Shown here: piece after piece, positions 1 through 64,000 of the stretch
Layout: every line of letters starts with the position of its first letter
How positions within the stretch are numbered: position 1 is the stretch's first letter
Assembly (NCBI RefSeq): GCF_017094505.1
Contig: NZ_CP064787.1
Location: 1,302,001-1,366,000, forward strand
Length of the DNA: 64,000 nucleotides
Direction of reading: 5' to 3'
From: Halapricum desulfuricans
GTDB lineage: Archaea > Halobacteriota > Halobacteria > Halobacteriales > Haloarculaceae
Position numbers and translations under genes: made by a program
The notes under the pieces: generated by a model
Seen by the model: only the letters and a program-made list of their open reading frames with translations
Database searches by the model: none
Told to the model about the DNA's origin: nothing

Positions 1-622
1 CCTCGTACAACTCGAACTGCGCCTGACTGGCCTGCAGCGAATCGACCAATGCCTCGCGTTCGTCGAGTTCGGAAGTCAACTCCGACTGGACGGTCTCGCG
101 TTCCTCTCTGGTCGCTTCCAGCTCGGCTTCGAGTTCTGCGGCATGCTGTTCGCTGACTCCGAGCGCCTCACGGGTTGCCCCACCGATGACCGAACCGGCG
201 ACGCCGGCCAGCGCGATGATCGCCAGTCCAGCGGCGTACAGGAAGATCACTGGCTGATTGCCAGTGAGCGTCGACCACTCGGCCGGGAAGACGACGGCGA
301 ACCAGACGACGGCCGCGAAACAGATCGCCTGCCCGAGATACGCCGCGTAGGTGGCCCACGACTGCAACGGCAACCGGATGATCGGCCCCGCGACCAGCAT
401 CGCCAGCCCGATCGACAGCAGCATCACGCTCCCTTCCCGGAGCGTGAACCCGTCGGCCCCGCTGGCCGACTCACTGAGGAAAAACAATACGAGTCCCGCG
501 ATTCCGAGGAGCAACCCGACCAGAAATACCCAGTAGCCGCGAACCTCGTCGTCGGTGTCGGGCTCGCCGATCCGGTTCCGGTAGAAGCTGTACAACGGTC
601 CTTGCGTGGTCGTCGTTCCCAT
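1..622 (-). CDS. Partial haloarchaeal membrane protein with C-terminal coiled coil
   Basis: Reading from the ATG at 622 towards base 1, this frame stays open for 207 codons and runs off the window, so the C-terminus is missing. It begins MGTTTTQGPLYSFYRNRIGE. Four or five hydrophobic segments follow between about residues 29 and 145 (for example WVFLVGLLLGIAGLVLFF and AGLAIIALAGVAGSVIGG). After about residue 155 it becomes a charged, heptad-like stretch rich in E, A and L, consistent with a cytoplasmic coiled coil. No enzyme motif is visible in the part present. It looks like a membrane-anchored scaffold or regulator, but function is unknown. Confidence 0.7.
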   Translation of the reverse strand, partial: MGTTTTQGPLYSFYRNRIGEPDTDDEVRGYWVFLVGLLLGIAGLVLFFLSESASGADGFTLREGSVMLLSIGLAMLVAGPIIRLPLQSWATYAAYLGQAICFAAVVWFAVVFPAEWSTLTGNQPVIFLYAAGLAIIALAGVAGSVIGGATREALGVSEQHAAELEAELEATREERETVQSELTSELDEREALVDSLQASQAQFELYE

Positions 623-677
623 AGCGTCTGAAACATCTCAGCCAAACCTAATAAAAGATCCTGAAATTTAGGCCGGA

Positions 678-1133
678 TCACAGTTCGTCGAGCGTGACGG
701 CCTCGTGCGCTGCGTTTCGAAGCGCGTCCGAGCGGCCGTACGCGCCCGGTGCGATCGCGACCGTCCGGAGTCCCTCGCGGGCGGCGAGTTCCAGCACCGG
801 TTTGAAGTCGGTGTCCCGAGAGGCGATCGCCAGCACGTCGGCGTCGCCGCTCGCGGCGAGGGCGGCCGCGTCGACGGCGAGTTTGACGTCGACGTCGCCG
901 CTGGTCGTGACGACCTCGAACCCGCGGGCCTCGGCCGCCTGAATCAGCCCGGGGGTCGCGTGCTCGTCAAGATACAGCCGCGTCGTCACGAGCCGGCCGC
1001 GTTGGCTTGCGACGGCGCGGAGTTCGTCCAGATCGACGTCGAACTCGTCACGGAAGACGTTCGGTCCGTCGACGAGCAGTGCGACGCGCGATTCGCTCGT
1101 AGCGGAGCCGAACAGTCGGCCGAGCAGTCCCAT
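678..1133 (-). CDS. NYN-domain (PIN-like) protein, putative RNase
   Basis: 151 aa. The N-terminal part carries the LLVDGPNVFRDEFDVD motif typical of NYN/LabA-like PIN-fold proteins, followed by the further conserved acidic positions in GDVDVKLAVD and ASRDTDFKPVLELA. Those aspartates would form the metal-binding nuclease centre in this fold. The frame extends upstream to 1364, but the extension runs through the tRNA-Glu gene on the other strand. MGLLGRLFGS at 1133 is the sensible start. Family members are proposed to act in RNA processing; the substrate here is unknown. Confidence 0.85.
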   Translation of the reverse strand: MGLLGRLFGSATSESRVALLVDGPNVFRDEFDVDLDELRAVASQRGRLVTTRLYLDEHATPGLIQAAEARGFEVVTTSGDVDVKLAVDAAALAASGDADVLAIASRDTDFKPVLELAAREGLRTVAIAPGAYGRSDALRNAAHEAVTLDEL

Positions 1134-1251
1134 ACCCGTCGGTATTTCCCAGCAGATATGGATGTTGCGACAGCGGCCGGTAGTAATCGCGTCGTCGCGG
1201 CCCGTCTGCGGGATAGTGTAGCACGGCCCGTGCTCGCTCCGATTGGTGTAA

Positions 1252-1259
1252 TTTATAAA
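1252..1259 (+). promoter_or_regulatory. TATA-like box for tRNA-Glu
   Basis: TTTATAAA lies about 33 bases upstream of the first base of the tRNA-Glu gene. This is the usual archaeal TATA distance if transcription starts a few bases before the mature 5' end. Judged by eye only. Confidence 0.5.
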
Positions 1260-1288
1260 CCCGCAAGCCATCGTTCCCGATGTCGAAC

Positions 1289-1363
<75 letters not shown>

Positions 1364-1463
1364 TGGCTTTTCGAGCGAACGAAATGAACGAGAAACAGCC
1401 ACGCGCAGGGACAGAATTTGAACCACGGCAGACGCGCGTAACGCCGTGAGCACGTCTGGCATC

Positions 1464-1484
1464 GGGTTCAAATCCCTGACCGAG
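1464..1484 (+). repeat. Duplicated 3' tail of tRNA-Glu
   Basis: The 21 bases covering the T-loop and the 3' acceptor strand of tRNA-Glu (1341-1361) are repeated exactly here, followed by TA instead of CA. The 5' half of a tRNA is absent, so this is a tail copy and not a second tRNA. Such copies are what integration of an element at a tRNA 3' end leaves behind (an attR-like scar). The 100 bases between the copies hold no gene. Confidence 0.75.
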
Positions 1485-1563
1485 TATTCTGTAGCCCGCA
1501 AGCTCGCGAGCGACTGCTGTTCATCGCTCGAACGTTCCGAACGACGTGAGCGAGAAGCGCGAC

Positions 1564-2685
1564 CTATCGCACGGCCCGCGTCGCGGCGTCCATGATCTCG
1601 ATCGCTTCCTTGATCTGTTCGATACCGGTCGCGTACGAGATGCGGGCGTACCCGTCGCCGTGCTGGCCGAAGGCGTCGCCGGGCACGACCACGACCCCGC
1701 GGGCGAGCACTTCCTCGACCCAGCCGTCGGGGACTCTCGGCATCGCGTAGAACGCGCCTTTCGGGGTCGGATACGTCAGTCCCATGTCGTCAAGCCCATC
1801 GAGCAGGACGTCTCGCCGTCGCTGGAAGGCAGAGACCATCTCCTCGACGGCGTCTTGCGGTCCCGAAAGGGCGGCTTCCGCGGCGTACTGGGCGGGCGCG
1901 CTGGCACAGGCCTGAACGTACTGGTGGACGCGCAACATCCGCTCGATCCGGTCGGTCGGCCCGGTCACCCAGCCGAGTCGCCACCCGGTCATCGAGTAGG
2001 TCTTCGAGCATGCGTTGATCAATACGACGTTGCCCTCTTCGGAGAACTCCAGCGGCGAGCGGTGCTCGCCCTCGAAGACGATGTGTTCGTACACCTCATC
2101 GGTGATACAGAGCACGTCGTGCTCGTCTGCGATCCGGGCGAACTCCCGCATGTCCGCGGGCGACTGGACCGCACCCGTCGGGTTGGCGGGGCTGTTGACC
2201 ACGAACGCGGCCGTGTCGTCGGAGATCGCCTCCTCGACCGTTTCGGGATCGAGCGTCAGATCCTCCCGCAGCGGAACGGGCTTTGGCGTCCCGCCGGCGA
2301 GTCGAGTCAGCGCGTCGTAGGAGACGAACCCGGGGTCGGGGAAGATCACTTCCTCGCCGGCGTCGACGTGGGCCTCCAGCGCGATGTGCAGTGCCTCGCT
2401 CCCGCCCGCGGTCGCAATGACGTCCTCGGGATCGACCTCGAGGTCGTTGTCCCGGGCGTGTTTCGCGCTGATCGCCTCTCTGAGTTCGCGTGTTCCTTTG
2501 TTCGAGGTGTAGCCGTCGGCCTTGCCGCCCTGGATCGCCTCGACAGCGGCCTGACGGGCGTGGTCGGGCGTCGGGAAGTCCGGCTGGCCGAGTCCGAGGT
2601 TGATCGCGTCCTCGCTTGCGGCCTCGAACACTTCGCGGATTCCCGAGATCGACACCTGTTCGACGCGCCGTGAGAACTCAGTCAT
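1564..2685 (-). CDS. Pyridoxal-phosphate aminotransferase, class I/II
   Basis: 373 aa, close to the usual length of archaeal AspC/PatA-like aminotransferases. Fold-type I features are clear: the GLGQPDFPTPDHARQAA N-terminal region, TAGGSEALHIALEAH near residue 90, NSPANPTGAV (substrate carboxylate and PLP contacts), DEVYEHIVFEG, and the PLP-binding lysine in NACSKTYSMTGWRLGW near residue 230. It probably transaminates aspartate, aromatic or branched-chain amino acids with 2-oxoglutarate; the motifs alone do not settle which. It stands alone; the next gene on the same strand starts 45 bases beyond its start. Confidence 0.9.
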   Translation of the reverse strand: MTEFSRRVEQVSISGIREVFEAASEDAINLGLGQPDFPTPDHARQAAVEAIQGGKADGYTSNKGTRELREAISAKHARDNDLEVDPEDVIATAGGSEALHIALEAHVDAGEEVIFPDPGFVSYDALTRLAGGTPKPVPLREDLTLDPETVEEAISDDTAAFVVNSPANPTGAVQSPADMREFARIADEHDVLCITDEVYEHIVFEGEHRSPLEFSEEGNVVLINACSKTYSMTGWRLGWVTGPTDRIERMLRVHQYVQACASAPAQYAAEAALSGPQDAVEEMVSAFQRRRDVLLDGLDDMGLTYPTPKGAFYAMPRVPDGWVEEVLARGVVVVPGDAFGQHGDGYARISYATGIEQIKEAIEIMDAATRAVR

Positions 2686-2730
2686 ATCTTCGATCGAGGG
2701 CGCGAGAGCGATAACTGTTGATGATCGCGG

Positions 2731-3153
2731 CTACGAGAACTCCCGTTCGCGGTCGCGCGTGTCCCCTGTCTCGCCCGTCGTTGCCCGGGATCGGTCTTCG
2801 ACGTCTTCGAGCGTCTCCGTTTCCAGCAGGCGCTCGACCTTGCGCTCGAACTGCTCGTCAGTGAGTTCGCCGCGCGCGTATCGCTCCCGAAGCGTCTCTA
2901 GCGCGTCGAGTTGCTCGTCAGTGTGTGACTGCGCCGTCGTCTCGACCTCGTCGTCCCGCCACTCCGAAATGTCGTCCTCGTCGCCGAACAGAAGCGCCGT
3001 CAGCGGGACGATCACGACGTACCCGACCAGCATGAAGGGGAGCCACCAGTTCTGTCCGGTGAACATCGCGGCGAGCCAGATTCCCGTGACGAGCACGGAG
3101 ACGATCTCCGTGAGGTTCTCCCGGGCACGACTCAGCGCCGAGCGCTCGTTCAT
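2731..3153 (-). CDS. SHOCT-domain membrane protein
   Basis: 140 aa from the ATG at 3153. An alternative ATG at 3180 would add nine residues and lie only 4 bases beyond the purL stop. Two hydrophobic segments (IVSVLVTGIWLAAMFTG and PFMLVGYVVIVPLTALLFG, about residues 18-58) precede an acidic linker. A C-terminal SHOCT motif follows (ETLRERYARGELTDEQFERK, about 85-105). SHOCT domains are short helical modules of unknown function at the ends of many membrane and secreted prokaryotic proteins. It lies immediately downstream of purL on the same strand. Confidence 0.75.
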   Translation of the reverse strand: MNERSALSRARENLTEIVSVLVTGIWLAAMFTGQNWWLPFMLVGYVVIVPLTALLFGDEDDISEWRDDEVETTAQSHTDEQLDALETLRERYARGELTDEQFERKVERLLETETLEDVEDRSRATTGETGDTRDREREFS

Positions 3154-3184
3154 GTGCCGGGATTCGGCGACCACCGACAAAAAC

Positions 3185-5311
3185 CTACAGTTCGTCCTCG
3201 ATGACCGCGCGCAGTTCGGCCACCTCAGACGCGTCGACGGTCAGCGACGCGTCGCCGGCCTCGATCGAGAGTGTTCCATCGGCAGTCGCCGCACCCAGTT
3301 TCTCGACAGGGGCGACGCCGTCGAACGCCTCGCGCACGGCGTCGGGATCGGTCGTCTCGACGACGACGCGGCCGGGCTGTTCGTCGAAGGGTGCCAGCGA
3401 GCTCTCGACGGTCACGTCCGCACCGGCGTCGTCGGTGAGCATCTCCGCGAGCGAGACCGCCAGCCCGCCGTGGCTGACGTCGTGGGTCGCAAGCGTGCTC
3501 TCGAAGTCCGCGACCGCGGCGATCGTTTCGATCAACTCGGCCGCGTTCCCGGGGAGTTCCGGGAAGCGATCGCTCCCGCCCGACCGGGCGAGCAACTCCG
3601 AGCCGCCGAGGGCCGGCCCGTCGTCGGTCCCGCCGACGAGCAGGAGCGTCCCCTCGCCGGACAGCGCCATCGGCGGGGCGTCGTAGCCGTCTTTCGTCCC
3701 GACCATCGTCAGCGTCGGCGTCGGCGGGATCGGCCCCTCGACGGAGTCGTTGTACAGCGAGACGTTGCCGCCGACGACCGGCGTCGAAAGCGTCGAGCAG
3801 ACATCGGCCAGTCCGTCGACGATCGCCTTGAACCCGCCGTAGACGTCCGGTTTCTCCGGGTTGCCGCCGTTGAGACAGTCGACCGCGGCCAGCGGCGTCG
3901 CCCCCTTGGCGGCGAGGTTCGTCGCGTTCTCCAGCCCGACCGCGCGAGCGCCCTCGTAGGGGGCGGCGCTGGTCCAGTTGGGATCCGCGCCGGCCGAGAT
4001 CGCCAGCCCCGTCTCGGCCTCGCGGATCGCCAGCACCGCCGCGTCGTCGCCCGGCGGCGTGGCCGTCCGGACTTGCACCTCGTGGTCGTACTGTCGGTAG
4101 ACCCAGCGCTTGCTCGCGGTGTTGGGCGACCCGACGACCGTCTCGAAGGCCGCCTCGAGGTCGAACTCCGGCAGGTCGCGTTCGGGCCGGTCGGGTTCGG
4201 CGTGATCGAGGTCGTGCATCGGCGCGCCCTCGCCGAGGAACTCGGCGTCGGCCTCGACGACCGTCTCGCCCTCGAAGGTGCAGTGGTAGATCCCGTCGTC
4301 GGTCGTCTCGCCGATGACCGAGGCCCGCAGATCGTAGCGCTCGGCGATCTCGGCCACCCGATCGACGTTTCCGGGCTCGACCTCGTAGACCATCCGCTCC
4401 TGGGACTCCGAGAGCAGGATCTCGGTCCCGTTCATGCCGGGTTCGCGCTGGTGGACGCGATCCAGTTCGATCTCCCCGCCGAGCCCGCCTTTCGCGACCA
4501 GTTCCGAGGACGCCCCGCCCAGCCCGGCCGCGCCGAGGTCGCGGGCCGACTCGATCAGGTCCTCGTCTATCAACTGCTCGTTGCACTCGATCAGCAGTTT
4601 CTCGCTGTAGGGATCGCCGACCTGGACCGCGGGGCGGTCCTCGGTCTCGGCGTCCTCTGCGAGGTCCTCGCTGGCGAAGGAGGCTCCGCCCATGCCGTCG
4701 CGGCCGGTCTCTCGACCGACGAGGACGAGCTTGTTGCCCGGTTCCTGCGCCTCTGCGGTGACGAGACGGTCGCCGTCGGTCAGCCCGACGCAGGCGACGT
4801 TGACCAGCGGGTTCCCCTCGTAGCCGTCGTGGAAGGCGACGCTCCCGGCGACCGTGGGGACGCCGATGCTGTTGCCGTAATGGGAGATCCCCTCGACGAC
4901 CCCTTCGAAGAGATAACGGGGGTACTCCTTCTCGAAATCCCCGAAGTAGAGGCTGTCGGTCAGTGCGATCGGGTACGCCCCCATCGAGAGGATATCACGG
5001 ACGATTCCGCCGACGCCCGTCGCCGCGCCGTCGAACGGGTCGACGTAGCTGGGGTGGTTGTGGCTTTCGATGCCCATCGCGATGTAGGTGTCCTCGTCCC
5101 CGGACGACGGTATGGCCACGACACCGGCGTCGTCACCGGGCGGGACGATCACGTTCTCGCCGTCGCTCTCGAACGCACCGAGTAGCGGGCGCGAGGAGCG
5201 ATACGCACAGTGTTCGCTCCAGAGGTTCTCGAAGAGGGCCGCCTCCGCCTGCGTGGGCTCGCGACCGAGATGCTCGGTCACGAGTTCGTGATCCGGATCG
5301 CTGAGGGTCAT
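3185..5311 (-). CDS. purL: Phosphoribosylformylglycinamidine synthase subunit PurL
   Basis: 708 aa, the typical length of the small-type PurL that works with separate PurQ and PurS. It catalyses the ATP- and ammonia-dependent conversion of FGAR to FGAM in purine synthesis. Visible family motifs are [16 protein letters not shown] near residue 30, [25 protein letters not shown] near 85-110, and [14 protein letters not shown]-type and VGGNVSLYN motifs in the second half. The frame extends to 5338, but [11 protein letters not shown] at 5311 matches family N-termini and has an AT-rich TTTTGG box about 27 bases upstream, as expected for a leaderless transcript. It is divergent from samp1. Confidence 0.95.
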
Positions 5312-5404
5312 TATCGGTCCCTCGCGCGGGCCGACCAAAAGCGCTTTCTATCCCGATATAGTTCGGTCCCGGACAGCCACGTGCCGGTGACGGCCCGGGA
5401 CGCG

Positions 5405-5412
5405 CTTATACC
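5405..5412 (+). promoter_or_regulatory. TATA-like box for samp1
   Basis: CTTATACC is centred 27 bases upstream of the samp1 ATG. The spacing supports a leaderless mRNA starting at or next to the start codon, and supports the short start over the longer frame that opens at 5210 inside purL. Confidence 0.5.
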
Positions 5413-5434
5413 GCTGGACGGCCTCTGTTCGAAC

Positions 5435-5707
5435 ATGGAGATCACGCTGCGGTTTTTCGCCAGTTTCCGCGAGGCGGTGGGCCAGAAGACGCTCGTCCGG
5501 GAGTACGACGACGTCGCGACTGTGGGCGACGTGCTCGAGGCGCTCGCCGCGGAGTATTCTGATCTCGTCCTCTACGACGACGGCACGCTCCGGGAGTACG
5601 TCACCGTCATGCGAGACGGGAGAGACGTGACCCACATCGACGGACCGGACACAGAACTGACCGGTGGTGAGACGCTCAGCCTGTTTCCGCCGGTCGCCGG
5701 CGGGTGA
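5435..5707 (+). CDS. samp1: Ubiquitin-like small archaeal modifier / MoaD-family protein
   Basis: 90 aa beta-grasp protein ending in LSLFPPVAGG. The terminal Gly-Gly is the thiocarboxylation or conjugation tail of MoaD, ThiS and archaeal SAMP proteins. Its N-terminus (MEITLRFFASFREAVGQKT) and the central DATVGDVLEAL-like region resemble haloarchaeal SAMP1, which is activated by the E1-like UbaA and both tags proteins and supplies sulfur for molybdopterin synthesis. It is divergent from purL. The SAMP1 name is by resemblance; a plain MoaD role is the alternative. PAN, encoded at 56-57 kb, is the unfoldase linked to SAMP-directed degradation. Confidence 0.8.
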   Translation: MEITLRFFASFREAVGQKTLVREYDDVATVGDVLEALAAEYSDLVLYDDGTLREYVTVMRDGRDVTHIDGPDTELTGGETLSLFPPVAGG

Positions 5708-5772
5708 TCGCGGGCGATGTCGACCGGACGCGACTGGCGAAGCTATTTGAAGGTACCGACCGTACGGCCGGC

Positions 5773-6156
5773 ATGGACACCGTCTCACTGGGCGTCCCCC
5801 AGCCGATTCTCGACGCCTTGCCGGAGGAGGGCATCGACGCCGGATCGGACATGCAACGGGTCGTCGCGTCCTGGCAGGAGCGGATCAACGAGGCCATCGA
5901 GACGGCCGAGTCGGATCGCGATGCCGCCGGTGCGGTCGCCGACGCCGTCGAAGTCCTCGAGGATCGCCACGAACGCTACGACAAACACGTCGTCGAGCTG
6001 CGCGCGTGGGGTCAGTCGCCAATCTACGCCATCGCGTGGCGGAACCTCTACGCGGATCTGATCGCGCAGCTGTACGACCACGACGAGCTCGCAGACCAGA
6101 TGAACCGCGAGCGAAACGCCCGGATCGTCGAAGACGGGATTCGATTCGGCGAGTGA
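5773..6156 (+). CDS. Conserved haloarchaeal protein of unknown function
   Basis: 127 aa from ATG 5773. An in-frame GTG at 5704 would overlap the samp1 stop but adds a stretch without family character. The protein is acidic and mostly helical by composition (VVASWQERINEAIETAES, ERYDKHVVELRAWGQSPIYA, NLYADLIAQLYDH). There is no signal peptide, membrane segment or recognised catalytic motif. It probably follows samp1 in one transcript (65-base gap). Its stop codon is the left edge of a MITE. Confidence 0.65.
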   Translation: MDTVSLGVPQPILDALPEEGIDAGSDMQRVVASWQERINEAIETAESDRDAAGAVADAVEVLEDRHERYDKHVVELRAWGQSPIYAIAWRNLYADLIAQLYDHDELADQMNRERNARIVEDGIRFGE

Positions 6157-6237
6157 TAGTGACCGTTGTACCGATGTACCGGTACGACCGCACAGCTTCG
6201 TGCGGTCGACCCCGAACAGGCGTACAACGGTCACTAT
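6156..6237 (+). mobile_element. MITE, copy A (82 bp, 15-bp perfect terminal inverted repeats)
   Basis: ATAGTGACCGTTGTA at 6156-6170 is exactly inverted as TACAACGGTCACTAT at 6223-6237. The interior holds a second hairpin, CGACCGCAC with GTGCGGTCG. It has no coding capacity. A homologous element of the same 82-bp length sits at 47685-47766 in the opposite orientation, with matching blocks at the same internal offsets. It fills the gap between two small genes, starting on the last base of the upstream stop codon. I could not identify the parent transposon. Confidence 0.8.
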
Positions 6238-6250
6238 GAATCGGTCTGAC

Positions 6251-6255
6251 GGAGG
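6251..6255 (+). promoter_or_regulatory. Shine-Dalgarno sequence deciding a GTG start
   Basis: GGAGG lies five bases before the GTG at 6261. No in-frame ATG exists upstream, because the ATG at 6236 is out of frame. A clear ribosome binding site is uncommon here, where most genes look leaderless, so it supports GTG as the real start of the 85-aa protein. Confidence 0.55.
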
Positions 6256-6260
6256 AAACT

Positions 6261-6518
6261 GTGGAACGAATCGAACGGACCTTTCGCGGCATTTCGGCGC
6301 GGTTGGCACGCCACTACCTCTCGAAACTCGGGGGGACGATCGTCGACGAGACGACCGTTGAGGGGCCTGACTGGACAGCGACACTCTCGACCGAGACGGT
6401 CGAGATCGGCCCCTCGATCGAGCTCACGGAAGTGACCGTCGTCGTCGAAGGCGACGACGAGACCGTCCCGGTGCTCGTCGAGTCGTTCGCGCGAAAGGCG
6501 ATGCGCGCGGGCGGGTGA
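6261..6518 (+). CDS. Small conserved protein of unknown function (85 aa)
   Basis: GTG start with GGAGG upstream. The sequence alternates short beta-type stretches (ATLSTETVEIG, IELTEVTVVVEGDD) with a C-terminal helix (VLVESFARKAMRAGG). It looks like a compact alpha/beta domain of the sort found attached to MoaD-like proteins, but I cannot name a family with confidence. It is separated from the preceding gene by MITE copy A, so expression may have been altered by the insertion. Confidence 0.6.
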   Translation: MERIERTFRGISARLARHYLSKLGGTIVDETTVEGPDWTATLSTETVEIGPSIELTEVTVVVEGDDETVPVLVESFARKAMRAGG

Positions 6519-6550
6519 GTTAATTATCACAGCCTGTCGGTAGAACACCC

Positions 6551-6664
6551 ATGATAATTGACACACCTGTTGAAAACAACTGGCTGAAAGCCGACACGGA
6601 AGCGTTTCCGGTGCTGAATATCGAGGACGTATTCGCCCAGAGATTGTCACAATACGGGCACTAG
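6551..6664 (+). other. Short orphan ORF (37 aa), possibly a gene fragment
   Basis: ATG 6551 to TAG 6664, encoding MIIDTPVENNWLKADTEAFP and 17 more residues. Composition is less GC-rich than neighbouring genes and the codons are atypical. It is too short for a family call. It could be a real microprotein or the start of a gene lost by deletion, since it sits between a MITE-bearing cluster and a convergent gene. Confidence 0.3.
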
Positions 6665-6696
6665 CAGTGACAGTCTCCGGGTCCGGACACGAGCGG

Positions 6697-7782
6697 TCAC
6701 TCGACGGATATGGGAGTGCCGGTGGCTGCGGACTCGTACACCGCATCGAGGACGCGCATGTCGGCCAGTGCATGCTCGCCATCGGGGACGAAATGAGTGT
6801 CGGTCAGCAGGTGGTGACCGAAATACGCGAACTCCTCTTCGAGTTGGTGGACGGGATCGAACTCAATCTCCGATTCGACGCCGTCGCGGACGAGCGTGAG
6901 CTCACGGGCTTCCCGCTCGTAGAATGCGGGGTCGAGGATGAGTTGTCCGTCGGTGCCAGTGATCTCAAGTCGGCTGGCGTGCTGTGCGTTCTGACTCACT
7001 GAACAGAGTGCACGAACGTCATCGGGGAATCGCAACTGGAAGGTTGCGTGCTCGTCGACCTCCTCGAAAGGGTCGTGTGCCGAGCGTGTGTGACCGTACA
7101 CTTCCGTCGGGTCAGCGTCGAGGATGAACCGCATCGTATTGAGCGGGTAGATGCCGATGTCCATGAGTGCACATCCACCCGAAAGGTCTGGGTCTAATCG
7201 CCACTGATCGGCCTCCTCGCTTAACTCCCCGAGCATCGTCTGTGACATGGTGCCGTGAATGTGGAGGACATCACCGATGAAGTCCCCGCGGAGCAGTTCT
7301 TTGAGACGACGCACTGCGGGGTCGGTCTGCATCCGATATCCCACCATCAGGGGAATGTCGGCCTCGTCACAGACAGTCACGAGGCGCCTTGCTCGGTCGA
7401 GAGATGCCTCTATCGGTTTCTCACAGAGGAGTGCAGCGCCCTGATCGGCCGCGATTTCGGCATATTCGAGATGGGTCGCGTTCGGCGTCGCGACGTAGAC
7501 CGCGTCGTACGCCTCGCTGGCCACCCCATCACGGAATTCCTCTGGCGTGAGTCCTATGAGATCGTGCTCGTCTGCGACAGTGGCCACGGCATCTGAGTCG
7601 ATATCGATTGCGACAGTCGCCTCGGTGAATCCCGAGCGCTCGATGCCCGGAAGTGCCCACTCGCGGGTGAACCAGCCCAGGCCGACGACTGCAAGTCTGA
7701 CAGTATCGTCGACCGTAGTCGGGTCGCGAGTCTGCCAGTCTCGGTGGGTGAACTCATCGAAGTACTCGCCAAGAGAGTGCAT
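6697..7782 (-). CDS. gfo6: D-xylose 1-dehydrogenase (Gfo/Idh/MocA family)
   Basis: 361 aa. The N-terminal Rossmann domain begins [19 protein letters not shown] near residue 35. CEKPIEASL, carrying the family-wide EKP motif, lies near 125, and the C-terminal alpha/beta domain holds GGCALMDIGIYPLNTMRFI. The overall architecture, including the EYFDEFTHRDW start, resembles haloarchaeal Gfo6 xylose dehydrogenase, which oxidises D-xylose to xylono-lactone with NADP+ in the oxidative pentose route. ATG 7782 is chosen over 7806 because an AATAA box lies about 29 bases upstream of 7782. No other pentose gene is adjacent, so substrate is inferred from resemblance. Confidence 0.8.
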   Translation of the reverse strand: MHSLGEYFDEFTHRDWQTRDPTTVDDTVRLAVVGLGWFTREWALPGIERSGFTEATVAIDIDSDAVATVADEHDLIGLTPEEFRDGVASEAYDAVYVATPNATHLEYAEIAADQGAALLCEKPIEASLDRARRLVTVCDEADIPLMVGYRMQTDPAVRRLKELLRGDFIGDVLHIHGTMSQTMLGELSEEADQWRLDPDLSGGCALMDIGIYPLNTMRFILDADPTEVYGHTRSAHDPFEEVDEHATFQLRFPDDVRALCSVSQNAQHASRLEITGTDGQLILDPAFYEREARELTLVRDGVESEIEFDPVHQLEEEFAYFGHHLLTDTHFVPDGEHALADMRVLDAVYESAATGTPISVE

Positions 7783-8024
7783 GACAACTGGACATCGGAC
7801 TGGCACTCAATAACACTCTCGGCTCTGCACGTTCGGAGACTCCCGAAATCCGTTATCGGAAGCATCAGCTGTTACTGCCCTGTGTTGTGTTCGACAAGAG
7901 TCACCCCCATACTGGCGATCATACGTTGTGAAGGTTGCCGGCGTGCCGTCGTGTCGGATCGATTCGACAGGGTATCGTCTCCAGGGGGCGACGGGCTTTC
8001 CTGTCAGTGTACCCAACGAGACGC

Positions 8025-8510
8025 ATGGACGAACACACCCGCGACGACAGCGTGCCACCGCCCGAGGGCGCTCCGACAGGGTGGGACCCGACGACCCGGA
8101 CGTGGGAACACGCGACGCTCCGGCGGGCGACTTCGGCCGGCGTCCGGCTGTACAACGACGGCGCATTCCACGAATCGCATGACTGCTTCGAGGCCGAGTG
8201 GTACAACTACGGCCGCGGCACGACCGAGAGCGCCTTCGCTCACGGGATGGTACAGGTCGCTGCGGGCGCGTACAAGCACTTCGACTTCGAGAACGACGAC
8301 GGCATGGCGAGCCTCTTCGAGACCGCTCTCCAGTATCTCTATGGCGTCCCGAACGACTACTACGGCGTCGACATTCTCGACGTGCGAACCACGCTAACCA
8401 ACGCGCTCGCGGATCCGACCGTTCTCGATGGCTGGCGAATCTCGCTGGATGGAACCCGTCCGCGTGCGACAAGTGCGGACTACGAGTACGCCGAAAGTCT
8501 CGACGACTGA
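8025..8510 (+). CDS. DUF309 family protein
   Basis: 161 aa from ATG 8025; an upstream in-frame start at 7935 gives a non-conserved Arg-rich extension. The DUF309 signature is present: [21 protein letters not shown] near residue 45, then [15 protein letters not shown] near 80. The paired helices with conserved H, E and W suggest a small helical bundle that may bind metal. Family function is unknown. Gene-free sequence (7807-8024) separates it from the divergent xylose dehydrogenase gene. Confidence 0.85.
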
Positions 8511-8555
8511 CTCCTTCCGGGCCTGAGCACGGATCTCGGCGTTCCGGGAACGAGG

Positions 8556-9146
8556 TCACTCCTCCAGACGAGCCAGGTCCGCCGGGGTGTTCACGTCTGC
8601 GAGCACGTCCTCACCCCACTGTTGCGTGATGGTTTCGCTGTCGAGCGTGGTACAGTCGAGCGCGTCGAGCACCGCGCGGAGCCGTCGCGTCCCGTTCGAT
8701 CGCTGTTCGGTGACTGCCCGCCGGAGCGCTCGCGTCTCGAAGACTGCAGGGACGGGCTGATCGATGCCGTCGGCGCGGATCACGACCCCCTCTTTTGACA
8801 GCGAGTCAAACAGCGATCGATACAGTCCAGCGGGAACCAGCGGCCGGTCGGCGCTTGTGACGGCGACGGTCTCGGCTTCGACCCCCTCGAGTGCGGCGTC
8901 CAGCCCCGCAAGCGGTCCCGCGTCGGGCGTCGGATCGAGCCGGTACTCGACGCCCGACAGCACGGACTCGAACGCCGGGCGTTGCTCGTCTCGACAGCTC
9001 ACCACGACCCGTTCGACGACCGCCCGAAGCGGTTCGACCGCGTGGGCGATCAGTGGTCGGCCGCGGAGCTCGGCGAGCGTCTTGTCGCGGTCGCCGAACC
9101 GACGCGCGAACCCGCCGGCGAGGACGATTCCAGCACGCGAATGCAC
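8556..9146 (-). CDS. mobA: Molybdenum cofactor guanylyltransferase MobA
   Basis: 196 aa from GTG 9146. It contains the nucleotidyltransferase signature GIVLAGGFARRFGDRDKTLA at its N-terminus, PLAGLDAALEGV near residue 75 and TSADRPLVPAGLY near 95, as in MobA, which transfers GMP from GTP to molybdopterin. Another GTG at 9200 overlaps the stop of nadK as GTGA and would give 18 more residues; the family normally starts right before the GxVLAGG loop, so I prefer 9146, though coupling makes 9200 possible. It is downstream of nadK on the same strand. Confidence 0.85.
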   Translation of the reverse strand: MHSRAGIVLAGGFARRFGDRDKTLAELRGRPLIAHAVEPLRAVVERVVVSCRDEQRPAFESVLSGVEYRLDPTPDAGPLAGLDAALEGVEAETVAVTSADRPLVPAGLYRSLFDSLSKEGVVIRADGIDQPVPAVFETRALRRAVTEQRSNGTRRLRAVLDALDCTTLDSETITQQWGEDVLADVNTPADLARLEE

Positions 9147-9196
9147 GGACGTTCCGCCGTTCGCGTCCCGTCCTGATAGGCGTTCGCTCCGACAGA

Positions 9197-10066
9197 TCAC
9201 TCGAGTTTGCCGAGCGCGGCGAAGAAATCCAGCGGCGGGCCGGCGACGTGGACGCTCTCTTCGGCCCGCCGGAGCGTGACTCGCGCCGGGGTTTCGATGT
9301 CCTGTGAGACGCGGCCGTCACTGACGACGGTCGCGCCGCCGTCGCTTTCGACGTTGATCGTGAGTTCGCTGTCCTCGTCGACGACCAGCGGCGGCATCTC
9401 CAGTTCTGCGGCCATCTCGGTCACGACCATGGCGTCGACGTTCGGGTGGACCAGCGGCCCGGCCTCGCTGAGGTTGTACGCGGTACTGCCGGTCGGCGTC
9501 GCGACGAGGACGCCGTCCGCGTGACCGCTGGTGTACAGCGAGCCGTCGACGCGGACGGTGACGTCGACACCGTTGCCGTGGCCGCGCTGTGGCCCCTGAA
9601 TGACGACCTCGTTGAGCGACGGCGGGAGCGTCCAGTCCTCGCCGGTAGCTCGAACGCGCGAGAGTGCTCTGGTCGAGGTCTGGCCGTCCTCGCGGAGGTC
9701 ATCGACGACATCGTGGACCGCCTCGATCGCGTCGTCCGGCGCAATCCCGTTCAGAAAGCCGACTTCACCGAGGTTGACGCCCATGATCGGCGTGTCCTCG
9801 ACGCCGCGGGCCGCAAAGAGGAACGTCCCGTCGCCGCCGATCGCCACGACCAGATCACAGGTGTTCAGGTCGTCTATCGCGATCGAATCGGGTTCGAAGC
9901 GCTCGCTACCGCTCGGTCCGTAGCCTCGGCCCCGTTCCTCCGAGAGCGTCTCGGCCGTTACCGAATCGACGAGCACGTCGACGTCGTCCCGGAAACTACG
10001 GCCGATTGCCTCGACGAGCGACTGTGCACGCGGATTCCCCTTCTGACCGACGATCCCGAGTTGCAT
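9197..10066 (-). CDS. nadK: NAD kinase
   Basis: 289 aa. It phosphorylates NAD to NADP. The diagnostic GGDGT loop is present in LVVAIGGDGTFLFAARG near residue 80. Further family blocks are GVNLGEVGFLNGI, the LNEVVIQGP (NE) motif, and GVLVATPTGSTAYNLSEAGPL near 185-205. MQLGIVGQKGNP at 10066 is the natural start; the frame reaches 10129 without support. It is probably co-transcribed with mobA downstream and divergent from the KaiC-like gene. Confidence 0.93.
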   Translation of the reverse strand: MQLGIVGQKGNPRAQSLVEAIGRSFRDDVDVLVDSVTAETLSEERGRGYGPSGSERFEPDSIAIDDLNTCDLVVAIGGDGTFLFAARGVEDTPIMGVNLGEVGFLNGIAPDDAIEAVHDVVDDLREDGQTSTRALSRVRATGEDWTLPPSLNEVVIQGPQRGHGNGVDVTVRVDGSLYTSGHADGVLVATPTGSTAYNLSEAGPLVHPNVDAMVVTEMAAELEMPPLVVDEDSELTINVESDGGATVVSDGRVSQDIETPARVTLRRAEESVHVAGPPLDFFAALGKLE

Positions 10067-10185
10067 ACTCCCGGAGGTTGCGTTCCCCGGCCAATAAAGC
10101 CAGGCGAACCGCGGCCGTCGCACAGACACATTTAATTCATGGAGAGATAATACAGGGACATGGCTATCGGCCGTGGTGTCCGCAG

Positions 10186-11280
10186 ATGAGCGACGACGAC
10201 TGGTTCGAGAGCGCCTTCGACGAGGACGCCACCGAGGAAGGAGAAGCGTCTACTGGCAATGCCGTAGAAAACGGCGACGCCGCCGGGAGCGCTTTCGAAG
10301 ACAGCGAGGACGAGTTCGGAGACGGCGACGGGGCTGAAGACGCGTTCGGAGCAGACCACCCGGACGGGGCGGTGGCCGACAGTACGGATGCATTCGCCGA
10401 TGCCGACACAGACGAAGACGTTCCTGCGGACGATGACCCGTTCGGAAGCGACAATGACCCGTTCTCCGCCGAAGGGTCCGACTCCGGGGGATCGCTGTTC
10501 GACGACGACTTCGCGAGCGCGATGCAGAGCGCCGGACCGGGCGACGAGACCGGCGAAGACTTCGATGAGGAGGCGTTCGAATCGGAGATTCCACGCGTTG
10601 ACCTCGGAATCTCCGGGCTGGACAAGATGGTTCAGGGCGGTGTCCCGGAGCGACACCTCATGGTCGTGGTCGGCGCGCCCGGGACCGGGAAGACGACCTT
10701 CGGGTTGCAGTTTCTCTATCACGGGCTCCAGCAGGGCGACAGCGCCGTGTTCATCACGCTTGAACAGAGCCGGCAGGCGATTCTCGACACCGCCAACGAA
10801 CGCGGCTGGGAGTTCGACCGCTACGAGGCCGAAGACGAACTGGCGATCGTCGATCTGGATCCGGTCGAGATGGCAAACAGCCTCGACAACATCCGCGGCG
10901 AGCTCCCGAAGCTGATCCGGGAGTTCGACGCCGAGCGACTCGTTCTCGACTCGGTGTCGCTGCTGGAGATGATGTACGACGACCAGGCCAAACGCCGGAC
11001 TGAAGTGTTCGATTTCACACGGTCACTCAAGGAGGCCGGCGTCACCACGATGCTCACGAGTGAGGCCAGCGAGGACAACCCCTACGCCTCCAGACACGGC
11101 ATCATCGAGTACCTGACCGACGCCGTCTTCGTCCTCCAGTACGTCCGTGGCGATACCCAGGAGACGCGACTGGCCGTCGAAATTCAGAAGATTCGCAACG
11201 CCAACCACTCCCGGGCGACCAAGCCCTACGACATCACGCTCGACGGCATCGACGTCTACCAGCAGGCCAGCATCTTCTAG
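10186..11280 (+). CDS. KaiC-like / RAD55-family ATPase with long acidic N-terminal tail
   Basis: 364 aa. Residues 1-135 are a low-complexity acidic region (strings of D, E, G, S, and repeats such as DPFGSDNDPF). A single KaiC/RecA-type ATPase follows: ISGLDKMVQGGVPERHLMVVVG, Walker A GAPGTGKT near residue 161, and Walker B-like RLVLDSVSLLEMM near 255. It lacks a second KaiC domain and any kinase or HTH module, so it is probably a regulatory ATPase and not a clock protein. ATG 10186 lies 50 bases after an ATTTAATT box, implying a short 5' leader. It is divergent from nadK and followed by a MutS-like gene. Confidence 0.85.
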   Translation: MSDDDWFESAFDEDATEEGEASTGNAVENGDAAGSAFEDSEDEFGDGDGAEDAFGADHPDGAVADSTDAFADADTDEDVPADDDPFGSDNDPFSAEGSDSGGSLFDDDFASAMQSAGPGDETGEDFDEEAFESEIPRVDLGISGLDKMVQGGVPERHLMVVVGAPGTGKTTFGLQFLYHGLQQGDSAVFITLEQSRQAILDTANERGWEFDRYEAEDELAIVDLDPVEMANSLDNIRGELPKLIREFDAERLVLDSVSLLEMMYDDQAKRRTEVFDFTRSLKEAGVTTMLTSEASEDNPYASRHGIIEYLTDAVFVLQYVRGDTQETRLAVEIQKIRNANHSRATKPYDITLDGIDVYQQASIF

Positions 11281-11317
11281 AAAATTGTTTGCCGGGGGAA
11301 CGCGTACGCGAGTGACG

Positions 11318-13351
11318 ATGGAACTGGAGTCGGTCCCCGGCGTCGGTGCCAAGACCGCCGAAGCGCTCGCGAGCCTCGACGACGCCGAGCGAGCACTCAC
11401 AGAGGGCGACGTGGCGACGCTGGCCCGGGCGCCGGGAATCAGCGAGGGGCGAGCGGCCAGAATCGCCCGTGCCGCGATACAGACGCGCCACGGCGACCAC
11501 GGCGATTTCCTCGCGACCGATCGCACGCGCGAGATCTACCGCGAGATCCTCGGCCGTCTGCAGGACCGCACCGTCACCGACGACGCCGCGGCCCGCCTGC
11601 GGACGCTCTATCCGAGCGCCGCCGAGAGCCGGATCCGCGAGGTCCGGGCGTTCACCCGCGGGGCGCTGTCCCGGGAGCCCGATCCGGCCGTGCTCGACGC
11701 GCTCGCGGGCGTCGAACCGCTCGAATCGCCCGGCGACGTTCGGGTCCGGGACCGGTGTCTCGTCACCGGGGACGCCGAGCGCTACGCACAAGCGCGCGAG
11801 GCGATCCCCGAAGTCAGCGTCGAGGTCGTCGAGGACACCCGCCAGCTCGCCGAACTCGCCCGCAGCTACGCGACGGTGATCGTCCTCGACGAGGAGTTCG
11901 CCGGTGTCGACATCGAGGGTGATGTGCGGGTCCAGCCGGACGCGCTCGACCGGCCCGAGGCGGTCGTCCCGGAGCGCACGCTGTCGTTTTTCGCTGCGAA
12001 CCGCGAGCCCTTGCGGGCCGCGATCGCCGTCCACCGGGCCGCGGATCTGGAACCGCCCTGCGAGCTGGAGCCGCTCGAGTCGGCGCTCGCGGTGCTCGAC
12101 GAGGACGGCACCCCACGCGGGGACGACGAACTCGACAGGCTCGCGACTGCTGTCGACGACCTGGATGCCGCCGTCTCGACCGCCGAGTCCGTCGCCAACG
12201 ACCACCTCCGGGAGGCGATCGAGGAACGGGACGTGACCATCGAGGGCACGGACCTGCTGTCGCTGGTCGAGCGCGGTGCCGGCGTCGACTCGCTGCTCTC
12301 ACGGGAGCTGGCCGACGAGTACGACGCGGCGGTCGCGGCCGCTCGCGAGCACCTGATCGACGCCCTCGAACTCACAGACACCGAATCGATCGCCCGCCGG
12401 GCGTTCCCCGACGAACCGACCTACCCCGTCGAGCACACCGAAGAGGTCGTTTCTCGGCTTCGGGAGGAGTTGACGACCGCCCGCGATCGGCGTGCGACCC
12501 GGCTCAAGCGCGAGCTGGCGAGCGATCTGGCGGCGTTCCGGTCGGCCGCCGACGACCTCGTCGACGCCGCGCTCGACCTCGACGTGGAACTCGCCGTCGC
12601 CCGATTCGCCGACGACTTCGACTGCACCCTCCCGGCGATCGACGCGCTCGACACGCCCGAGAACGCGAGTCCCCCGCCAGAACCTGACGTTCCGGGAGAC
12701 GGTGGCGTCGCGATCGAGGGCGGGCGATCGCCGCTGCTGGACGTTCCCTTCGAGGCGGTCGAGCCGGTCGATTATCACGTCTCCGGGGTCGCGCTCCTCT
12801 CGGGCGTCAACAGCGGCGGCAAGACCTCGACGCTCGATCTCATCGCGCTGGTAGTCGTGCTGGCACACATGGGGTTACCCGTGCCGGCCGAGGCCGCCCG
12901 CGTGAAGCGGATCGACGAGCTGCACTATTACGCCAAAACGCAGGGAACGCTAGATGCCGGGGCCTTCGAGTCGACGCTCCGGGAGTTCGGCGATCTGGTG
13001 ACCGGCGTCGCCGAGGACCGCGAGACGCTCGTCCTCGTGGACGAACTGGAGAGCATCACCGAGCCCGGCGCGAGCGCGAACATCATGGCCGGGATCCTCG
13101 AGGCGCTCTCGGCGCGCGGCGCGACCGCAGTGTTCGTCTCACATCTCGCGGGCGAGATCCGGGACGTCGCAAGCATCGACATCGCCGTCGACGGGATCGA
13201 AGCGATCGGGCTGGACGACGGCCAGTTGCTCGTCGATCGCTCGCCGGTGAAAGGGACGCTGGCCCGCTCGACGCCCGAGTTGATCGTCGAGAAACTGGCG
13301 GCGGACGGCGATGGCTTCTACGAGCGGTTACTGGAGAAATTCGAAGACTAG
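11318..13351 (+). CDS. MutS-family DNA-binding ATPase (MutS5/MutS2-like)
   Basis: 677 aa. It starts with a helix-hairpin-helix-like stretch (ESVPGVGAKTAEALASLDDA) and a long helical middle. The C-terminal MutS ATPase has LLSGVNSGGKTSTLDLIA (Walker A, about residue 490), ETLVLVDELESITEPGAS (Walker B) and AVFVSHLAGEI (H motif). The mismatch-recognition N-terminal domain of MutS1 and the Smr nuclease of bacterial MutS2 are both absent, as in archaeal MutS5-type proteins. A role in recombination or repair is likely, but canonical mismatch repair is not supported. It starts 38 bases after the KaiC-like gene. Confidence 0.85.
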   Translation: MELESVPGVGAKTAEALASLDDAERALTEGDVATLARAPGISEGRAARIARAAIQTRHGDHGDFLATDRTREIYREILGRLQDRTVTDDAAARLRTLYPSAAESRIREVRAFTRGALSREPDPAVLDALAGVEPLESPGDVRVRDRCLVTGDAERYAQAREAIPEVSVEVVEDTRQLAELARSYATVIVLDEEFAGVDIEGDVRVQPDALDRPEAVVPERTLSFFAANREPLRAAIAVHRAADLEPPCELEPLESALAVLDEDGTPRGDDELDRLATAVDDLDAAVSTAESVANDHLREAIEERDVTIEGTDLLSLVERGAGVDSLLSRELADEYDAAVAAAREHLIDALELTDTESIARRAFPDEPTYPVEHTEEVVSRLREELTTARDRRATRLKRELASDLAAFRSAADDLVDAALDLDVELAVARFADDFDCTLPAIDALDTPENASPPPEPDVPGDGGVAIEGGRSPLLDVPFEAVEPVDYHVSGVALLSGVNSGGKTSTLDLIALVVVLAHMGLPVPAEAARVKRIDELHYYAKTQGTLDAGAFESTLREFGDLVTGVAEDRETLVLVDELESITEPGASANIMAGILEALSARGATAVFVSHLAGEIRDVASIDIAVDGIEAIGLDDGQLLVDRSPVKGTLARSTPELIVEKLAADGDGFYERLLEKFED

Positions 13352-13382
13352 CCCGACTCGGGCGTCGACAGACGGTGACCGA

Positions 13383-14447
13383 CTACGGTTTCACGAGGAT
13401 CTTCACCTGATCGCTGTCGGGATCGATGAGACGCTCGAAGCCCTCGTCGGTGATGTCGTCGAGTTCGATCCGGTCAGTGATGAGCGGGTCGGGGTCGAAC
13501 CGGCCGTCCTCAAGCATATCGATGACCATGCCGAACTCCTCGGCCGAGCGGGGACCGCCCTGATAGGCGATCGAGCCGACGAGTTCGCGCTCGGGGATGA
13601 CCAGGTCGTTCGGCTGTGTCTCGACGCCCTCCTCGAAGATGCTGACTTCCGCGACGCGCCCGCCGGGGCGCGTGCTGTTTATCGCCTGGTTGTAGGTCGC
13701 CTCGACGCCGGCGACGTCGAATGCGATGTCCACGCCCTCGCCGGTCTCGGCGCGGATCGCCTCGAGGGCGTCTTCCTCGGTCGGGTCGATCAGCACGTCC
13801 GCGCCGCACGCCTCGGCGCGCTCGCGCCGCCGGTCGCGCGGCTCCGAGACGATGATCGGTCCGGCACCGGCGACTCGCAGAGCCTGAATCTGGCAGAGCC
13901 CGATCGGGCCGCTCCCGAACACGGCGACCGAATCGCCGGGGGAGACGTCGGCGACGCGCGCGGCGTGTAGCGCGACCGCCAGCGGTTCGACGAGCGCCCC
14001 GTGTTCGACGGGCATGTCTCCGAGCGGAACGGCCTGTTCGGCGTCGACGACCACGTTCTCGGCGAACCCGCCGTTGGAGGCCAGTCCAGTGAACCCGAGC
14101 GACTCACAGCGGTGATACTCGCCGGCCTCACAGCGAGGACACTCGCCGCAGTAGATGATCGGGTTGACGGCGACGGCGTCCCCCTCCGAGAGATCGGTGA
14201 CCGCCGATCCGACCTCCGAGATCGTGCCGCTGAACTCGTGGCCCATCGTGAGCGGGGCCTGTGCGCCCGACACGGGATGCGGTGCGTCCCCGGGAACGAA
14301 GATCGGCCCGGCGGTGTACTCGTGGAGATCCGACCCACAGATCCCGCAGGCTTCGACGTCGATCCGAACTTCTTCGGGCCCGACTTCGTCCGGTTCAATG
14401 TTTTCGACGCGGATGTCCTCCTGTCCGTAATATCTGGCTGCGTCCAT
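13383..14447 (-). CDS. Zinc-dependent medium-chain dehydrogenase (butanediol/sorbitol type)
   Basis: 354 aa. The catalytic zinc region is ACGICGSDLHEYTAGP near residue 36, and MGHEFSGTISEVG carries the GHE motif. The structural zinc loop CGECPRCEAGEYHRC lies near 98-112. The Rossmann motif is VAVFGSGPIGLCQIQAL near 170, followed by an acidic residue (IVSEPRDRR) that suggests NAD+ over NADP+. Similar proteins are 2,3-butanediol or sugar/polyol dehydrogenases; substrate cannot be set. ATG 14447 is preferred to the GTG two codons upstream. It converges on the MutS-like gene with a 31-base gap. Confidence 0.88.
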   Translation of the reverse strand: MDAARYYGQEDIRVENIEPDEVGPEEVRIDVEACGICGSDLHEYTAGPIFVPGDAPHPVSGAQAPLTMGHEFSGTISEVGSAVTDLSEGDAVAVNPIIYCGECPRCEAGEYHRCESLGFTGLASNGGFAENVVVDAEQAVPLGDMPVEHGALVEPLAVALHAARVADVSPGDSVAVFGSGPIGLCQIQALRVAGAGPIIVSEPRDRRRERAEACGADVLIDPTEEDALEAIRAETGEGVDIAFDVAGVEATYNQAINSTRPGGRVAEVSIFEEGVETQPNDLVIPERELVGSIAYQGGPRSAEEFGMVIDMLEDGRFDPDPLITDRIELDDITDEGFERLIDPDSDQVKILVKP

Positions 14448-14623
14448 GCACACTGAGATCGAACCCGCGTCGATATAACCGGACGAGCGTTTCCCAGAAC
14501 GCGAACCTCACCGTAACATTTTAAGATGATTTGAGCCGATATGCGGAATAATACGATTTATCGCCAGGGAAACGCTGTTGCCCTCGCTGCTTGCGGGTCG
14601 CTCTGCTCCCCGCTCGTCTCTTT

Positions 14624-14652
14624 CGAGGCTCTTCGCTCCGCTCAGAGCCTCG
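14624..14652 (-). terminator. Perfect 9-bp hairpin after the helicase gene
   Basis: CGAGGCTCT at 14624-14632 pairs with AGAGCCTCG at 14644-14652 around an 11-base loop. It lies four bases past the stop of the helicase gene on its transcribed strand, so it may act in 3'-end formation. Archaeal termination relies more on T-runs, and none is prominent here, so the role is uncertain. Confidence 0.35.
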
Positions 14653-14656
14653 CTTC

Positions 14657-16876
14657 TCACGGCTTCGGCGGATCCCCATCGTAGGCGTCCAGATCGTTGT
14701 AGAAGTTCAACAGCCCGAACTTCAACTTCTCCGGTTCGACGTCGATCATCTCCGCGCGCTCTTCGGGCGGGAAGGTCTTGCGGACGGCGTAGTCGCGCAT
14801 CTCGATCTCGGCGTCGCGGGTGTAGCGTTTGTCGACGAGAATCCGCGCCCCGAAATCCGTCGGCGAGCGCACGACCCGCCCCAGCGCCTGCCGGGTCTTT
14901 CGAACCGTGGGGATCTCGATGGCATACCGCCAGCCCGCCTCGTCGTCTCCGTCGGGTCCCTCGCCGCCGAAGGCGACATGATAGGCCTGCTGGACGGCGT
15001 CCATCCGATCGTCGAGATGCGGATAGGGAACGCCGACCACCACGACCGTCCGGGCGTCGTCGCCGTCGTAACTGACGCCCTCGGTGAGCGTGCCCCACAG
15101 CGACGAGAAGAGCACGCCGTCCTCGCCATCGGTGAACTCCTCGCGCAACTCTTGGGCCGGCGTGGCCGGCTCGTCGAGGTATCGCTCCGCATCGGTCTCG
15201 ACCCTGTGGTAGTAGCGCTCGGCCTCGGCGTAACTCGGGAAAAAGGCGAGCGTGTTCCCCGGCGTGAACTCGATCGCGTCCTCCAGCACCCCCGTGACGG
15301 TGTCCTGGGTGGCCGGATCGTCGCGCTCGCTGGCGAACAGCGCGGGCGCTTGCACGGCGTAGGTCCGCCGACGTTCCGCTGGGAACTGCGCGCCGTAGGC
15401 CATCGTCTCCGCGTCGGCCAGCCCGAGCACGTCCTCGGTCACCTCGAACGGTCGCAGCGTCGCACTCATCAGTACCGCCGCGTGGAGGTCGTCGAACAGC
15501 GACCGGGTGACGCGCTCGGGAATACACGTGTACAGTTCGGCGCGACCATAGATTTCCCCGGCCGAGCCGTCCCCGAGGCCGTCCTGTCCGTCGTCAGTCT
15601 GCTTACGAACGCTTATGACGGGGTACATCCCCTGGCTGTCGCTGTCGTCGAACCACGCCTCGAGGAACGTCGCCGCCTGCAGGGTCTGACACTCCTTGCG
15701 AACGGTGGTCTCGCCGTCCTTGTAGGCTTCCTCGTACCGCTGGTCGAGTTCCCGACCGAGTTCCAGCGCGCGCTCCAGTTCCTCCCGGTAACCGGGACCG
15801 GTGTAGGAGCGCAGGAACGACAGCGTCAGGTCGTCCTTGCGGTCCTCGTTGGCGATCGACAGATCCGTCCACTGATCGTCGACCTCCGCTTCCCGAATCG
15901 TGTCGGGACCCATCGTCTCCCTGTAGGTCGCCGCGAGAGCGTCCCGGTAGGTCTCGATGACGTTTCTGGCGGCCTCGACGCGCGGGTCGTCGGTCTCGTC
16001 GAGTTCCTCAAGCGCCTGCCCGAGCGTGGTCTCGGTGAGCGTCCGCCGAGCGTGCTCGCGGGCGGCGTCTTCGACGTTGTGCGCCTCGTCGAAGACCGCG
16101 ATGACCTCCTCGGGGTCGCGACCCAGCCACCGGAAGAACTGCTCGCGGATCATCGGATCCAGCAGGTGATGGTAGTTCGCGATCACCAGATCGACCCCGT
16201 CCATCCCCTCCTTGAGGAGTTCGTACCCACACAGCCCCTGTCGGTCTGCGTAGGCGTAGATGTCGTCGGGTGTTCGCACGTCGTCGTACAGCCACGCGTA
16301 GAAGTCGTCGGTGTCTGCGGTCAGGTTTCGGTAGTAATGCTCGCAGGTCGCCCGGTCCTCGAACGCCGAGAGGTCGTCTTCGATCGACTCGAGGTCGTCC
16401 ATCACGGCCGACCGTGCCTCCGCGGCCTCGCCCTCGCCGGCCTGACTCGCGTCGAGCAGTTCCCGCTGGCGGCGTTCGAGTTCGGCCCGTTCGCGTTCGA
16501 GTTCGACCTGTTCGCGGGTCGTGTCCCGCAGGGCCTGACACTCCTCGTAACCGACGTCGATGTGACACATCGAGGCCTTCCCGCGGAAGACGACCGCACG
16601 CAGGTCCTCGGTCTGTGCGATCGCGCTGGCCTCCTCGATGAACTGGCGGGTCTGCTGGTGGACGTTCGTCGTGATGACGACGGTCTTGTCGGTCTCGCGG
16701 GCGTACTCCAGTGCCGGCGTCAGCGACGCAAGCGTCTTGCCCGTCCCGCAGGCCCCTTCGAAGAGCACGTCTCGGCCGTCTCCGAGCGCGTCGTAGATCC
16801 GCCCCATCGCCTCCCGCTGGTGGTCGTAAGGCTGGTCGTAGGGAAAAAACCGGAGATACGACGGCTCTGTTGCCAC
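14657..16876 (-). CDS. XPD/DinG-type superfamily 2 DNA helicase
   Basis: 739 aa from GTG 16876 (VATEPSYLRFFPYDQPYDHQ). Walker A is FEGACGTGKTLASL near residue 45 and the DEAH box is VIAVFDEAHNVED near 260. Four cysteines (SMCHIDVGYEEC, RATCEHYY, GLCGYELL) between about residues 105 and 215 match the Fe-S cluster domain of XPD helicases. The C-terminal motor has SSLWGTLTEGVSYDGD and RQALGRVVRSPTDFG (motif VI). It should unwind DNA 5' to 3' in repair. No in-frame ATG fits the family N-terminus, hence the GTG start. Confidence 0.9.
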   Translation of the reverse strand: MATEPSYLRFFPYDQPYDHQREAMGRIYDALGDGRDVLFEGACGTGKTLASLTPALEYARETDKTVVITTNVHQQTRQFIEEASAIAQTEDLRAVVFRGKASMCHIDVGYEECQALRDTTREQVELERERAELERRQRELLDASQAGEGEAAEARSAVMDDLESIEDDLSAFEDRATCEHYYRNLTADTDDFYAWLYDDVRTPDDIYAYADRQGLCGYELLKEGMDGVDLVIANYHHLLDPMIREQFFRWLGRDPEEVIAVFDEAHNVEDAAREHARRTLTETTLGQALEELDETDDPRVEAARNVIETYRDALAATYRETMGPDTIREAEVDDQWTDLSIANEDRKDDLTLSFLRSYTGPGYREELERALELGRELDQRYEEAYKDGETTVRKECQTLQAATFLEAWFDDSDSQGMYPVISVRKQTDDGQDGLGDGSAGEIYGRAELYTCIPERVTRSLFDDLHAAVLMSATLRPFEVTEDVLGLADAETMAYGAQFPAERRRTYAVQAPALFASERDDPATQDTVTGVLEDAIEFTPGNTLAFFPSYAEAERYYHRVETDAERYLDEPATPAQELREEFTDGEDGVLFSSLWGTLTEGVSYDGDDARTVVVVGVPYPHLDDRMDAVQQAYHVAFGGEGPDGDDEAGWRYAIEIPTVRKTRQALGRVVRSPTDFGARILVDKRYTRDAEIEMRDYAVRKTFPPEERAEMIDVEPEKLKFGLLNFYNDLDAYDGDPPKP

Positions 16877-16974
16877 ACGACTGTGTTCATCGCTCGCAGG
16901 CAAAAACGTTCGCCCGCCGGAGTGAAGGTGGACATCGAAAGAGTGCGATCGTGCCCGACGCCGGGATAGTTTGA

Positions 16975-17913
16975 ATGCGATGGGGACAGATGCTACGGGC
17001 AATGCAACGACGAGAGCTGTTCGGCGGGGCGATCGCATTCGCGGGAGCGGTCCTCGTGCTCGTCCAGTTCGTGCAGGGGATCCAGCAACTGGACGGGTTC
17101 GAAGGACAGACAGGTGCCGTCGTCTTCGCCGTCGAGACGATTCCGTTCCTCTTTGTAGCCGGCGCGCTCGTCTACATCGGCTACTGGTTAACCGACCAAT
17201 CGGAATACGAACAGGAACTGCCACGGATCGCAGGATGGGGCGTCGCCAGCGCGGTGCTGTTCGCGTCGGTCTCGGCGCTGGTCGTCTTCAGCCAGCAAGC
17301 CAGACCGACAGTTGACGTTCTCGGACTGGCTCCCGCGATCGCGATCAACCACGTTACCGTCGGTGCCGTCGTCGGCGTCCTCGTCGGACTCTACGACGCC
17401 CGGGGGCTGGCACACCAGCGCGCGCTCGAAGCCGAACGCGACCGCACCGAACAGTTCGCCAACAAGGCGATGGACATCAACACCTACGGGCGGGAGCTCA
17501 CCCGCAGCGACTCTATCGACGCGGTGAGCGCGCTGTGCATCCAGGCACTGCAGGGACTGCTCGGTCTGACCGAGGCGGCCTTCGTCGTCGTCGGTGGCGA
17601 GGACTTTCAGATCGTAGATAGCACGGTGGTCGGCGTCTCCGACGAGGGGCTCGTCGAACTGGCCAGCCGGTCGCGCGAACAGGAGCCCACGACCGTCGTG
17701 ACCCACGAGTCGGTCCCCGACTCGCTCGAGAAGCGTGCCTGCGGTGCGATCACGCTACGGATCACTGACCTCGACGGCGCGTCGGCGGTGTTGCTGGCGC
17801 TGACCGACGACCTCGAGTTCAACGACGAGGACGTGCAACTGCTTGAGTTGTTGCTCGCACACGCAGCGACGGCGCTCGATTTCGTCTCCGAAGACGGCGA
17901 GTTCGACCGCTGA
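16975..17913 (+). CDS. Membrane sensor with four TM helices and a GAF domain, no kinase
   Basis: 312 aa. Four hydrophobic helices occupy about residues 15-145 (AIAFAGAVLVLVQFV, VETIPFLFVAGALVYIGYWL, AVLFASVSALVVF, VTVGAVVGVLVGLYDARG). A short helical linker and a GAF-like domain (about 175-305) follow. The layout matches the input half of haloarchaeal sensor kinases, but the protein ends after the GAF domain and has no HisKA or ATPase part. It could signal through a partner or be a shortened kinase. Other in-frame ATGs at 16990 and 17002 are possible starts. Confidence 0.75.
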   Translation: MRWGQMLRAMQRRELFGGAIAFAGAVLVLVQFVQGIQQLDGFEGQTGAVVFAVETIPFLFVAGALVYIGYWLTDQSEYEQELPRIAGWGVASAVLFASVSALVVFSQQARPTVDVLGLAPAIAINHVTVGAVVGVLVGLYDARGLAHQRALEAERDRTEQFANKAMDINTYGRELTRSDSIDAVSALCIQALQGLLGLTEAAFVVVGGEDFQIVDSTVVGVSDEGLVELASRSREQEPTTVVTHESVPDSLEKRACGAITLRITDLDGASAVLLALTDDLEFNDEDVQLLELLLAHAATALDFVSEDGEFDR

Positions 17914-17928
17914 TCGCGTGCCGGTCTA

Positions 17929-20900
17929 TCACGTCGTCCGCAGGTTGCCGTTGGTCGGTTCGTAGATCTCGCCTTGCTGTTTGAGCTTCTCGATCTCGTG
18001 TTCGGCCTTCGACTCGTCGATCCCGACTTCCTCGGCGCGCTCGATCACGACCTCAACTGGCGCGCCGTCGTCGTACTCGTCCTGGATGTCGGCGATGATC
18101 CCCTTGATGTTCTGGATGCGGTCGCGCTGGCTCTTCGAGGTCCCCGTCTCGACGACGTCGGCGTCGAGTTCGCCGGTTTCGGGGTCGACGCCGATGTCCT
18201 GTAGCGACGAGCGGACGATCTCGATCACTCGCTCGGCGTCGCGCTGCTCGACGGTGTCCGAGAGCCGCACGCGGGCCGAGGCCTCGGCCAGCCGGATCAG
18301 CGCCTCGATCTTCCGGGCGGTCACGGGAACTGCGGCGTCTTCGTCCTGGCCCTTCGAGCGCAAGTCGACGTAGAACGATTCGATCTCGTCTTTGGCCTCC
18401 TCGGTCATCGTCGGGAAGCAGTTGCGCTTGGCGTAGGCGATGTACTTGCGCAGCAGTTCGGGATCGATCGTCGGGTCGACCTCCTCGGTGACGGTCTCGA
18501 CTTCCTCCGCCGAGAAGTCCGGCGTCGCGTTCTCCTGACGGTGGGTGTGCAACTCGCCGGCGTAGTTGGTCGTCAGGATGTGCTGGGCAAGCTTTCGGTC
18601 CTCCTCCTCGTTGGGCTTGTCGGTGACCGTGAAGATCAGATCGAATCGCGAAATGAGGGCGGGCTCCAGGTCGATCTGTTCGCCGATCGGCTCGTACTGG
18701 TCGAACCGCCCGTACTTCGGGTTTGCCGCCCCGAGCAGCGAACAGCGACTTTTCAGTGTCGCGTTAATTCCGGCTTTACTTACGCTAATTGACTGTTGCT
18801 CTAGCGCTTGGTGCATCGCTGAGCGGTCCTCGGAATTGTGGACGACCATCCCGTTGGCAACGAAGTTGTGGGTTCCTTCGACTGTGAGATCGTATACGTT
18901 CGGTTTCCTGCGAGCCTCGATCTCGTCGAGTAGCTCGCTGGCCCGTCGTCTGATATCGGTCACTTTCTTCGACAGGACGTCTCGAATATCTCCCATTCGG
19001 TCGGTTTCGACCACCCCGCGAACCCACCGCGACACCGTCGACGGGGCGACGTCGACCGCTCTCGCTAGCTCCGCATACGAGATATCGTACGCTTCGGCGA
19101 CAGTTCGGATAGACTCCACATCGCCGATGTCCGGTTCAGCCGCCAGTAGCGTTTCGGCCCGTTCGACTGCATCGCCAGACGAACAACCAAGTACCCCGGC
19201 GAGTTCCTCTCGCAAGAGCCGAATCTGGTCGTCCTCGCTCGCGGCCTGGACCGTCTCGGCAGTCTGGACTTGGCGCCACTTCACATCTCCGTAGACAAGT
19301 TCTCTGAACTGCGTCAGGTCGGTCGCTGCCACGTCCGACAGGATCTCGTCAAGTCCCCCTCGGATCACTGGCTGCAGTTCCGGATCACTACCCCAGCGTC
19401 TCGATATCTGCTGCTGGCTGTAGCTCGTGCCCGTCGACAGTTCACTCTGGGAGACGTGGTATCGCCTGCGTACCTGTTCGAGTGTTTCCCAGTCGGCATC
19501 GTCGATCCGTCCGCGGTCTCGATCCGCCTGGTGGACGCGCTCCTCGAACGTGTCGAGAACGGTTCGTGCTGCGCGGATCGAGATGTTCGCGTCCTCGTTT
19601 TCGAAGTTGCAGTACGTCACATCGTTTAGCCCGCACTCTGACTGGTAGAGCCGCAGCGACTCCCGACAGTCTTCGAGCAGGGAACCACAGTGGGGAATCA
19701 CGTCGAGAATCGTCCGGTCTCCGGAGACAGCAGCCACAGCACTCGCGAGCGCTTCCTGTTTCCTGTCGAGCGTAAAGCCGACGTGACGATCGAACGCGTT
19801 GAGCGAGTCAGCGTCGGTGATCGTGAGTAAATACACGTCACGTCCGTCTGCTCGTTCCCGGGTCTGGATCTGGCTGGTAATACCGAACTCCAGTAGCAAC
19901 TGTTTGGCGGCCAAGAGGAGTTCGTAGCTCGACGAGAAGATCCGAACGTTCCGGTCGTCGACACTCCCCTCGCTATCGGCGAGCGCACGCAAGAAGGCCG
20001 CCTTCGTGGCACGAGAACTTTTACTCACTGCTTCGGGGAGCCGTTTCCCGTCGTACGTTTCGAGATTCATCCCCGCGTCGAGAACGGCGTCCGCGTACGA
20101 TTTACCGGGGAGTCGAACCGTCTCGACGCCGTCGTCTCGCTGTTCGCTGGGTGGCCTGACCGGTTCGGCGTCGAAGGCAGTCCTGCACACGTCTTCGAAG
20201 TCAGCGAGCAGTTCCTCCTCGGCGTTCGTAAACCGGATTCCGTAGACACCTTCCTCGCGGTCGTAGTAGACATTGCCGTCCCCGGCGAGATAGCCGAGCA
20301 CAGCTCCGAGTGCTGGCGAGACGCTGTCTTCGCCGGACGTCGAATCGCCGTCGCTGGCTGTCGCCACTACACCGCCGTCGCTGGCAGCCGCTCGGAGGTC
20401 CCGGGGGACGTACACCCAGTCCCCGGCGTCGAGTTCATCCGCAGCCCGCTCGACGCGTCCATCCGCCGTCCGGGCGAAAAACGGGTGGTCGGCTGTCGTC
20501 GTGAGCCGCTCACCCGTCTGTAACGTGACGCGCGTCAGATCCTCGGGTGCGTCGTACTCGTGGACTGCCGAGACGGGTCGTGTCACCAACTGGCCGCTGT
20601 CGGTCATCGTCCAGACACGAAGGTCGACGTCTCTGATCGTTCGTCCGTTCGAGAGCGTCTCCACCTCACCATCGTCGACTGCATCGTAGGCGACGTCCCG
20701 AATTCGATGGATACCGTCTTCGAGATGGACAAGCGTGTCGCCGGTCACGCAGCGCATCTTGTCGAGTTCGTCGACTGCCGCGATCCCTTGATCGGCAAGA
20801 ACGAGCGCTCCAGCCTCCAACGTCCACTGCTGGCCGTCTCCGAAGTCGTCTCTAACAGCCGCAGCGGTGTTGTGGGTTACGACGCCGTTGCCGACGAAGT

Positions 20901-23499
20901 TGTGTGTCTCGGGCACAGTGAGATCGAACACTTCTTTCTCGCCGGTATCGACTGCGGCGACGACCTCGTCCCAGCGGAGGTCCACGTCCACGGCTTCACG
21001 AACCAGCGGCTCGACGGATCCGAGATCGAGATCGTCCAGCATCGATCGGGCGCGGGCGCGGCCCGGGTTGTCGCCGCCTCGTACGTTCGTATGATACGCT
21101 CCGGCGGTACCGTCGGCCGCTGCGGTGAGCGCCTGTCCGATCGGGAGCATCTCGGGTTGGTGTCGTTCGTCGCCGACGATCCGTTCGAGCGCTGCCCGCT
21201 TCTCAGACGATTCGAACCCGATCGCCTCCGCAAACCGATCGATATCCGCGCCGTACATCTCTACGAAATACTGGACGTGCTTGGATTCGATCTCGTGGCC
21301 GTCTGCACGTTCGTACGTCCCGCGCCGGTCACGCTCTCGCACCTTGGCTTGCACGCCGCAGGTCTCTAGCAGCAACTGGATTTGTCGGGCGAGTTCGTCG
21401 CTGATCGTCGAGAGCAGAACGCTCGATCCGCCGTCGTCCCGGACGGACACGGACCCGTCCGCATCCATCAATCCGCGAAGGAACGCATCGGCGTGGGCGG
21501 CAGTCGTCAGCTCCGGTGCGAGCGCGAGGTTCTCCTTCGGCGACTCCATCCCGGCGTTCGAGAACAGTCGTGCGATCGTCACGCTGTTGACCCGGATGCA
21601 CGGAACTCGGTCGTCCTGATACTCGATGTCCGGTCGTTTGTCGAACTTCTCGGCGAAGATGTCGGCTGCTCGTTCGAGCAACCGCTCGTCGCTATTGGAG
21701 ACACGGACCAGACCACGATCGAGTGCAATATCGCCGTCTCCGAAGACGAGCCCGAGAAGATACAGCAGGTCCTCGTCGAACGTCTCCGGAAGCGTGATCG
21801 AATCGCCGTGACGGACCATCAATCGCTCGAATTCGATCCGGTCTCGAGGGGTATCGGTCGCGTCGAGCATCCGATCGAGTTTCTCGACGGGAACGTGACG
21901 GTTCTTGAGGTGGAGGTAGATGAAGTCCTCCGAGAGGTCCAGTTCGGCCGCTGCGTCCCGCAGCGTTCCGAATTCCTCGACGAGTGCGTCCCGGAGGTAC
22001 GCGACGGAGTCGTCGGCGAGCTTTACTTTCTCGTTTGTGAGTTCGACAAATTCCCGAACAGAGCGCTCTTCGCGCTCAATCCCGTCGTAGCGCGGCACTG
22101 CGACGTGATCGCCTGCCTCGATGTCGGAGATCTGTGTCCACTCGATGCCGTCCTCGCCGCAGGTTAACACTGGCGTGTTGACGGACGCTTCGAGTTCCTT
22201 CCCGTGTCGGGTTTCGACCCGTCGGCACTGCTTTTCCGGCATCCGCCAGACATGTGACGAGGACTGTTCGACCATCTCGCCGCTCTCCCGGTCGAACGTC
22301 TGCACGCCGATCTGTTTTTCGACGGCTGTTTCCTCAACCACGGGATCCGGGAGTTCGGGCTCGACGATATCGCGTATCTCTCTGAACCCGTCGTCGGTCT
22401 GGACAACCGTGTCACCGGTAACACAGAGCCCGGCCGCCGATGATCCTTTCCCCGATGTATAGACGGATCTCGGGGCGATATTTTGGATATATGATAACAT
22501 CTGCGATTTGCCAGTTCCGGGGTCACCGATCAAGAGCATATGCAGGTCCCCACGGATCCGAGAGCCGTCGGGGAGGTCCTTCGAGACGCCCGAGAACAGC
22601 TGGAGGATCATCGAGAGCTTCTCCTGCTCGTAGCCGTAGATCGAGGGGGCGATCGCGCCGACCATCTGCTCGTAGATGTCGGGTTCGTTCGAGAGCTCGA
22701 CGATCTCCTTTTTGTCCTCGTCGGTGATGTCCATCTCCTCGAACTGCTCGTCCTCGATCTCGACGGTCATCCCGTCCATGTACGTGTCGAACATGGGGGT
22801 CTTCTCGTTGCCGCTCTCGCGCTGGTCGAGTTTGAGGACGCCGGTCACGCGGACGTGATCGCCCGCCGTGACGTTGCCGGTGATGTCGTCTTCGATGTTG
22901 ACGTCGATCGACTGAGGCGTCTCGCCGCCGCGCAGTCCCTCGGGAGACTCCTGAACGCGGATCTTCTGGGCGTCGATGAACTCCGACTGGTCGAAGTTGA
23001 TCCGGAACGGCCCCTGCCGTTCACAGCCCTGACACTCGTGGGGCTCCTGGAAGTCGCCCGTCGTCTGTGGAATGCGCGTCAGCGTCCCACAGCGCTGGCA
23101 CTCGAAGGCCGCGTCGGTGACTTTCGGTCGGACCTCCGTGGCCTTGCGGACGATCCCCTGAACGCTGATGAGCTGTCCGCGGTGGTCGGCCCGGATGTCC
23201 CGGATGCCCGTCGCCTCGGGCAGGTTCTCGATCCGGACGTGGGCCTGCCCGAGTTTGACGTCGACAGGGAGGTCGTACAGTCGCAGCGCCTCCTCGGCGT
23301 ACTCTTGGAGCTGCTCGGGCTGGTTGCGAACGTCCTCGGCCAGATCCGGGTCGAACCGGTAGAGGTCCTGCCAGTCGACGAACAGCGACTTCTGTTCGGA
23401 GGGGTACTTCTGTGCGAGTTCGCCGATCTCGTTGCGATAGTAATCCCGGTAGAACTCCTCGAAGCGATCGATGAGTTCGGTGTTGTCCGCGGTGGCCAT
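17929..23499 (-). CDS. mcm: Replicative DNA helicase MCM, interrupted by two inteins
   Basis: 1856 aa precursor. Removing inteins of 519 and 639 aa leaves 698 aa, the normal length of haloarchaeal MCM. The N-terminal domain has a zinc ribbon (CQRCGTLTRIP and CQGCERQG). The ATPase has Walker A GDPGTGKSQML near residue 325, then intein 1 after SGKGSSAAGL. A 39-residue extein piece (878-916) contains the Walker B end AAVDELDKMR. Intein 2 follows, then SEDRSAMHQALEQQ, the arginine-finger region ISRFDLIFTV and a C-terminal winged helix. As the hexameric replicative helicase it is essential, so both inteins must splice efficiently. Confidence 0.95.
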   Translation of the reverse strand: MATADNTELIDRFEEFYRDYYRNEIGELAQKYPSEQKSLFVDWQDLYRFDPDLAEDVRNQPEQLQEYAEEALRLYDLPVDVKLGQAHVRIENLPEATGIRDIRADHRGQLISVQGIVRKATEVRPKVTDAAFECQRCGTLTRIPQTTGDFQEPHECQGCERQGPFRINFDQSEFIDAQKIRVQESPEGLRGGETPQSIDVNIEDDITGNVTAGDHVRVTGVLKLDQRESGNEKTPMFDTYMDGMTVEIEDEQFEEMDITDEDKKEIVELSNEPDIYEQMVGAIAPSIYGYEQEKLSMILQLFSGVSKDLPDGSRIRGDLHMLLIGDPGTGKSQMLSYIQNIAPRSVYTSGKGSSAAGLCVTGDTVVQTDDGFREIRDIVEPELPDPVVEETAVEKQIGVQTFDRESGEMVEQSSSHVWRMPEKQCRRVETRHGKELEASVNTPVLTCGEDGIEWTQISDIEAGDHVAVPRYDGIEREERSVREFVELTNEKVKLADDSVAYLRDALVEEFGTLRDAAAELDLSEDFIYLHLKNRHVPVEKLDRMLDATDTPRDRIEFERLMVRHGDSITLPETFDEDLLYLLGLVFGDGDIALDRGLVRVSNSDERLLERAADIFAEKFDKRPDIEYQDDRVPCIRVNSVTIARLFSNAGMESPKENLALAPELTTAAHADAFLRGLMDADGSVSVRDDGGSSVLLSTISDELARQIQLLLETCGVQAKVRERDRRGTYERADGHEIESKHVQYFVEMYGADIDRFAEAIGFESSEKRAALERIVGDERHQPEMLPIGQALTAAADGTAGAYHTNVRGGDNPGRARARSMLDDLDLGSVEPLVREAVDVDLRWDEVVAAVDTGEKEVFDLTVPETHNFVGNGVVTHNTAAAVRDDFGDGQQWTLEAGALVLADQGIAAVDELDKMRCVTGDTLVHLEDGIHRIRDVAYDAVDDGEVETLSNGRTIRDVDLRVWTMTDSGQLVTRPVSAVHEYDAPEDLTRVTLQTGERLTTTADHPFFARTADGRVERAADELDAGDWVYVPRDLRAAASDGGVVATASDGDSTSGEDSVSPALGAVLGYLAGDGNVYYDREEGVYGIRFTNAEEELLADFEDVCRTAFDAEPVRPPSEQRDDGVETVRLPGKSYADAVLDAGMNLETYDGKRLPEAVSKSSRATKAAFLRALADSEGSVDDRNVRIFSSSYELLLAAKQLLLEFGITSQIQTRERADGRDVYLLTITDADSLNAFDRHVGFTLDRKQEALASAVAAVSGDRTILDVIPHCGSLLEDCRESLRLYQSECGLNDVTYCNFENEDANISIRAARTVLDTFEERVHQADRDRGRIDDADWETLEQVRRRYHVSQSELSTGTSYSQQQISRRWGSDPELQPVIRGGLDEILSDVAATDLTQFRELVYGDVKWRQVQTAETVQAASEDDQIRLLREELAGVLGCSSGDAVERAETLLAAEPDIGDVESIRTVAEAYDISYAELARAVDVAPSTVSRWVRGVVETDRMGDIRDVLSKKVTDIRRRASELLDEIEARRKPNVYDLTVEGTHNFVANGMVVHNSEDRSAMHQALEQQSISVSKAGINATLKSRCSLLGAANPKYGRFDQYEPIGEQIDLEPALISRFDLIFTVTDKPNEEEDRKLAQHILTTNYAGELHTHRQENATPDFSAEEVETVTEEVDPTIDPELLRKYIAYAKRNCFPTMTEEAKDEIESFYVDLRSKGQDEDAAVPVTARKIEALIRLAEASARVRLSDTVEQRDAERVIEIVRSSLQDIGVDPETGELDADVVETGTSKSQRDRIQNIKGIIADIQDEYDDGAPVEVVIERAEEVGIDESKAEHEIEKLKQQGEIYEPTNGNLRTT
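18835..20751 (-). mobile_element. Intein 2 of MCM (639 aa, endonuclease plus HTH insertion)
   Basis: Residues 917-1555 of the precursor, starting CVTGDTLVHLEDG and ending GTHNFVANGMVVHN before Ser. The endonuclease motifs are LGAVLGYLAGDGNVYY and AAFLRALADSEGSVDD. C-terminal to these lie two helix-turn-helix-like segments: SELSTGTSYSQQQISRRWG and AELARAVDVAPSTVSRWVRG. The second falls inside about 110 residues placed between a Hint strand resembling intein 1 (YGDVKWRQV versus DLRWDEV) and the final NVYDLTVEGTHNF block. It sits directly after the Walker B DELDKM motif. Confidence 0.9.
20869..22425 (-). mobile_element. Intein 1 of MCM (519 aa, LAGLIDADG endonuclease type)
   Basis: Residues 359-877 of the precursor. 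The first residue is Cys (CVTGDTVVQTDDG, block A). It ends ETHNFVGNGVVTHN and is followed by Thr, so the splice chemistry is Cys/Asn/Thr. Two endonuclease motifs, LLYLLGLVFGDGDI and FLRGLMDADGSVSV, contain the acidic residues expected of a DOD homing endonuclease, so it may still be active. It interrupts the conserved SAAGL-TAAV segment of the helicase between Walker A and Walker B. Confidence 0.9.
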
Positions 23500-23532
23500 T
23501 CAGTGAAACCAGGATTGGGCGTACTCACTCAA

Positions 23533-23573
23533 GAAGGTTGGCAAAGCACAGCGAAAGTGAGTGGGTGGGGTGC
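23533..23573 (+). repeat. 41-bp direct repeat, copy 1
   Basis: A 41-base sequence (core GGCAAAGCACAGCGAAAGTG) lies 34 bases upstream of the mcm start and recurs at 23717-23757 with two mismatches. The ~140 bases between the copies hold an imperfect palindromic CTCGCTCGCTACGCTCGCGAG stretch and no gene. It may be a duplication scar or a small repeat family. Confidence 0.7.
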
Positions 23574-23716
23574 GGTTTTTCCCACGGGAAGACGGTCCGG
23601 CTCGCTCGTTGTACTCGCTGCGCGGGCTGCGACTTCCCTGCTCTCGCTCGCTACGCTCGCGAGAACCATGTTTTTGCGCGAGCGACCAGCGGGAGCGAGC
23701 GGAAAAAGTGGCAACT

Positions 23717-23757
23717 GAAGGGTGGCAAAGCACGGCGAAAGTGAGTGGGTGGGGTGC
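23717..23757 (+). repeat. 41-bp direct repeat, copy 2
   Basis: Second copy of the repeat at 23533-23573, ending five bases before the stop codon of the ABC transporter ATPase gene. Both copies lie in the 263-base space between mcm and the transporter genes. Confidence 0.7.
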
Positions 23758-23762
23758 TCCGT

Positions 23763-24524
23763 TCAGTATTCGATCAGTCCGAGGAGTTCCTCGTAGTAGC
23801 TGCCGAAGGCGCGATCCGAGCGCGAGCGCGGTCGCTCGAGATCGACGTCGACGATTTCCTGGACACGTCCCGGCTCTCGATCCATTACGACGACTCGGTC
23901 GCCGAGTTTGATCGCCTCCTCGATGTCGTGAGTGACGAACAGCACGGTCTTGCCCGTCTCCGTCCAGACGTCGAGCAACTCTTCCTGCAGTTTCGCCTTC
24001 GTCTGTGCGTCGACTGCTCCGAACGGCTCGTCCATCAACAGCAGATCGGGGTCGGGAGCCAGCGCGCGAGCGAGCGCGACGCGCTGTTTCATTCCGCCCG
24101 AGAGGTCCTTCGGGTAGGTGCCCCCGAACCCGTCGAGTCCGACCGTCTCCAGCAGTTGTTCGACGCGCTCGCGACGCTCGGGAGCCGGCGTGCCGTCCTG
24201 CTCCAGCCCGAACCCGACGTTGCCCGAGACCGTCCGCCAGGGGAAGAGGTGGTACTCCTGGAAGACGATCCCCAGCTCCGGGCCCGGTCCGTCGATCACG
24301 TCGCCGTCCAGTCGCACCTCGCCTTCGGTGGGCGCCTGCAGCCCGGCGATGATCCGGAACAGCGTCGTCTTGCCACAGCCCGAGGGGCCGACGATCGTCA
24401 CGAACTCGCCGGGATCGACCGCGAAGGACACCTCTCGCAGCGCCTCGACGGGACCGTTCGAGCCGTCGTAGACCATCGACACGTCGTCGATCGCGACGCG
24501 ATCCGCAGTGATTTCTATCGCCAT
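23763..24524 (-). CDS. ABC transporter ATP-binding protein (nitrate/sulfonate/taurine type)
   Basis: 253 aa from ATG 24524, overlapping the permease gene by 10 bases. Walker A is VGPSGCGKTTLFRII, the Q-loop is FQEYHLFPWRTV, the signature is DLSGGMKQRVALARAL and Walker B is LLLMDEPFGAVD, with the switch histidine in VLFVTHDIEEAI. The LFPWRTV segment and length are typical of SsuB/TauB/NrtD ATPases. It would power the importer formed with the two genes upstream. The frame is open further 5' only because the antisense frame of the permease is open. Confidence 0.93.
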   Translation of the reverse strand: MAIEITADRVAIDDVSMVYDGSNGPVEALREVSFAVDPGEFVTIVGPSGCGKTTLFRIIAGLQAPTEGEVRLDGDVIDGPGPELGIVFQEYHLFPWRTVSGNVGFGLEQDGTPAPERRERVEQLLETVGLDGFGGTYPKDLSGGMKQRVALARALAPDPDLLLMDEPFGAVDAQTKAKLQEELLDVWTETGKTVLFVTHDIEEAIKLGDRVVVMDREPGRVQEIVDVDLERPRSRSDRAFGSYYEELLGLIEY

Positions 24525-25318
24525 GCGAGGACCCTCCGCTGGAGCAGCCGGAACGCGCTGTCGACCAGCAGGAACATGGCGCTCAACACGAGGATGTACG
24601 CGATCACGCGATCGACCTGCAGCGAGTTCGCCGCGCGGAATATCTGGCGGCCGATCCCCGGTGCGCCGAAGATCTCCGCCGCGACGACGAGCATCCAGCA
24701 CCGGCCGATCCCGGTCCGGATCCCGGTCGTGATCTCGGGCAACGAGGCAGGGAGAACGACCGTCCTGACCAGGCCGAGTTGCCGCTCTACCCCGAGGCTG
24801 CGCGCCACGTCCAGCAGGTCCTCGGAGACGCCTTCGACGCCGCCGTACGCGGCGTAGAAATTGATCCAGAACGCGCCGATCGCGATGATGAACGCCGCCC
24901 CGGCGTGGCCGATCCCGAACCACGCGATCGCGAAGCCGATCAGCGCCAGCGGGGGGACGGGACGGAGCACCCGGACGACCGGAGTCAGCGTCTCGTCGAG
25001 CAATCGACTCCAGCCCAGCGCGACGCCGACGGCGATCCCCAGCGTCGTCCCCACGACCGTGCCCGGCAGCCAGTGGCGGACGCTGTCCAACAGCGCCGCC
25101 TGCATCGTGCCCGACGCGAGTTCGGACTGGACGGTCACGGCGACAGCGAGCGGCGACGGGAGGACGTACGCCGGCTGGACGGCCGAGCCGGCCCACCACA
25201 GGCCGACGAACCCGGCGAGCCCGACCGCGCCCAGCACCAGTCGCCGCGGGTCGAACGCGTCCACGAGCCGCCCGAGGTCGTCGGTCCGGTCGAGTTCGTT
25301 GCTGACGTCCGTCGACAC
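24515..25318 (-). CDS. ABC transporter permease (SsuC/TauC type)
   Basis: 267 aa with about six membrane helices, starting MSTDVSNELDRTDD. The BPD-transport permease (EAA) loop is SEDLLDVARSLGVERQLGLV near residue 165, followed by VVLPASLPEITTGIRTGIG, characteristic of nitrate/sulfonate/taurine permeases. It stops 10 bases inside the ATPase gene and starts 3 bases after the solute-binding gene, so the three genes form one operon, transcribed binding protein, permease, ATPase. Confidence 0.92.
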   Translation of the reverse strand: MSTDVSNELDRTDDLGRLVDAFDPRRLVLGAVGLAGFVGLWWAGSAVQPAYVLPSPLAVAVTVQSELASGTMQAALLDSVRHWLPGTVVGTTLGIAVGVALGWSRLLDETLTPVVRVLRPVPPLALIGFAIAWFGIGHAGAAFIIAIGAFWINFYAAYGGVEGVSEDLLDVARSLGVERQLGLVRTVVLPASLPEITTGIRTGIGRCWMLVVAAEIFGAPGIGRQIFRAANSLQVDRVIAYILVLSAMFLLVDSAFRLLQRRVLAWR

Positions 25319-25320
25319 GG

Positions 25321-26334
25321 TTAGATCCCCTCGTAGACGCTGTAATCGAAGATCTCGTCAAGCGAGAGCGGATCGTCGAGCTTGCCGGTCCGGGCGGCGA
25401 ACTCCGAGAAGATCTCCGTCCCGTTTTCGATCTCGCGGGGGTCGGTGACGAAGTTCGACAGCGGCCCCTGCAGGGCCGACAGCGCCAGATCCGAATCAAG
25501 GCCGATACCGTCCTCGACGATCTCGGCCGTCGGTTCGGGATTGTCCTGAATGTACTCCGTCGCCCGGACGTGTGCCTCGAGGAACTGTGTCGCGACCTCG
25601 CTGTCCCGGACGGCGTCGCTCATCAGCGTCACGGCCGCCGGCTGGCCGGGCATGATCTGGGCGGCCGTCCTGAAGGTCTCGTAGGGAACTGATTCCGCCT
25701 GAACGCGAGTCGGGACCGGTTCCATGATCGACGTGCCGTCGATCTCGTCGTTCGCGAGGGCCTGCCAGACGGCGTTTGCGCCGTTGATCTCGAGGATTTC
25801 GACGTCGCTCTCGGGATCGATCTCTTCCTGTTCGAGCCAGTAACGCAGCAGGATATCGGGGACGGATCCCTGCGGGAAAGTCCCGAACCGGAACGGCTCG
25901 CCGCGCTCCTCTCGCCAGACGTCGAAGGCGTCACTACCGTGTTCGTCCCACAGCGGCCCGAGCGCCTCGTGTGCGAGGACCGCCATCGGTTCCTTGACGT
26001 TCGTCGCCGCCACCTTCGCCGGGAGCCCCCGATCGACGAGGATCATCGCCGGGACCACACCGAACATCGCAATGTCGATCTCCCCGCCGCCGTAGGCCTT
26101 GACGATAGACGGCCCGTCGGTGAACTCCTTGCCGACGACCTCGCGGTCGATCTCGTCGAGGTATCCCCGTTCGTCCATCACGAAGTACTGCAGGTCGGGG
26201 AAGATCGGCATGTACGCGACCGTCAGTTCGCCAGCGCCGCCGCCCAGAACGGAACAGCCGGCGAGGCCAGTCGTCGCTGCCGCCGTGCCTGCGAGATACG
26301 TCCGTCTCGAAATCCGCGTCTCTCGGTTTGCCAT
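25321..26334 (-). CDS. ABC transporter solute-binding lipoprotein (NrtA/SsuA-like)
   Basis: 337 aa. The N-terminus has the twin-arginine motif SRRTYLAG and the lipobox LAGC, so it should be exported folded by Tat and lipid-anchored, as is usual in haloarchaea. The mature part shows the NMT1/SsuA-like pattern: LTVAYMPIFPDLQYFVMDERG, GGEIDIAMFGVVPAMILVD and GTFPQGSVPDILLRYW. Similar proteins bind nitrate, sulfonates, taurine or pyrimidine precursors; the ligand here is not evident. It is first gene of the operon. The long open frame beyond 26334 is antisense to pus10. Confidence 0.92.
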   Translation of the reverse strand: MANRETRISRRTYLAGTAAATTGLAGCSVLGGGAGELTVAYMPIFPDLQYFVMDERGYLDEIDREVVGKEFTDGPSIVKAYGGGEIDIAMFGVVPAMILVDRGLPAKVAATNVKEPMAVLAHEALGPLWDEHGSDAFDVWREERGEPFRFGTFPQGSVPDILLRYWLEQEEIDPESDVEILEINGANAVWQALANDEIDGTSIMEPVPTRVQAESVPYETFRTAAQIMPGQPAAVTLMSDAVRDSEVATQFLEAHVRATEYIQDNPEPTAEIVEDGIGLDSDLALSALQGPLSNFVTDPREIENGTEIFSEFAARTGKLDDPLSLDEIFDYSVYEGI

Positions 26335-26580
26335 TACCGGATACGACGGGCCGGGGTCGTTTATGGAGACAGTTGCTGGCAACGGCTGCACCGTCTCTGT
26401 ACGCCGATTTCGGCCGACAGAGACCCGAGACAGGAGAGGTAAGGGCGCTCCCAGCCGAACCGCCATTTCGGTGACGTCCCCGTCATCGGATCGTCTTGCT
26501 GGTAGCGGTGACGGGGCAGAGAGGCCGTCGTCGGCGACGACTCGAAAGCGAATTACGTTTCGGACGGCGATACGGGATCG

Positions 26581-27858
26581 ATGACCGTCCTGGAGATCGC
26601 ACGCGACGCGCTGGCGACTGGCCCCGTCTGTGACGCCTGTCTGGGTCGGCTGGTCGCCGACCGGAGTTTCGGGCTTACCAACGCCGAACGAGGGCGCGCG
26701 CTGCGCACGACCGTCGCGCTCGAAGACGACGAGCCCTATGAGGAGCCCGGGGACTGCTGGGTCTGTGAGGGCGAGTCGGACCGGATCGAGACGTGGGCTG
26801 ACCGCGCCGTGCGGGCCGTCGCTGACTACGCGTTCGACACCTATCAGGTCGGGACGCGTGTCCCGCCGATGCTCGAGGAGAACGACGCCCTCCTCCGGGA
26901 CGACGTGGGTCTGTCCGAGGACGCCGGCGAGCCGCTGAAGGCCGAACTCAACCGGGAAGTCGGCAAGCGCTTCGGGCGGGAGGTCGACGCCGAGGTCGAC
27001 TTCGAGCGACCGGACGTCCAGCTGTTGCTCGATCTCGGCACCGACGAGGTCGAGCTGCAGGTCAACTCCGCTTTCGTCTACGGTCGCTACAGGAAACTCG
27101 AACGAGACATCCCTCAGACGAAGTGGCCCTGCAACGAGTGTGGCGGGACCGGTCTGAAGCGCGGCGCGGAGTGTCCGGGCTGTGACGGGACCGGCTTCAG
27201 GTACGACGAGAGCGTCGAGCAGCTGACCGCGCCGCCGGTCGTCGAGGCCTACGAGGGCGAGTCGGCGACCTTCCACGGGGCGGGTCGCGAGGACGTCGAC
27301 GCGCTCATGCTGGGAACTGGCCGCCCGTTCGTCATCGAGATTGAGGACCCCCACACGCGTGACATCGACCCCGAAGCGCTCGAAGCGGCGATCAACGACT
27401 ACGCCGAGGGCAAAGTCGAAGTGACCGATCTGGCGGTCCCGACCTACGAGATGGTCGAGCGCGTCAAGGAACACGAGGCGTCCAAGACTTACCGGATGGC
27501 CGTCGAGTTCGACGAGCCCGTGGCCGACGCGGACCTGCAGGCGGCCCTGGATGATCTCCGCGGTGCGACGATCACCCAGCGGACGCCCCAGCGGGTCGAT
27601 CACCGCCGGGCCGACATCGACCGGACGCGGGAGGTCTACGACGTCGAGGGCGACCTCGAGGACGAGACCCACGCGACGATCGATCTCGACGGCGAGGGGG
27701 GCCTCTACGTGAAGGAACTCGTCTCCGGCGACGGCGGCCGGACCGAACCCAGCCTGTCGGGCCTGCTCGGCGTCGGGGCGGTCGTGACTGCACTGGACGT
27801 GCTCGCGGTCGAAGGCGAAACCGAGCCGTTTCTCACCGAGGAGTACCTCGCGGAGTGA
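26581..27858 (+). CDS. pus10: tRNA pseudouridine synthase Pus10
   Basis: 425 aa, usual for archaeal Pus10, which makes pseudouridine 54 and 55 in the T-loop of tRNA. The N-terminal domain has zinc-type cysteine pairs (CDACLGR, CWVC, CNECGGTG, CPGCDGTG). The catalytic aspartate is in GREDVDALMLGTGRPFVIEI near residue 240, and SGLLGVGAVVTALDVLAVEG lies near the C-terminus. It stands alone between the transporter (divergent) and a kinase remnant. Confidence 0.92.
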   Translation: MTVLEIARDALATGPVCDACLGRLVADRSFGLTNAERGRALRTTVALEDDEPYEEPGDCWVCEGESDRIETWADRAVRAVADYAFDTYQVGTRVPPMLEENDALLRDDVGLSEDAGEPLKAELNREVGKRFGREVDAEVDFERPDVQLLLDLGTDEVELQVNSAFVYGRYRKLERDIPQTKWPCNECGGTGLKRGAECPGCDGTGFRYDESVEQLTAPPVVEAYEGESATFHGAGREDVDALMLGTGRPFVIEIEDPHTRDIDPEALEAAINDYAEGKVEVTDLAVPTYEMVERVKEHEASKTYRMAVEFDEPVADADLQAALDDLRGATITQRTPQRVDHRRADIDRTREVYDVEGDLEDETHATIDLDGEGGLYVKELVSGDGGRTEPSLSGLLGVGAVVTALDVLAVEGETEPFLTEEYLAE

Positions 27859-27873
27859 ACAACTCACCGCTGA

Positions 27874-28148
27874 AGCGCTGTCCTCTGTGAGGAACAGGTC
27901 AAGAGACAGCGAGACAACATCGCGGTGCTGGACCAGATGGTCCGACACGACATCCGAAATCACCTCCAGAGTGTACTCGGTGGGACCGACCTTCTGGCGA
28001 GGCAGGCGGAACTGACGGCCGACGAAACACGATATCTGGAGCTGGTGACGGAAAACACTGATCACGCGGTCGACCTGACGATGTCGAAGACAACGACCCA
28101 CGGGGCTCGGTATTCACCGTGTCGCTCCCACGTGCGGGTCCGTCCTAA
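27874..28148 (+). pseudogene. Collapsed histidine kinase remnant
   Basis: The frame open from 27874 reads EEQVKRQRDNIAVLDQ, then VRHDIRNHLQSVLGG, which is a HisKA H-box with its phospho-acceptor histidine. It continues to about 28085 (ENTDHAVDLTMSK). The next recognisable piece, in another frame from 28104, is GSVFTVSLPRAGPS ending at TAA 28146, which is the C-terminal end of a HATPase domain. The N-terminal sensor and nearly the whole ATP-binding domain are missing and there is no proper start codon, so a kinase gene has shrunk by internal deletion. Confidence 0.7.
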
Positions 28149-28312
28149 GACGCCGTCCACCGTCAAAAATGACGGCCTCGGTACTCACAGGGATCGTCAT
28201 CACCGGGTGTCGAAGCCGGCTCGGAGTGCGCGGTCGTCCCGCGGCAGAGTCATCATCGGCCAGCGTGACGTTACACGGCGGAGAAAATGAGCCCACCGCT
28301 CTCGACGCGCGC

Positions 28313-28825
28313 TCACAGCGCGTGAAACGGGATCGGATGACGGACCTCGCCGCTGACGCCCTCGAGCGCCCCCGGCCGACACGGCCAGACCTGAAAGGCT
28401 CCCGGCGGCGGATCGAGGTCGCTCTCCAGCCCGTAGGCCGACGCGGGCTCGAAGCCGAACCGCCCGTAGAAGGCGGGGTCACCCTCCAGAACGACAGCGG
28501 CACAGCCGGCACGAACACAGCAGCGCATGGCCGTGCGCACGAGTTCCGAGCCGATCCCCTCGCCCTGACGGTCCGGGACGACGCCAACTGGCCCGAGGAC
28601 GGCGATGTCCACGCCGGACACGTCCGGGAGGTCCGCGTCGGAGACGGCCACGAACCCGACGGGATCGCCGTCCGATCTGGCGAGTGCCGAACAGTCCTCA
28701 CGCAACGCGTCTTCCTCGCGCAACACGTCGACGAGTTCGGCCTCGGTCTCGTCTTCGAACGCCGCGGTCAACACGGCGTGGATCGCCTCGGGGTCGGCAG
28801 TCGCCGCTGGTTCGATATCGACCAC
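28313..28825 (-). CDS. GNAT family N-acetyltransferase
   Basis: 170 aa. The acetyl-CoA binding motif A is present as VLGPVGVVPDRQGEGIGSEL near residue 80 (Q/RxxGxG/A), followed by AMRCCVRAGCAAVVLEGDPA and FYGRFGFEPA. It resembles the YhbS-like branch of predicted acetyltransferases. Substrate unknown. It is a single gene between the kinase remnant and the blue copper gene. Confidence 0.88.
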   Translation of the reverse strand: MVDIEPAATADPEAIHAVLTAAFEDETEAELVDVLREEDALREDCSALARSDGDPVGFVAVSDADLPDVSGVDIAVLGPVGVVPDRQGEGIGSELVRTAMRCCVRAGCAAVVLEGDPAFYGRFGFEPASAYGLESDLDPPPGAFQVWPCRPGALEGVSGEVRHPIPFHAL

Positions 28826-28895
28826 ATCCGGGGTTCTATCGGCGGGTGTATTTACATGTCGGTTCGAACGCCGGAAACCGGCTGGTGGGGCGCGA

Positions 28896-29357
28896 TCACG
28901 CCGACTCGACGACGACGACTGCCCCTTTCATCCCGTATCGTCTGTGTGGCGAACAGTAGTACGTGTACGTGCCGGGGTCTTCGAACGTGTGCTCGAACGT
29001 CAGGTTGGTCCCGAGATCCGACTCGAAGGCGCCGCCGGTGTCGATGACGTTGTGGCTGCCGCGAATCCACTCCCAGACGACCGTCGTCCCGGGCGAAATC
29101 TGGACCGCCGGTGGGCTGTAAGCGTTGTTTCCGCTATTGCCTTCAGCCCCGACGGCCACGTCCACCTCGTCGCGGTCGGTGAGATCGAGTGCCTCGCCCT
29201 CGAAATTTCCCGTCTCCGAGAGGTACGAACGCACTTCCTCGGGCACAGGAACGGTCGGGGCGTCGTAACTCGGCGTCTGTGCACCGCCGGTCGAACAGCC
29301 GGCGACCGCGGCGGTGCCGCCGACGAGCGCCAGATACGTGCGTCGCGAGAGCACCAT
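28896..29357 (-). CDS. Halocyanin-like blue copper protein (Tat lipoprotein)
   Basis: 153 aa from ATG 29357. It begins MVLSRRTYLALVGG (twin arginine) and has the lipobox VAGC. The cupredoxin domain shows all four type-1 copper ligands: His in RGSHNVID, then Cys, His and Met in YYCSPHRRYGMKG. It should carry electrons at the outer membrane face. An in-frame ATG at 29414 overlaps the stop of the upstream kinase (ATGA) and would lengthen the signal peptide by 19 residues, so the two genes may be translationally coupled. Confidence 0.88.
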   Translation of the reverse strand: MVLSRRTYLALVGGTAAVAGCSTGGAQTPSYDAPTVPVPEEVRSYLSETGNFEGEALDLTDRDEVDVAVGAEGNSGNNAYSPPAVQISPGTTVVWEWIRGSHNVIDTGGAFESDLGTNLTFEHTFEDPGTYTYYCSPHRRYGMKGAVVVVESA

Positions 29358-29410
29358 ACCTGACTGTCCGTCCGACGGAACCTGGGACTGTCGCCCCCGG
29401 CGAATATTGG

Positions 29411-31606
29411 TCATACCCACTCGACGCCCGTGAACTCGAACCGCGCGCCGCCGGCGGCGCTTTCGGTCACGGTGACCGCCCAGCCGTGGGCCGTCGCGAC
29501 CTGCTCGACGATGCTCAGCCCGAATCCCGTCCCCGACTCGGTCGTCGAATACCCCGCCTCGAAGACCCGCTCGCGCACGTCCGGCGGGATACCGGGACCG
29601 TCGTCCGCGACGTAGAACCCGTCTTCCAGTTCGCCGATCCGGATCGTGACGCCACGGGTCGGAGAGCCCTGATCGGCCTGTGTGTCGGCACTCGATCCAC
29701 GCATCAGTCCCGGGGAAGCGCCGATGTCGCTGCCGGCCGATCCGTGCTCGACGGCGTTCCTGAACAGGTTTTCGAACAGCTGACAGAGGCGGTTCCGGTC
29801 GGCACGGACGGTTCGGTCGATCGCGACCTGCAGGGTGGCAACGCTGTCGACGTTCTGCCAGCAGCCTTCGACGAGCGAGGCCAGATCGACGGGTTCGCGC
29901 TCGCTTACCTGACTGTCCTCGCGTGCCAGCGTCAGCAGGTCGTCGATCAGCGTGTCCATCCGATCGAGGGCGTCGACGATCGTTTCGTGGTGTTCGCTGT
30001 CGCAGTCCTCGCTGGCCAGTTCGAGCCGCCCGCGGGCGACGTGGAGCGGGTTCCGGAGGTCGTGGCTGACGACGTTCGCGAACTCTTCGAAGCGGTCTCG
30101 CTCGCGCTTGAGCGTTCGCTCGCGCTCTCTCTGCTCGGTGACGTCCCGATACATCCACAGGTGACCGCTTCCGTCCGGGAGTTCGAGCGGTCGATAGCTC
30201 AGGGCGAATGTCCGGTCGTCTTCGAGCGCGAACTCCACGTCGTCGACGGGATTGCGCGTCGCGATTCGGTTCTCAATCTCGGCAATGAAGGCGTCCGAGT
30301 CAGTGAACGACCCTCCCGCGTCTTCTGCCAGTCGCTCGCAGTCGGCACCGACGATGTCGCCCGGTGCCCCCCTGATGTCGAACAGCTCGAAGAGTCGTTC
30401 GTTCGCCGCGAGTACCTGCCGGGATTCGTCTTCTGCGAGCACGCCGACCGGCAGGGCCTCGAACAGCGTCGAGAGCAACGCGTTCGTCTCCTCGAGCTGC
30501 TGTTCGTACTCGCGCTGTTCTGTCACCTCGCGTGTAACGCCGACGACGCCCTCGACCTCGCCGTCGACAGTCAGCGGCGTCAACCGGTAGTCGAGAACCT
30601 GATACCCGGCTTTCGGGAACTCCCCGGTGACTTCGCCAGTGAGTTCCTCCCGCTCGCCGGTGAACAACTCCTCGAACGCGTCGCCGTCGTACTGGGCGGT
30701 GATCTGTGGCACGAGGTTGCTCTTCTCGCCGACGAGGTCTTCGGGAGTCGTATCGTAGAACTCGGCCAGATACTCGTTGACGACTTCGAATCGCGCGTCC
30801 TCGTCGTAGATGCAGGCCGATTCCAGCATCGTGTTGACCATCCGTTCGTACTGGCGCAGTTCGCGCTTGCGGCGCTCGCGCTCGGTGACGTCCCGCACCG
30901 TGTAGAGCCTCGTCCCGGTCGGGACGTCGACCTGTTTGACCGTGACCAGTACCGTTCGCCGGTCGCCCTCTGCAGTCGTGATCTCCGTCTCGATGTTCTC
31001 GATTTCGCCGCGTTCGTCGAGCCGGGCCGGCTCGAACAGCGACTCTTCGAACAGTGCATCGACAGTACCGAGATCGAGCACTTCGCTCGCGGTATACCCG
31101 AAGACGTGGCTGACATTGGGGCAGACATACGAGAACGCCCCGTCGTCGTCAGTGACGAACACGGTGTCCGAAATGTCCGCCAGAAGCGTCTCGTAGCGCC
31201 GGACGGCCGTCTCCTGTTGCTTTCGGTCGTGATATTCGGCGCAAGTACTGTGGATCCGCTCGGCAGCGTCCGAAAGGCGATCCGACTCCGCTCGCGGGAG
31301 GTAGTCGGCCGCACCTGCCGCGAGCGCGTCGCTCGCGAGACGCTCGGAGCCGTGTGCGGGCCAGAACACGACCGGCAGGTCGAGGTGCGTTTCCCCGAGC
31401 GTCGCGAGAACGTCGAGCCCGTCTCCCTCCGGGAGTTCGTGTGCACTGACAACGCAATCGAAATTCCCTTCAGCGAGTGCGTCGTGCGCCCGCTTCGGAG
31501 TCGGTTCGACGGTGACGTCCAGCCGGTCGTCGACGTCCGAGAGCGACGCTGCGCTCGGGGTCAGATTCTCGGGTTCGATTGCGAGCACCCGGACCGGCCG
31601 GTCCAT
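29411..31606 (-). CDS. Multi-PAS sensor histidine kinase with degenerate receiver domain
   Basis: 731 aa, soluble. Residues 1-115 fold like a receiver, but the phospho-acceptor position is Ala (CVVSAHELPEGDG) and the conserved Lys is Arg (DYLPRAES). Three PAS-type segments follow (about 135-245, 260-375, 385-500), each ending in a VTERE/VTEQRE linker. Next come HisKA with VVSHDLRNPLHVARG near 515 and HATPase with NLFRNAVEHG, DDGPGIPP and GTGFGLSIVEQV. It should be an intracellular sensor phosphorylating an unknown partner. Its stop overlaps a possible start of the blue copper gene. Confidence 0.9.
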   Translation of the reverse strand: MDRPVRVLAIEPENLTPSAASLSDVDDRLDVTVEPTPKRAHDALAEGNFDCVVSAHELPEGDGLDVLATLGETHLDLPVVFWPAHGSERLASDALAAGAADYLPRAESDRLSDAAERIHSTCAEYHDRKQQETAVRRYETLLADISDTVFVTDDDGAFSYVCPNVSHVFGYTASEVLDLGTVDALFEESLFEPARLDERGEIENIETEITTAEGDRRTVLVTVKQVDVPTGTRLYTVRDVTERERRKRELRQYERMVNTMLESACIYDEDARFEVVNEYLAEFYDTTPEDLVGEKSNLVPQITAQYDGDAFEELFTGEREELTGEVTGEFPKAGYQVLDYRLTPLTVDGEVEGVVGVTREVTEQREYEQQLEETNALLSTLFEALPVGVLAEDESRQVLAANERLFELFDIRGAPGDIVGADCERLAEDAGGSFTDSDAFIAEIENRIATRNPVDDVEFALEDDRTFALSYRPLELPDGSGHLWMYRDVTEQRERERTLKRERDRFEEFANVVSHDLRNPLHVARGRLELASEDCDSEHHETIVDALDRMDTLIDDLLTLAREDSQVSEREPVDLASLVEGCWQNVDSVATLQVAIDRTVRADRNRLCQLFENLFRNAVEHGSAGSDIGASPGLMRGSSADTQADQGSPTRGVTIRIGELEDGFYVADDGPGIPPDVRERVFEAGYSTTESGTGFGLSIVEQVATAHGWAVTVTESAAGGARFEFTGVEWV

Positions 31607-31664
31607 ATCACCTTAGACACGTTCAGAACGTATATTTCCTCCGACAGGCGCAAAATATCGCCCC

Positions 31665-32048
31665 TCACCGCCGCTGCGCTTCGGGTTCGACGACGACGTC
31701 ACCCCCGACCCGGAACAGCTGTGTCAGGACTGCGACCCCCGCGGCGAGGCCGACAGTAGCGGATTTCGGCCCGATCGCTTCCGCGAGTGCCCCGCCGCCG
31801 ACACGAAAGAGGATACACGAGACGCCGTAGACCATCGACGCCGTCGAGAGGACGGTCGCCCGTCCGATCGAGGGCAGGAGATCGTTGAGGTGGCGGCCGC
31901 GGAACGTATACGAGAGACTCTTGACGATCACCGTCCCGACGAAACCGGGGGTCGCGAGCCAGGGTTCGACGGCCACTCCGGCGAGCACGGCCGCTAGCAC
32001 CAACGGTGCGACCGCGGACCACGCCTCGATCCGCGTCGAGGCTCGCGA
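31665..32048 (-). pseudogene. C-terminal remnant of an MFS transporter
   Basis: The frame reads RASTRIEAWSAVAP and then hydrophobic segments including GFVGTVIVKSLSYTFRG, HLNDLLPSIGRATVLSTASM and GGGALAEAIGPKSATVGLAA. This pattern is typical of the last four helices of a major-facilitator transporter (the RATVLS loop region). No start codon with family sense exists, and upstream the frame runs antisense-like into the CDF gene. It is best read as the surviving 3' end of a deleted transporter. A short functional membrane protein from the GTG at 32003 is the less likely alternative. Confidence 0.5.
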
Positions 32049-32094
32049 AATCCTGACCGCCAGTCCGTTCGCCCGTGTAGAACCCGCGTCTCGG

Positions 32095-33027
32095 TCAGTC
32101 TCGTTCGTCGTCTGGCCGGACCAGTCGATCGACCTCGTCGTCGTCTTTCCACTCGCCGAGCTCCTTCGGATCGACGTGGACGAACACGTCGTCGACTTCC
32201 GGCAGCGCCTGGATCGACTCGATGACGGCCGTCTCGATGTCGTGGGCCTCCCGGAGCGTTCGGTCGCCCTCGACCTCGATGTGGAGGCTCACGTCGATCT
32301 CGGGGCCGACGTAGTGGGCGATCACGTCGTGGGCACCTTCCACGTCGGGGTGTGAGAGGGCACGCCTGACGATTCGCTTGCGGAGGCCCTCCGGCGGTGC
32401 CCGACCGACCAGGTAATCGACGTTGTCCTGAACGATCTCGACGCCGGTGTAGAGAATCCCGAACGCGACGACGAACGCCGCGATCGGGTCCAGCAGCGGG
32501 AAGCCGAGCGTGGCCCCGACGACGCCGACGAGCGCGGCGCTGGCGGTGAGCACGTCCGCACGGTTGTCGGCCGCCGCGGCCCGCAACGCCGGCGAGCCCT
32601 GTTCCCGGCCGACGGCGTCGACGTATCGATAGAGGCCGTACTTGACGGCGACGGTCCCGACGAGGACGGCGGCCGCCGCGAGGTTGCGCGTGACGGAGAC
32701 GTCCCCAGTAAGTGCGGTCCGGGCGGCCTGGTAGAGGACGCCGATCCCAGCCGCGAACACTCCGAGCGCGACGAACAGCGAGACGAACGGCTCGATTCGC
32801 TCGTGACCGTGCGGGTGTTCGAAATCGGGCGGCTGAGTCGTCAGGTAGAGCCCGCCGACCGTGACGACGCTGTAGACCGAATCAGCGAGGCTGTTGACCG
32901 CTTCCGACTGGACGGCAAGACTGCCCGTGTACCACCAGACGACACCCTTCGCGAGCACGAGCGCCACGTTGCTCGCGAGCACGAGCAGCCCGACCCGGCG
33001 CAGCGTTGCCCGACGGGACTCCGACAT
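32095..33027 (-). CDS. Cation diffusion facilitator (divalent metal efflux)
   Basis: 310 aa with six membrane helices in the first 205 residues and a cytoplasmic C-terminal ferredoxin-like domain (DVSLHIEVEGDRTLREAHDIE). The transport-site pattern is SEAVNSLADS in helix 2 (NxxxD) and ADNRADVLTAS in helix 5 (DxxxD). The HPHGHERIEPF loop is typical of the family. The Asn in helix 2 departs from the common His/Asp of zinc exporters and may indicate Mn, Fe or Co preference. It exports metal in exchange for protons. Confidence 0.9.
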   Translation of the reverse strand: MSESRRATLRRVGLLVLASNVALVLAKGVVWWYTGSLAVQSEAVNSLADSVYSVVTVGGLYLTTQPPDFEHPHGHERIEPFVSLFVALGVFAAGIGVLYQAARTALTGDVSVTRNLAAAAVLVGTVAVKYGLYRYVDAVGREQGSPALRAAAADNRADVLTASAALVGVVGATLGFPLLDPIAAFVVAFGILYTGVEIVQDNVDYLVGRAPPEGLRKRIVRRALSHPDVEGAHDVIAHYVGPEIDVSLHIEVEGDRTLREAHDIETAVIESIQALPEVDDVFVHVDPKELGEWKDDDEVDRLVRPDDERD

Positions 33028-33051
33028 CGGTGTCGACTTCGGTGCGAACGG

Positions 33052-33612
33052 TCAAATCGGCTTCGACGTCGTCTCGATCTCGACGGCGGTGTCGTCGCCG
33101 CGCGCCGTCGCGCCCTCTTGGGCGGCGAACGCGTCGTGGAGCCGATCGTAGGTGTCCTCGATGGCTTCGACGATGACTTTCGTCTCCGAGACGACGGCCA
33201 TGAAGTTGGCGTCACCGTCCCAGCGGGGCACGACGTGCGTGTGGAGGTGATCGTCGATCGACCCGCCGGCAGCGTCTCCGCCGAGGTTCATCCCGACGTT
33301 CAACCCGTCGGGCTCGAGGGCCGTCTCGATCGCCTCGACGGTCCGCTGTTGCAGTCTGGCGTGATCGAACAAGATCTCAGAACTGAGTTCCTCGTATGCG
33401 CCCGTGTGCTCGTATGGAATTACCATCGCGTGTCCCGGATTGTACGGATAGTTGTTCAGCAGGACGTAGGCGTGGTCGCTCCGGGCGACGAGGTGATACT
33501 CGCGGTCCGCACCCAGTTCCGGCAGCTCGCAGAACACGCACTCGTCGATCTCGGGGTCGTCGTGCGGACGCTCCACCCACTCGATCCGCCACGGCGCGAA
33601 CACCTGTTCCAT
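33052..33612 (-). CDS. HIT-family nucleotide hydrolase/phosphorylase
   Basis: 186 aa from ATG 33612; a CACATATG box about 28 bases upstream supports this start over the longer frame. It has CVFCELPELG with a CxxC pair, NNYPYNPGHAMVIPYEH and the histidine triad HLHTHVVPRWDGD near residue 100. The CxxC-containing branch includes AP4A phosphorylase-like proteins. Likely substrates are dinucleoside polyphosphates or adenylated compounds. Confidence 0.9.
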   Translation of the reverse strand: MEQVFAPWRIEWVERPHDDPEIDECVFCELPELGADREYHLVARSDHAYVLLNNYPYNPGHAMVIPYEHTGAYEELSSEILFDHARLQQRTVEAIETALEPDGLNVGMNLGGDAAGGSIDDHLHTHVVPRWDGDANFMAVVSETKVIVEAIEDTYDRLHDAFAAQEGATARGDDTAVEIETTSKPI

Positions 33613-33816
33613 ATTGCTCCGTTGTGGTACCCCGACACATATGCGTGCCGTTCGGCGACCAAATCGAGTATTTAATTCTGTCGGCCGTTTTCGAAGCAAC
33701 CCCATCGAAACGCTGTTAAAAGAAGCTATAAACGGTCTACGAAGTTCTAAAACTGCAAAACGGAATGCGTCCCACTTCTGTCGATTACCCCGTAAACAGT
33801 GCCTAACGGTCGATCG

Positions 33817-33824
33817 TTTTTATA
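33817..33824 (+). promoter_or_regulatory. TATA-like box for the zinc-ribbon gene
   Basis: TTTTATAC is centred about 31 bases before ATG 33852, which fits a leaderless transcript. The 239-base divergent region between the HIT gene and this gene is unusually AT-rich for the window and holds no ORF. Confidence 0.5.
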
Positions 33825-33851
33825 CCCCTCACGGCGGAACGGATACTCACG

Positions 33852-34052
33852 ATGGCAACGAACGCGGAGGCACCGACCGAACGATCCGAGTTCTGTGAGC
33901 GCTGTGGGCGGGAGACGATTCACTCAGTCTCGCTACAGCTGGTGACTGAAAGCGATCGATCTGACAACGCGGAGTTCTCTCGCGAACCGTATCGCGTCAC
34001 GGAGTGTCTGGTCTGTGGGGAACAGACGACCGTGCGGATGAACAACGTGTGA
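33852..34052 (+). CDS. Small zinc beta-ribbon protein (DUF7835-like)
   Basis: 66 aa with two CxxC pairs, EFCERCGRETIH and CLVCGEQTT, spaced as in a single zinc ribbon. A variable loop separates them (QLVTESDRSDNAEFSREPY). It resembles a short haloarchaeal zinc-ribbon family of unknown function; family naming is from memory and not certain. It has its own TATA-like box and starts a monocistronic transcript. Confidence 0.75.
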   Translation: MATNAEAPTERSEFCERCGRETIHSVSLQLVTESDRSDNAEFSREPYRVTECLVCGEQTTVRMNNV

Positions 34053-34151
34053 GCACAGGCGTATAGCCCCGATGACAGGCGACGTGCGACTGGCGTGTCT
34101 CGATTACAGAAATACAGGAGAAAACTCACGACTTCAGCCGTGTGGAGGACG

Positions 34152-35048
34152 TCAACGCGATCGCGTCGTCACTTCACAGCCGTCCTCGGTGACGATGATC
34201 GTGTGCTCTTTCTGGCTGACGTAGTAGCCGTCGTCTTCCTTCAAGACGGGGTAGCCGTGGACGATGTCCTGGCGCTTGAGACGACGCAGCGCCATCTTCG
34301 GCCGGGAGACGTCGAGCCATCGAGTGGCGAACGGGAGGGTGCGGAACTCCTCGACGATCTGATTGAGCGCCTGCCGGGCCGTCCGATCGCGGACCGACCC
34401 CTCGCTGTCGAGCGCGAAGATCTCCTCGTCGCTGCCCTCGCTGACCTTGCCGCTGCCGTCGGTCGCGAACGGTTCTATCGCCACCACGTCACCGGCCTCC
34501 AGCGTCGTGCTCTGGGACACCGATCGGTTCGGGATGTTCGGCGTCGTGTGCTGTTCCCAGTGGCCCAGTCCGTGGCCGGTGAGGTTCACGACCGGGTTGA
34601 AGCCGTAGCCGTCGATGACCTCCTCGACGGCCGCGCCGATCTCACCGGTTTCGACGCCGGGTTCGACCAGTTCGAGGGCGGCGTCAAGCGCTTCTTCGGA
34701 GGCGCGGGCCAGTTCGTCGTGTCCGGAGAGATCGACCGTGACGGCGGTGTCGGCCAGCCAGCCGTCGACGTGGACGCCGATGTCGAGGTTGACCATCTCC
34801 TCGCCGAAGGTGCTCTCGTCGTCGATCTTCGGCGTCGCGTGGGCGGCCTCCTCATCGATCGAGATGTTCACCGGGAACGCGGGCTCGCCGCCGAGTTCGC
34901 GGATGCGCTGTTCGGCCCACTCGGCGACCTCGAGATGTGACGCACCGACTTCGACCATCTCGGCGGCCTCGTCGCGCACCTCCGCGAGGATCTCGCCGGC
35001 CTCGCGACACTTCTCGTACTGTTCGCTCGTCAGGTCGACCTCGCTCAT
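34152..35048 (-). CDS. map: Methionine aminopeptidase, type II
   Basis: 298 aa, archaeal type II. It removes the initiator methionine from new proteins. The pita-bread metal ligands can be traced: Asp in DGWLADTAVTVDLSG, His in LTGHGLGHWEQHTTPNIP near residue 160, Glu in VAIEPFATDG and Glu in KEHTIIV near the C-terminus. The helical subdomain insert before VIVTEDGCEVTTRS is typical of type II. Single gene. Confidence 0.94.
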   Translation of the reverse strand: MSEVDLTSEQYEKCREAGEILAEVRDEAAEMVEVGASHLEVAEWAEQRIRELGGEPAFPVNISIDEEAAHATPKIDDESTFGEEMVNLDIGVHVDGWLADTAVTVDLSGHDELARASEEALDAALELVEPGVETGEIGAAVEEVIDGYGFNPVVNLTGHGLGHWEQHTTPNIPNRSVSQSTTLEAGDVVAIEPFATDGSGKVSEGSDEEIFALDSEGSVRDRTARQALNQIVEEFRTLPFATRWLDVSRPKMALRRLKRQDIVHGYPVLKEDDGYYVSQKEHTIIVTEDGCEVTTRSR

Positions 35049-35117
35049 GTCGATGGAGTTCGACCCCCGCGACCGAAAGCGTTTGTGTTCCGCCCCGTGG
35101 TTCGGAGTCGCCGCCGA

Positions 35118-35969
35118 CTAGAAACTGTCTCTGGCAGTCTGCATCGATTCGCCGCAGTGAGCACGTCCGGCGTCGCCGTCCGTATCCATCACGATCACGC
35201 CGGCGACGCTGTCGTGGCGCTCGTCGAATTCGGCGATCGTCCGATCTGCAGCAGTCTGTGGGCCCGCCCCTTCCTCGAGGTGGCGAACGGCCCGCCTGGC
35301 GAGCGTCTCGCGGGCGATGTCCTCACCGGCACCGGTGGCGCTGGCTCCGCCCGCCTCGCTGGCGTAGAACCCCGCACCGATCTGGGGGACGTCACCGACT
35401 CGACCGGCCAGCGCGAACCACCGACCCCCCGTCGAGGTCGCGGTCGCAACCCGTTCGCCGTCCGACGCGACTGCACCGACCGTGTCGTGCCCGGTAAAGT
35501 GGTCTCGGACCCACGCGAGCTGATCGGCGGTGCCCGTCATCGGCGGGTCGACCTCGTTCCAGCGTCGCCGCGTCCGCTCGGTCCAGAGATCGACGTGCGT
35601 GTTGATCCCGAACGACGCGGCCAGATCGACGGCGTGCTCGCCGGCGATGAGCACGTGTGGCGTCGAGGTCATGACGGCGCGTGCGACCTCCACGGCGTGT
35701 TCGACGCCCGGCATCGAACAGGCCGCACCTGCCGACCCGCTGCCGGTCATGATCCCCGCGTCGGTCCGGATCGTCCCGTCGCTCTGGACGACGCTCCCGA
35801 CGCCCGCGTTGAACGCCGGAGCAGACTCCAGCCGGCGGACGGCGGCGACGACGGCGTCGACCGGCGATGCGGCGTCAGATCCCCTGCTCGCCGCAGTTTC
35901 CAGCGTCGAACGCCGCTGGGACGGCTGTTCCGGCTGTGAACCTGCTCCGCCGTGCACGATCACGTCCAT
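35118..35969 (-). CDS. Isoaspartyl peptidase / L-asparaginase (Ntn hydrolase)
   Basis: 283 aa. It starts MDVIVHGGAG as in the family. The nucleophilic threonine of the beta chain lies in HDTVGAVASDGERVATATST near residue 165, where the precursor would self-cleave between D and T. GRVGDVPQIGAGFYASEAGGASATGAGE supplies the substrate-binding glycine loop. It is expected to hydrolyse beta-aspartyl dipeptides from damaged proteins and asparagine. Single gene next to map. Confidence 0.92.
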   Translation of the reverse strand: MDVIVHGGAGSQPEQPSQRRSTLETAASRGSDAASPVDAVVAAVRRLESAPAFNAGVGSVVQSDGTIRTDAGIMTGSGSAGAACSMPGVEHAVEVARAVMTSTPHVLIAGEHAVDLAASFGINTHVDLWTERTRRRWNEVDPPMTGTADQLAWVRDHFTGHDTVGAVASDGERVATATSTGGRWFALAGRVGDVPQIGAGFYASEAGGASATGAGEDIARETLARRAVRHLEEGAGPQTAADRTIAEFDERHDSVAGVIVMDTDGDAGRAHCGESMQTARDSF

Positions 35970-36085
35970 ACCCCCGTGTTTTTGGCCGGCTGACTTAACT
36001 CTCCTCGTCGGCAGAGACCGTGACGAGCCTCAACTCTGCGCGGGCCGCCCCAACGACTATGACGTTCGATAGTTAACGTATCTGT

Positions 36086-36190
36086 ATGGCCCCACAGCGA
36101 GTCAGCGAGCGCCTCGAGCAACTCAAAGAGCGAGTCAACCGGGAGCAGTATTACCGGGCGCTCGAGTACGTCCACGACGACGGTCGATGA
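36086..36190 (+). CDS. Microprotein, 34 aa, charged helix
   Basis: ATG 36086 to TGA 36190, reading MAPQRVSERLEQLKERVNRE and then QYYRALEYVHDDGR. The frame is closed by a good stop, codon use is like neighbouring genes, and GATAGTTAACGTAT lies just upstream. It looks like a single amphipathic helix, possibly a partner of another protein. Function unknown; conservation would need a search. Confidence 0.45.
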   Translation: MAPQRVSERLEQLKERVNREQYYRALEYVHDDGR

Positions 36191-36293
36191 GAGTTGTCGG
36201 TCGATACCGGGCACTGTCGATCGATGGCCACACCAGACGACAGCAGCCGCTGGCGCGTCAGTCGGAAAAAACGGGTCCGTGTAGAAGCGTCAG

Positions 36294-36461
36294 TTACAGG
36301 TCGCGCGGCTGGACCGTCTTGCGGTCGTTGGCCTCGGCGCGACGAGCGGCGTCTTCGAGCAGCTCGTCGACTTCCTCGTCGAGGGCATCGTAGAAGTCCG
36401 AGGCGACGTTCATATCATCGAGCGCTTCCTTGACAGCGGCTTTGACGATTAGGTCTGCCAT
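36294..36461 (-). CDS. Small histone-fold-like protein (DUF1931 type)
   Basis: 55 aa, starting [20 protein letters not shown] and ending [16 protein letters not shown]. The pattern ([40 protein letters not shown]) is that of archaeal proteins related to the histone fold, where the terminal K-T-V-x-P-R-D-L is the histone-like end. It may bind DNA or act as a nucleoid or transcription accessory. The start is set by a TTTATAAA box about 29 bases upstream. Confidence 0.8.
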
Positions 36462-36486
36462 ACAGGACTGGTATTCCAGAGGGGAG

Positions 36487-36494
36487 TTTATAAA
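36487..36494 (-). promoter_or_regulatory. TATA-like box for the DUF1931 gene
   Basis: TTTATAAA is palindromic and is centred about 29 bases upstream of the start codon at 36461 on the minus strand, consistent with a leaderless promoter. Confidence 0.5.
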
Positions 36495-36656
36495 CGTTCC
36501 CGTTTTCGACCGGTCTCGAACTCGCTCGCGGCGGTTTGCGGGCCGACGAGTCATCGAACGTCGATCGGGTCGAGCGACATACCCAACTATATCGGGCCAA
36601 GGGTATTCCCCTCGCATCTCCAAGGTGAGCGTGCCGGCGGCGACCGGCGGAGTCGA

Positions 36657-36818
36657 ATGCCAAAGTGTAATCACTGCAACGCACACGTTTCGGACCAGTT
36701 CGCGCGCGTCTTTGCCAACGAGTACGGCGAGGTGCTCGCGTGCCCGAATTGCTCGGCGAACGCGGGGATCGCGGAAGTCGCTCAACAGCGCGCCCGCGAG
36801 GCGTCGAATGTCGGATAG
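36657..36818 (+). CDS. Zinc-finger microprotein (DUF7563-like)
   Basis: 53 aa. Two CxxC pairs (KCNHCNAHV and [10 protein letters not shown]) bracket a short loop, giving a minimal zinc ribbon. The [21 protein letters not shown] pattern is shared by a widespread haloarchaeal family of tiny zinc-finger proteins. Function is unproven; nucleic-acid or protein binding is likely. Its last 11 bases overlap the GIY-YIG gene, so the two are probably co-translated. Confidence 0.8.
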
Positions 36819-37056
36819 TCACTACGTTTACGTTCTCGAATGTGCCGACCGGACCTTTTATACGGGATACACGACAGACGTCCGGCGGCGGGTCGCCGAG
36901 CACCAGGCCGGAGACGGCGCGAAGTACACGCGCGGGCGCACACCGGTCGAACTCGTCCACGTGGAATCGTACGACGACAGGAGCGAGGCGATGTCCCGCG
37001 AGTACGAGATCAAACAGCTCTCGCGGGCAGCCAAAGAGCAACTGGTCGAGGCTTGA
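36808..37056 (+). CDS. GIY-YIG domain protein (UPF0213/YhbQ-like)
   Basis: 82 aa, essentially one GIY-YIG domain: [28 protein letters not shown], where YVY and YTG stand for the GIY and YIG elements and Arg is in TDVRRRV. The metal-binding Glu lies in SREYEIKQL near residue 65. Single-domain members are thought to be small structure-specific nucleases linked to DNA repair. It starts inside the zinc-microprotein gene. Its stop codon abuts the right end of a TnpB-type element. Confidence 0.88.
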
Positions 37057-37261
37057 TCTCCTCCCCGTGAAGCGCGAGGATTCCTCCGTGGGTGATCCAA
37101 CCAGTCGATTACCCCGGCTGTGAACTTGCGGGTTCGCTGAGGCTCGGTTGGTCAAGCGAACATGGCTGTTCCCCAAAATCCGCGGGTATCCAGTCGTGTT
37201 CATTCCACTGCCAGTACGCTCCATCACACGCCGTGCTCTCGGTTGCGCCCCTGCCGCGTTC
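37057..37261 (-). pseudogene. TnpB (IS200/IS605-like) 3' remnant with right-end hairpin
   Basis: On the minus strand an open frame from about 37261 reads ERGRGATESTACDGAYWQWN, HDWIPADFGEQPC and SLDQPSLSEPASSQPG, then TAA at 37111-37109. It looks like the C-terminal tail of a haloarchaeal OrfB/TnpB. Beyond the stop follows GGAATCCTCGCGCTTCACGG then GGAGGAG and ATCAAGCC, a sequence typical of the element right end, where CCTC and GAGG can close a hairpin. The N-terminal catalytic part is gone. Assignment rests on resemblance from memory. Confidence 0.45.
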
Positions 37262-37289
37262 AGCAGGCAGGGCAGCGGGTCGGGCGATC

Positions 37290-37965
37290 GGCCCGAACGC
37301 GATCTCCGGGAGGTCGTCACGCGACGTCGCATCTACTCGACCGCCGACGCGGTCTCGGACGGAAACCTGGACGTGCGGATCGACACGGGGGATCTCGAGG
37401 GCGACTTCCGCGATATCGCGACCCGTATCGACGGAATGATCGACTCATTCAGGAGGACCTGAATCGTCGCGAGCGGGTCGCGCAGGACTTCGATCAATCG
37501 ATTCATACTGGTGGCTATAACATTTCGAAATGATCTGGCACGCCGTCGTGCCAGATATCTTTCCGAACGTATAGCCACCAGTATCAGCAACTCCGTTCCC
37601 GTTCCGAGCAGGTCGCGGACGGCTCCGAAGACATCAGCGAGGGGACCCGGGAGATGACGACCCGCATCGAGCAGGCCAACAGCGAGGTTTCGACGCTGTC
37701 GGCGACCGTCGAGGAGATCGCGGCCACGTCCGACGACGTCGCACAGACGAGCGAAGGCGCGGTCGAGGCCGCCGAGGACGGTCAGAAATCGGCCGAAAGC
37801 GCGATGGAAGCGATGGAGAACGTCAACGAGGCGGCGACCGAGGTCGCGTCGGACGTCACCCGCCTTCAGGAGCGGGTCGAAGAGATCAGCCAGCTCGAAC
37901 AGTCGATGCGACAGCTGCTCGAAGACGACCGATCGCCGCGGGTCAGCGCGCTCGCCGACGACTAG
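37290..37965 (+). pseudogene. Decayed methyl-accepting transducer (HTR-type)
   Basis: A HAMP-like segment (STADAVSDGNLDVRIDTGD to RIDGMID, about 37330-37447) is followed by a frameshift. In the next frame IQEDLNRRERVAQDFDQSI runs to 37503, where an 80-bp MITE is inserted. After it comes QQLRSRSEQVADGSEDISEG and a long coiled coil (TREMTTRIEQANSEVSTLSA, ATVEEIAATSDDVAQTSEGA) ending ALADD at 37965. The N-terminal sensor and the signalling hairpin that contacts CheA/CheW are absent. This was a chemotaxis or phototaxis transducer; it cannot function now. Confidence 0.8.
37505..37584 (+). mobile_element. MITE (80 bp) inserted in the transducer pseudogene
   Basis: ATACTGGTGGCTATA at 37505-37519 is exactly inverted at 37570-37584. 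Inside, ATCTGGCACG (37533-37542) pairs perfectly with CGTGCCAGAT (37547-37556) around CCGT. The element is non-coding. It has the same design (15-bp ends, inner hairpin, about 80 bp) as the elements at 6156 and 47685 but a different sequence. No clear target duplication is seen. Confidence 0.75.
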
Positions 37966-38027
37966 CCGCGGTATCGACTGACCGCTGCACCGAGGACTTT
38001 TTGACCTGTGGGCCCCCAATCGAGGGT

Positions 38028-38222
38028 ATGAACGAGGATCTGCTTGACATCATCTGCTGTCCGCTGGACAAGGCCGAACTCGAACTCGACGTCGACGACC
38101 GCGACGACGGCGAGATCGTCAGTGGGACGCTAACCTGCACAGAGTGTGGCGAGGCGTACCCGATCGAAGACGGCATCCCGAACCTCCTGCCGCCGGACAT
38201 GCGCGAGGAAACGCCTGCCTGA
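38028..38222 (+). CDS. Trm112-like zinc-binding methyltransferase activator
   Basis: 64 aa, Trm112/UPF0434 type: LLDIICCPLDKAELELDVDD at the start, GTLTCTECGEAYPIEDGIPNLLP at the end. The cysteines in ICCP and CTEC form the zinc site, and the GIPNLLP end is the diagnostic block. In archaea Trm112 binds and stabilises several methyltransferases acting on tRNA, rRNA and release factor. The start follows alignment to MNEDLLDIICCP. It lies beside the Nif3-like gene, which converges on it. Confidence 0.88.
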   Translation: MNEDLLDIICCPLDKAELELDVDDRDDGEIVSGTLTCTECGEAYPIEDGIPNLLPPDMREETPA

Positions 38223-38249
38223 GAGGGGGCGTCACAACGACGTGACGGG

Positions 38250-39017
38250 TCACAACCCTGTCGGTTCGTGAATGAACGTCGTTTTCAGTCCCCACTCTTC
38301 GAGCCGGTTCTGCAGAGCTTTGACCCCGAACGTTTCGGTCGCGTAGTGGCCGGCAAGAAAGACGTGTATTCCGTGTTCCCTTGCGAGGTGGTAGGCTTTC
38401 TGCTTGCCCTCGCCCGTGATGAACGCGTCGGCGCCGCTCTCGGCGGCCGCTTCGAGCCAGTCGACGCCGCTCCCGGTGACGATGGCGATGTCTTCGATCT
38501 CCGTCGGACCGAACTCGAGCACCTGCACGCCCTCGCCGCCGTGAACGAGTTCGCCAGCGAGCAGATTACGCAGCGCGTCGACGCTGTAGGCGTCGGGGGC
38601 GGTTCCCCGCTGGCCGACGTAGACGGGGCCGAGTTCGCCGAACGGTTCGGTGTCCGTCAGCTCGAGGAGGTCGGCCAGCCCGGCGGCGTTCCCGAGGGTC
38701 TGGTGGCCGTCCAGCGGGAGGTGCGCCGCGTACAGCGCCAGCCCGTTGTCGATCAGTGGAGCGAGTCGGCGGTAAGCCGTTCCTGTCACGCGGTCGATGC
38801 CGCCCCAGGAGATCCCGTGATGGGCGATCAGGAGATCTGCCTGCGCGTCGACGGCCTGCTCGATCGTCGAGACGGCCGCATCGACTGTGACGGCGACGCG
38901 GGCGACCTCCCGATCGGCCGGGCCGACCTGCAGTCCGTTGGCGCTCGCGTCGACGTCCGTGTACTCGTCGATCCGCAGCCGTTCGTCCAGCCGTTCGGCG
39001 AGCTCACCACAGTGCAT
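38250..39017 (-). CDS. Nif3-like dinuclear metal centre protein
   Basis: 255 aa, Nif3/DUF34 family, often annotated as GTP cyclohydrolase I type 2. The metal-binding histidines are in LLIAHHGISWGG near residue 60 and YAAHLPLDGH near 95, and again in HVFLAGHYATETFGVKAL near 220, where Glu also binds. NGLQVGPADREVARVAV is the N-terminal family block. ATG 39017 (MHCGELAERLDE) fits the family; the frame opens at 39059. Biochemical role is not established. Confidence 0.88.
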   Translation of the reverse strand: MHCGELAERLDERLRIDEYTDVDASANGLQVGPADREVARVAVTVDAAVSTIEQAVDAQADLLIAHHGISWGGIDRVTGTAYRRLAPLIDNGLALYAAHLPLDGHQTLGNAAGLADLLELTDTEPFGELGPVYVGQRGTAPDAYSVDALRNLLAGELVHGGEGVQVLEFGPTEIEDIAIVTGSGVDWLEAAAESGADAFITGEGKQKAYHLAREHGIHVFLAGHYATETFGVKALQNRLEEWGLKTTFIHEPTGL

Positions 39018-39081
39018 GACCCCCGTTTGATCGCCCGGTAGTGTAGTGGTTGCGGTCACGAACGCGCCGACGCACTCGCGA

Positions 39082-39813
39082 TCAGGCGCGGACGAGTTCG
39101 TCGCCCCGGTCCTCGAGGATCTCGTTCTCGATCAGCGCGTTGAGAATCGCGTGTGTCGTGTCCCGGTCGATCCCGTATGCGCTGCGTGCAACGACCGTGA
39201 TCTCCTCGATCTCGACGGGGAACTCCCGGTTCTGGAGCAGGCGCACGACCTTGTTGTACTCGCTACGCCGGAAGTCGTCGTCAGCGGTCGCAGTCTGACT
39301 CGTAGTATCGGCCGGTGTCTCCCCGACGTCTTCCGAGTCCGCTGTCTCCCTCTCTTCGGGCGCTGTCGTCTCGCCCGCATCGTCGCTGTCGTTTTCGTCT
39401 ATTCGGGTTCCGCTGTCGGCGCTTTCGTCGACTCGAACGTCGTCGTCATCGTCGTTTTCACTGACCTCAACGTCCCCTTCACCGTCGTCTTCGTCTGCTT
39501 GGTCCCCCGTGACGTCTGATGACTCGTCGTCTCGAGGGTCGACCGACTCGACGTCGGTCACCGCCATCCCGCCCGTAGTAGGCTCTTCGAGCGTCTCCAG
39601 TGGATCGCCGTCGAGCTCGACCGGCTGCGAGTCAGCCGACTCGATTGCGGCGTCCAGCACTTCCTCGACGACAGTCGTGAGTTTGCGCCGACACGACGGA
39701 CAGAGAACGACGGACGTGCCGGTCTCGACGCGGCCTGAGGCGGCGAGCGGGTACTCCTCGAGCTGGGCGTCGACGGCGTCACCGCAAAAGTAACACGAGA
39801 CGAGGTGGTCCAT
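39082..39813 (-). CDS. Zinc-finger / acidic linker / winged-helix protein
   Basis: 243 aa from ATG 39813. The N-terminal 50 residues hold VSCYFCGDAV and VLCPSCRRKL, two CxxC pairs for one zinc. Residues about 75-180 are a highly acidic, disordered linker (DDESSDVTGDQADEDDGEGD-like runs). The C-terminal 60 residues (SEYNKVVRLLQNREFPVEIE, YGIDRDTTHAILNALIENEI) form a winged-helix-like domain. A DNA-binding regulator is likely; target unknown. Confidence 0.75.
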   Translation of the reverse strand: MDHLVSCYFCGDAVDAQLEEYPLAASGRVETGTSVVLCPSCRRKLTTVVEEVLDAAIESADSQPVELDGDPLETLEEPTTGGMAVTDVESVDPRDDESSDVTGDQADEDDGEGDVEVSENDDDDDVRVDESADSGTRIDENDSDDAGETTAPEERETADSEDVGETPADTTSQTATADDDFRRSEYNKVVRLLQNREFPVEIEEITVVARSAYGIDRDTTHAILNALIENEILEDRGDELVRA

Positions 39814-39858
39814 GTCCACAACCAGAACTGCCCGGACCAAAAGCCGTATGTCAAGAAC

Positions 39859-40668
39859 CTATCCATTTGCGTCCGCGTGTGCGAAAACGAACGACCGAGC
39901 GAGTTTCGCCCCGAGGACAGCGGCCTGGTCGTCGTCCTGATCGTTGACTTCGACGACGTCGGCACCGACGGCCTGTGGCGCGACCGTTCGCACGACCTGT
40001 TCCATCGTGGTCGGGTCGAGACCGAACGGTTCGAGCGTCCCGGTGCCCGGCGCGAATCCGGGATCAGCAGCGTCGATGTCGACGCTGAGGTAGACCTCGC
40101 GGTCGAACGTACGGTTCCAGTCGGGCACCTCTTCCGGCGGCACGACCGTCACGTCGGCCCCGCCTGCGCGCTCCCACTCCCGTTCGCTGCCGGCGCGCGC
40201 ACCGAGGATCACGGCCTCCTCGACGACCGAAAGCGCGTGGCGGGTGACGGTCGAGTGGCTGTACGGGTCACCGCCGAACTCCTCGCGGAGGTCGAGATGC
40301 GCGTCCAGACAGACGAACACGTCCGGCTCCAGCGCACGGACGGCCGCGACGGTGATCGTGTGTTCCCCGCCGAGCAACAGGGGGACTGCGCCGTCCCGAT
40401 CGGCGTCGCCGACGACTCCCTCGAGAAACGTCAGGTACTCTTTGACGTCCCCGCCGGGGTGGACGTCACCGTGGTCGTGAACGTCGAGGGCGGTGAAGCG
40501 GCTGTCGGTGTGGTGGTCGTAGTCTTCGAAGGACTCGGCGACGGCGCGGATCCGCCGCGGTCCGAACCGCGTCCCCGGCTGGTAGGTCGTCGACCGATCG
40601 AGCGGCGCACCGACGACGACGTAGTCGGCGTCCGCTCGCTCGGCGTGCGCGCCAGGGAACCCCGCCAT
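39859..40668 (-). CDS. speB: Agmatinase-type ureohydrolase
   Basis: 269 aa. The arginase/agmatinase manganese ligands are visible: LLLGGEHTITVAAV near residue 100, VCLDAHLDLREEF near 120, and LSVDIDAADPGFAPGTGTLE near 195. The NRTFDREVYLSVDID context is typical of archaeal agmatinases. It is immediately downstream of aIF5A on the same strand (stop of aIF5A at 40669). In haloarchaea agmatine metabolism feeds deoxyhypusine formation on aIF5A, so the operon makes biological sense. Exact substrate is inferred from context. Confidence 0.9.
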   Translation of the reverse strand: MAGFPGAHAERADADYVVVGAPLDRSTTYQPGTRFGPRRIRAVAESFEDYDHHTDSRFTALDVHDHGDVHPGGDVKEYLTFLEGVVGDADRDGAVPLLLGGEHTITVAAVRALEPDVFVCLDAHLDLREEFGGDPYSHSTVTRHALSVVEEAVILGARAGSEREWERAGGADVTVVPPEEVPDWNRTFDREVYLSVDIDAADPGFAPGTGTLEPFGLDPTTMEQVVRTVAPQAVGADVVEVNDQDDDQAAVLGAKLARSFVFAHADANG

Positions 40669-41043
40669 TCAGACGATCTTGCGCTGGCCCTCGTACTCGA
40701 GGAACTCGATGTCGTCGTCCGGACTCAGATTGACGTCGTCGGGGCTGACCATCACGAACGTCTCGTAGGTGTCCAGGTCCATGACCTGGATCTCGTCGTC
40801 TTCGACGTTGACGACCTGTCCCTGCTTGCGTTCGATGATCGGGACCCACACCTTCGCGTCGACAGGCTGGGACAGCGATCGCTTCTTGCTGTCGAAGACG
40901 CCCTTGCCCTCGATCCGGGCCTTTGCGCTGCCGTGTTTGCCCGGCTTGGCCGTGCTGTAGCTGGTGATCTTGCACGGCGTCTCGTCCATCATGACGTAAC
41001 TCCCTTCGTCGAGGTCACGCACCTCGTTCTGCTCTTTCGCCAT
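40669..41043 (-). CDS. eif5a: Translation initiation factor aIF5A
   Basis: 124 aa. The hypusine loop is [20 protein letters not shown] near residue 24-43, with the modified lysine in PGKHG. The C-terminal OB-fold ([20 protein letters not shown]) is present. aIF5A relieves ribosome stalling and is essential. The promoter is clear: AGTATAAA on the plus strand, 27 bases upstream of the ATG, followed by a nearly leaderless start. It is first gene of an operon with agmatinase. Confidence 0.95.
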
Positions 41044-41065
41044 GTAGCGTCGTTACCCCCCGCCC

Positions 41066-41073
41066 AGTATAAA
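41066..41073 (-). promoter_or_regulatory. TATA-like box for aIF5A-agmatinase operon
   Basis: TTTATACT on the minus strand lies 27 bases upstream of the aIF5A start codon, giving a leaderless transcript. Confidence 0.55.
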
Positions 41074-41220
41074 CGGTTTGGAACGCCGCAGGGACGAAGC
41101 CGATCGCCAGCGCGGTCCGAGCGCGCGCCACTGGTCTCGCCGCACCGCAGCGGCCGATGACGAGCGGTCGGGTAGCCCGGGCGGGACGTTTACGTTACAG
41201 CCGCGCGAATCGATGAGTGA

Positions 41221-41571
41221 ATGGGGGGCGTGCTCTGGCAGCTGCTGGCGAGTTCCCGCGGGGCCGAGACGCGCGCTCACCTCCTGCGAGCGATCGACTC
41301 CCGGCCGCGCAATCCCAACCAGCTCGCCGACGCCCTGGACATGGACTACACGACGATCCGTCACCACCTCAAGGTGCTCGAAGAAAACAACGTCGTTACG
41401 GCCTCCGGCGACGACTACGGTGCCGTGTACCTGCCGACTGAACAGGTTCGGAGCCACTGGGACACGGTCGAAGAGATTCTGGACACCGTCGAGGAGGTTG
41501 ATCATGGGACGAAATTTGGAAAGTACATATACTCTCGGCCGATCAAGGGGTATCGATGGGCGCTTGGATGA
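41221..41571 (+). CDS. ArsR-like winged-helix transcription regulator
   Basis: 116 aa. The winged helix reads HLLRAIDSRPRNPNQLADAL and DYTTIRHHLKVLEENNVVTA, with wing SGDDYGAVYLP. No metal-binding cysteines of classical ArsR are present, so another signal is likely. The C-terminal tail (HWDTVEEILDTVEEVDHGTK) may dimerise. It overlaps the next membrane-protein gene by 16 bases, an arrangement suggesting that the membrane protein supplies the signal. Confidence 0.85.
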   Translation: MGGVLWQLLASSRGAETRAHLLRAIDSRPRNPNQLADALDMDYTTIRHHLKVLEENNVVTASGDDYGAVYLPTEQVRSHWDTVEEILDTVEEVDHGTKFGKYIYSRPIKGYRWALG

Positions 41572-41858
41572 CTGTCGCGCAGGTCGCCGCCGCGGTCAAT
41601 CTTCTGCTCGTCGGGGCGATGAGCGCCGTCTGGTTGCGGAACTACCGGCGCTACGGGGCCAGCCACACGCTGGCGTATCTGGTGTTCGCGGCGTTTCTGC
41701 TGGTCGAGAACGCGATCTGGCTGTACCTGTACCTCCTCAACGACGCGTTCGTCGGCTGGTACGCGGTGACCACGCCGACGATACAGGTCGGGATGGCGCT
41801 TCTCTGTGGGCTGGAAACTCTCGCACTCGTCGCGATCGCGAGGATCACGCTGGTCTGA
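41556..41858 (+). CDS. Small three- or four-helix membrane protein
   Basis: 100 aa, hydrophobic: VAAAVNLLLVGAMSAVWL, TLAYLVFAAFLLVENAIWLY, VGMALLCGLETLALVAIARI. It has no enzyme motif. It starts inside the ArsR-like regulator gene (16-base overlap) and so is translated from the same mRNA. A sensor or anti-regulator role is an inference from that coupling. Confidence 0.8.
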   Translation: MGAWMTVAQVAAAVNLLLVGAMSAVWLRNYRRYGASHTLAYLVFAAFLLVENAIWLYLYLLNDAFVGWYAVTTPTIQVGMALLCGLETLALVAIARITLV

Positions 41859-42000
41859 TCGTTGGCCGTTCCCGTCCGCGTCGACCATCCGAAATGTGGT
41901 GGTCGAAGCGGTACGCCGGTACGGCAATCTGTGTGATTCCGGACGAAATTCGGATCGAGTTCGGAAATCGTACTTACCTCAGTTGTCCGTGTGTGTCGAC

Positions 42001-42495
42001 ATGGAACCGACGAGACGACAGTTCCTCGGGACGGCCACGCTCACGGTTGCGCTCGCTGGCTGTCTCGGAGGCGACGGAAACGGATCGAACCCGACGACGA
42101 CGGACGATCTGACGGTTTCAGTCCGGTCGACCGACAACTACGGCGACGTTCTGGTCGGCCCGGATGGCATGACCCTGTACATGTTCGTCCCCGACGGAGA
42201 CGCGGACGGTAGCACGTGTTACGACGCCTGTGCGACCACGTGGCTACCGCTGACCGTGGCTGAAAGCCCGTCCGCAGCCGACAACGTGACGGCAACCCTG
42301 TCGACGATCGCCCGCGACGACGGGCCGACGCAAGTCCTGGCCGGAGAGTGGCCTCTGTATTACTACGCGGGCGACGACACCCCCGGTGACGTCAACGGAC
42401 AGGGCGTCAACGACGCGTGGTACGTGCTTCGACCGGACGGATCGCCGCTCCGGGGACCGGCGACGACGGACGACGGCGGCGGAATCGGATACTGA
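42001..42495 (+). CDS. Tat lipoprotein with COG4315-type repeats
   Basis: 164 aa. It begins MEPTRRQFLGTATL (twin arginine) with lipobox LAGC near residue 20. The mature part has the secreted lipoprotein repeat pattern: GDVLVGPDGMTLYMFVPDGD, CYDACATTWLPLTV, LAGEWPLYYYAGDDTPGDVN and GVNDAWYVLRPDG. Two cysteines (CYDAC) are conserved in this group. Function is unknown; it is a surface-anchored protein. ATG 42001 replaces the earlier in-frame ATG at 41806, which lies inside the membrane-protein gene. Confidence 0.88.
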   Translation: MEPTRRQFLGTATLTVALAGCLGGDGNGSNPTTTDDLTVSVRSTDNYGDVLVGPDGMTLYMFVPDGDADGSTCYDACATTWLPLTVAESPSAADNVTATLSTIARDDGPTQVLAGEWPLYYYAGDDTPGDVNGQGVNDAWYVLRPDGSPLRGPATTDDGGGIGY

Positions 42496-42634
42496 TACTG
42501 CCGGCGGTACGTCCATACAGGTATCGGCCCAGGATGCCGAACGCCTTCGAAACGGCACAGCAGGCAGCGTGAGACGGGCTGCTGTAGCGGTCTGTCGGTT
42601 CGTGCGTTCCCGCGGAACGGACCGACAGCAGCTA

Positions 42635-43186
<552 letters not shown>

Positions 43187-43328
43187 GGAAATCACTGGCA
43201 GGCCGGGCGGCATAACAGTGGCGATGCGACCGGAGGCGGATCGCCGGAACGCGATCGGGTTAATGACGCTTTTCTAACCGGTAGCCAGAAACTTTTTCAT
43301 TATCCGCGAAAGTCACTCACGTATTCGA

Positions 43329-43928
43329 ATGCCATCCGGTGACACACAGACCGTACTCGTCGTCGACGACGAACCGGACGTCGCCGATGCCTACGCCGCA
43401 CAGTTGCGCGATCGGTATACTGTGCGGACGGCGTACGGCGGTCAGCAGGCGCTGGAGGCGGTCGACGAGACGGTCGACGTCGTGTTACTGGATCGACGAA
43501 TGCCGGAGCAGTCCGGCGACGACGTGCTCGAATCACTGCGATCGAAGGGGGTCGAGACGCGGGTTGCGATGGTGACGGCCGTCGATCCGGATTTCGACGT
43601 CATCGAGATGCCGTTCGACGACTATCTCACGAAGCCGGTCTCGCGCACGGAGTTGTTCGACACGGTCGAGCGCTTGCTCACCTGTGCGAAGTACGACGAG
43701 CAGTTTCAGGAGTTCTATTCGCTGACGAGCAAACTCGCGACGCTGCAGGCCAACAAGAGCCAGTCCGAACTCGAAAACAGCGAGGAGTTCGCCGAACTCA
43801 CCGAGCGGCGTGAGAACGTCCGCAAGCAACTCGACCGGACGCTCTCGGAGTTCAACGACGACGCGTTCGCCGCGATGTTCCGCGAGTTGAATCCGAGGCC
43901 GCCGCTCACAGGCGAGTTGACCGATTGA
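43329..43928 (+). CDS. HalX-type response regulator
   Basis: 199 aa. The receiver domain is intact: VLVVDDEPDVADAYA (acidic pocket), VVLLDRRMPEQSGDD (phospho-acceptor Asp near residue 57), DYLTKPVSRTEL (Lys). The C-terminal HalX domain is a helical hairpin (YDEQFQEFYSLTSKLATLQA, RENVRKQLDRTLSEFND). HalX regulators are haloarchaeal and lack a canonical DNA-binding domain. No kinase is adjacent. Confidence 0.92.
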   Translation: MPSGDTQTVLVVDDEPDVADAYAAQLRDRYTVRTAYGGQQALEAVDETVDVVLLDRRMPEQSGDDVLESLRSKGVETRVAMVTAVDPDFDVIEMPFDDYLTKPVSRTELFDTVERLLTCAKYDEQFQEFYSLTSKLATLQANKSQSELENSEEFAELTERRENVRKQLDRTLSEFNDDAFAAMFRELNPRPPLTGELTD

Positions 43929-44003
43929 TCTTCCGCTGTCGCCCGTCCCGGAGAGTGTCGCTTCCGAAAGCACTAACGTCGGCTCTTCCCTAGGACTGTT
44001 CGA

Positions 44004-44942
44004 ATGAGTGAGCAGTTACCGGACGTCCAGGCGACGAGCCCGGACGTTACAGTCGGACTGAATCGGGTCGGCGTCACGGGCGTCGAGAAACTCGTTAAAC
44101 TCGGTCGTGAGGACAAACGACCGATCGTCCTGATGGCCGAGTTCGAGGTGTTCGTCGACCTCCCCTCCTGGCGGAAGGGTGCCGACATGTCCCGGAACAT
44201 GGAGGTCATCGACGAGACGCTTGAGGCCGCCGTCGCCGAGGAGGCCTACCGGGTCGAGAACGTCTGTGGCGAGGCCGCAGAGCGCCTGCTAGAGAAACAC
44301 GACTACACCGAGGAGGCCGAAGTGCGAATGGAGGCCGAGTACGTCACGCGCGATCGGACGCCCGAGAGCGACAAACCGACCCAGTCGACGGCCACGATAA
44401 TCGCGTCCGCGACAGCCACTGGAGACGGCACGAGAGAGGAGATCGGTGCCGAGGTCACGGGCATGACGGTCTGTCCCTGCAGTCAGGGGATGTCCGTCGC
44501 CCGTGCGCGACAGACGCTGACCGATCTCGACGTCGAGGAGGACGTCATCGACGAGTTCCTCGAGAAGGTTCCCCAGCCGGGACACTCCCAGCGGGGCCAC
44601 GCCACGCTGACGGTTGAGACCGACGGCGACCCGCCGGTCGATCTCAACGAACTCATCGAGATCGCCCGCGAGTCGATGAGCGCCCGGATCTACAACCTGG
44701 CCAAGCGCCCTGACGAGGACCACATGACCTACCAGTCACACAGCGACGCCAAGTTCGTCGAGGACTGTGTCCGTTCGATGGCCGAGGGCGTCGTCGAGCG
44801 GTATCCCGATCTGGACGACGACGCCATCGTCCGCATGAAACAGTCTAACGACGAGTCGATCCACCAGCACAACGCCCACGCCGAGCGCGTCGCGACCGCC
44901 GAGGACCTGAGAGGCGAAGTCAACGGCGACGGCGGCGAGTGA
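44004..44942 (+). CDS. mptA: GTP cyclohydrolase MptA (FolE2/type IB)
   Basis: 312 aa. It converts GTP to 7,8-dihydroneopterin 2',3'-cyclic phosphate, the entry to pterin (tetrahydrofolate/methanopterin) synthesis in archaea. FolE2-family features are [20 protein letters not shown] at the start, [40 protein letters not shown] with the metal-binding Cys near residue 158, and [16 protein letters not shown]. The start at ATG 44004 gives the family length. Confidence 0.94.
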
Positions 44943-45023
44943 ACACGGTGCTCGATCGCACGCGAGCGAGATCCGCAGGCGACGCTCGCGTCCTGTGACG
45001 CTGTCCCGACCGTTGAGAGTCGA

Positions 45024-46097
45024 CTAGTTCGGGAGTTGTGGTGCCGGTCGTTCGCCCAGCGTGAGCGCGACCGTCTCGCGGCGACCGTCGCGGACGACCT
45101 CGAGTTCGATCGTGTCGCCCGGGCTCGTCTGGAGTGCGAGAAACGTCGAGAGCGCCTGTTCGGTCGGGATCGGCTGGCCGCCCATACGCTTGATGACGTC
45201 ACCCTCTTCGAGGACCCCGTCCGCGGGTCCGTCGTCGATCGCACTGGCGACGTAGATCCCCTCCGCCACGTCGAGACCGATACGCTCGGCGAGTTCGGGC
45301 GTGACGGGCCTGAGTGTAATACCCATGTACGGGTGGCTGTACTCGCCGGTCTCGATCAGTGCGGGGACGACTCGCGAGACGAGTGCGCCCGAGATGGCGA
45401 ACCCGATGTTGTCGCCGCCGCCGGAGTTGATCACGCCGACGACCGACCCCCGGAGGTCCACCAGCGGACCGCCGCTGTTCCCGGGATTGACCGGGGCGTC
45501 GGTCTGGATCGCGTCCGGGATCGAGAACCCGCTGCCGGCCGTGGCAGGGAGCGAGCGATTCAGGCCGCTGACGATCCCCGAGGAGACTGACCCGGAGAAC
45601 CCGAAGGGATTGCCGATCGCCAGGACTTCTTCGCCGATCGGCGGGTCCTGCCTCCTGAGCGGGAGTGCGGCCGCCGAGTCCGGCACGCTTTCGGGACGCA
45701 GGACTGCGAGGTCGCTATAGACGTCTTCGGCGCGAACGGTTGCCGATCGCCAGTCGCCCGTCCGAAACCGGACGAACACGTCCGTCGCGTTCCTGACGAC
45801 GTGTTCGTTGGTCACCAGCCTGCCGTCGGTATCGTAGACCCAGCCAGTTCCGCGGGCGACGCCCGAGCCTGTCCGGACGCGGATCTGTGCGACCGAGTCT
45901 CTGACTGCCCGATAGACGTCAGTGAACCGTGACGGATTGCCCTGATCGTCGGGAGTCCCGAGCGGCTCGAGATCAGTGACGTTCCCCGGTAAGTCGTCCC
46001 CATCGCTCGCAGGGGCGGTCGCACAGCCGGCGAGTGCGATTCCCGCGCCCACAGCCAGTGAGCCGAGAAATCTCCGTCGAGTGGTTTCGTCTGACAT
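45024..46097 (-). CDS. HtrA/DegP-like serine protease, Tat lipoprotein
   Basis: 357 aa. The N-terminus TRRRFLGSLAVGAGIALAGC has a twin-arginine motif and lipobox. The trypsin-like domain holds the triad: His in VTNEHVVRNATD near residue 105, Asp in DVYSDLAVLRP, Ser in NPGNSGGPLVDLRG near 210. One PDZ domain follows (ASAIDDGPADGVLEEGDVIK). It should degrade or hold misfolded proteins at the outer cell surface. Confidence 0.93.
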   Translation of the reverse strand: MSDETTRRRFLGSLAVGAGIALAGCATAPASDGDDLPGNVTDLEPLGTPDDQGNPSRFTDVYRAVRDSVAQIRVRTGSGVARGTGWVYDTDGRLVTNEHVVRNATDVFVRFRTGDWRSATVRAEDVYSDLAVLRPESVPDSAAALPLRRQDPPIGEEVLAIGNPFGFSGSVSSGIVSGLNRSLPATAGSGFSIPDAIQTDAPVNPGNSGGPLVDLRGSVVGVINSGGGDNIGFAISGALVSRVVPALIETGEYSHPYMGITLRPVTPELAERIGLDVAEGIYVASAIDDGPADGVLEEGDVIKRMGGQPIPTEQALSTFLALQTSPGDTIELEVVRDGRRETVALTLGERPAPQLPN

Positions 46098-46181
46098 ATG
46101 CTGTGTTCAGGACGTGTCGTGAATAAAGGCTCGGGGGCGAGAGCGCAAGCATTTTTCGTCCCGAAGTGGATCTCTGGGTGA

Positions 46182-46254
46182 GGGCGTGTGGCCTAGCGGA
46201 CAGGGCGAGAGGTTCCTAACCTCTCGATCGCGGGTTCGAATCCCGCCACGCCCG
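46182..46254 (+). tRNA. tRNA-Arg (anticodon CCU)
   Basis: 73 nt cloverleaf. Acceptor GGGCGTG pairs with CACGCCC, and G is the discriminator. The anticodon arm AGAGG-TTCCTAA-CCTCT presents CCT, reading AGG. The T arm is GCGGGTTCGAATCCCGC. CCA is not encoded and no intron is seen. It is followed by several degraded copies of its own 3' tail. Confidence 0.95.
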
Positions 46255-46301
46255 TACAAGAACCGACGAGCGAAGCGAGTCGGTGACCGCACCGGCATGG
46301 C

Positions 46302-46565
46302 GGGATTCGAATCAGGGAGGTCGCGCGCAGCGAAGCGAGCACGTCCGACCGTGGTTCGAAACCCGTCACGCCCGTGCTGCGACCGAAGGGAGCGAACCGG
46401 ACCGGGATTCAAATCCTGCCAGTCGCAGCCCGCACAGCGAACGTAGTGAGCGAGCAGGTACGTCTGGCTGCAGTTCGACTCCCGCCACGCCCGTTCACTC
46501 GCGTCGCTCGCGAGCGTGGCGAACATCGCGAAACCTCCGGGTTCGCTCAATCCCCTCACGCCCGT
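46302..46565 (+). repeat. Array of decayed tRNA-Arg 3'-tail copies
   Basis: Downstream of tRNA-Arg the T-arm plus acceptor tail recurs in degraded form about five times: 46302-46320, 46351-46375, 46403-46421, 46470-46494 and 46538-46565. Three of them still end CACGCCCGT. Between them lie GCGAAGCGAGC-like and GTAGTGAGCGAGC-like spacers. TCACGCCCGTGCTGCGACCG occurs twice (46366 and 46556). None has a 5' tRNA half. This looks like stacked integration scars or tail-directed duplications. No protein gene is present in 46255-46587. Confidence 0.75.
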
Positions 46566-46587
46566 GCTGCGACCGGGCGTTACCGAG

Positions 46588-47463
46588 TCACCCCGAGGGG
46601 GACCCGTCGTCGAGCTGCCGTTTCATCTGTCGAAGTCGGCTCCGTATTTTCTGCAGTTCCGCCTCGGCCTCTTCGGCAGTCAGCTCCGCGGGGAGTGTTT
46701 GCCAGTCCGGTCGATCGACGTCCGAGTCCCCGTTTCTCGTCCGGTCGCGTCGGTCTCCCTCACTCTGCAGATCCGTGATGTCGGCCGTGAGGAAGTCGAT
46801 GCCTTTCTGTTCGGCTTCGAGCCGCTTTTCGCGAGATTCGAGCGCGTCGAAGCCGACAGTCGCGGCGATCGTGTCCGCGTCCGGCCCGAGTAGCTCTTCG
46901 ACTTCGTCCCAGTCAGTCCGTAACTGCCGGCCGGCGTCGATGACGTTCGAGAACGACCCGAGACGGCTCAACGAGCCAGCGTGACCCATACCCTTGCCAC
47001 GCTCGCGTGCCCGCAGGTGACTCATTTTCTCGGTCAGGAGCACCGCAGCCTGCGCTTCTCGCCCCCCGTAGATCGGATCCTTGCCGAGTGCTTCCCAGGA
47101 CACGCGTGCCCGGTCAGCTTCGACGTCGTCCAGCACTGCAATCTCAGACGTTACGAGATAGGTGAACGGTGACAGTGAACCGTCACTTTTGCGAGTGATT
47201 GTGTTCTCGATGCGCCATTCGCTGTCGGTCCCCCGATCGAAGACGCGTTCGACACGGACTTCGAACTGTCCCCGCCGGCCGACATAGCTCTCCAGCAGAC
47301 ACAGACACCGATCAGCGCTACCGGGGAGACCTTCCGGTGGCAGCAACCGCTGTCCTTCGAAGTGGTAGTCCTTCCGTGTGGATACCTGAGTCGGCAACAA
47401 CTGCTCGAGATGCTTGTTAACGCGTCGGTTGACGACGTCTTCGGGCCCGAACCCAGATCCCAT
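46588..47463 (-). CDS. Unknown protein next to the tRNA-Arg tail array
   Basis: 291 aa from ATG 47463 (MGSGFGPEDVVNRRVNKHLE); the frame opens at 47604 without support. The first 170 residues are a mixed alpha/beta region (YVGRRGQFEVRVERVFDRGT, SPFTYLVTSEIAVLDDVEAD). The rest is helical, ending with a coiled coil (TAEEAEAELQKIRSRLRQMK). A few cysteines (CLCLLE) are present but no motif I can name. Its place between a tRNA scar array and a MITE suggests accessory origin. An AT-rich stretch (ATATATG, TTTTAAAG) lies upstream. Confidence 0.65.
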   Translation of the reverse strand: MGSGFGPEDVVNRRVNKHLEQLLPTQVSTRKDYHFEGQRLLPPEGLPGSADRCLCLLESYVGRRGQFEVRVERVFDRGTDSEWRIENTITRKSDGSLSPFTYLVTSEIAVLDDVEADRARVSWEALGKDPIYGGREAQAAVLLTEKMSHLRARERGKGMGHAGSLSRLGSFSNVIDAGRQLRTDWDEVEELLGPDADTIAATVGFDALESREKRLEAEQKGIDFLTADITDLQSEGDRRDRTRNGDSDVDRPDWQTLPAELTAEEAEAELQKIRSRLRQMKRQLDDGSPSG

Positions 47464-47797
47464 TCCACATATATGTAATCCAGATATAATTTTAAAGATT
47501 GGCTTGACGGCAGATATCACGCTCAAGGTCACGAAGCACGGACGGCAGTGAGTCAATATTTCATTCCCGAGCGCGGCACACCAGACATCAGAGGCGTCGG
47601 GCACTTCTGTGAGTGTGTCGACGCCTGAAATCCGTTTCAGCAGTTTCGAGCCGGAGCCTCCGGTCCAGGATTCGACGTGTACTGGTAGTGACTACCGTAC
47701 GTCTGTTCCGGATCAATCGCCCGACTGCAGGCGATCGCAGCGGTACATCGCTGTAGCAGTCACTATGAGGTTCTGCGCGAAGCCCAGGGTCTCGGGC
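47464..47797. other. Gene-free interval holding MITE copy B
   Basis: 334 bases between the unknown gene and the end of pfkB. The first 60 bases are AT-rich promoter-like sequence for the unknown gene. Bases 47685-47766 are a MITE. I see no credible ORF in the remainder. Confidence 0.6.
47685..47766 (-). mobile_element. MITE, copy B (82 bp), homolog of the element at 6156
   Basis: Read on the minus strand it starts ATAGTGACTGCTACAG then CGATGTACCG; copy A starts ATAGTGACCGTTGTAC then CGATGTACCG, the same ten bases at the same offset. The other end reads GTAGTGACTACCGTAC then GTCTGTTCCGG, against ATAGTGACCGTTGTAC then GCCTGTTCGGG in copy A. Length is identical. The ends here are less perfectly inverted than in copy A, and the inner hairpin is ATCGCC/GGCGAT. 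It is the older or more decayed copy. Confidence 0.75.
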
Positions 47798-48763
47798 TCA
47801 GCCGTCCATCTCCCAGACGCGGACCTCGTTTATCCGCTCTTGAGGATTGAGATCCCGGACGCTGGAACCGGTGACGGTCACGAGCTTCCAGGCGGTCGCG
47901 ACGCCCGCTCGAAGTGCCTTCTCGTCGCTCCAGCCCTGTTCGTCGGCCCACAGGACCGCCGCGAACAGCGCGTCACCGGCACCGACGGTGTCGACGACCT
48001 CGACGTCGACCGCTGAGGAGTAAAGCGTCTGATCGGGCGTGACCATCACCGCCCCTTCACTGCCCATCGAGGCGATGACCCGCTCGAACCCCATCTCGTG
48101 GAGCTGTTTCGCCGCCTGTTCGCAGTCGGTGATCGTCTCGACGGTGATACCGGTCGCCGCCTCCAGTTCCTCGCGGTTGGGACGACAGTACTCGTAGGTC
48201 TCTTCGAGATCGGTCAGTACATCGCCGTGGATGTCGACGGCGGTTTTCCAGTCGCCGGCGGCGGCGATACGGTCGACTGCCGCGGCGTCCATCCCCGGGG
48301 GCAGACTCCCGCCGATGTTGAGGATTTCCGGGTCGTGTTCCCGAACGGTCTCGATCAGCAGATCGACGACGTGGTCAGTAACCTCCGGCCCGGTCTGCAG
48401 CAGCCGGTACTCCGATCGCGGGTGGTCACTCTCTTCGTCCATGCGGGACGTCTGGAATTGCTCGCGTCCAGGCGCGAGGATCGTCGTGTTGATCCTGGTC
48501 GGCTGCGATTCGATCTGGCAGAAGTCAGTCGGAATCCCGAACTCCGAGAGCGTCTGTTCGATGAAATAGCCCGTGAACCCGCCAGTGATTCCTGTCGCGG
48601 TCGTCTCGCCGCCGAGCGCGCGGACGAACTGTGAGACGTTGATTCCGTTGCCGCCCGCATCGAACTTTGCGCCGACGGACGTCTGAACAGCGTCTGGTTC
48701 CAGTGGTTCGTCCATCTCGATCGTCTGATCGACCGCCGGGTTCGGCGTCAGTGTGAGTATCAT
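47798..48763 (-). CDS. pfkB: 1-phosphofructokinase (PfkB family)
   Basis: 321 aa. MILTLTPNPAVDQTIEMDE is the N-terminal signature of the fructose-1-phosphate kinase branch. DAGGNGINVSQFVRALGG provides sugar contacts. The PfkB signature with catalytic Asp is VVDTVGAGDALFAAVLWA near residue 250. In haloarchaea this enzyme makes fructose 1,6-bisphosphate from imported fructose-1-phosphate; no PTS genes are in the window. A CTTAATT box lies about 28 bases upstream. Confidence 0.92.
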   Translation of the reverse strand: MILTLTPNPAVDQTIEMDEPLEPDAVQTSVGAKFDAGGNGINVSQFVRALGGETTATGITGGFTGYFIEQTLSEFGIPTDFCQIESQPTRINTTILAPGREQFQTSRMDEESDHPRSEYRLLQTGPEVTDHVVDLLIETVREHDPEILNIGGSLPPGMDAAAVDRIAAAGDWKTAVDIHGDVLTDLEETYEYCRPNREELEAATGITVETITDCEQAAKQLHEMGFERVIASMGSEGAVMVTPDQTLYSSAVDVEVVDTVGAGDALFAAVLWADEQGWSDEKALRAGVATAWKLVTVTGSSVRDLNPQERINEVRVWEMDG

Positions 48764-49140
48764 ACCTGTACTGTCTTCACCCGGGGACTTAATTGTCGCC
48801 TCGTCGCTCGCGTGACTGCCGTTCCGTGGCGCATCGACCGACGCTGTCGCAAGGTGAATGAAACTCTCTCCGGAGTCAGATCGCTCGAGAGACTGCGTCG
48901 CTCGCCGTCACAGAAATCGAGGGATCCGTACGGCTCCGGGGCAGTCGTCTCGCACCGCCTGTACACACGCGTCTGCGGTCCGGTTTGTGAGTATCGCTTC
49001 CGGCGACTGTCCGTCCGATATCTTCCACATCGACGACGATCCGGTGCGGGGAGGGCTCGTCGGGACGCACTTCGAACGCGTCTGCGAGTCCCGTCCGGAC
49101 CTCCCTGTCTCTCCGGCGAAGAGATGACCCCGCGCAGGGC
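48764..49140. other. Gene-free interval, possibly decayed coding sequence
   Basis: 377 bases between pfkB and the aminotransferase gene. On the minus strand, fragments such as EVRTGLADAFEVRPDEP and, in another frame, EAILTNRTADACVQAVRDDC look protein-like but never join in one frame with a start codon. No reliable gene is called. The promoter of pfkB occupies the left end. Confidence 0.4.
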
Positions 49141-50247
49141 TCACAGCCCGTCGAGTAAGGCATCAATATCGCCCGCCGTGTTGAACGCGTGGACCGACGC
49201 CCGGACGGCCTTCGGGTACGGCAGCGACCGGACGATCACGTCTCGATCGCGCAGACGCTCGACGGTCGCTTCCGGATCGTCGACGCGGAACGTGACCAGC
49301 CCGGACTCGTACTCGTGGGGGCTGAGCAGTCGCTCGTCGTCGATGCCGTCCTTGAGTCGGTCGGTGAGACGCTCGATCCGGGCTTCCACGGTCGACATCC
49401 CGATCTCCTCGAGGAGATCCATCGCCTCGGACAGGCCGACGTGCGGGAGCGGCGAGGCGGTGCCGACCTCGAAGCGGGACGCCCCGTCTTTGAACGCGTA
49501 CTCCGGGTCAGTCGGCTCTTCGACAGAGCGGTAGCCGATCCGGCGCGGCACGAGTTCGTCGATCGCGTCGCTGTCGACGTAAATGAAGCCGCTCCCGAAT
49601 GGACCGAGCAGCCACTTGTGGCCGGCCCCGACCACGAAATCCGCGCCCCAGTCGTCGAGGTCGACGGGGTACTGGCCGGGCGACTGGACCGCGTCGACGA
49701 GCACGCGAGCGCCGGCGTCGTGTGCGATGTCGGCGATTTCCCCGACCGGCAGGCGCGTCCCGTGAGTCCAGGTGAGCGAACTTACCGCGAACAGCCGTGC
49801 GTCCTCGGCGGCGGCCGCGACCGCGTCGAGGTCGACTCGCCCGTCCTCCGTTTCGAGGACCCGGACTTCGATCCCGTCGAGATCAGCCAGCCGGTCCCAG
49901 GGGAGTATCCCGGCGGGGTGTTCGAGGTCGGTCCGCACGACGACGTCGCCGGGTTGCCAGTCGATCGCGCAGGCGAGCAGGTTCACGCCGTCGGCTGTGC
50001 TTCTGGTGAGCGCGATTTCGTCGGCGTCGGCACCGAGAAAGTCGGCGATCGTCGCCCGTGCGGCCTCGTAGGTCTCCCAGCCGACCTCGTAGACGCCCTC
50101 GCCGGCCGGAACTTCGTACTCGAAATACGCCGCGAAGTCCGTCATCGCCTCGACGACGCGACGCGGGCTCGGGCTCGACGCGCCGGTGTTGAGATAGGTG
50201 GCGCGTTCGAGCGCCGGCATGTCCGCACGCAGTTGCTCGGGGTCCAT
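49141..50247 (-). CDS. Class V aminotransferase, cysteine-desulfurase-like
   Basis: 368 aa. The PLP lysine is in DFVVGAGHKWLLGPFGSGF near residue 195, and the cofactor aspartate is in ARVLVDAVQSPGQYPVDL. The start (ATYLNTGASSPSPRRVVEAM) matches SufS/isopenicillin-epimerase-like members. The C-terminal active-site cysteine loop typical of true desulfurases (RAGHHC) is not seen; the corresponding region reads YPKAVRASVHAFN, so desulfurase activity is doubtful and another lyase or epimerase reaction is possible. Confidence 0.88.
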   Translation of the reverse strand: MDPEQLRADMPALERATYLNTGASSPSPRRVVEAMTDFAAYFEYEVPAGEGVYEVGWETYEAARATIADFLGADADEIALTRSTADGVNLLACAIDWQPGDVVVRTDLEHPAGILPWDRLADLDGIEVRVLETEDGRVDLDAVAAAAEDARLFAVSSLTWTHGTRLPVGEIADIAHDAGARVLVDAVQSPGQYPVDLDDWGADFVVGAGHKWLLGPFGSGFIYVDSDAIDELVPRRIGYRSVEEPTDPEYAFKDGASRFEVGTASPLPHVGLSEAMDLLEEIGMSTVEARIERLTDRLKDGIDDERLLSPHEYESGLVTFRVDDPEATVERLRDRDVIVRSLPYPKAVRASVHAFNTAGDIDALLDGL

Positions 50248-50321
50248 ACACGAGTATGGTGGTTCCGTCCGTTTGATGCTGTCGGCAGCGACAGGCCCGG
50301 CCAGTCAACCAGTCCGCTGTC

Positions 50322-50681
50322 TCACAGCACGGCTCCGAGGGCGTGCCCGACGCCGGCCCCGAGCGCGACGCCGATCAGCGCCGCGCTCAGCGTCCCGACG
50401 GCGTTGACGATTGCGCGACGCCGGCGCCCGGTCTCGTAGAGCCGCACGGTCTCGAAGGCGAACGACGAGAACGTCGTGAACGCGCCACAGAATCCCGTCG
50501 CGAACACGGACGTCAGTCCGGACCCGATCGGCACCGTGACGAACAACCCGAGCGCGACGCTCCCCAGAACGTTGACGGCGAACGTGTCGGCGGTGTCGGT
50601 CTCGATTCGCGCGCCGACGAGATGCCGGGCGATCGCGCCGAGAACGCCGCCGACGCCGACGAGGACGGCGGGGCTGGTCAC
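50322..50681 (-). CDS. crcB: Fluoride channel CrcB/Fluc, subunit 1
   Basis: 119 aa, four membrane helices. Family motifs are GGVLGAIARHLVG, FAVNVLGSVALGLFV with the pore Asn, and GFCGAFTTFSSFAFET with the FTTFS signature. It exports fluoride as a dual-topology or heterodimeric channel. It overlaps the second crcB gene by 4 bases (ATGA). Confidence 0.93.
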   Translation of the reverse strand: MTSPAVLVGVGGVLGAIARHLVGARIETDTADTFAVNVLGSVALGLFVTVPIGSGLTSVFATGFCGAFTTFSSFAFETVRLYETGRRRRAIVNAVGTLSAALIGVALGAGVGHALGAVL

Positions 50682-51061
50682 GGCAGCGACCCCCGGGTGA
50701 CAGCCCGGGCCGCGATCACGGCGAGGAACCCGAGCGCGTAGTTCGCGCCGACGTTGACCAGCGCCATTGCCGGATCGAGCGCCGTCGTCTCGACCGCGAA
50801 GGCGCTGTAGGTGGTGAACGACGACAGCAGCCCGGTTCCGAGGGTGAGTCGCGTCTCCGCGCTCAGCAGGTCCGTGAGTCGCGCCTCGTAGAGCAACAGT
50901 CCGAGTGCGAAACTCCCCAGCGCGTTCACGGTCAGCGTCCCCCAGGGAAACCCGCCCGGCAGCGCCGCCGAGACAGCATACCGGAGCGTCGCGCCGACGA
51001 ACCCACCGATAGCGATCAACAGCAGTGGTTCGACCCGCGCGATCGGATGGTCTTCGTTCAT
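50678..51061 (-). CDS. crcB: Fluoride channel CrcB/Fluc, subunit 2
   Basis: 127 aa, four membrane helices. Motifs are GGFVGATLRYAVSAALPGGF, LTVNALGSFALGLLLYEARL and GTGLLSSFTTYSAFAVETT, where FTTYS replaces FTTFS. It is translated just before the other crcB with an ATGA overlap. The pair probably forms an obligate heterodimer with opposite membrane orientation. No fluoride riboswitch-like structure was recognised upstream. Confidence 0.93.
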   Translation of the reverse strand: MNEDHPIARVEPLLLIAIGGFVGATLRYAVSAALPGGFPWGTLTVNALGSFALGLLLYEARLTDLLSAETRLTLGTGLLSSFTTYSAFAVETTALDPAMALVNVGANYALGFLAVIAARAVTRGSLP

Positions 51062-51153
51062 TGTCGTCGATTACACAGCACTCGTCGTCAGTGACGTGGG
51101 TGGATCGTCAGCCGGCGGGTCATTTTCCGCGCGAACGGAACCGGGCCATCTCA

Positions 51154-52425
51154 TCACTCGTCGAACCGAACGTCGACGCTGTGGGCGTGGGCTTCGAGAC
51201 CTTCCCGGTCGGCGAGCGTCGTGATCGTCTCCCGGAGTTCGGCCAGTCCGTCTTCGGAGAGCCGCTGGACGGTCGCCGAGCGGACGAACGTATCGACCGA
51301 CAGCCCGCTGGCGAGCCGTGCCTGCGCGTCGGTCGGGAGCACGTGGTTCGTCCCGCTGGCGTAGTCACCGGCGGCGACCGGCGAGTGCGGCCCGAGGAAG
51401 GCGCTGCCGTAGTTCTCGATCCGATCGAGCAGGGCGTCCTCGTCGTCGGCCTCGACGTAGATGTGCTCGGGGGCAAACTGGTCGGCAAAGAGCGCCGCCT
51501 CGCTCATCGAGCGCGCGACGAACACGCCGCTTGCTTCGTTTGCCAGCGCCTCGCGGATGATGTCCTCGCGCTCGCGCTCGCCGGCCTGTGCGTCGATCTC
51601 CTCGACGACGGCCTCCGCGAGGTCCACGTCGTCGGTGACCGTCACGACGGCGGCGTGGGGGTCGTGTTCGGCCTGTGCGATCATCTCCGCGCCCAGTCGT
51701 TCGGGATCGGCCGTCCCGTCCGCAAGTACCAGCACCTCGCTCGGGCCGGCGAGCATATCGATTTTCACGTCGCCGCGGACTTCGGCTTTGGCGGCCGTCA
51801 CCCACCGGTTGCCGGGGCCGACGATGACGTCGACGCTGTCAATCGACTCGGTCCCGTAGGCCATCGCGCCGATCGCCTGTGCGCCGCCCACCTGATAGAC
51901 GGCGTCGGCGCCGCCGGCGTGGATCGCCGCGAGCGTGACCGGGTTGATCTGCTCGGCCGGCGGCGTCACGGCGACGACGTGGTCGACGCCGGCGACCGTC
52001 GCGGGGACGATCCCCATGAGCGCGCTCGAGGGGTAGGCGGCCGTGCCGCCCGGCGCGTAGACGCCCGCGCTGTCGAGCGGGTAGAACCGGCGGCCGAGTT
52101 CCCGACCCTCGGTCTCGTAGGACCAGTCCTCGCGGACCTGATGCTCGTGGAACTCCCGGATGTTGTCGGCGGCAGTCTCGATTGCCTCACGGACGTCGTC
52201 GTCGATCGACTCGTAGGCCCGCTCGGCCTCGTCCGTGATGTCGAAGTTGCCCACCTCGACATCGTCGAACTTCCGACAGTACTCCCGGAGCGCGACATCG
52301 CCCTCTTCGCGCACGCGATGGACGATCTCCGCGACGTCGTCGCGGATCTCTTCGAGCCCCGCATCGCGTTCGAACAGGGCGCGTCGCTCCGCCGGATCGA
52401 GTTCGGAGACGGACTGTACGTCCAT
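51154..52425 (-). CDS. hisD: Histidinol dehydrogenase HisD
   Basis: 423 aa. It catalyses the last two steps of histidine synthesis, oxidising L-histidinol to histidine with 2 NAD+. The family signature region is IDSVDVIVGPGNRWVTAAK near residue 220, with KIDMLAGPSEVLVLADGTAD after it. Zinc ligands lie in AQAEHDPHA and in FAPEHIYVEADD, GTNHVLPT. ATG 52425 is used; the frame extends to a GTG at 52443. No other his genes are adjacent. Confidence 0.95.
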   Translation of the reverse strand: MDVQSVSELDPAERRALFERDAGLEEIRDDVAEIVHRVREEGDVALREYCRKFDDVEVGNFDITDEAERAYESIDDDVREAIETAADNIREFHEHQVREDWSYETEGRELGRRFYPLDSAGVYAPGGTAAYPSSALMGIVPATVAGVDHVVAVTPPAEQINPVTLAAIHAGGADAVYQVGGAQAIGAMAYGTESIDSVDVIVGPGNRWVTAAKAEVRGDVKIDMLAGPSEVLVLADGTADPERLGAEMIAQAEHDPHAAVVTVTDDVDLAEAVVEEIDAQAGEREREDIIREALANEASGVFVARSMSEAALFADQFAPEHIYVEADDEDALLDRIENYGSAFLGPHSPVAAGDYASGTNHVLPTDAQARLASGLSVDTFVRSATVQRLSEDGLAELRETITTLADREGLEAHAHSVDVRFDE

Positions 52426-52526
52426 ACGCGTTCGCGTTTCCACCGGAGGAGCATACCGTTTGCCATTTCGATCGACGGAAAGTCGCGGACGGGGCGGTAT
52501 TTCGGCCCATCGAACGTGAGGAATAT

Positions 52527-53138
52527 CTACTGAGATCGGAGCAGGCCCCGTCCGGCGACCAGCGCGAGCACGAACGCACCGCCGAGGAAGAACGCGAGCG
52601 CGGGGTCGACGGCGTTGACGACCTCGGTCGCGGTCTGGGAGGCGTCGGTCATCGTTCCCGGTCCAGCGGGCTCGGCCGGCTCGGGCCCAGGCGCGAGCCA
52701 GCGCTCGACTGCCGCCCCGAACGCGAGACTCCCGCCGGCGAGTAGCCCGACGGCACCCAGCACCCGGGCGAGGGTCCGTTCCAGTCGCGACTCGCTGTCG
52801 TCGTCTCCTGCGACGAAGACGACGGCCTCGCTTGCCGGCCCGTAGACCGTCATTTCGTTACCCTTCTCGGAGTATCGCGTACCGACTTCACGGATGAGCC
52901 CCGCCGACTGCAGGTTCTCGAGGTGATAGTGGACGTTCTGGAGCGAGGTCCCGACCCCTTCCCGGAGTTCGGTCGGGGAGCGAGGCTGTTCGTACAGCAT
53001 CGAGAGCATCGTTCGCGCCGTCTCGGCAGACAGTGCGTCCAGGGCGTCCTGGGTGTCCTCGGCGTCGAGGCTGTAGACTCTGGGCTCTTCCGGCGGAGCC
53101 GGGTCCAGCCGCGACGGCAGCAACCGTTGGATCGACAT
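52527..53138 (-). CDS. Winged-helix regulator with two C-terminal membrane helices
   Basis: 203 aa from ATG 53138. The ArsR-like winged helix occupies about residues 30-95 (ETARTMLSMLYEQPRSPTEL, GVGTSLQNVHYHLENLQSAG). Two hydrophobic helices follow near 130-150 (VLGAVGLLAGGSLAFGAAVE) and 175-198 (PALAFFLGGAFVLALVAGRG), separated by a Pro/Ala-rich loop. This membrane-tethered HTH layout is common in haloarchaea. It is divergent from the sensor kinase gene at 53301. Confidence 0.85.
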   Translation of the reverse strand: MSIQRLLPSRLDPAPPEEPRVYSLDAEDTQDALDALSAETARTMLSMLYEQPRSPTELREGVGTSLQNVHYHLENLQSAGLIREVGTRYSEKGNEMTVYGPASEAVVFVAGDDDSESRLERTLARVLGAVGLLAGGSLAFGAAVERWLAPGPEPAEPAGPGTMTDASQTATEVVNAVDPALAFFLGGAFVLALVAGRGLLRSQ

Positions 53139-53300
53139 GTGCGTCTCTAGCGAAGCCACCTATAATCAGATTCCCGTAGCTCAAAGAGCCGTTTGACCGA
53201 TCTGATCATGGGACTGCGACGCTTTCCACATGCTTTATGTGGGTGCTTCGACCAGATAGAAGGTGCTACGGGGAAACGGGGCACACCCGTCGGAGAAATC

Positions 53301-55205
53301 ATGTCGTCCGGTCGTGATTCCGGTTCGAACGGGTCAACGCCGAGGGGGAGTTCGGGCACGTCGGGCCGTGGCTCGGATTCGCCCTCGCTCTACCGAGCGG
53401 TCTACCGTCGGGTGACACCCGCGTTCGTCCGTCGTCGTCTCGGGGCGAAGTTCCTCGTCGCGCTGTTGCTCGTCGCCGTTCTCATCAGTGTCATCGGATT
53501 CGCCACGTACGTCGAGATTCAGGGGACGATACAGGAGGAGGCGACGGACGAACTCGAAATGACCGGCCAGTTGCGCGCCCAGAGCGTCAGTCAGTGGGTG
53601 GCTGGCACGCGGGCTCAGACAGCACTGGTCGCAGACCCACAGCTGGCCCCGAACGAAACGGCGCTCAACGCCTCCCTCTCGGCGGCGAAAGCCGGTGGCG
53701 GGAGCGCGATCATCGACATCCATTACGTCGATACCGATCGGAACACTGTCCTCGCAAGTACGAACGACGACTACGAGAGGCGGGGGCTGGACGATGACGA
53801 ATCTGACAGGTCATCGAGCGACGAAGTCGGGTCGAACTGGATCGATCCCCTGGCTCGGCTGGGCGAGGACTCGGACGCGGTCACGTTTTCGAGACGGTCC
53901 TATACCGTCGGCGGTGACCGGGCGATCGCGCTTGTCAGCCGGGTGACAGAGAACAGTGCCGTCGTCGTCGTCAGCCGGTTCGTGCCGACGTTCGACGACA
54001 GCGACATCCGGACGACGCTGGTGACTGCCGAGGGAAATCGAGTCGCCACGACCGACGCTGCGCGGGAGTTCGAGCGGACCGACGCGTTCACCGCGGCCGT
54101 CGAAGCGGGGACGAGCCGAACTATCGAGGCCGGCGGGGAAGTGCGCACGTACGTGCCAGTCGAGGGCACCGACTGGATCGCGGTCTCGACAGCTCCGAAG
54201 GACGACCTCTACAGCGTCAGTGCGACCGTCGGGCGAAACGTCTTGCTGCTGGCGGTGACGGCGCTCGCCTCGCTTGCGGCCGTCGGCTTCATTCTCGGCC
54301 GGAACACGGTCGTCCCGCTCGTGGCGCTCAAAGAACACGTTCGGGCGATCGAATCCGGGTCGCTCGACGCCGATCTGGAGACGGCCCGTGAAGACGAGAT
54401 CGGCCAGTTGTTCGGGGCGTTCGACAACATGCGCGACGCCCTCGAGGTGCAGTTCCGGGAGGCCCGGCAGGCCAGACACGAGGCCGAGAGCTCGCGCAGG
54501 GAGATGGAGCGACAGAACCGGCGGCTCGACCAGTTCGCCTCGACGTTGAGCCACGATCTCCGGAACCCGCTGGCGGTCGCGCGTGGCCACGTCGAACTCC
54601 TGCGGACCAAACTCGACGACTCCCAGGGGGAACTGCTCGAACACGTCGAGAAGATCGACGGGGCCCACGGCCGGATCGATTCGATCATCGACGACGTGCT
54701 CACGCTGACGCGCAAGGGCGAGTCCGTCGAGGAGACCGAGCGGTTTGAACTCGAAGACGCCGCCCGCGAAGGCTGGGGCAACGTCGACAGCAGGGACGCG
54801 ACGCTTCGCGTCGAAGACAGCATCGCCATCGAGGGCGACCGGAGCCGGCTGCTGCGGGCGCTGGAGAACCTCTTTCGAAACTCGATCGACCACGTCGGTC
54901 CCGAAGTGACTGTGACAGTCGGGCTGACCGAAGACGGATTTTACGTCGAAGACGACGGGCCGGGCATCCCCGACGAGGAAATGGACGCGATATTCGAATA
55001 CGGCCACACCAACAGCGAAGACGGCACCGGCATTGGCCTGTCGATCGTCAAGACGATCGCCGAGGCGCACGGCTGGTCGGTCTGGGTCGACGGGACGTCG
55101 GGTCGCGGCGCCCGGTTTGTCTTCTCCGACGTGTTCGCCACCGAGGAACGCCTGTTCGAGGAGTCGGCGTTCACCTGGGAGCACGCCCGGGCTGACGACG
55201 ACTAG
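53301..55205 (+). CDS. Transmembrane sensor histidine kinase (extracellular sensor, HAMP)
   Basis: 634 aa from ATG 53301; the frame opens at 53193 but the first 36 residues lack sense. A Ser/Gly-rich N-tail precedes TM1 (LVALLLVAVLISVIGFATYV, about 50-72). An extracellular Cache-like region of about 235 residues follows, then TM2 (about 313-332). HAMP is next (KEHVRAIESGSLDADLETAR), then HisKA with TLSHDLRNPLAVARG near 417 and HATPase with NLFRNSIDH, DDGPGIPDE and GTGIGLSIVK. It senses an external ligand. No response regulator is adjacent. Confidence 0.92.
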   Translation: MSSGRDSGSNGSTPRGSSGTSGRGSDSPSLYRAVYRRVTPAFVRRRLGAKFLVALLLVAVLISVIGFATYVEIQGTIQEEATDELEMTGQLRAQSVSQWVAGTRAQTALVADPQLAPNETALNASLSAAKAGGGSAIIDIHYVDTDRNTVLASTNDDYERRGLDDDESDRSSSDEVGSNWIDPLARLGEDSDAVTFSRRSYTVGGDRAIALVSRVTENSAVVVVSRFVPTFDDSDIRTTLVTAEGNRVATTDAAREFERTDAFTAAVEAGTSRTIEAGGEVRTYVPVEGTDWIAVSTAPKDDLYSVSATVGRNVLLLAVTALASLAAVGFILGRNTVVPLVALKEHVRAIESGSLDADLETAREDEIGQLFGAFDNMRDALEVQFREARQARHEAESSRREMERQNRRLDQFASTLSHDLRNPLAVARGHVELLRTKLDDSQGELLEHVEKIDGAHGRIDSIIDDVLTLTRKGESVEETERFELEDAAREGWGNVDSRDATLRVEDSIAIEGDRSRLLRALENLFRNSIDHVGPEVTVTVGLTEDGFYVEDDGPGIPDEEMDAIFEYGHTNSEDGTGIGLSIVKTIAEAHGWSVWVDGTSGRGARFVFSDVFATEERLFEESAFTWEHARADDD

Positions 55206-55225
55206 CGAAGCGCGCGGGGACACGA

Positions 55226-55894
55226 CTACGGCCGACAACAGGACGACAGTACTGTCGTCAGACCGGTCTCGAGCGCGTCGCGTTCGACGACAGCGGCCGC
55301 ATCGGGATGGGCTTCGGGACCGTCGTCGTAGAGGACCTGCACGGCGTCGAGACCGGCGGCCGCGGCTCCGGCGACGTCGCGCTCGGGGTCGTCACCGACG
55401 TAGATCGCCCGGTCAGGATCGACGCCGAGACGGTCCGTAATCGCCTCGAACGCCATCGGATCGGGTTTTCGCGTATCGAGTTCGCCGGTGACGAGCGTCG
55501 CGTCGAAACGCTCTCTCCAGCCGAGCCGATCGAGCTTGCTCCGCTGGGCCCGCGACGGCCCGTCGGTGAGGACGCCGACGCGATACCCCAGTCCGTCGGT
55601 GAGGTCTTCGAGCAGCGTCTCGACGCCGTCGACGGGCTCGAGCGCGTCGTTGACGGCCTCGCGATAGGCGCGGGCGACCGCGTCCGGCGACGGGTCGTCG
55701 TCGGTCAGCAACTGTTCGAAAATCGGCGTGCGCGTCTCGCCGGCCACGACCCGTCCGTGGGCGTCGAGGTAGTCCGAGCGAGAGAGCGGCGGTGCGTCGG
55801 TCGCCTCGATCGCCTCGGCGAGCAACGTCCGCCGGTCACGGTCCGGGACCGCGAGCGTCCCGTCGAGGTCGAACACGACCGCACGTGAGGTCAT
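55226..55894 (-). CDS. HAD-superfamily phosphatase
   Basis: 222 aa. Motif I is VVFDLDGTLAVPD, motif II GVLTDGPSR, motif III KPDPMAFEA and motif IV YVGDDPERDVAGA. The cap is a helical C1-type insert. This is the phosphoglycolate phosphatase/YjjG-like group, acting on small phosphorylated metabolites. Substrate unknown. It ends with a CysCys-containing tail (LSSCCRP). Confidence 0.9.
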   Translation of the reverse strand: MTSRAVVFDLDGTLAVPDRDRRTLLAEAIEATDAPPLSRSDYLDAHGRVVAGETRTPIFEQLLTDDDPSPDAVARAYREAVNDALEPVDGVETLLEDLTDGLGYRVGVLTDGPSRAQRSKLDRLGWRERFDATLVTGELDTRKPDPMAFEAITDRLGVDPDRAIYVGDDPERDVAGAAAAGLDAVQVLYDDGPEAHPDAAAVVERDALETGLTTVLSSCCRP

Positions 55895-56015
55895 CAGTGT
55901 ACGCCACGGCCGGATCTGATTTGACGCTAACGGTCGGTGCTGTTCCTGCCGGTCGCGTGCCGATCGGGATCAAAACGGGCCGTCGACGCCTCGCCGGAAA
56001 TGAGCGTGAGAGACG

Positions 56016-57230
56016 TTACTGGAAGGTTCGGGAGATCTGCTCGTCGTCTTCGGCTTCCTGTTGGATCTTCTCCCAGGCGTCGTAGAAGTCCTGTTCGACG
56101 ATCTCCGAGCGGTCGTCGCGGATAGCGAACATCCCGGCCTCAGTGCAGATGGCCTTGATGTCCGCCCCGGAGGCCTCAGTGACCTCCTCCGCCAGCGACT
56201 CGAAGTCGACACTCTCGGCGAGATTCATGTTCCGGGTGTGGATGCGGAAGATCTGTTCGCGACCCTCCACGTCGGGCTTTGGCACTTCGATGAGGCGGTC
56301 GAAGCGGCCGGGTCGGAGGATGGCCCGATCCAGCATGTCGAAGCGGTTGGTCGCGGCGATAATCCGGATCTCCCCGCGGTCCTCGAAGCCGTCCATCTCG
56401 CTGAGCAGTTGCATCATCGTCCGCTGGACCTCGGCGTCCCCGGAGGTCTTCGACTCGGTTCGCTTGCTCGCGATCGCGTCGATCTCGTCGATGAAGATGA
56501 CGGCGGGCTCGTGCTGGCGAGCCAGCTCGAACAGGTCCCGGACGAGCTTCGCGCCCTCGCCGATGAACTTGTGAACCAGTTCCGAGCCGGCCATCTTGAT
56601 GAACGTGGCGTCGGTCTGGTTGGCGACGGCCTTGGCCATCATCGTCTTGCCCGTGCCCGGCGGGCCGTGCAGCAGGACGCCGCTTGGCGGGTCGATCCCG
56701 ACCTCCTCGAACATGCCGGGGTTCTTCAGGGGCATCTCGACGGTCTCGCGGACCTCCTCGATCTGCTCTTGAATGCCGCCGATGTCCTCGTAGCCGACGT
56801 CGGGGCTCTGGTCGACCTCCATCACGCGGGCGCGGACGTCGGTCTCATCGTCGAGCGATTTGACGATCGACAGGGAGTTGTTGACCGCGACCCGGGCGTC
56901 GGGCTCGAGGTCCTCGCGCATCTCCTCGGTGACCTCGGTCAGCGCTTCCTGGTTGTTTCCGTGCTGTTTGATGATGACGCCCTCGTCAGTGAGTTCCTGC
57001 ACGGTGGCGATAAACAGCGGCGACTGCTTGAGCTTCTTGTTCTCGTGAGTGAGTCGCTCGAGTTTCTGCTGGTACTTGTTGTTCTCGGCGTTCGCGTCGA
57101 GTAACTTGTCCCGCATCTCTTCGTTCTGTGACTCCAGCACTTCGAGACGCTCCTGCAGGGCCTCGATCTTTTCCTGCTGGGAGGCGTCCTCGTCGTACGG
57201 GAGATTGACGTCGTCGACGGTGTCCGTCAT
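56016..57230 (-). CDS. panA: Proteasome-activating nucleotidase PAN
   Basis: 404 aa. An N-terminal coiled coil (EKIEALQERLEVLESQNEEM) is followed by an OB domain (GVIIKQHGNNQEALTEV) and the AAA+ domain. Walker A is LLHGPPGTGKTMMAKAVANQ near residue 190, Walker B is AVIFIDEIDAIASKRTESKT and the SRH arginines are in AILRPGRFDRLIEVP. PAN unfolds proteins for the 20S proteasome. The C-terminus RTFQ has Phe where the HbYX motif has Tyr. A TTATGAA box 27 bases upstream of 57230 covers the alternative ATG at 57257, so 57230 is the start. Confidence 0.95.
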   Translation of the reverse strand: MTDTVDDVNLPYDEDASQQEKIEALQERLEVLESQNEEMRDKLLDANAENNKYQQKLERLTHENKKLKQSPLFIATVQELTDEGVIIKQHGNNQEALTEVTEEMREDLEPDARVAVNNSLSIVKSLDDETDVRARVMEVDQSPDVGYEDIGGIQEQIEEVRETVEMPLKNPGMFEEVGIDPPSGVLLHGPPGTGKTMMAKAVANQTDATFIKMAGSELVHKFIGEGAKLVRDLFELARQHEPAVIFIDEIDAIASKRTESKTSGDAEVQRTMMQLLSEMDGFEDRGEIRIIAATNRFDMLDRAILRPGRFDRLIEVPKPDVEGREQIFRIHTRNMNLAESVDFESLAEEVTEASGADIKAICTEAGMFAIRDDRSEIVEQDFYDAWEKIQQEAEDDEQISRTFQ

Positions 57231-57371
57231 TACCCCCTGGGTAGTGGATGTGTTCATAAGAGGTTTCGGGTGGTGTCAGATGTGTCTCCCACGGAAAGAC
57301 GGTTTATGTCGCTCGCGACGGTCCGCCCGACGATGACGCTCGGGGATTACCTCAGGACATATTTTAGAAGA

Positions 57372-57384
57372 GAAAATATTATTA
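57372..57384 (+). promoter_or_regulatory. TATA-like region for the small HTH gene
   Basis: An AT-rich block (GAAAATATTATTA) centred about 33 bases before ATG 57411 is the only strong promoter-like signal between PAN and this gene. It supports the start at 57411 over the longer frame opening at 57270. Confidence 0.4.
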
Positions 57385-57410
57385 CCCTGTATTCACTCGT
57401 TCGGGGTACG

Positions 57411-57677
57411 ATGAGCACGACCGAGACGGCCACCACGGATGCACCGACGGAAGACGATCGAGAGGCGCTACGAGAGCTGCCCCCGAGCGCGAAGCTCGTC
57501 GCGAAGGCCCTGGAGTACAACGATCAGCTGACCCAGAGTCAACTCGCCGAGGAGACGCTGTTGCCCGGCCGGACGGTCCGGTACGCGCTGAACCGGCTGG
57601 AGGAGATCGGTGTCGTCGACGCTCGCTTCTCCTTTACCGACGCCCGCAAGCGCGTCTACTCGCTGCAGACCGAGTGA
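57411..57677 (+). CDS. Small MarR-like winged-helix regulator
   Basis: 88 aa. After an acidic 20-residue lead (TTETATTDAPTEDDREAL) comes a single winged helix: KLVAKALEYNDQLTQSQLAE, LLPGRTVRYALNRLEEIGVV and wing FSFTDARKRVYSL. This compact protein type is widespread in haloarchaea, and members are thought to be general transcription modulators. It is divergent from PAN, whose promoter is about 150 bases away. Confidence 0.85.
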   Translation: MSTTETATTDAPTEDDREALRELPPSAKLVAKALEYNDQLTQSQLAEETLLPGRTVRYALNRLEEIGVVDARFSFTDARKRVYSLQTE

Positions 57678-57916
57678 CACTCCACGAACGGAGGATGCTT
57701 CGTTGACCTGTGAATCCACACACTCGGTTACCCAAGGAAAATCACACATTCTGACAGAAAGGACGTGCAACATTCAGAGCGTGAATTCAGCACAGCAGGA
57801 CAGATTCGTCTCGGTTCCTCACTGGAATTACTTATTCAAGTGGGGAAGGCTCCAGCCCCGACGCTTTCAGCAACTCAGGCGAAAAAATATATCACTCTGG
57901 GGGTCACCGTGTTAAC

Positions 57917-58336
57917 GTGGCTCCCTCCCGAACACGCCGATCGCTACTCGCAGCCTGTGGAACAGTGTCAGCCCTTGCCCTCGCCGGATGTTCTGATTTG
58001 TTCAATTCGAAAGCGTTAGCTCATGAGGTCGAGGTCTTCAATTGGCGTGATACAGCACATACTCTCGCCGTTACAGTCAAAAATAATCGCGACACTGTCC
58101 TTTACAACCGTGACTTCCAATTAGGGGCTGGACAGGTCCAAGAAGGTACTAAGCCGTTCAGTGGGACTCCCGATACGATTACGCTTGAAGTAGATGATGG
58201 CAGTCCGAGAACATACCGATGGCCCGAGCCCAATTGTGAGGAGCGAGGTATACGGTCAGCCGGTGGTGCTAAGATCATCCTGACGGCCGAAAAAATACAT
58301 GTCGAACCGTCATGCAATACAGTGTACGTAGAATAG
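57917..58336 (+). CDS. Tat lipoprotein with atypical base composition
   Basis: 139 aa from GTG 57917. The N-terminus SRTRRSLLAACG contains a twin-arginine motif with lipobox LAGC near residue 25. The mature part is beta-rich (HEVEVFNWRDTAHTLAVTVK, DTITLEVDDGSPRTYRWPEP) and ends EPSCNTVYVE, resembling small haloarchaeal immunoglobulin-like lipoproteins. The coding sequence uses many A/T-ending codons, unlike its neighbours, suggesting recent transfer. No function assigned. The 240 bases upstream and 274 bases downstream are also AT-rich and empty. Confidence 0.7.
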   Translation: MAPSRTRRSLLAACGTVSALALAGCSDLFNSKALAHEVEVFNWRDTAHTLAVTVKNNRDTVLYNRDFQLGAGQVQEGTKPFSGTPDTITLEVDDGSPRTYRWPEPNCEERGIRSAGGAKIILTAEKIHVEPSCNTVYVE

Positions 58337-58610
58337 CTCTGACCGAACTGCTCTACTTGCCTCTCCAATTCGTTCAGCTGGCAATTGATGGGTGCTGATT
58401 ATGCGCGTTCTATTTTGTAAGTACCGAAGTGACCTACCGAAGAACTGTCAGGAGGGGCGTGCGAGATATAGAGCGTGTAGTCAGCACGGAGACGACATTT
58501 ATTTCACGTCCAATATCTTGAATCACCAGTTCACGAAGCCTGCGCACTGACCACCGATCTGCCTTTACAAGCGGGCCGGAGACGGTCCCCTGACCGTGAC
58601 TCCGGGGGAG

Positions 58611-60080
58611 TCAGGCGTTCTGTTCGATACGCTGGAGTTCGGCCGCCAGCGATTCGAGGCCAGCCCGCGGGGATCGCTCGCGGGCGAGGATGGCGTTGAC
58701 GTGCGTCGCAATCGGCCTTATCTGATCCGACCAGACAGGGGTGTAGGGGGCCGGCAGCGCGTGTTCGCCGACGAGTCGAAGCGTCTGCGCGTACCCACCC
58801 AGCGTCTCGCTGGCTGCAGCGGAGTCGAACACGTCCTTCCGGGGTGGGAGCCATCCTTCGGTTCGCAGGAGGCGTTGTTGGAACCCGGGGCTCGTCATCG
58901 CCTGCAGGACGCGAGTGATTGCTGACTGACGCTCACTGTTTGGGTTGACGATCACCTGTCTCGACACTAACGGCGACATCGTGCCATCGGTTCGCGGGTA
59001 AGACCCCTCTTGCGGACGCACGCCGTAGGGGGTGGGCGTCACGCCGAAGCGGTCGGCAGTCACGTCTACGTCCTTGACTCCCGAATCAGTCAGCGCCGAT
59101 GTCCATATGTGGTGGGCGACGGCCTCGTCACGCGAGATCGTCTCTCGGACGTCATCTACGTTCCAGTCCAGGGCCGCGGCAGGGACGACATCCCCGGCGA
59201 ACGACCCGAACCCATCGAACGACTCGCCGTGGAGGAACCGCCGAAGCATCCTGACCGCGTCGATCCCCGCGTCTTCAGCGACTGTCACGGGTCGCTCTCC
59301 CGCAGGTCCGAGTAACGTGGTCGTCGGGTCGCCGAAGTACGCCCCGCCCCACGTCGACAGCGCCTCGTAGAACGGGCCGTACACCAACGACCGGTAGGCC
59401 CCCAGCGGAGAGGTAAACCCGTATTTGACGCCGCTATTTGCGAGCGTGTCAGCGACGACGTGCGACCAGCGTTCCCACGACAGGGGCTCGTTCCCCCAGT
59501 TTGCTCCTGCAGGGTCGTAGCCGGCCGCACTGGCGAGATCGCGGCGGTACAGTATCACCCGCATCTCAACACGGAGCGGGATGCCATACCGGTCGCCCGT
59601 CCCCTGGGCCCGGCCCGAGCGACTGGCCGCCCAGAAGCACTCTGATTCGATGGGTGTCAGCACCCGCTCCGGCAGCCGTTCGGTAAGGTTTGTGAGGGAG
59701 CCCGTGCTGTGAAATCGTTGTAGCCAGCTGTCACGGAGGACCAACAGGTCCGCCGCGTCGGAGCTTCTATTGAGCTCGTCTGCAAAGTCACTCATTACCG
59801 GTCCGGCATAGGCGTCGAAGACGCGGAACGTGACATCCACGTCCTGGGAGAGACCACCGTGCTCGTAAAGGGCCGTTTTGACGGTATCGGCGGGAAAGAC
59901 GCTTTCGACTGCACACGTCACCTGCGGGTCGCTCTCGCTCCCATCACCGAGTGTCGTCCCCAACTCGCCGCACCCGGCCCCGACTGCGGACGTGCCCGTG
60001 GCTGCCAGCCCGGCCACGAAGCGCCGCCGACTGACTCTCGATCTCGCCGAGGCTGACTCGGACTGGTCGCGTCGACTCAC
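58611..60080 (-). CDS. Extracellular solute-binding lipoprotein (sugar-ABC type), orphan
   Basis: 489 aa. The Tat motif is VSRRRFVAGLAATG near residue 16 and a lipobox-like GAGC follows. The mature protein has the type-1 extracellular binding-protein pattern: DAADLLVLRDSWLQRFHSTG, LTNLTERLPERVLTPIESEC, GDRYGIPLRVEMRVILYRRD, GYDPAGANWGNEPLSWERW. It therefore probably binds a sugar or oligosaccharide. No permease or ATPase lies on either side, which is unusual. The start region overlaps nothing; ATG 60080 gives a plausible n-region. Confidence 0.82.
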   Translation of the reverse strand: MSRRDQSESASARSRVSRRRFVAGLAATGTSAVGAGCGELGTTLGDGSESDPQVTCAVESVFPADTVKTALYEHGGLSQDVDVTFRVFDAYAGPVMSDFADELNRSSDAADLLVLRDSWLQRFHSTGSLTNLTERLPERVLTPIESECFWAASRSGRAQGTGDRYGIPLRVEMRVILYRRDLASAAGYDPAGANWGNEPLSWERWSHVVADTLANSGVKYGFTSPLGAYRSLVYGPFYEALSTWGGAYFGDPTTTLLGPAGERPVTVAEDAGIDAVRMLRRFLHGESFDGFGSFAGDVVPAAALDWNVDDVRETISRDEAVAHHIWTSALTDSGVKDVDVTADRFGVTPTPYGVRPQEGSYPRTDGTMSPLVSRQVIVNPNSERQSAITRVLQAMTSPGFQQRLLRTEGWLPPRKDVFDSAAASETLGGYAQTLRLVGEHALPAPYTPVWSDQIRPIATHVNAILARERSPRAGLESLAAELQRIEQNA

Positions 60081-60875
60081 GGTGTCTCACCACCAGACCA
60101 CAGTCGTTCAGGTGCCATCAGTATCCCTTAATTTTGCAACTATAGAATCAAATATCCACCGGCTCGTACAGTTGATTGGCCCGACTGGCGACGCTCTTCT
60201 CGACGTCTTCGCAGTGATAGTCGTTGCCCGGACTCTTCCCTGCGGATTCCCGCGATTGCCAGCTTCAGACTTCCGGGCCGTAATACGGGTAAAGAAACGG
60301 CCAACCGGAATCGGTTTTTCTGACACCAACATCACATTCAAACCAGCATGTGCGACTACATGTGCCGTCTTTCCACGTAAGTTCGCCGTCGACATGTGAA
60401 AGGATCAGTGAGGTTCTCGTCAGGGTCAGTACTAAATGGAGACCCTGTACTGAGCACTCGGAAGAGACTGCTTCTGGAGGAAAACTCCGTGCAAGATACG
60501 CGCCCTCAATCTTGCACGGGCGTATTGACCTATACAGTCTCTGTCAGAACTACTGTGATCGATCCAGAGGGTCTATGCACAGTCGTATCCGCGCGAGCGG
60601 AGCGAGCGGGGTTCCCGGACGGCGAGGCCGAAGGCCGGGCAGTCCGCCTTTTTGATCGAATTTTTTGCGCCGAGCGGTTCGCATTTGGCGAATCCGAGAC
60701 GTAAAAAGTTCGTTCCATGTATTTTGCACGCCTCAAAATAAAAATATCCTATACGATAGGAGAGGAGTTAAAACTCCGCGGTTGAAACACCACTGAGCAA
60801 TATTCAGAGCCCGGGTATTTCACTTTCACCGCGGTCTCGGAACCCCTTTAGGACGGGACAGCCTACCCCCGCGCA
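60081..60875. other. Long non-coding interval with inverted repeats
   Basis: 795 bases between the orphan binding protein and mre11. ORFs here (for example 60108-60395 minus and 60396-60704 plus) have no family features. The right half contains a 10-bp perfect hairpin and a distant inverted repeat described separately, plus a GCGCGAGCGGAGCGAGCGGG palindrome-like run and an AT-rich end (60715-60775). The mre11 promoter would be in the last 100 bases. It looks like mobile-element debris. Confidence 0.5.
60488..60730 (+). repeat. Candidate 243-bp element with 12-bp imperfect terminal inverted repeats
   Basis: CGTGCAAGATAC (60488-60499) is inverted as GTATTTTGCACG (60719-60730) with one mismatch. 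The left end also forms a local perfect 10-bp stem, CGTGCAAGAT with ATCTTGCACG (60509-60518). No gene lies inside. It could be a MITE-type remnant; there is only one copy in this window and no clear target duplication. Confidence 0.35.
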
Positions 60876-62096
60876 ATGACGCGGGTGATCCACACGGGCG
60901 ACACGCACCTGGGGTATCAGCAGTACCACGAACCCGCCCGTCGGGAGGACTTTCTCTCGGCGTTCCGGCAGGTGATCGAGGACGCCGTCGCCGAGGACGT
61001 CGACGCGGTCGTCCACGCCGGCGACCTGTTTCACGACCGCCGGCCGGGACTTGCTGACATCATGGGCACGCTGTCGGTCCTGCGGACCCTCGAGGACGCC
61101 TCGATCCCGTTTCTCGCCATCGTCGGCAACCACGAGACCAAGCGCGACGCCCAGTGGCTGGACCTGTTCGAGTCGCTGGGGTTGGCCACTCGGTTGGGGG
61201 CCGAGCCGGTGACGATCGACGGGACGGCTTTCTACGGCCTCGATTACGTCCCGAAGTCTCAGCGATCGTCGCTTGCGTACGACTTCGAGCCCAACGACGC
61301 CGACCACGCGGCGCTGGTGGCACACGGGCTCTTCCAGCCGTTCGATCACGGCGACTGGGACGCCGAGGCGGTGCTCGCGGAATCGCCCGTCGACTTCGAC
61401 GCGATGTTGCTCGGCGACGATCACACCCCCAAACGCGCCGAGGTCGGGGACACGTGGCTGACCTACTGTGGCTCGACCGAACGCACGAGCGGCTCCGAGC
61501 GGGACGATCGCGGGTACAATCTCGTCACCTTCGATGAGGGAATCGACATTCGCCGGCGCGGCCTGCCGACCCGCGAGTTCGTCTTCGTCGACGTCGAGCT
61601 CGAGGCGGGCGAGGGATACGGTCGCGTCCGCGATCGCGTCCTGCAACACGACCTCGAGGACGCGGTCGTCATCGTGACGATCGAGGGCGACGGCGAACCG
61701 ATCACGCCCGCGGAGGTCGAGACGGTCGCGCTGGAGGAGGGGGCGCTGGTCGCTCGCGTCAACGATCGCCGGGAGATCGAGCCGGACGAGGAGGTGTCGG
61801 TCTCGTTCGCGGACCCGGACGACGCTGTTCGTGAACGGATCCGCGAGCTGGGACTGAGCCCGGCCGCGCGGGACATCGACGAGACCGTCCGCGCGAGCAA
61901 GGTCGCCGACTCGAACGTCGCCGACCGCGTCCAGCAGCGCGTCGCCGAGATCGTCGAGGCGGCCGATCCGGGCGCGTTCGAGGCGGCCGAGGACGAACCC
62001 GACACCGCGTCTTCCGACGACACATCTGACGCCGGATCGGACGGCACGACACAGTCGGACGGGGACGGACAGGCCACCATGGAGGAATACCTATGA
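60876..62096 (+). CDS. mre11: DNA double-strand break repair nuclease Mre11
   Basis: 406 aa. The calcineurin-like phosphoesterase motifs are [43 protein letters not shown] and [11 protein letters not shown], covering the di-manganese ligands. A cap domain and an acidic C-terminal tail ([20 protein letters not shown]) follow, ending MEEYL. With Rad50 it processes broken DNA ends. The stop overlaps the Rad50 start (ATGA), so the two are translationally coupled. Confidence 0.95.
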
Positions 62097-64000
62097 GGTT
62101 CGCGCGAATCGCTCTGAAGAACTTCAAATGTTACGGAGACGCCGACTTGCGCCTGGATCCGGGCGTGACAGTCATCCACGGCGTCAACGGCAGCGGCAAG
62201 ACATCGCTGCTGGAGGCGGCGTTTTTCGCGCTGTACGGGGCCCGGGCGCTTGACGCGACGCTGGAGGAGGTGATCACGACCGGGGCCGAGGAGACGGTCG
62301 TCGAGCTGTGGTTCACCCACGCCGGGGGCGAGTACTACCTCAAGCGCCGCGTCCGGGCGACCGGCGAGCGCCCGACGACCGCCGAGTGCGTGCTGGAGGG
62401 ACCGGAGGCGACCTACGACGGAGCCAGAGACGTCGGCGATCGCGTTGCCGAGTTACTCCGCATGGACCACGAGGCGTTCGTCAACTGCGCGTACGTCCGT
62501 CAGGGCGAGGTCAACAAGCTGATCAACGCGACCCCGGCCGAACGCCAGGACATGATCGACGAACTCCTGCAGCTTGGCAAGCTCGAGGACTACCGCTCGC
62601 GGGCCAGCGACGCCCGCGTCGGCGTCGGTCGCGTCCGCGACGACAGGCAGGGCGCGCTCGCACAACTCGACGAACAGATCGAGACCAAAGAGGACAAAGA
62701 CCTGCCCGGGACGCTCAACGACCTCGAGACGGAGCTTCAGGAGGTCAACTCGGAGATCGACCGCTTCGAGGAGCAACGCGAGGCGGCCGTCGAGACCCTC
62801 GAAGAGGCCGAATCAGTCCTCGAAGAGTACGACCAGAAACGCGAGGAACTGGATACCGTCGAGTCGGAGATCGAAGACCTGGAGGCGACGATCGCCGAGA
62901 CGGAACGCGAGCGAGAGTCCCTGCAGTCGGAGCTCGCCGAGTTGCGATCGACAGTCGAAGACCGCAAGGAGACGGCGCGGTCGGCCCTCGAAGAGTCGGA
63001 TATCGACGCCGACGCCGAAGCCGCGGCCGTCGAAGAACGACTCGCAGAACTCGACGAGCGCGACGAACAGCTCCGGAACGAGCTCGAGGAGTACCGACTC
63101 GAGGCCAGCGAACACGCCAGCGAGGCCGAAAGCGCGCGCGAGCGGGCCGACTCGCTGGAGTCACAGGCCGCCGAGAAGCGCCAGCGGGCGGACGAGCTCG
63201 AAGCGGAAATCGAATCGGCCGAGTCGAAGCTCGAAGAGCGGCGCGAGCGGACGGACGAACTCGACGAGCAGATCGACGAGCTTCGCGCCCGGTTCGAGGA
63301 CGCTCCGGTCGACGTCGGGGACGCCCAGCAGCACCGCGAAGCGATCGCCGACGATCTCGATACCGTCCGGGACGAACTGGCGGAGCTGTCGGCCGAGATC
63401 GACCGGCAACGCGAGTCCATCGAGGAAGCCGAGGCGCTGCTTGCGGCGGGCAAGTGTCCGGAGTGTGGCCAGGACGTCGAGGGATCGCCCCACGTCGAAT
63501 CGCTCGACGAGCGCCGCGAGGACCTCGAGAAACTGAAAGACGAGCGTGCCGAACACCAGCAGCGCCGCGACCGGCTGCAGGAACGACTCGAGCGGGCGGA
63601 GACGCTCGAAGACGCCGAAGGCGAGATCGAGCGCCTGCGCGAGCGCCGCGAGACCGTCGAGGGACTGCTCGAAGAGCAGGCCGCCGATATCGAAAGCGAC
63701 CGCGAGCGCGTGACCGAACGCCGGGCGTCCGCAGCCGACCTCGAAGAGGAGGCCGAACAGGTGCTCGAAGACGCCGAGCAGGCCGAGCAACAGGCCGAAC
63801 AGGCGCGCCAGCAGGTCGGGTCGATCAACGAGCGTCGGACCGAGCTGAGAGAGCGGCGACAGCGACTCGAGGCGGCGCTCGAGGCGCTGGAGGCGATCGA
63901 CGACGCCGAACGCGAGATCCAGCGCCTGCGCGAACGGCGCTCGGACCTCGCCGAGACGAACGAGGAGCGCCGCGAACGGCTCGCCGAGAAACGCGAGCGC
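62093..64000 (+). CDS. rad50: DNA repair ATPase Rad50 (partial, C-terminus beyond window)
   Basis: 636 codons are present and the frame is open at the window end. The N-terminal ATPase half has [20 protein letters not shown] followed by [19 protein letters not shown] (Walker A near residue 30-40) and the Q-loop [11 protein letters not shown] near 140. A long coiled coil begins near residue 175. The zinc hook is KCPECGQDV with Cys at about 455 and 458. The second coiled-coil arm then starts. It partners Mre11 in an ATP-gated tether and nuclease complex. The C-terminal ATPase half must lie downstream. Confidence 0.95.

Follow-up and report, generated by a model that had tools for sequence, protein, structure and literature searches.

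Hairpin units carrying tRNA tail copies form arrays downstream of haloarchaeal tRNA genes: a candidate family of very short mobile elements

Introduction

The tyrT terminal repeats of Escherichia coli lie in tandem downstream of a tRNA, each with the 3' end of that tRNA, and are known from one locus with a unit of 178 bp. Integron cassette arrays consist of tandem cassettes with recombination-site repeats between them, the attC sites, which form imperfect hairpins. Mitochondrial double hairpins and other repetitive hairpin-forming elements are discussed in PMC2800124, and the PATEs of Haloquadratum (PMC3119063) are palindromic elements related to REP and IS605. Copies of tRNA 3' ends are also familiar as proviral attR sites; as far as the consulted portions of an archaeal integrase review and of haloarchaeal genome papers go, these are single distant tail copies and not arrays (PMC8371274, PMC3119063, PMC3623002).

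Here we describe units from a 64,000-nt stretch of the Halapricum desulfuricans genome (the window) and from other haloarchaea. Like the tyrT repeats they are tandem repeats 3' of a tRNA that contain the tRNA 3' end, but instead of one locus they occupy about half of this genome's tRNAs, they are found in nearly all haloarchaea, and their hairpin cores are common to different tRNAs. With integron arrays they share imperfect hairpins and tandem units, and the T-loop motif GTTCRAA loosely resembles the attC core, whereas the units carry no cargo genes and are anchored to many tRNA genes. They are short, non-coding, patchy between close relatives, located in RNA genes and intergenic DNA, and without known function, as are mitochondrial double hairpins; what distinguishes them is their occurrence in archaeal chromosomes, the tRNA T-loop as target, arms that fit the tRNA beside them, a tRNA left intact with a duplicate of its 22-nt tail, and their arrangement in arrays. 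They are palindromic and non-autonomous like the REP/IS605-related elements, to which the haloarchaeal PATEs belong, but PATEs are not described as tied to tRNAs or as carrying tail copies (PMC3119063). Finally, like a proviral attR they repeat the tRNA 3' end downstream; an attR is usually one copy, kilobases away and beside element genes (PMC8371274), while the units come in 1-4 copies at 80-180 nt without genes. No prior description of such tRNA-tail hairpin units was found in the open-access literature searched, including the archaeal integrase review and an archaeal tRNA cluster survey, and a feature present in 96% of the sampled haloarchaeal genomes thus seems to be undescribed.

Results

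Hairpin units downstream of tRNA-Arg(CCT) and tRNA-Glu

The original prediction, made from the letters of the window, was that tRNA-Arg is followed by about five decayed copies of its own 3' tail. Five copies are indeed present, but only three of them are direct tail copies, the other two being inverted copies of the T-arm (Table 1). The spacing, which had been called irregular, follows a loose period of 80-180 nt. An exact 20-nt duplicate, also part of the prediction, was located at 46366-46385 and 46556-46575. In the predicted DNA fold of the array, the tRNA-Arg(CCT) tail and the first inverted copy form 16 bp. The hairpin class of unit 3 was also seen after tRNA-Arg(CCT) in other genera. 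As had been anticipated, the downstream pattern is common to tRNA-Glu at 1.3 kb, which carries a unit of the same architecture.

Table 1. Coordinates of tRNA genes, hairpin units and the related mcm-site element in the window
Feature	Position	Strand	Evidence
tRNA-Glu(TTC); tail 1342-1363	1289..1363	+	ARAGORN, Rfam
One unit after tRNA-Glu: first hairpin 1364-1412, inverted T-loop 1413-1424, core 1425-1464, tail copy 1465-1486 (21/22)	1364..1486	+	
83-nt double-hairpin element of related core class, upstream of mcm and not beside a tRNA	23583..23665	-	
tRNA-Arg(CCT), intact; 22-nt tail 46233-46254	46182..46254	+	ARAGORN; Rfam RF00005, 66.9 bits
Unit 1 first hairpin, loop motif GAGCGAAGCGAG	46255..46301	+	Sequence, predicted folds
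Unit 1 inverted tail copy TGGCGGGATTCGAATC; predicted pairing with 46233-46248	46298..46313	-	Match to tRNA -20..-3; fold
Unit 1 hairpin core AGGGAGGTCGCGCGCAGCGAAGCGAGCACGTCCGACCGT	46314..46352	+	Close relatives at six other tRNAs of the same genome
Direct tail copy 1, 20/22	46353..46374	+	Tail alignment
Unit 2 first hairpin	46375..46403	+	Sequence
Unit 2 inverted T-loop copy, 10/12	46404..46415	-	Sequence
Unit 2 hairpin core, class CTGCCAGTCGC...GTCTGGC	46416..46471	+	Sequence
Direct tail copy 2, 20/22	46472..46493	+	Tail alignment
Unit 3: inverted acceptor GAGCGTGGCG and hairpin with end GGGTTCGCTC; different hairpin class	46494..46548	+	Sequence
Direct tail copy 3, short, 14/16, starting at -16	46549..46564	+	Tail alignment
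Truncated repeat of unit 2 first hairpin	46565..46575	+	Part of the exact 20-nt duplicate

Only the two tRNAs of the window reach the Rfam gathering score, and the units match no known structured RNA family. No integrase-like ORF was recognised beside the array when the ORFs at 42000-51000 were scanned by eye. The unit 1 core was found letter-identical in another genus of the family (L068) and in another family (G172:C1:2273685-2273743), hinting at either horizontal spread or long conservation.

Own-tail copies across the genome

The 2.94-Mb genome yielded 42 tRNA genes, and the 22-nt tail of each was compared with the flanks of the same gene, any match of at least 18/22 within 180 nt downstream counting as a copy. 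Such copies lie downstream of 22/42 tRNAs, as compared with 31/1720 control trials (1.8%) in which the tails of other tRNAs reached the same score; the upstream control gave 1/42, and that case was a tandem tRNA pair. For the tRNA-specific last 11 nt, at least 10/11 were matched at 23/42 tRNAs by their own tail versus 0.6% by the tails of others, and permutation of the tails among tRNAs gave z=13.9. These data confirm that the tail copies at tRNA genes are not due to chance. More than one tRNA is affected, as proposed, and the effect is genome-wide as well as class-wide (see below). The tRNAs without a copy include, judged by eye, some in an rRNA operon or with a close downstream gene.

Anatomy of the units

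Each unit consists, in this order, of a T-rich start with a short hairpin (about 30-50 nt), an inverted T-loop, a hairpin core (about 30-60 nt) and the 22-nt tail, from -22 to -1. Between 0 and 4 copies follow a tRNA at a tail-to-tail spacing of 80-180 nt, and no cargo was found in the gaps between tails, the larger gaps being occupied by further tRNA genes. Across all tRNAs the direct copies start sharply at -22, the GG of GGTTC, and end at -1; the inverted copies (anti-tails) span about -20 to -11.

The cores fall into classes with paired ends, among them AGGG...GACCGT, AGAG...TCGCGT and CCCTGG...TCCTCC. In this genome there are 9 core matches with at most 3 mismatches, all within tRNA units and at 7 different tRNAs. 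The units of tRNA-His and tRNA-Leu(taa), for example, have cores identical at 38/39 nt but different arms. Some of the core similarity may be convergent, since the cores share a compositionally simple motif. At Val(tac) and Leu(taa), identical tandem units have the look of a tandem duplication.

Because T-arms are near-palindromic, evidence for inverted copies was counted only at positions that vary between tRNAs (-17, -15, -12 and -11). At -17 the inverted arm fits the local tRNA in 96% of cases, versus 64% after permutation. Where the tRNA and the downstream tail copy (the 'echo') differ, the arm agrees with the tRNA at 21 positions and with the echo at 4, several of these positions being shifted by one insertion and hence not independent. 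That the arm tracks the tRNA and not the echo is expected if its partner in the fold is the tRNA's own T-loop.

Presence and absence of units and insertions in relatives

Copy-number comparison among relatives, which had been suggested at the outset, revealed whole-unit differences at three tRNAs between this genome and a sister species (G069). Specifically, one of the two genomes lacks the tRNA-Asn unit, with tails as the exact limits of the difference; at Leu(gag) the difference is the first unit of the array, and at Lys(ttt) it is one unit that belongs to a different core class and has Lys-specific arms. At the few alignable loci the units diverge like their flanks (95.7% identity for cores, 95.6% for flanks), and purifying selection on units relative to flanks was not seen there.

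The one plasmid match of the core query lies inside a tRNA gene, in a dense tRNA cluster of Haloarcula halophila. Here a hairpin with the same core is inserted into tRNA-Cys at the T-stem/T-loop junction, and the gene is uninterrupted in two Haloarcula relatives (L316 and L318). In L318, tRNA-Glu(ctc) holds a 60-nt insertion with a 10-nt direct repeat, CCGGTTCGAA, the site being empty in five other plasmids. Other hairpin insertions of H. halophila lie in tRNA-Thr and in an Ala-type tRNA, and relatives have the Thr gene uninterrupted. The sites of the plasmid insertions vary, including the T-stem/T-loop junction, the middle of the T-loop and the anticodon arm. Plasmids of several haloarchaeal genera (L315, L320-L326) have such a dense tRNA cluster beside a gene for a TROVE-domain (Ro60-like) protein, with several tRNAs interrupted by hairpins. 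Clusters of tRNAs with TROVE genes have already been reported, in a paper in which the word hairpin is absent (PMC6333295).

The 83-nt element upstream of mcm is exactly missing in the sister species, with near-identical flanks. It is present in two further genomes (G178 and G258), in the first of which a filled and an empty copy of the site stand in tandem; the sister species may therefore have lost it. Exact 23-nt direct repeats, GCGAAAGTGAGTGGGTGGGGTGC, flank this double hairpin at 23551-23573 and 23735-23757, 184 nt apart. The adjacent region 17929-23499 (minus strand) holds an 1856-aa MCM helicase ORF with two intein-like inserts (CVTGDTVVQ...VVTHN and CVTGDTLVH...MVVHN).

In the plasmid and mcm cases the basic element consists of two hairpins, with its start close to GTTC and its end close to GG; its first arm is replaced by the T-loop at chromosomal tRNAs. 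The hairpin core, found at 7 different tRNAs and in a related class upstream of mcm, thus occurs at several unrelated loci. Exact empty sites in relatives are available for the plasmid Glu, Cys and Thr insertions, the mcm site and the tRNA-Asn unit, and among the loci compared no chromosomal insertion was caught together with its new tail duplicate. Presence and absence alone give no direction; units can likewise be deleted when short repeats recombine.

Taxonomic distribution

To follow the units beyond this genome we searched for a signature consisting of an inverted T-loop, 30-60 nt and a direct T-loop. It occurs in 280 of 292 haloarchaeal genomes (96%), representing 74 of 77 genera, while a reversed-pattern control gave 0 matches. 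Among the non-haloarchaeal Halobacteriota, 4/101 genomes had a match, a single one each, and one listed match runs through a tRNA body. On named GTDB contigs, 62 of the 64 haloarchaeal matches among those listed lie 32-391 nt downstream of a tRNA on the same strand, the remaining 2/64 being at contig ends. Of the other 16 matches among those listed, 14 are without a tRNA and the two with one belong to Woesearchaeota. That group has matches in 10/237 genomes, several of these matches being true arrays of the same architecture in which the tRNA's own tail recurs at 20-22/22.

A near-perfect inverted repeat formed by a tRNA tail and its anti-tail (GGATTTGAACC...GGTTCAAATCC), possibly part of attachment sites, occurs in two Bifidobacterium genomes and in several GC-rich contigs of IMG/VR (L174, L176, L279, L281, L283, L284, L287 and L288). 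The start of a Verrucomicrobia contig (L172:113-167) is a palindrome in which two 3' halves of tRNA-Met stand head to head; it may be an assembly artefact.

Relation to proviruses

At tRNA-Gly(tcc) of this genome we found a 64-kb tailed-virus-like provirus (G000:C1:1918697-1982824) whose integrase adjoins the tRNA. About 30 nt of tRNA-Gly(tcc) recur at its distal end, and the first hairpin and anti-tail of a unit lie beyond that end. By this arrangement, the provirus used the tRNA itself and displaced the hairpin array distally. A TnpB-like transposon sequence was seen by eye just past the distal att.

The hairpin unit was found as a viral attP in no haloviral contig of IMG/VR and in no phage record. 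The hairpin-like IMG/VR matches were rejected as candidates: they are GC-rich contigs with tRNA tail/anti-tail palindromes, Bifidobacterium-like and not haloviral.

The original prediction held that a single integration leaves one tail copy and cannot account for the array, which is borne out by units that are genome-wide and class-wide. Its proposal of serial integration and loss at one attB is not supported, given the uniform -22 to -1 boundaries, the 80-180 nt spacing, the lack of cargo and the lack of carriers among the viral contigs and phage records searched. Comparison with integrase att sites, for which this one provirus served, likewise spoke against it, as its att block has 30 nt and the provirus sits between tRNA and array. 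The data instead favour the other option that had been named, the copying of tails by another mechanism.

Discussion

With moderate confidence, we take the array to be made up of stacked mobile elements that are very short (about 60-140 bp), non-coding and able to fold into hairpins; they would belong to a family spread across the haloarchaea, whose preferred target is the tRNA T-loop at GG|TTC. Such an element would move as DNA, with the T-loop serving as the left arm of the first hairpin and the core as the second hairpin. Within a chromosomal tRNA that is essential, it would survive only where duplication of the 22-nt tail keeps a complete tRNA upstream and leaves the former tail as the echo; a tail duplication that spares the tRNA would thus explain which chromosomal insertions survive. 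Arrays would grow or shrink by tandem duplication and by recombination between the 22-nt tails. The match of the anti-tail to the local tRNA is beyond simple insertion with target duplication and needs adaptation or templated correction, through which the arms might have been homogenised. Cas1/casposase was considered as a candidate enzyme only for the resemblance of the tail duplication to repeat duplication.

Tail and anti-tail copies could also arise without mobile elements, if replication slips or switches template at the T-arm, a near-palindrome. The roughly coincident boundary of anti-tail and echo (-22/-20) and the identical tandem units at Val(tac) and Leu(taa) would both fit, but the cores are not derived from tRNAs, are common to different tRNAs and genera, and appear inserted in tRNAs with empty relatives as well as at a non-tRNA site. 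The near absence of the signature in related classes with similar T-arms adds to these objections, and we consider this mechanism distinctly unlikely. It is more doubtful still that the arrays were left by proviruses or plasmids which tyrosine recombinases, with tRNA tails as attB, had repeatedly integrated and excised. Here the cores shared between different tRNAs and genera, the 80-180 nt spacing without cargo, the lack of carriers among the viral contigs and phage records searched and the tRNA-Gly(tcc) provirus outweigh the likeness of the 22-nt block, from T-loop edge to tRNA end, to a T-loop-class att site, even though a 22-nt tRNA duplication is reported at a Haloquadratum provirus end and tRNA 3' ends are the preferred sites of archaeal integrases (PMC3119063 and PMC8371274, respectively).

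A function at the RNA level seems unlikely, though less so than either of these. The units would then be structured pre-tRNA 3' trailers in which the anti-tail pairs with the T-arm, and their role would lie in termination, processing or tRNA dosage. Consistent with this, the units are always on the tRNA sense strand, the anti-tail tracks the tRNA, T makes up 45% of the tract after the tRNA and 40% of that after the echo versus 14% of the rest of the first hairpin, and the sense strand folds better by 3.1 kcal/mol (SE 0.4). This advantage, however, stems from G.A mismatches and not from G-U pairs, and the cores lack an RNA-type wobble signature, with no G-U excess and 43 G-T against 114 A-C, counts that are not independent as the cores are related. 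Moreover, the units diverge as fast as their flanks, are missing at about half of the tRNAs with copies gained or lost, and have one member away from any tRNA. The fold data do not suggest an RNA stem under selection, but sequence alone cannot separate DNA from RNA folding. The plasmid insertions in T-arm and anticodon arm could be archaeal tRNA introns, as they interrupt otherwise normal tRNA sequences and some haloarchaeal tRNA-cluster genes are annotated as intron-bearing or pseudogenes (PMC6333295). That such introns were ancestral to the chromosomal units is highly improbable given the differing insertion sites, the 10-nt target repeat of the Glu insertion, and chromosomal tRNAs that are intact with the unit outside. 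A speculative alternative, to which we give somewhat more credit than to RNA trailers while still doubting it, is an integron-like system of haloarchaea and some Woesearchaeota, in which a putative dedicated recombinase would insert, exchange and remove hairpins at tRNA genes, the hairpins being folded single strands with T-loop arms (GTTCRAA) and the tRNA genes anchoring cassette-like arrays.

If mobile, as we favour, the units would rank with the smallest mobile elements of prokaryotes that prefer particular sites, and would have a built-in sparing of the target tRNA. For annotation, tail copies near haloarchaeal tRNAs do not by themselves mark proviral attachment sites. The units also yield spurious ORFs, of which GRGGIRTRD is an example.
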